From NCBI GenBank assembly GCA_028818995.1, contig JAPPMR010000834.1, positions 1 to 7,022 of the forward strand: DNA of 7,022 nt, read 5' to 3'. Source of the DNA: Candidatus Poribacteria bacterium (lineage in GTDB: Bacteria > Poribacteria > WGA-4E > WGA-3G). The translations under genes were made by a program, and so were the position numbers. Shown here piece by piece: positions 1-7,022 of the stretch; within the stretch, counting starts at the first letter, position 1; each line of letters begins with the position of its first letter. Below the pieces are notes generated by a model. That model was not told the DNA's origin. It saw only the letters and a program-made list of their open reading frames with translations, and searched no databases.

Positions 1-33
1 AAAACCCCTAATTTACCCCACGCCCTTGTTTAT

Positions 34-70
34 ATTGTGGGTTTCCGATCCCCTCAACCCGACCTACAAT
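34..70. repeat. Imperfect hairpin repeat sharing a 12-mer with the 6090-6124 element
   Basis: ATTGT (34-38) followed by GGGTT (39-43) pairs with AACCC (56-60) and ACAAT (66-70), leaving GACCT (61-65) as a one-sided bulge. The segment ACCCGACCTACA (57-68) is the exact reverse complement of 6090-6101, which also forms one arm of a hairpin. A 12-base match alone could occur by chance in 7 kb, but its placement in a hairpin at both sites suggests related or degenerate copies of one family. Confidence 0.5.
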
Positions 71-147
71 GCAACTATAATAAATAATGTTTGTAATAAA
101 ATACACAGAAAAACCGAAAACTAAATAACCCTGAACTTGAACCCTTT

Positions 148-172
148 GGTTAGATGCGATTTCCTAACCGCA
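148..172. repeat. Short inverted repeat with two alternative stems
   Basis: GGTTAG (148-153) and CTAACC (164-169) form a perfect 6-bp stem. The overlapping segments 155-161 and 166-172 (TGCG...CGCA) form an alternative 7-bp stem with one A/C mismatch. This compact design resembles the other interspersed hairpins in the window. It is probably a degenerate repeat copy; no function can be assigned. Confidence 0.45.
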
Positions 173-205
173 CCATAGATGTCAATTTAGTGGTACGCCA
201 TCCCG

Positions 206-232
206 GTAGGCGCGTTTTGTAAACGCGCCTAC
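206..232. repeat. Perfect 12-bp inverted repeat, 3-nt loop
   Basis: GTAGGCGCGTTT (206-217) and AAACGCGCCTAC (221-232) are perfect reverse complements around a TGT loop. The stem is GC-rich and would fold stably as RNA or as a cruciform. Only TTT follows it, so it lacks the long U-tract of an intrinsic terminator. It is followed 11 bases later by the CGGGCTT hairpin, the same order of modules seen at 3728-3826. Confidence 0.85.
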
Positions 233-243
233 TTTAGGGTAAT

Positions 244-269
244 AAATCGGGCTTACAAAGCCCTCCAAC
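244..269. repeat. CGGGCTT hairpin repeat, copy 1
   Basis: This 26-bp unit matches 3801-3826 at 25 of 26 positions; the only difference is A at 255 against T at 3812. Within it GGGCTT (249-254) pairs with AAGCCC (258-263) around a 3-nt loop. Two near-identical copies 3.5 kb apart, both intergenic and both just downstream of a GTAGG...CCTAC hairpin, show a dispersed repeat family. Confidence 0.9.
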
Positions 270-324
270 AAGAGTGCTGCGTGACAATTGAATGGCTCTC
301 TGAAGATTAGGATTTAGATTTTAG

Positions 325-353
325 TTGCAATTGCCGCGTAGATGTGTTAAAAT
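325..353 (+). promoter_or_regulatory. Sigma70-like promoter for the HNH gene
   Basis: TTGCAA (325-330) and TAAAAT (348-353) match the -35 and -10 consensus at 4 of 6 and 5 of 6 positions with the ideal 17-bp spacer. The -10 box lies about 45 bases ahead of the GTG start at 400. It may also drive rnpA and the genes beyond, since all are co-directional. The call rests on sequence pattern only. Confidence 0.55.
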
Positions 354-399
354 ACTATTTGACTAAAATCAGAATACTTGCTTGTAGGAGGACAGGCGA

Positions 400-912
400 G
401 TGGAAGTACCTGTTTTAGTGCTAAATGCCAGTTATGAAGCAATTAATGTTTGCAATCTCAGACGCGCTCTGAAGATGGTTTTTAAGGGAACCGCTCAGAC
501 AGAGGAAGTGTCTGAATCGGAAATACGGTCACCGTCGGCTATTGTCAAAGTGCCGCATGTTATTCGCCTGGTGAATTACGTGCATGTACCGCGCAGTGTT
601 GTCAAGTTTTCCCGTAAGAATGTACTTGCGCGCGACCAACATGTATGTCAATACTGCCACCGAGAGTTTCCTGCTTCCCTGCTAACGCTCGACCACGTTA
701 TCCCAATTTCAAAGGGTGGCAAGACAACTTGGGATAATGTTGTGACCGCTTGCAAACGCTGTAACAATAACAAAGGCAATCAGATGCTTCATGAGACGCA
801 TTTCAAGTTGAAACGAATGCCGAAAACACCTTCAATCTTAACGTATTTGCAACTCAACCGTCATTTTCGAGGTTACCATCCGTCTTGGAAAAAGTATCTC
901 TATATAAATTGA
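400..912 (+). CDS. HNH endonuclease family protein
   Basis: This is a 170-residue protein of the widespread small HNH nuclease family whose N-terminus reads VLVLNASYEAINVC, followed by a C-terminal treble-clef-like HNH module. Visible motif residues are the zinc-type cysteine pairs C83/C86 and C118/C121, the catalytic-type D98-H99, N113 and the N122...K125 tail. The length and complete motif suggest an intact metal-dependent nuclease; the substrate and biological role are unknown. The start is GTG, preceded by AGGAGG at 386-391 with 8-base spacing; an in-frame TAG at 385-387 rules out anything further upstream. It ends in TGA. It sits 86 bp ahead of rnpA, the position usually held by rpmH, and is co-directional with it. 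Sure of the family, not of the function. Confidence 0.9.
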   Translation: MEVPVLVLNASYEAINVCNLRRALKMVFKGTAQTEEVSESEIRSPSAIVKVPHVIRLVNYVHVPRSVVKFSRKNVLARDQHVCQYCHREFPASLLTLDHVIPISKGGKTTWDNVVTACKRCNNNKGNQMLHETHFKLKRMPKTPSILTYLQLNRHFRGYHPSWKKYLYIN

Positions 913-998
913 AACTAAAAGACAGTTGTTTTGCTTATTCTTATCCCATTATGTGTGTGAGCAGAAGGTAAACCATTCAGAATTGCGCGGAGGAGAAG

Positions 999-1391
999 GT
1001 GCTTTCAATCTGGATAAATCCTGAAGTTATGCCGTATCAACCACATCCAGAAAGACTGAAGAAGACTTGGGAATTTCAGAGAGCATATAAAAAAGGGAAA
1101 AAGAACTGGAATACTCACTTCGTTATCTACGTCTACCACACAGAATTCAGTCAGCCACGGTTAGGAATAACAGTCAGTAAAAAGGTAGGTGAGAGTGTTC
1201 AGAGGAACCGCGTGAAACGACTTATTCGTGAAGCCTACCGCCTGATTAAGCCTGAAGTTCTGCCACATTTAGATATTGTAGTTGTGGGTAGAAAAGCTGC
1301 CCTCGGTCTTTCAGGACAGCAAGCTGAAGAAAGTTTATACCAATTATTCTGCCGAGCATCAATCATGGTAACGAGAAAGACAGATTTATAG
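999..1391 (+). CDS. rnpA: Ribonuclease P protein component
   Basis: RnpA binds the catalytic RNase P RNA and helps it remove 5' leaders from precursor tRNAs in the cytoplasm. The 130-residue product has the family core: LKKTWEFQRAYKKGKK near residues 20-35, RLGITVSKKVG at about 52-62, and the signature RNR motif R69-N70-R71 followed by VKRLIREA. DIVVVGRK follows near residue 90. Length is typical. The GTG at 999 is chosen because CGGAGGAG lies at 988-995; an in-frame ATG at 1029 (residue 11) is an alternative that lacks such a site. It stops with TAG. The neighbours yidD and yidC are its usual partners, so identification is firm. Confidence 0.95.
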   Translation: MLSIWINPEVMPYQPHPERLKKTWEFQRAYKKGKKNWNTHFVIYVYHTEFSQPRLGITVSKKVGESVQRNRVKRLIREAYRLIKPEVLPHLDIVVVGRKAALGLSGQQAEESLYQLFCRASIMVTRKTDL

Positions 1392-1503
1392 ATGTATTGG
1401 CAGCGTAAACCTCTGTAAAGATTGGAATATAGTCAAACAAATACCTATAAAAAGTTTGTTGGGTCAAAAACATCTCCTGCAAGTGAACGGTTTGTAAAAG
1501 AAA

Positions 1504-1713
1504 ATGAGCCGATTAATTCTCTACGCTATCCGCGGGTATCGCCGCTTTATCTCCCCACTTTTTCCTCCAACGTGTCGTTTCCATCCGACTTGTTCACACT
1601 ACGCACAACAGGCATTTGAGCAATATGGTACTTTTAAAGGCATCTGGTTAACTCTAAAACGACTGGCAAAATGCCATCCTTACCATCCAGGGGGTTTTGA
1701 CCCACTTCAGTAA
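1504..1713 (+). CDS. yidD: Membrane protein insertion efficiency factor YidD
   Basis: YidD is a small membrane-associated protein thought to assist YidC-dependent insertion of inner-membrane proteins. The 69-residue product carries the family pattern almost end to end: [23 protein letters not shown], then YGTFKGIWL, then [12 protein letters not shown]. The conserved cysteines are C24, C30 and C57. Length matches the family. An in-frame TAA at 1495-1497 sits just ahead of the ATG, so no longer N-terminus is possible. No good ribosome binding site is visible upstream, and 112 bp separate it from rnpA, which is wider than the overlap or near-overlap often seen. The stop is TAA; yidC starts 92 bp later. 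Confidence 0.95.
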
Positions 1714-1733
1714 CAAATAACAAATAACATAAA

Positions 1734-1764
1734 TTGACATGTAGTGAATGGCGAGCCGTAAAAA
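1734..1764 (+). promoter_or_regulatory. Possible internal promoter ahead of yidC
   Basis: A perfect -35 hexamer TTGACA (1734-1739) is followed after 19 bases by TAAAAA (1759-1764). The spacer is longer than ideal and the -10 is weak. It could allow yidC expression independent of rnpA, but chance occurrence is plausible. Confidence 0.25.
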
Positions 1765-1770
1765 CCTCGC
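1750..1770. repeat. Short inverted repeat before yidC
   Basis: GCGAG (1751-1755) pairs with CTCGC (1766-1770) around a 10-nt loop in the yidD-yidC gap. The layout resembles the interspersed hairpins elsewhere, but the stem is only 5 bp, so it may be a degenerate copy or chance. Confidence 0.3.
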
Positions 1771-1805
1771 GCTATAAAAAATGAAAGAGGAGCATCTAAA
1801 TTTAA

Positions 1806-3668
1806 ATGGGATCCCGTTACATTCTCGCACTTGTTCTAATGATTGCTGTAATGATTGCATGGACTCTGATGTTTGGCAAACCCAAACCCCTTACCCCTGA
1901 ACAGGACGACCCCGCAATAACCGAACAAACTCCGCCAAGTGACACAACTGATGGAATTGATCTTGGAGAAAAGGAAGAAGACTCCATTGATACAAACCCA
2001 CTGATGATGGTTCAGGAGAGTCCCGATGATCCTATGGTCCGCGTCAGAACATCTACTTACGACATCACTTTTAACGAAAAACTGGCAATAGCCAAAAAAT
2101 GGGGATTGATAGAAAAAAAAGAAAACGGAAGTCTTCGCTTTCCCGACAGATCAGACACGACTGAAGACGTGCCGTTGAACCTTATTCCTGAGACAGCACA
2201 TGACTGTCTTGAACTTCAGATTGGAAATTCATATCTTCAGAATGAACTCAATTTACGGCACGCTTTATGGAAGGTTGATAAACCGGAAGGCATTCAACTA
2301 TCAGATACACAAGAGAAGGGGACACTTACCTTCACAACTACGATTGACGAGCAATTGCGAGTTGTCAAACAATTTACCTTTTACAACAATAGTTATACGG
2401 TGGATTTGGACTTAACGTTCGAAAATGTTTCCGATGCTTCAGAATCATTGTTGATAGGTGGAAATAAAGAATGGAATGGTTATGAATTGCGTTGGGGGCC
2501 AGGAATTAATGCTGACCTACTCGTACACGAAAAAGAGACAGGTAAAGCAGGACGCCGTGGTTCCGAAGGTGCTAAAACTTATATCGGTTCGGGAAAACCT
2601 ACACGCGAACTCAAGCAAGAAGATGCTTTAGTGACAGTACTCTGGGCAGGTATGAATAGTCAATATTTTAGTGCCATAATGATTCCCGACCCGCAACTTG
2701 AAGCTACTTATGCACTGGATTATAATGAAAAAGCAAATGAGTCAGCAGATATCCTTGTGGCTGCACCTACTGAGACCGCTGTTTTGACAATCCCTCGTTT
2801 TCCACTTCCGTCTCAGCAAAAGCGAACGCATGTTTTTCGTTTATACGTCGGACCAAAGGATGATACATTGTTGAAGCAGGTCACTGCTCCCAATGTGCCA
2901 GAAACTCAAATTAACTTATCTAAAGCCATTGACTTCGGATTTCTCGGTCCTGTGGTATGGGGAATGCTGTGGTTAGTAAAGGCGTTGCACAACATTTTTG
3001 GGAATTATGGGGTAGCAATAATTCTATTAACTGCATTAGTAAAGATAATTTCTTTTCCGCTTACCCGCAAAGCGCATGTCTCTATGAAAAAGATGCAGGA
3101 ACTGCAACCGCAATTGACTGAATTAAGAGAAAAATATCGCGACGACCCGCAAAAACTGAATAGAGCCACAATGCGTATTTACAAAGAAAATGGGGTGAAC
3201 CCGTTGGGTGGGTGTATCCCTTGGCTTCCGCAACTCCCTATTTTTTGGGCACTCTACGGGCTGCTTGGGAGTGCAGTTGAATTTCGAGGTGCGCCTTTCT
3301 TCTTGTGGATTGATGATCTTTCGGCACCAGATACATTGTATAAACTCCCATTTACAATACCGCTAATCTTGATGGAAATAGACTCTATCCGATTCTTACC
3401 GCTTCTGAATGGACTCACAGCATGGCTCCAGCAGAAATATGTCGGTGGAATGTCTGCTACGCCCGCTACCAGTAATACACAGGCAAAAATCATGCAGTTT
3501 TTGCCGCTTATCTTCGTCTTTATGTTTTATAACTGGGCTTCGGGATTTGTGTTATACTGGTTATGTAATAGTGTTCTTACTGTAGCACAACAACAAATAC
3601 AAACGAAATTTTTCCATGATGGCGAATCCGAAACACAGGAAAATACTCCAAAGCGCAAACCGAATTGA
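1806..3668 (+). CDS. yidC: Membrane protein insertase YidC (Oxa1 family)
   Basis: YidC inserts and folds proteins in the cytoplasmic membrane, alone or with SecYEG. The 620-residue protein has an N-terminal membrane anchor (about residues 4-24), an acidic linker, a large periplasmic domain (about 60-370) and the Oxa1 core. In the core a hydrophobic stretch at about 400-420 leads into FPLTR421, the conserved arginine of the hydrophilic groove. The cytoplasmic helical hairpin (KKMQELQPQLTELREKY) follows, then NPLGGC470IPWLPQLPIFWALY, and a last membrane segment from about 563 to 590. The tail is basic (KRKPN). The periplasmic domain is typical of Gram-negative YidC. The ATG is fixed by a TAA immediately before it; AGAGGAG at 1786-1792 is 13 bases away, rather distant. 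It ends in TGA. Confidence 0.97.
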   Translation: MGSRYILALVLMIAVMIAWTLMFGKPKPLTPEQDDPAITEQTPPSDTTDGIDLGEKEEDSIDTNPLMMVQESPDDPMVRVRTSTYDITFNEKLAIAKKWGLIEKKENGSLRFPDRSDTTEDVPLNLIPETAHDCLELQIGNSYLQNELNLRHALWKVDKPEGIQLSDTQEKGTLTFTTTIDEQLRVVKQFTFYNNSYTVDLDLTFENVSDASESLLIGGNKEWNGYELRWGPGINADLLVHEKETGKAGRRGSEGAKTYIGSGKPTRELKQEDALVTVLWAGMNSQYFSAIMIPDPQLEATYALDYNEKANESADILVAAPTETAVLTIPRFPLPSQQKRTHVFRLYVGPKDDTLLKQVTAPNVPETQINLSKAIDFGFLGPVVWGMLWLVKALHNIFGNYGVAIILLTALVKIISFPLTRKAHVSMKKMQELQPQLTELREKYRDDPQKLNRATMRIYKENGVNPLGGCIPWLPQLPIFWALYGLLGSAVEFRGAPFFLWIDDLSAPDTLYKLPFTIPLILMEIDSIRFLPLLNGLTAWLQQKYVGGMSATPATSNTQAKIMQFLPLIFVFMFYNWASGFVLYWLCNSVLTVAQQQIQTKFFHDGESETQENTPKRKPN

Positions 3669-3727
3669 TATTTTTAGAGCGTATCTCATAAATAAGATTT
3701 GTTGGTTCATTATCAGTTGATTCTCTT

Positions 3728-3792
3728 TGTAGGAGGGAACTCCGATTCCCGACTATTAGTGGTTTCGTCGCGATTCGGAGATCGCTCCTACA
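3728..3792. repeat. Long interrupted hairpin GTAGGAG...CTCCTAC
   Basis: TGTAGGAG (3728-3735) pairs with CTCCTACA (3785-3792), and inside it CTCCGA (3740-3745) pairs with TCGGAG (3775-3780), enclosing a 29-nt central loop. The two nested stems make a stable structure downstream of yidC. There is no U-tract after it, so it is better read as a repeat element than as an intrinsic terminator, although it could protect the yidC mRNA 3' end. Confidence 0.75.
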
Positions 3793-3800
3793 GGATATTG

Positions 3801-3826
3801 AAATCGGGCTTTCAAAGCCCTCCAAC
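3801..3826. repeat. CGGGCTT hairpin repeat, copy 2
   Basis: This unit matches 244-269 at 25 of 26 bases. GGGCTT (3806-3811) pairs with AAGCCC (3815-3820). It follows the preceding hairpin by only a few bases, as copy 1 follows the 206-232 hairpin, so the two modules seem to travel or assemble together. Confidence 0.9.
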
Positions 3827-3862
3827 TATTTATGAGATAGGTTGTAGTTAATCTTGTTAAAC

Positions 3863-3890
3863 TTTAGATAAGCTTTTTATCAATTATTAT
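3863..3890 (+). promoter_or_regulatory. Possible promoter for jag and mnmE
   Basis: TTTAGA (3863-3868) and TATTAT (3885-3890), separated by 16 bases, match the sigma70 boxes at 4 of 6 and 5 of 6 positions. The 279-bp gap after yidC, filled by repeats, makes a separate promoter for jag-mnmE reasonable. The region is AT-rich, so chance matches are likely. Confidence 0.3.
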
Positions 3891-3932
3891 CGTTTAAATT
3901 TACCACTTATATGCGTGAATCTTCAACAGCAC

Positions 3933-3950
3933 AAGGAGTACTGCCAATTG
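3933..3950 (+). promoter_or_regulatory. Ribosome binding site that sets the jag start at TTG
   Basis: AAGGAG (3933-3938) lies 9 bases ahead of TTG (3948-3950). The alternative in-frame GTG at 3915 has no comparable site upstream, and would place this purine-rich motif inside the coding region. Confidence 0.7.
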
Positions 3951-4574
3951 CAAAATTATATTGAAACTGAAGCGGAAACTGTCGAAGAGGCAATTGAAAT
4001 TGCGCTCACACAACTTGAAACGACGCGTGAAGACGTCAACATCATAATTATAAACGAACCGACTAAAGGCATTTTGAGTTTCGGTGCGAAACCCGCAAAA
4101 ATTCGTGCTACGCTAAAGGAAGATATTTCTACCGCACCAGAGACCGTCCTGAAGGAAATGCTCACGCGAATAGGTATTAACGGTGAAGTTGAATCTAATT
4201 TTATCGAGGGAAGTTTGCACCTCAACATGGTTACCGATTCGCCAGCACTTCTTATCGGAAAACATGGACAGACACTTGATGCTATTGAACGTCTTCTTAA
4301 TTGCATTGTCAACAAGAATGCACTCGCTAAGAAAAAGGTGTTCGTCAATACCGAAGGTTATCGTGAACGGAGAGAGCAAACGCTCGTAGACCTGGCACAT
4401 CAAGTTGCTGCAAAAGTCAAACGGACGCGTCAAGATGTTGTTCTTGCCCCTATGTCTGCTAAAGACAGACGCGTGATCCATCTTGCCTTACAATCGGATG
4501 ATAACGTTTCAACGTTTAGCCAAGGTGAAGGTGATATGCGTCGTATTGTTATTACAAGACAAGATAACTATTGA
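3948..4574 (+). CDS. jag: RNA-binding protein Jag/KhpB (Jag_N, KH, R3H)
   Basis: Jag (also KhpB or EloR) is a cytoplasmic RNA-binding protein encoded next to yidC in many bacteria; in Gram-positives it is linked to cell elongation and division. The 208-residue product has a Jag_N domain at 1-50 (ETVEEAIEIAL ... GILSFGAKPAKI), a KH domain with the GxxG loop G104-K-H-G107, and an R3H domain with R174-R-V-I-H178 plus a GDMRRIVI strand at the end. The TTG start is preferred over GTG at 3915 because of its ribosome binding site and because MQNYIETEAETVEEA matches the usual family N-terminus, leaving no 11-residue extension. It ends in TGA, 78 bp before mnmE, so the two are probably cotranscribed. 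Confidence 0.92.
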   Translation: MQNYIETEAETVEEAIEIALTQLETTREDVNIIIINEPTKGILSFGAKPAKIRATLKEDISTAPETVLKEMLTRIGINGEVESNFIEGSLHLNMVTDSPALLIGKHGQTLDAIERLLNCIVNKNALAKKKVFVNTEGYRERREQTLVDLAHQVAAKVKRTRQDVVLAPMSAKDRRVIHLALQSDDNVSTFSQGEGDMRRIVITRQDNY

Positions 4575-4652
4575 GCCAGAGAAATACGACCAAGTTGAGG
4601 AATATCAAATTACCAGTAACCTCATGCTGTACTGAAAAACGAGGGTTGCGAT

Positions 4653-6041
4653 ATGAAATTTGAGGATACTATCGCCGCCATCGCAACACCGCGCGGTGAA
4701 GGCGGTATCGGTATAGTACGCGTCAGTGGACCGCTGGCAATCCCAATCGCATCTCAGTTGTTTCGTCCCTCACGCGTTATCTCGCCTGATGAACTCCCAT
4801 CACATACACTTACACACGGACACGTTATAGATACATCAGCATCCGATGAAATCATTGACGAAGTGATGCTGGGTATTATGCGCTCCCCGAAAACGTATAC
4901 CACCGAAGACATTGTTGAATTTAACTGCCATGGCGGAATTGTTCCGCTAACAACCGTGTTAGCATTAGTGGTAAAAGCGGGAGCAAGACTCGCTGAACCG
5001 GGCGAGTTTACGAAACGTGCCTTTCTTAACGGTAGACTTGACCTCGCACAAGCTGAAGCAGTAGCAGAACTCATCAGTTCAAAAACAGAACTTAGCCGAA
5101 AAATCGCAATTCAGGCACTTGAAGGCAAACTCTCTGAAAGTGTGAATCAACTCAGCGATACACTTGCGGCATTGCTCGCAGAAATTGAAGCCTCCATTGA
5201 TTTTCCCGACGAAGACCTTGATTTTATGAAGGTTGAGGCGCAGCTTCAGACTGCCCGTACTGTTCAGACAGATTTGACGCACTTACTCGAAACTGCTTCG
5301 GAAGGACGTTTAATCAAGGAGGGTGTTAACGTCGCTATTTTGGGCAAACCAAACGTCGGAAAATCAAGCCTATTCAATGCGCTTGTTCGCTCAGCACGCG
5401 CTATTGTCACAGATATTCCCGGCACGACGCGGGACACGATTGATGAAACTATAAATCTTGACGGTATACCTATAAATCTGATTGACACCGCTGGACTACG
5501 ACAAACGGAGGATATTGTTGAACAACAAGGTGTTCAACGGAGTAGAGACGTTCTCAATAGAGCTGAATTTCTACTCCTAATGTTTGACGCATCCCAACCC
5601 CTAAATGAAGCGGATACTGAACTTTTGCAGATAGCGAATTCACACCGCGCAATCCTGATTCTAAATAAAATTGATCTTCCCGCCATCGTCCAACCACAGG
5701 CGTTAACTGACCATTGTCCAAAGGTTTGCATTGTTCAAACAGCAATTACTGAAGACAAAGGTATTGATGTGTTGAAAACTGCTATCCGAGAAGAATTGCT
5801 TGGTGAAGAATTCAATATAGGTGAATCTCCAATTGTTACGAATACTCGCCATCAAGATGCGCTACGCCGTGCGCAAGAGGCACTTGATAATGTTATAGTG
5901 AGTTTAGAAAACGAGATGCCACCTGATCTTGTTTCGGTTGATCTGCGTATTAGTCTTGATGCCCTCGGTGACATTGTTGGTAAAACAACCACTGAAGATA
6001 TTTTGGACCGAATTTTCTCACAGTTCTGTGTCGGCAAGTAA
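4653..6041 (+). CDS. mnmE: tRNA modification GTPase MnmE (TrmE)
   Basis: With MnmG, MnmE installs the (carboxymethyl)aminomethyl group on uridine 34 of certain tRNAs, using GTP and a folate one-carbon donor. The 462-residue protein is full length. It opens with the folate-domain signature DTIAAIATPRGEGGIGIVRVSG. The inserted G domain shows G1 at 231-238 (GKPNVGKS), G2/G3-type DIPGTTRDT at 254-262 and DTAGLR at 278-283, and NKID at 338-341. It ends in the catalytic CVGK motif (C459) at the extreme C-terminus. ATG has GAGGG at 4641-4645, 7 bases upstream. The stop is TAA. The usual partner gene mnmG does not directly follow; a 258-bp gap and an unrelated exported redox gene do. Confidence 0.98.
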   Translation: MKFEDTIAAIATPRGEGGIGIVRVSGPLAIPIASQLFRPSRVISPDELPSHTLTHGHVIDTSASDEIIDEVMLGIMRSPKTYTTEDIVEFNCHGGIVPLTTVLALVVKAGARLAEPGEFTKRAFLNGRLDLAQAEAVAELISSKTELSRKIAIQALEGKLSESVNQLSDTLAALLAEIEASIDFPDEDLDFMKVEAQLQTARTVQTDLTHLLETASEGRLIKEGVNVAILGKPNVGKSSLFNALVRSARAIVTDIPGTTRDTIDETINLDGIPINLIDTAGLRQTEDIVEQQGVQRSRDVLNRAEFLLLMFDASQPLNEADTELLQIANSHRAILILNKIDLPAIVQPQALTDHCPKVCIVQTAITEDKGIDVLKTAIREELLGEEFNIGESPIVTNTRHQDALRRAQEALDNVIVSLENEMPPDLVSVDLRISLDALGDIVGKTTTEDILDRIFSQFCVGK

Positions 6042-6089
6042 ACACAATCTCTTAACGTTACGTTTGTCATGCTAATAGTGCTGTAGTAT

Positions 6090-6124
6090 TGTAGGTCGGG
6101 TAGAGCGAAGCGACACCCGACATG
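6090..6124. repeat. Hairpin repeat downstream of mnmE
   Basis: GTCGGGT (6095-6101) pairs perfectly with ACCCGAC (6115-6121); the loop contains a small GC-GAA-GC mini-stem (6105-6111). The left arm TGTAGGTCGGGT recurs in reverse complement at 57-68. It lies 50 bases after the mnmE stop. No U-tract follows, so it is not a standard terminator, though it may act on the mnmE mRNA end. The rest of the 6042-6299 gap holds only a possible promoter and the next gene's ribosome binding site. Confidence 0.7.
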
Positions 6125-6227
6125 AACTAAACTATGTGACAATTGTTTACACACCCATGAATCTGTTTTAACTGGACATACTTCGTGGGATATGGTATTA
6201 TTTTACAATCACTAAAACGATAAGCCG

Positions 6228-6257
6228 TTGCGCAGGTTATCTGTTCAACATTATAAC
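6228..6257 (+). promoter_or_regulatory. Possible promoter for the thioredoxin-fold selenoprotein gene
   Basis: TTGCGC (6228-6233) and TATAAC (6252-6257), 18 bases apart, give modest sigma70 matches about 43 bases ahead of the ATG at 6300. The long gap and the change of functional theme after mnmE make an own promoter likely, but this exact placement is uncertain. Confidence 0.35.
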
Positions 6258-6299
6258 TTAGGAAACACTTAATTATCGTTTACCTAAAGGAGAGAATTA

Positions 6300-7022
6300 A
6301 TGTATAATTCTGTTTTTCACCGCTACTCTCCCTATGTAGCAGGACTCACCGTCCTCTTACTAATAACAGTATCAATTCCTGTCCTTGCAGAAGGCGAAAA
6401 AGTCCAATGGGGAAAATCCGTTGAGGATGCTACGAAACAAGCCGCTGAAACCGGTAAACCGATTATGATGGACTTCTATACAGATTCGTGAGGTTGGTGT
6501 GATCGGCTGGATGCCGAAACATTCACTGATGCAAACGTCATCACTCTTTCTGAAAAGTTCATTACTGTCAAGGTAAATCCACAAGACGAGGAACTGCCCA
6601 TAAACGACGAAACGCGCAAAAAGTATGGAATTACAGGCTATCCGACAATTTTGTTCATCGGTCCGGATGGCGGTGTCATCACTAAAAAGGTGGGATACGC
6701 TCCACCTGAAGAATTTGCACCTGTGATGGAAGAAGCTCTAAAAAAGGAGATGGAATTCCAGGCAAAATTGGCAATATTTAAGGAAATGCCGGATGATGTC
6801 ACACTAAACCGTGAAATTGCTACACTCTATCTACAACGTCAACAGATTGAGAAAGCACTCCTGATTAGCGAGAAAATGCCCGATGATGTTGAAATCAACC
6901 GCGAAATCGGTATCTATTATCTTGGTAAGAATGAAATTGAGAAAGCACTACTGATAAGTGAGAAAATTCCCGATGATATTGAACTAAACCGAGAAATTGG
7001 TATCTATTATCTCAACAAGAAA
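6300..7022 (+). CDS. Predicted exported thioredoxin-fold selenoprotein with TPR-like repeats (3' partial)
   Basis: The reading frame runs 241 codons from ATG to the window edge with one internal TGA (codon 64). Strong AAAGGAGAG (6286-6294) precedes the ATG. Residues 1-30 form a signal peptide (hydrophobic core 13-29, likely cleavage after VLA30), so the protein acts outside the cytoplasm. Residues 31-150 are a thioredoxin-like domain: KPIMMDFYTDS, then the active site Sec64-Gly-Trp-Cys67, DRLDAETF, a beta strand FITVKVN, and the cis-proline loop GYP115T followed by ILFIGPDG. Relatives carry Cys-Gly-Trp-Cys here, which is why TGA is read as selenocysteine. Residues 163-241 are 30-residue TPR-like helical repeats and continue past the end. 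Likely a thiol-disulfide oxidoreductase; its partner is unknown. A nonsense mutation is the alternative, in which case this is a pseudogene. Confidence 0.8.
6489..6491 (+). other. In-frame TGA read as selenocysteine (Sec64)
   Basis: TGA replaces the codon of the first redox cysteine in the thioredoxin CxxC motif, giving UGWC. The flanking sequence on both sides continues the same domain in the same frame without any gap. HNH, yidC and jag use TGA as a normal stop, and tryptophan is TGG (including the codon two positions later), so reading depends on local context rather than on a changed code. Decoding needs selA, selB, selC and selD, none of which is in this window. Confidence 0.8.
6496..6523 (+). 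promoter_or_regulatory. Candidate bacterial SECIS element
   Basis: Starting 4 nt after the TGA, TCGGC (6503-6507) pairs perfectly with GCCGA (6513-6517) around the loop TGGAT. A lower stem GGTGT (6496-6500) pairs with ACATT (6519-6523), using two G-U pairs next to each other, across a small internal loop. The apical loop begins 16 nt past the TGA and has G at its second position. As I recall them, these fit the published bacterial SECIS rules (loop about 16-37 nt from UGA, G among the first loop bases, short upper stem). SelB would bind it to recruit Sec-tRNA. The fold was made by eye. Confidence 0.65.
6786..7022 (+). repeat. Tandem 90-bp coding repeats (30-residue TPR-like units)
   Basis: Units start at 6786, 6876 and 6966; the third is cut by the window end. 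Each encodes a unit starting (M/I)PDD(V/I), followed by NREI, a YL-ending helix, and IEKALLISEK. Over the 57 bases available, units 2 and 3 are about 81% identical at the DNA level, so duplication seems recent. The helix-turn-helix pattern suggests a TPR-like protein-interaction array; the 30-residue period is shorter than the standard 34. Confidence 0.85.

Follow-up and report, generated by a model that had tools for sequence, protein, structure and literature searches.

Does the TGA that interrupts a thioredoxin-like reading frame at the end of a Candidatus Poribacteria contig terminate a short peptide, or is it read as selenocysteine (Sec)? The frame lies on the + strand at the end of the 7,022-nt stretch of DNA that was analysed (the window), and follows genes for an HNH endonuclease, the RNase P protein (rnpA), YidD, YidC, a Jag/R3H protein and MnmE. 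A reading of the sequence alone (the sequence-only reading) had proposed an exported selenoprotein, and its description of the frame proved accurate: the ATG at 6300 is followed by an in-frame TGA at codon 64 (6489–6491) and then by 177 open codons up to 7022, while direct reading placed Cys67 (TGT, 6498–6500) and Pro115 (CCG, 6642–6644) where they had been described. From base composition alone, 177 open codons after the TGA would be expected with P ~1.6e-5, and the remaining two frames over the same stretch contained 9 and 18 stops. An RBS-like AAAGGAG (6286–6292), read from the sequence, lies 7 nt 5' of the ATG, and a GGAG-type site was found upstream of most copies of the gene. The gene (6300–7022) is cut off by the end of the window, which falls within its TPR part. 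In the nearest genome of the set (G001, sharing 36% of the window's sampled 31-mers), the orthologue comprises 402 codons, shows 94% identity where the two sequences overlap, carries TGA at the same codon and likewise follows mnmE.

A general reassignment of TGA was rejected, since TGA terminates three neighbouring genes in the window (910–912, 3666–3668 and 4572–4574), as previously noted, as well as 5 of 76 complete copies of the thioredoxin-TPR frame, one of which (L105) is a short frame that is perhaps itself broken. Elsewhere in the window, the HNH endonuclease gene (400–912; PF01844, 65.1 bits) is directly 5' of rnpA. The non-coding stretch 206–232 holds a perfect 12-bp inverted repeat with a 3-nt loop (GTAGGCGCGTTT/AAACGCGCCTAC), and GTAGG-rich intergenic stretches near 3731–3792 and 6090–6123 resemble this region.

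Homologues of the thioredoxin-TPR gene were searched in 84 genomes of the Poribacteria phylum at a threshold of E 1e-25. The gene was found in 70 of these, comprising 70 of the 72 genomes that belong to the same order and none of the 12 others; the two genomes of the order without a match at this threshold were G009, from the same genus, and G024. G009 is 95% complete and has tRNA-Sec, SelA, SelB and SelD, yet lacks the thioredoxin-TPR gene at E 1e-25. The 79 matches, or 80 copies including the window, carried TGA at the codon aligned to residue 64 in 77 cases and TGC in one; the codon was uncovered in two (L108 and L109), which begin after it and hence are outside the 78 covering copies. Among the TGA copies, protein identity fell as low as 33%. 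Named genome contigs were scanned as well and yielded 59 loci, with TGA in 37/37 Poribacteria loci and TGC or TGT in 22/22 loci of other phyla, including Omnitrophota, Desulfobacteraceae, Ignavibacteria and Latescibacterota; the Poribacteria loci of the genome search and the contig scan overlap, and the two counts are not independent. In both searches, the residue aligned to codon 64 was Cys or predicted Sec, an outcome that leaves the selenoprotein proposal standing. Every one of the 77 TGA copies encoded UxxC, mainly as UGFC (27), UGWC (23, including the window), UGAC (9), UGSC (5) and UGYC (4), and more rarely as UYWC (3), USWC (2), and UPAC, UDFC, UGTC and UGVC (1 each). Cys67, the predicted resolving Cys, was kept in all 77 and Pro115 in 76.

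Within the phylum, the TGC copy (L107, G035:C6) was the one relative of the family found to carry Cys; it is a distant paralogue, 36% identical, within a 761-codon open frame. Judged by eye, this frame consists of a sigma-factor-like part, a thioredoxin domain with CYWC, and TPR-like and beta-propeller-like parts. A protein search with residues 26–150 gave 18 matches and no new Cys relative.

A SECIS-like hairpin had been described just 3' of the TGA, and both the fold of a 24-nt piece and its conservation across 77 copies bore this out. The core, CGGC-UGGAU-GCCG (6504–6516), is encoded by codons 69–73, five to nine codons 3' of the TGA, with its loop beginning after 16 nt from the TGA. It is enclosed by a longer hairpin (6498–6521), the lower stem of which was only partly kept in relatives, with lower-stem pairs failing in 14, 13 and 39 of 68 distinct rows of the alignment. 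The 24-nt piece had a folding energy of −9.1 kcal/mol, and 4 of 200 shuffles folded as well. Over a 60-nt stretch around the TGA, the fold did not differ significantly from shuffles (z −1.36, 15 of 200 shuffles as good), and therefore it is the comparative evidence that decides.

Silent diversity was measured in the 77-copy codon alignment against the expectation from the codon usage of the same genes (171 columns scored). Ordered from the least silent change upwards, codons 70, 73, 69, 71 and 72 held ranks 1, 2, 3, 5 and 8 among the 171 columns, with 0.00, 0.03, 0.03, 0.17 and 0.22 of the expected diversity (median 0.84); silent diversity at codons 65 and 67 was as expected (0.95 and 0.99). 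The stem was CGGC..GCCG in 65 of the 77 copies, CAGC..GCTG in 7, CGGC..GCCA in 4 and CGAC..GCCG in 1, and the loop was UGGAU in 74 and UGGAC in 3. Both sides of pair 17–27 were changed in 7 of 77 copies, all within one genus, and may represent a single event. Over the 68 distinct rows, neither the covariation score nor the number of paired cells was reached in any of 500 shuffles, although this control takes no account of relatedness; the number of double-change pairs (197/500) and of pair types (482/500) did not exceed shuffles. The scored 8-pair structure derived from the fold of the window itself, a choice that gives it an advantage in the slide control; a +1 slide nevertheless gave 17 double-changed cells vs 10, but only 22% paired cells vs 87%. 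RNAalifold alone predicted 3 pairs, and Rfam at gathering thresholds returned no match within the window. In this comparison, the signal for conservation of the TGA and the putative SECIS hairpin was far beyond chance.

The hairpin also agrees with bacterial SECIS rules, which, in the excerpts of PMC13188914 used here, specify a loop of 3–9 nt, an upper stem of at least 4 bp, a G in the first two loop positions, a distance of 16–37 nt from the UGA and a minimum free energy ≤ −7.5 kcal/mol. The window has a 5-nt loop with G second, a 5-bp stem, a 16-nt distance and −9.1 kcal/mol. Across the family, at least 4 contiguous core pairs were found in 72 of 77 copies and the loop G in all 77, while 76 reached −7.5 kcal/mol when the lowest energy over many sub-windows was taken, which is a permissive test. 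The core stem was shorter than 4 pairs in 5 copies, with just 1 pair in L106. The TGC paralogue reads CAG TTA GAT CAA at the hairpin site, and the stem cannot form.

Decoding of UGA as Sec depends on dedicated machinery, and the genes sought on that account were present in relatives: G001 has a tRNA-Sec (anticodon TCA), selA, selB and selD. Across the whole 84-genome set, tRNA-Sec was detected in 71, SelA in 71, SelB in 75 and SelD in 75; at the thresholds used, the tRNA-Sec and SelB searches were positive in only E. coli and M. jannaschii among 14 control genomes. A tRNA-Sec search at a less strict setting (39 genomes) was set aside, having matched all 14 controls and exceeded the cut-off in 5. 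All four components were detected in 51 of the 70 genomes carrying the thioredoxin-TPR gene, three in 13, two in 3, one in 2 and none in 1 (G011; 73% complete, 720 contigs). The 19 carriers missing at least one component are drafts, several incomplete and some rated >90% complete, and the one-contig genomes of the set (6/6) had the thioredoxin-TPR gene together with all four components. Each of the 75 selD matches contained one in-frame TGA, and therefore Sec decoding is indicated independently of the thioredoxin-TPR gene. In these Poribacteria, SelD is itself a predicted selenoprotein, and excerpts of published selenoprotein lists already include Sec-containing SelD.

The encoded protein was also as envisaged, with a thioredoxin domain and TPR repeats recognised as Pfam families in the full-length orthologue. 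This 402-residue relative consists of a signal-peptide-like start, a DsbD-gamma-like thioredoxin domain (Thioredoxin_2, PF13098; 57.1 bits, cut-off 27) and a TPR solenoid, and its structure model, covering the thioredoxin and TPR parts, had a pLDDT of 87.5, with helices from residue 167. In the window, the corresponding parts are residues 1–30 (6300–6389; signal-peptide-like as judged by eye), residues 33–150 (6396–6749) and residue 167 onwards (6798–7022). Predicted Sec64 is the first residue of UGWC, and Pro115 is the expected cis-proline, a state that we assume from the thioredoxin fold generally.

No NCBIfam model reached its cut-off for this protein. The best-scoring model over the thioredoxin domain was that of TsoB (NF045694), a rhodanese/DsbD fusion-like protein and itself a selenoprotein, which scored 74.7 bits vs a cut-off of 805 and matched through the C-terminal domain of the model only, the rhodanese part being absent from the Poribacteria protein. 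DsbD (NF001419) scored 46.2 bits vs 330, again through its C-terminal domain only, and DsbH scored 35.1 bits vs 190; both the gamma domain of DsbD and DsbH have Cys where the Poribacteria protein has predicted Sec. DsbD moreover has a membrane part and no TPRs. The sections of PMC13188914 and PMC9312934 seen here list thioredoxin-fold selenoproteins with UxxC, including a PF13098 kind exemplified by the 'Thiol:disulfide interchange protein' WP_011366075.1. Compared by description only, these PF13098 proteins are alike in Pfam domain and in having Sec first in UxxC, whereas the Poribacteria protein differs by lineage and by its fused TPR solenoid. Excerpts of a 2022 review assign proteins that share a domain but differ in Sec motif to separate subfamilies; as domain and Sec motif are both shared here, we placed the thioredoxin-TPR protein among the known UxxC selenoproteins. 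Its TPR architecture and near-fixation across a whole order look new. Term searches found neither Poribacteria nor tetratricopeptide in the main texts of PMC13188914 and PMC9312934, and no paper on Poribacteria selenoproteins was found in the open-licence PMC literature.

Other explanations of the TGA were weighed against this evidence. A pseudogene or a sequencing error could have put a stop at the catalytic residue, and the sequence-only reading had already considered a chance nonsense mutation at this codon less likely than a selenoprotein. No point in favour of either was found in the comparison. The same TGA occurs in 77 copies of many separate assemblies, and therefore a sequencing error is very unlikely; furthermore, dN/dS against five relatives was well below 1 after the TGA (0.12–0.25; 0.17–0.48 before it), and we regard this explanation as having a negligible chance of being correct. 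The TGA might instead be a real, regulated stop that yields a short exported peptide, with the TPR part translated separately from an internal start. This is how gene callers see the gene, as 46 of 49 database relatives, a set that includes the fragment from the window, begin after residue 64; the database protein for the window contig, P0002, is 172 residues long and begins at residue 70, in keeping with the earlier expectation that gene calling would miss or misplace the part after the TGA. However, the coding constraint covers the whole thioredoxin domain, before as well as after the TGA, Cys67 never varies and Pro115 hardly does, the N-terminal half alone would not make a folded thioredoxin domain, and the annotated internal starts vary among relatives from residue 70 to 143. 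A regulated stop is thus very improbable, and it follows from the 46 late starts that current annotation misses the active site. The remaining three database relatives have Trp, Trp and Cys at residue 64, and the two Trp entries, P0003 (WGSC) and P0030 (WGFC), are what might be expected if the UGA were translated as an ordinary residue, whether as Trp or, through a Cys-charged Sec-like tRNA, as Cys. Such translation would likewise keep the frame open, but would have no need for a conserved SECIS-type hairpin, SelA, SelB, SelD or tRNA-Sec, and homologues in other phyla carry Cys, not Trp. Behind each Trp entry there is either a genuine TGG codon or a TGA that gene prediction under table 4 rendered as Trp. 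For P0030, a table-4 call may be the source, because this protein is 91% identical to a TGA copy (L096); P0003 is at most 64% identical to any copy compared. Overall, we consider insertion of an ordinary residue improbable, if somewhat less so than a regulated stop.

The predicted SelB-dependent insertion of Sec at codon 64 is, by comparison, strongly supported, and the selenoprotein reading is supported jointly by the TGA, the hairpin, the Sec machinery of relatives, the coding constraint after the TGA and the thioredoxin and TPR domains. We infer from these data Sec insertion itself, export, redox direction, substrates and partners; the redox role and its direction are read solely from fold and motif. 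With high confidence, then, we propose that the gene encodes an exported selenoprotein, with Sec64 inserted by tRNA-Sec, SelB and a SECIS element, that is an envelope thioredoxin-fold oxidoreductase and most likely a reductase. In this mechanism, UGA codon 64 would be decoded by tRNA-Sec and SelB, guided by the hairpin located 3' within the coding sequence, and the product would be exported through its N-terminal signal to act in the cell envelope. There, Sec64 would attack a disulfide or oxidised thiol of the substrate, Cys67 would resolve the resulting selenosulfide, and the TPR solenoid would dock substrates or partner proteins. An envelope reductase of disulfides or oxidised thiols is our first choice of function, and the main alternative is that the same selenoprotein has a chaperedoxin-like role, in which the TPR part would hold unfolding proteins while the Sec-containing thioredoxin domain protects or repairs their thiols, and is not a general reductase. 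Foldseek ranked E. coli YbbN (CnoX; 3qou, E 4.8e-6), which likewise has a thioredoxin domain followed by TPRs, first for the whole model, although the whole-protein superposition was poor (TM 0.22/0.31). CnoX is a cytoplasmic protein without Sec. We consider the chaperedoxin role unlikely, though well ahead of any of the non-Sec explanations.

Several further selenoproteins seem to be present in this lineage. In five genomes, seven more thioredoxin frames carried TGA as the first active-site codon, and in an eighth frame the residue was Cys; most were dockerin-like-thioredoxin frames. Of these, L172, L173 (2982–3587 and 3714–5315), L174 and L175 combine a dockerin-like repeat with a thioredoxin domain and an in-frame TGA at the first active-site position; their motifs are UPFC, UPSC and UIYC, and the genes often form adjacent pairs. 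With a dockerin-like-thioredoxin query, 79 of the 84 genomes had a match at E 1e-15; among the matches listed, most strong ones held one TGA (TGA was counted, not its codon position). G009 does have such a gene with TGA. In G008, G012, G020 and G022, the top match has no inner stop and may be a Cys form. In G082 (L176; 2204–2446 and 7889–8134), a lipoprotein-like thioredoxin with UGFC lies ~5.7 kb from a CPFC thioredoxin protein, and Sec and Cys forms are thus found close together in one genome.

These observations lead us to suggest, tentatively and as a proposal that could well be wrong, that Poribacteria possess a selenium-based envelope redox system made up of several exported thioredoxin-fold selenoproteins hidden by their stops. 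The thioredoxin-TPR family, the dockerin-like-thioredoxin proteins and the lipoprotein-like thioredoxin would be its members and the clients of selA and selB, and the thioredoxin-TPR protein would act as a selenium-based envelope chaperedoxin. The thioredoxin-TPR gene is present in nearly all genomes of its order (70/72), yet the great majority of its database relatives (46/49) are fragments missing the active site. The conserved hairpin offers a handle for locating more selenoproteins of the lineage. In a study of the sponge Aplysina aerophoba, SelA and SelB were among the symbiont-enriched genes, with no selenoprotein named alongside them in the portions of that article seen here (PMC5649159). 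The thioredoxin-TPR family is a direct candidate for what these enriched SelA and SelB proteins may serve in Poribacteria.
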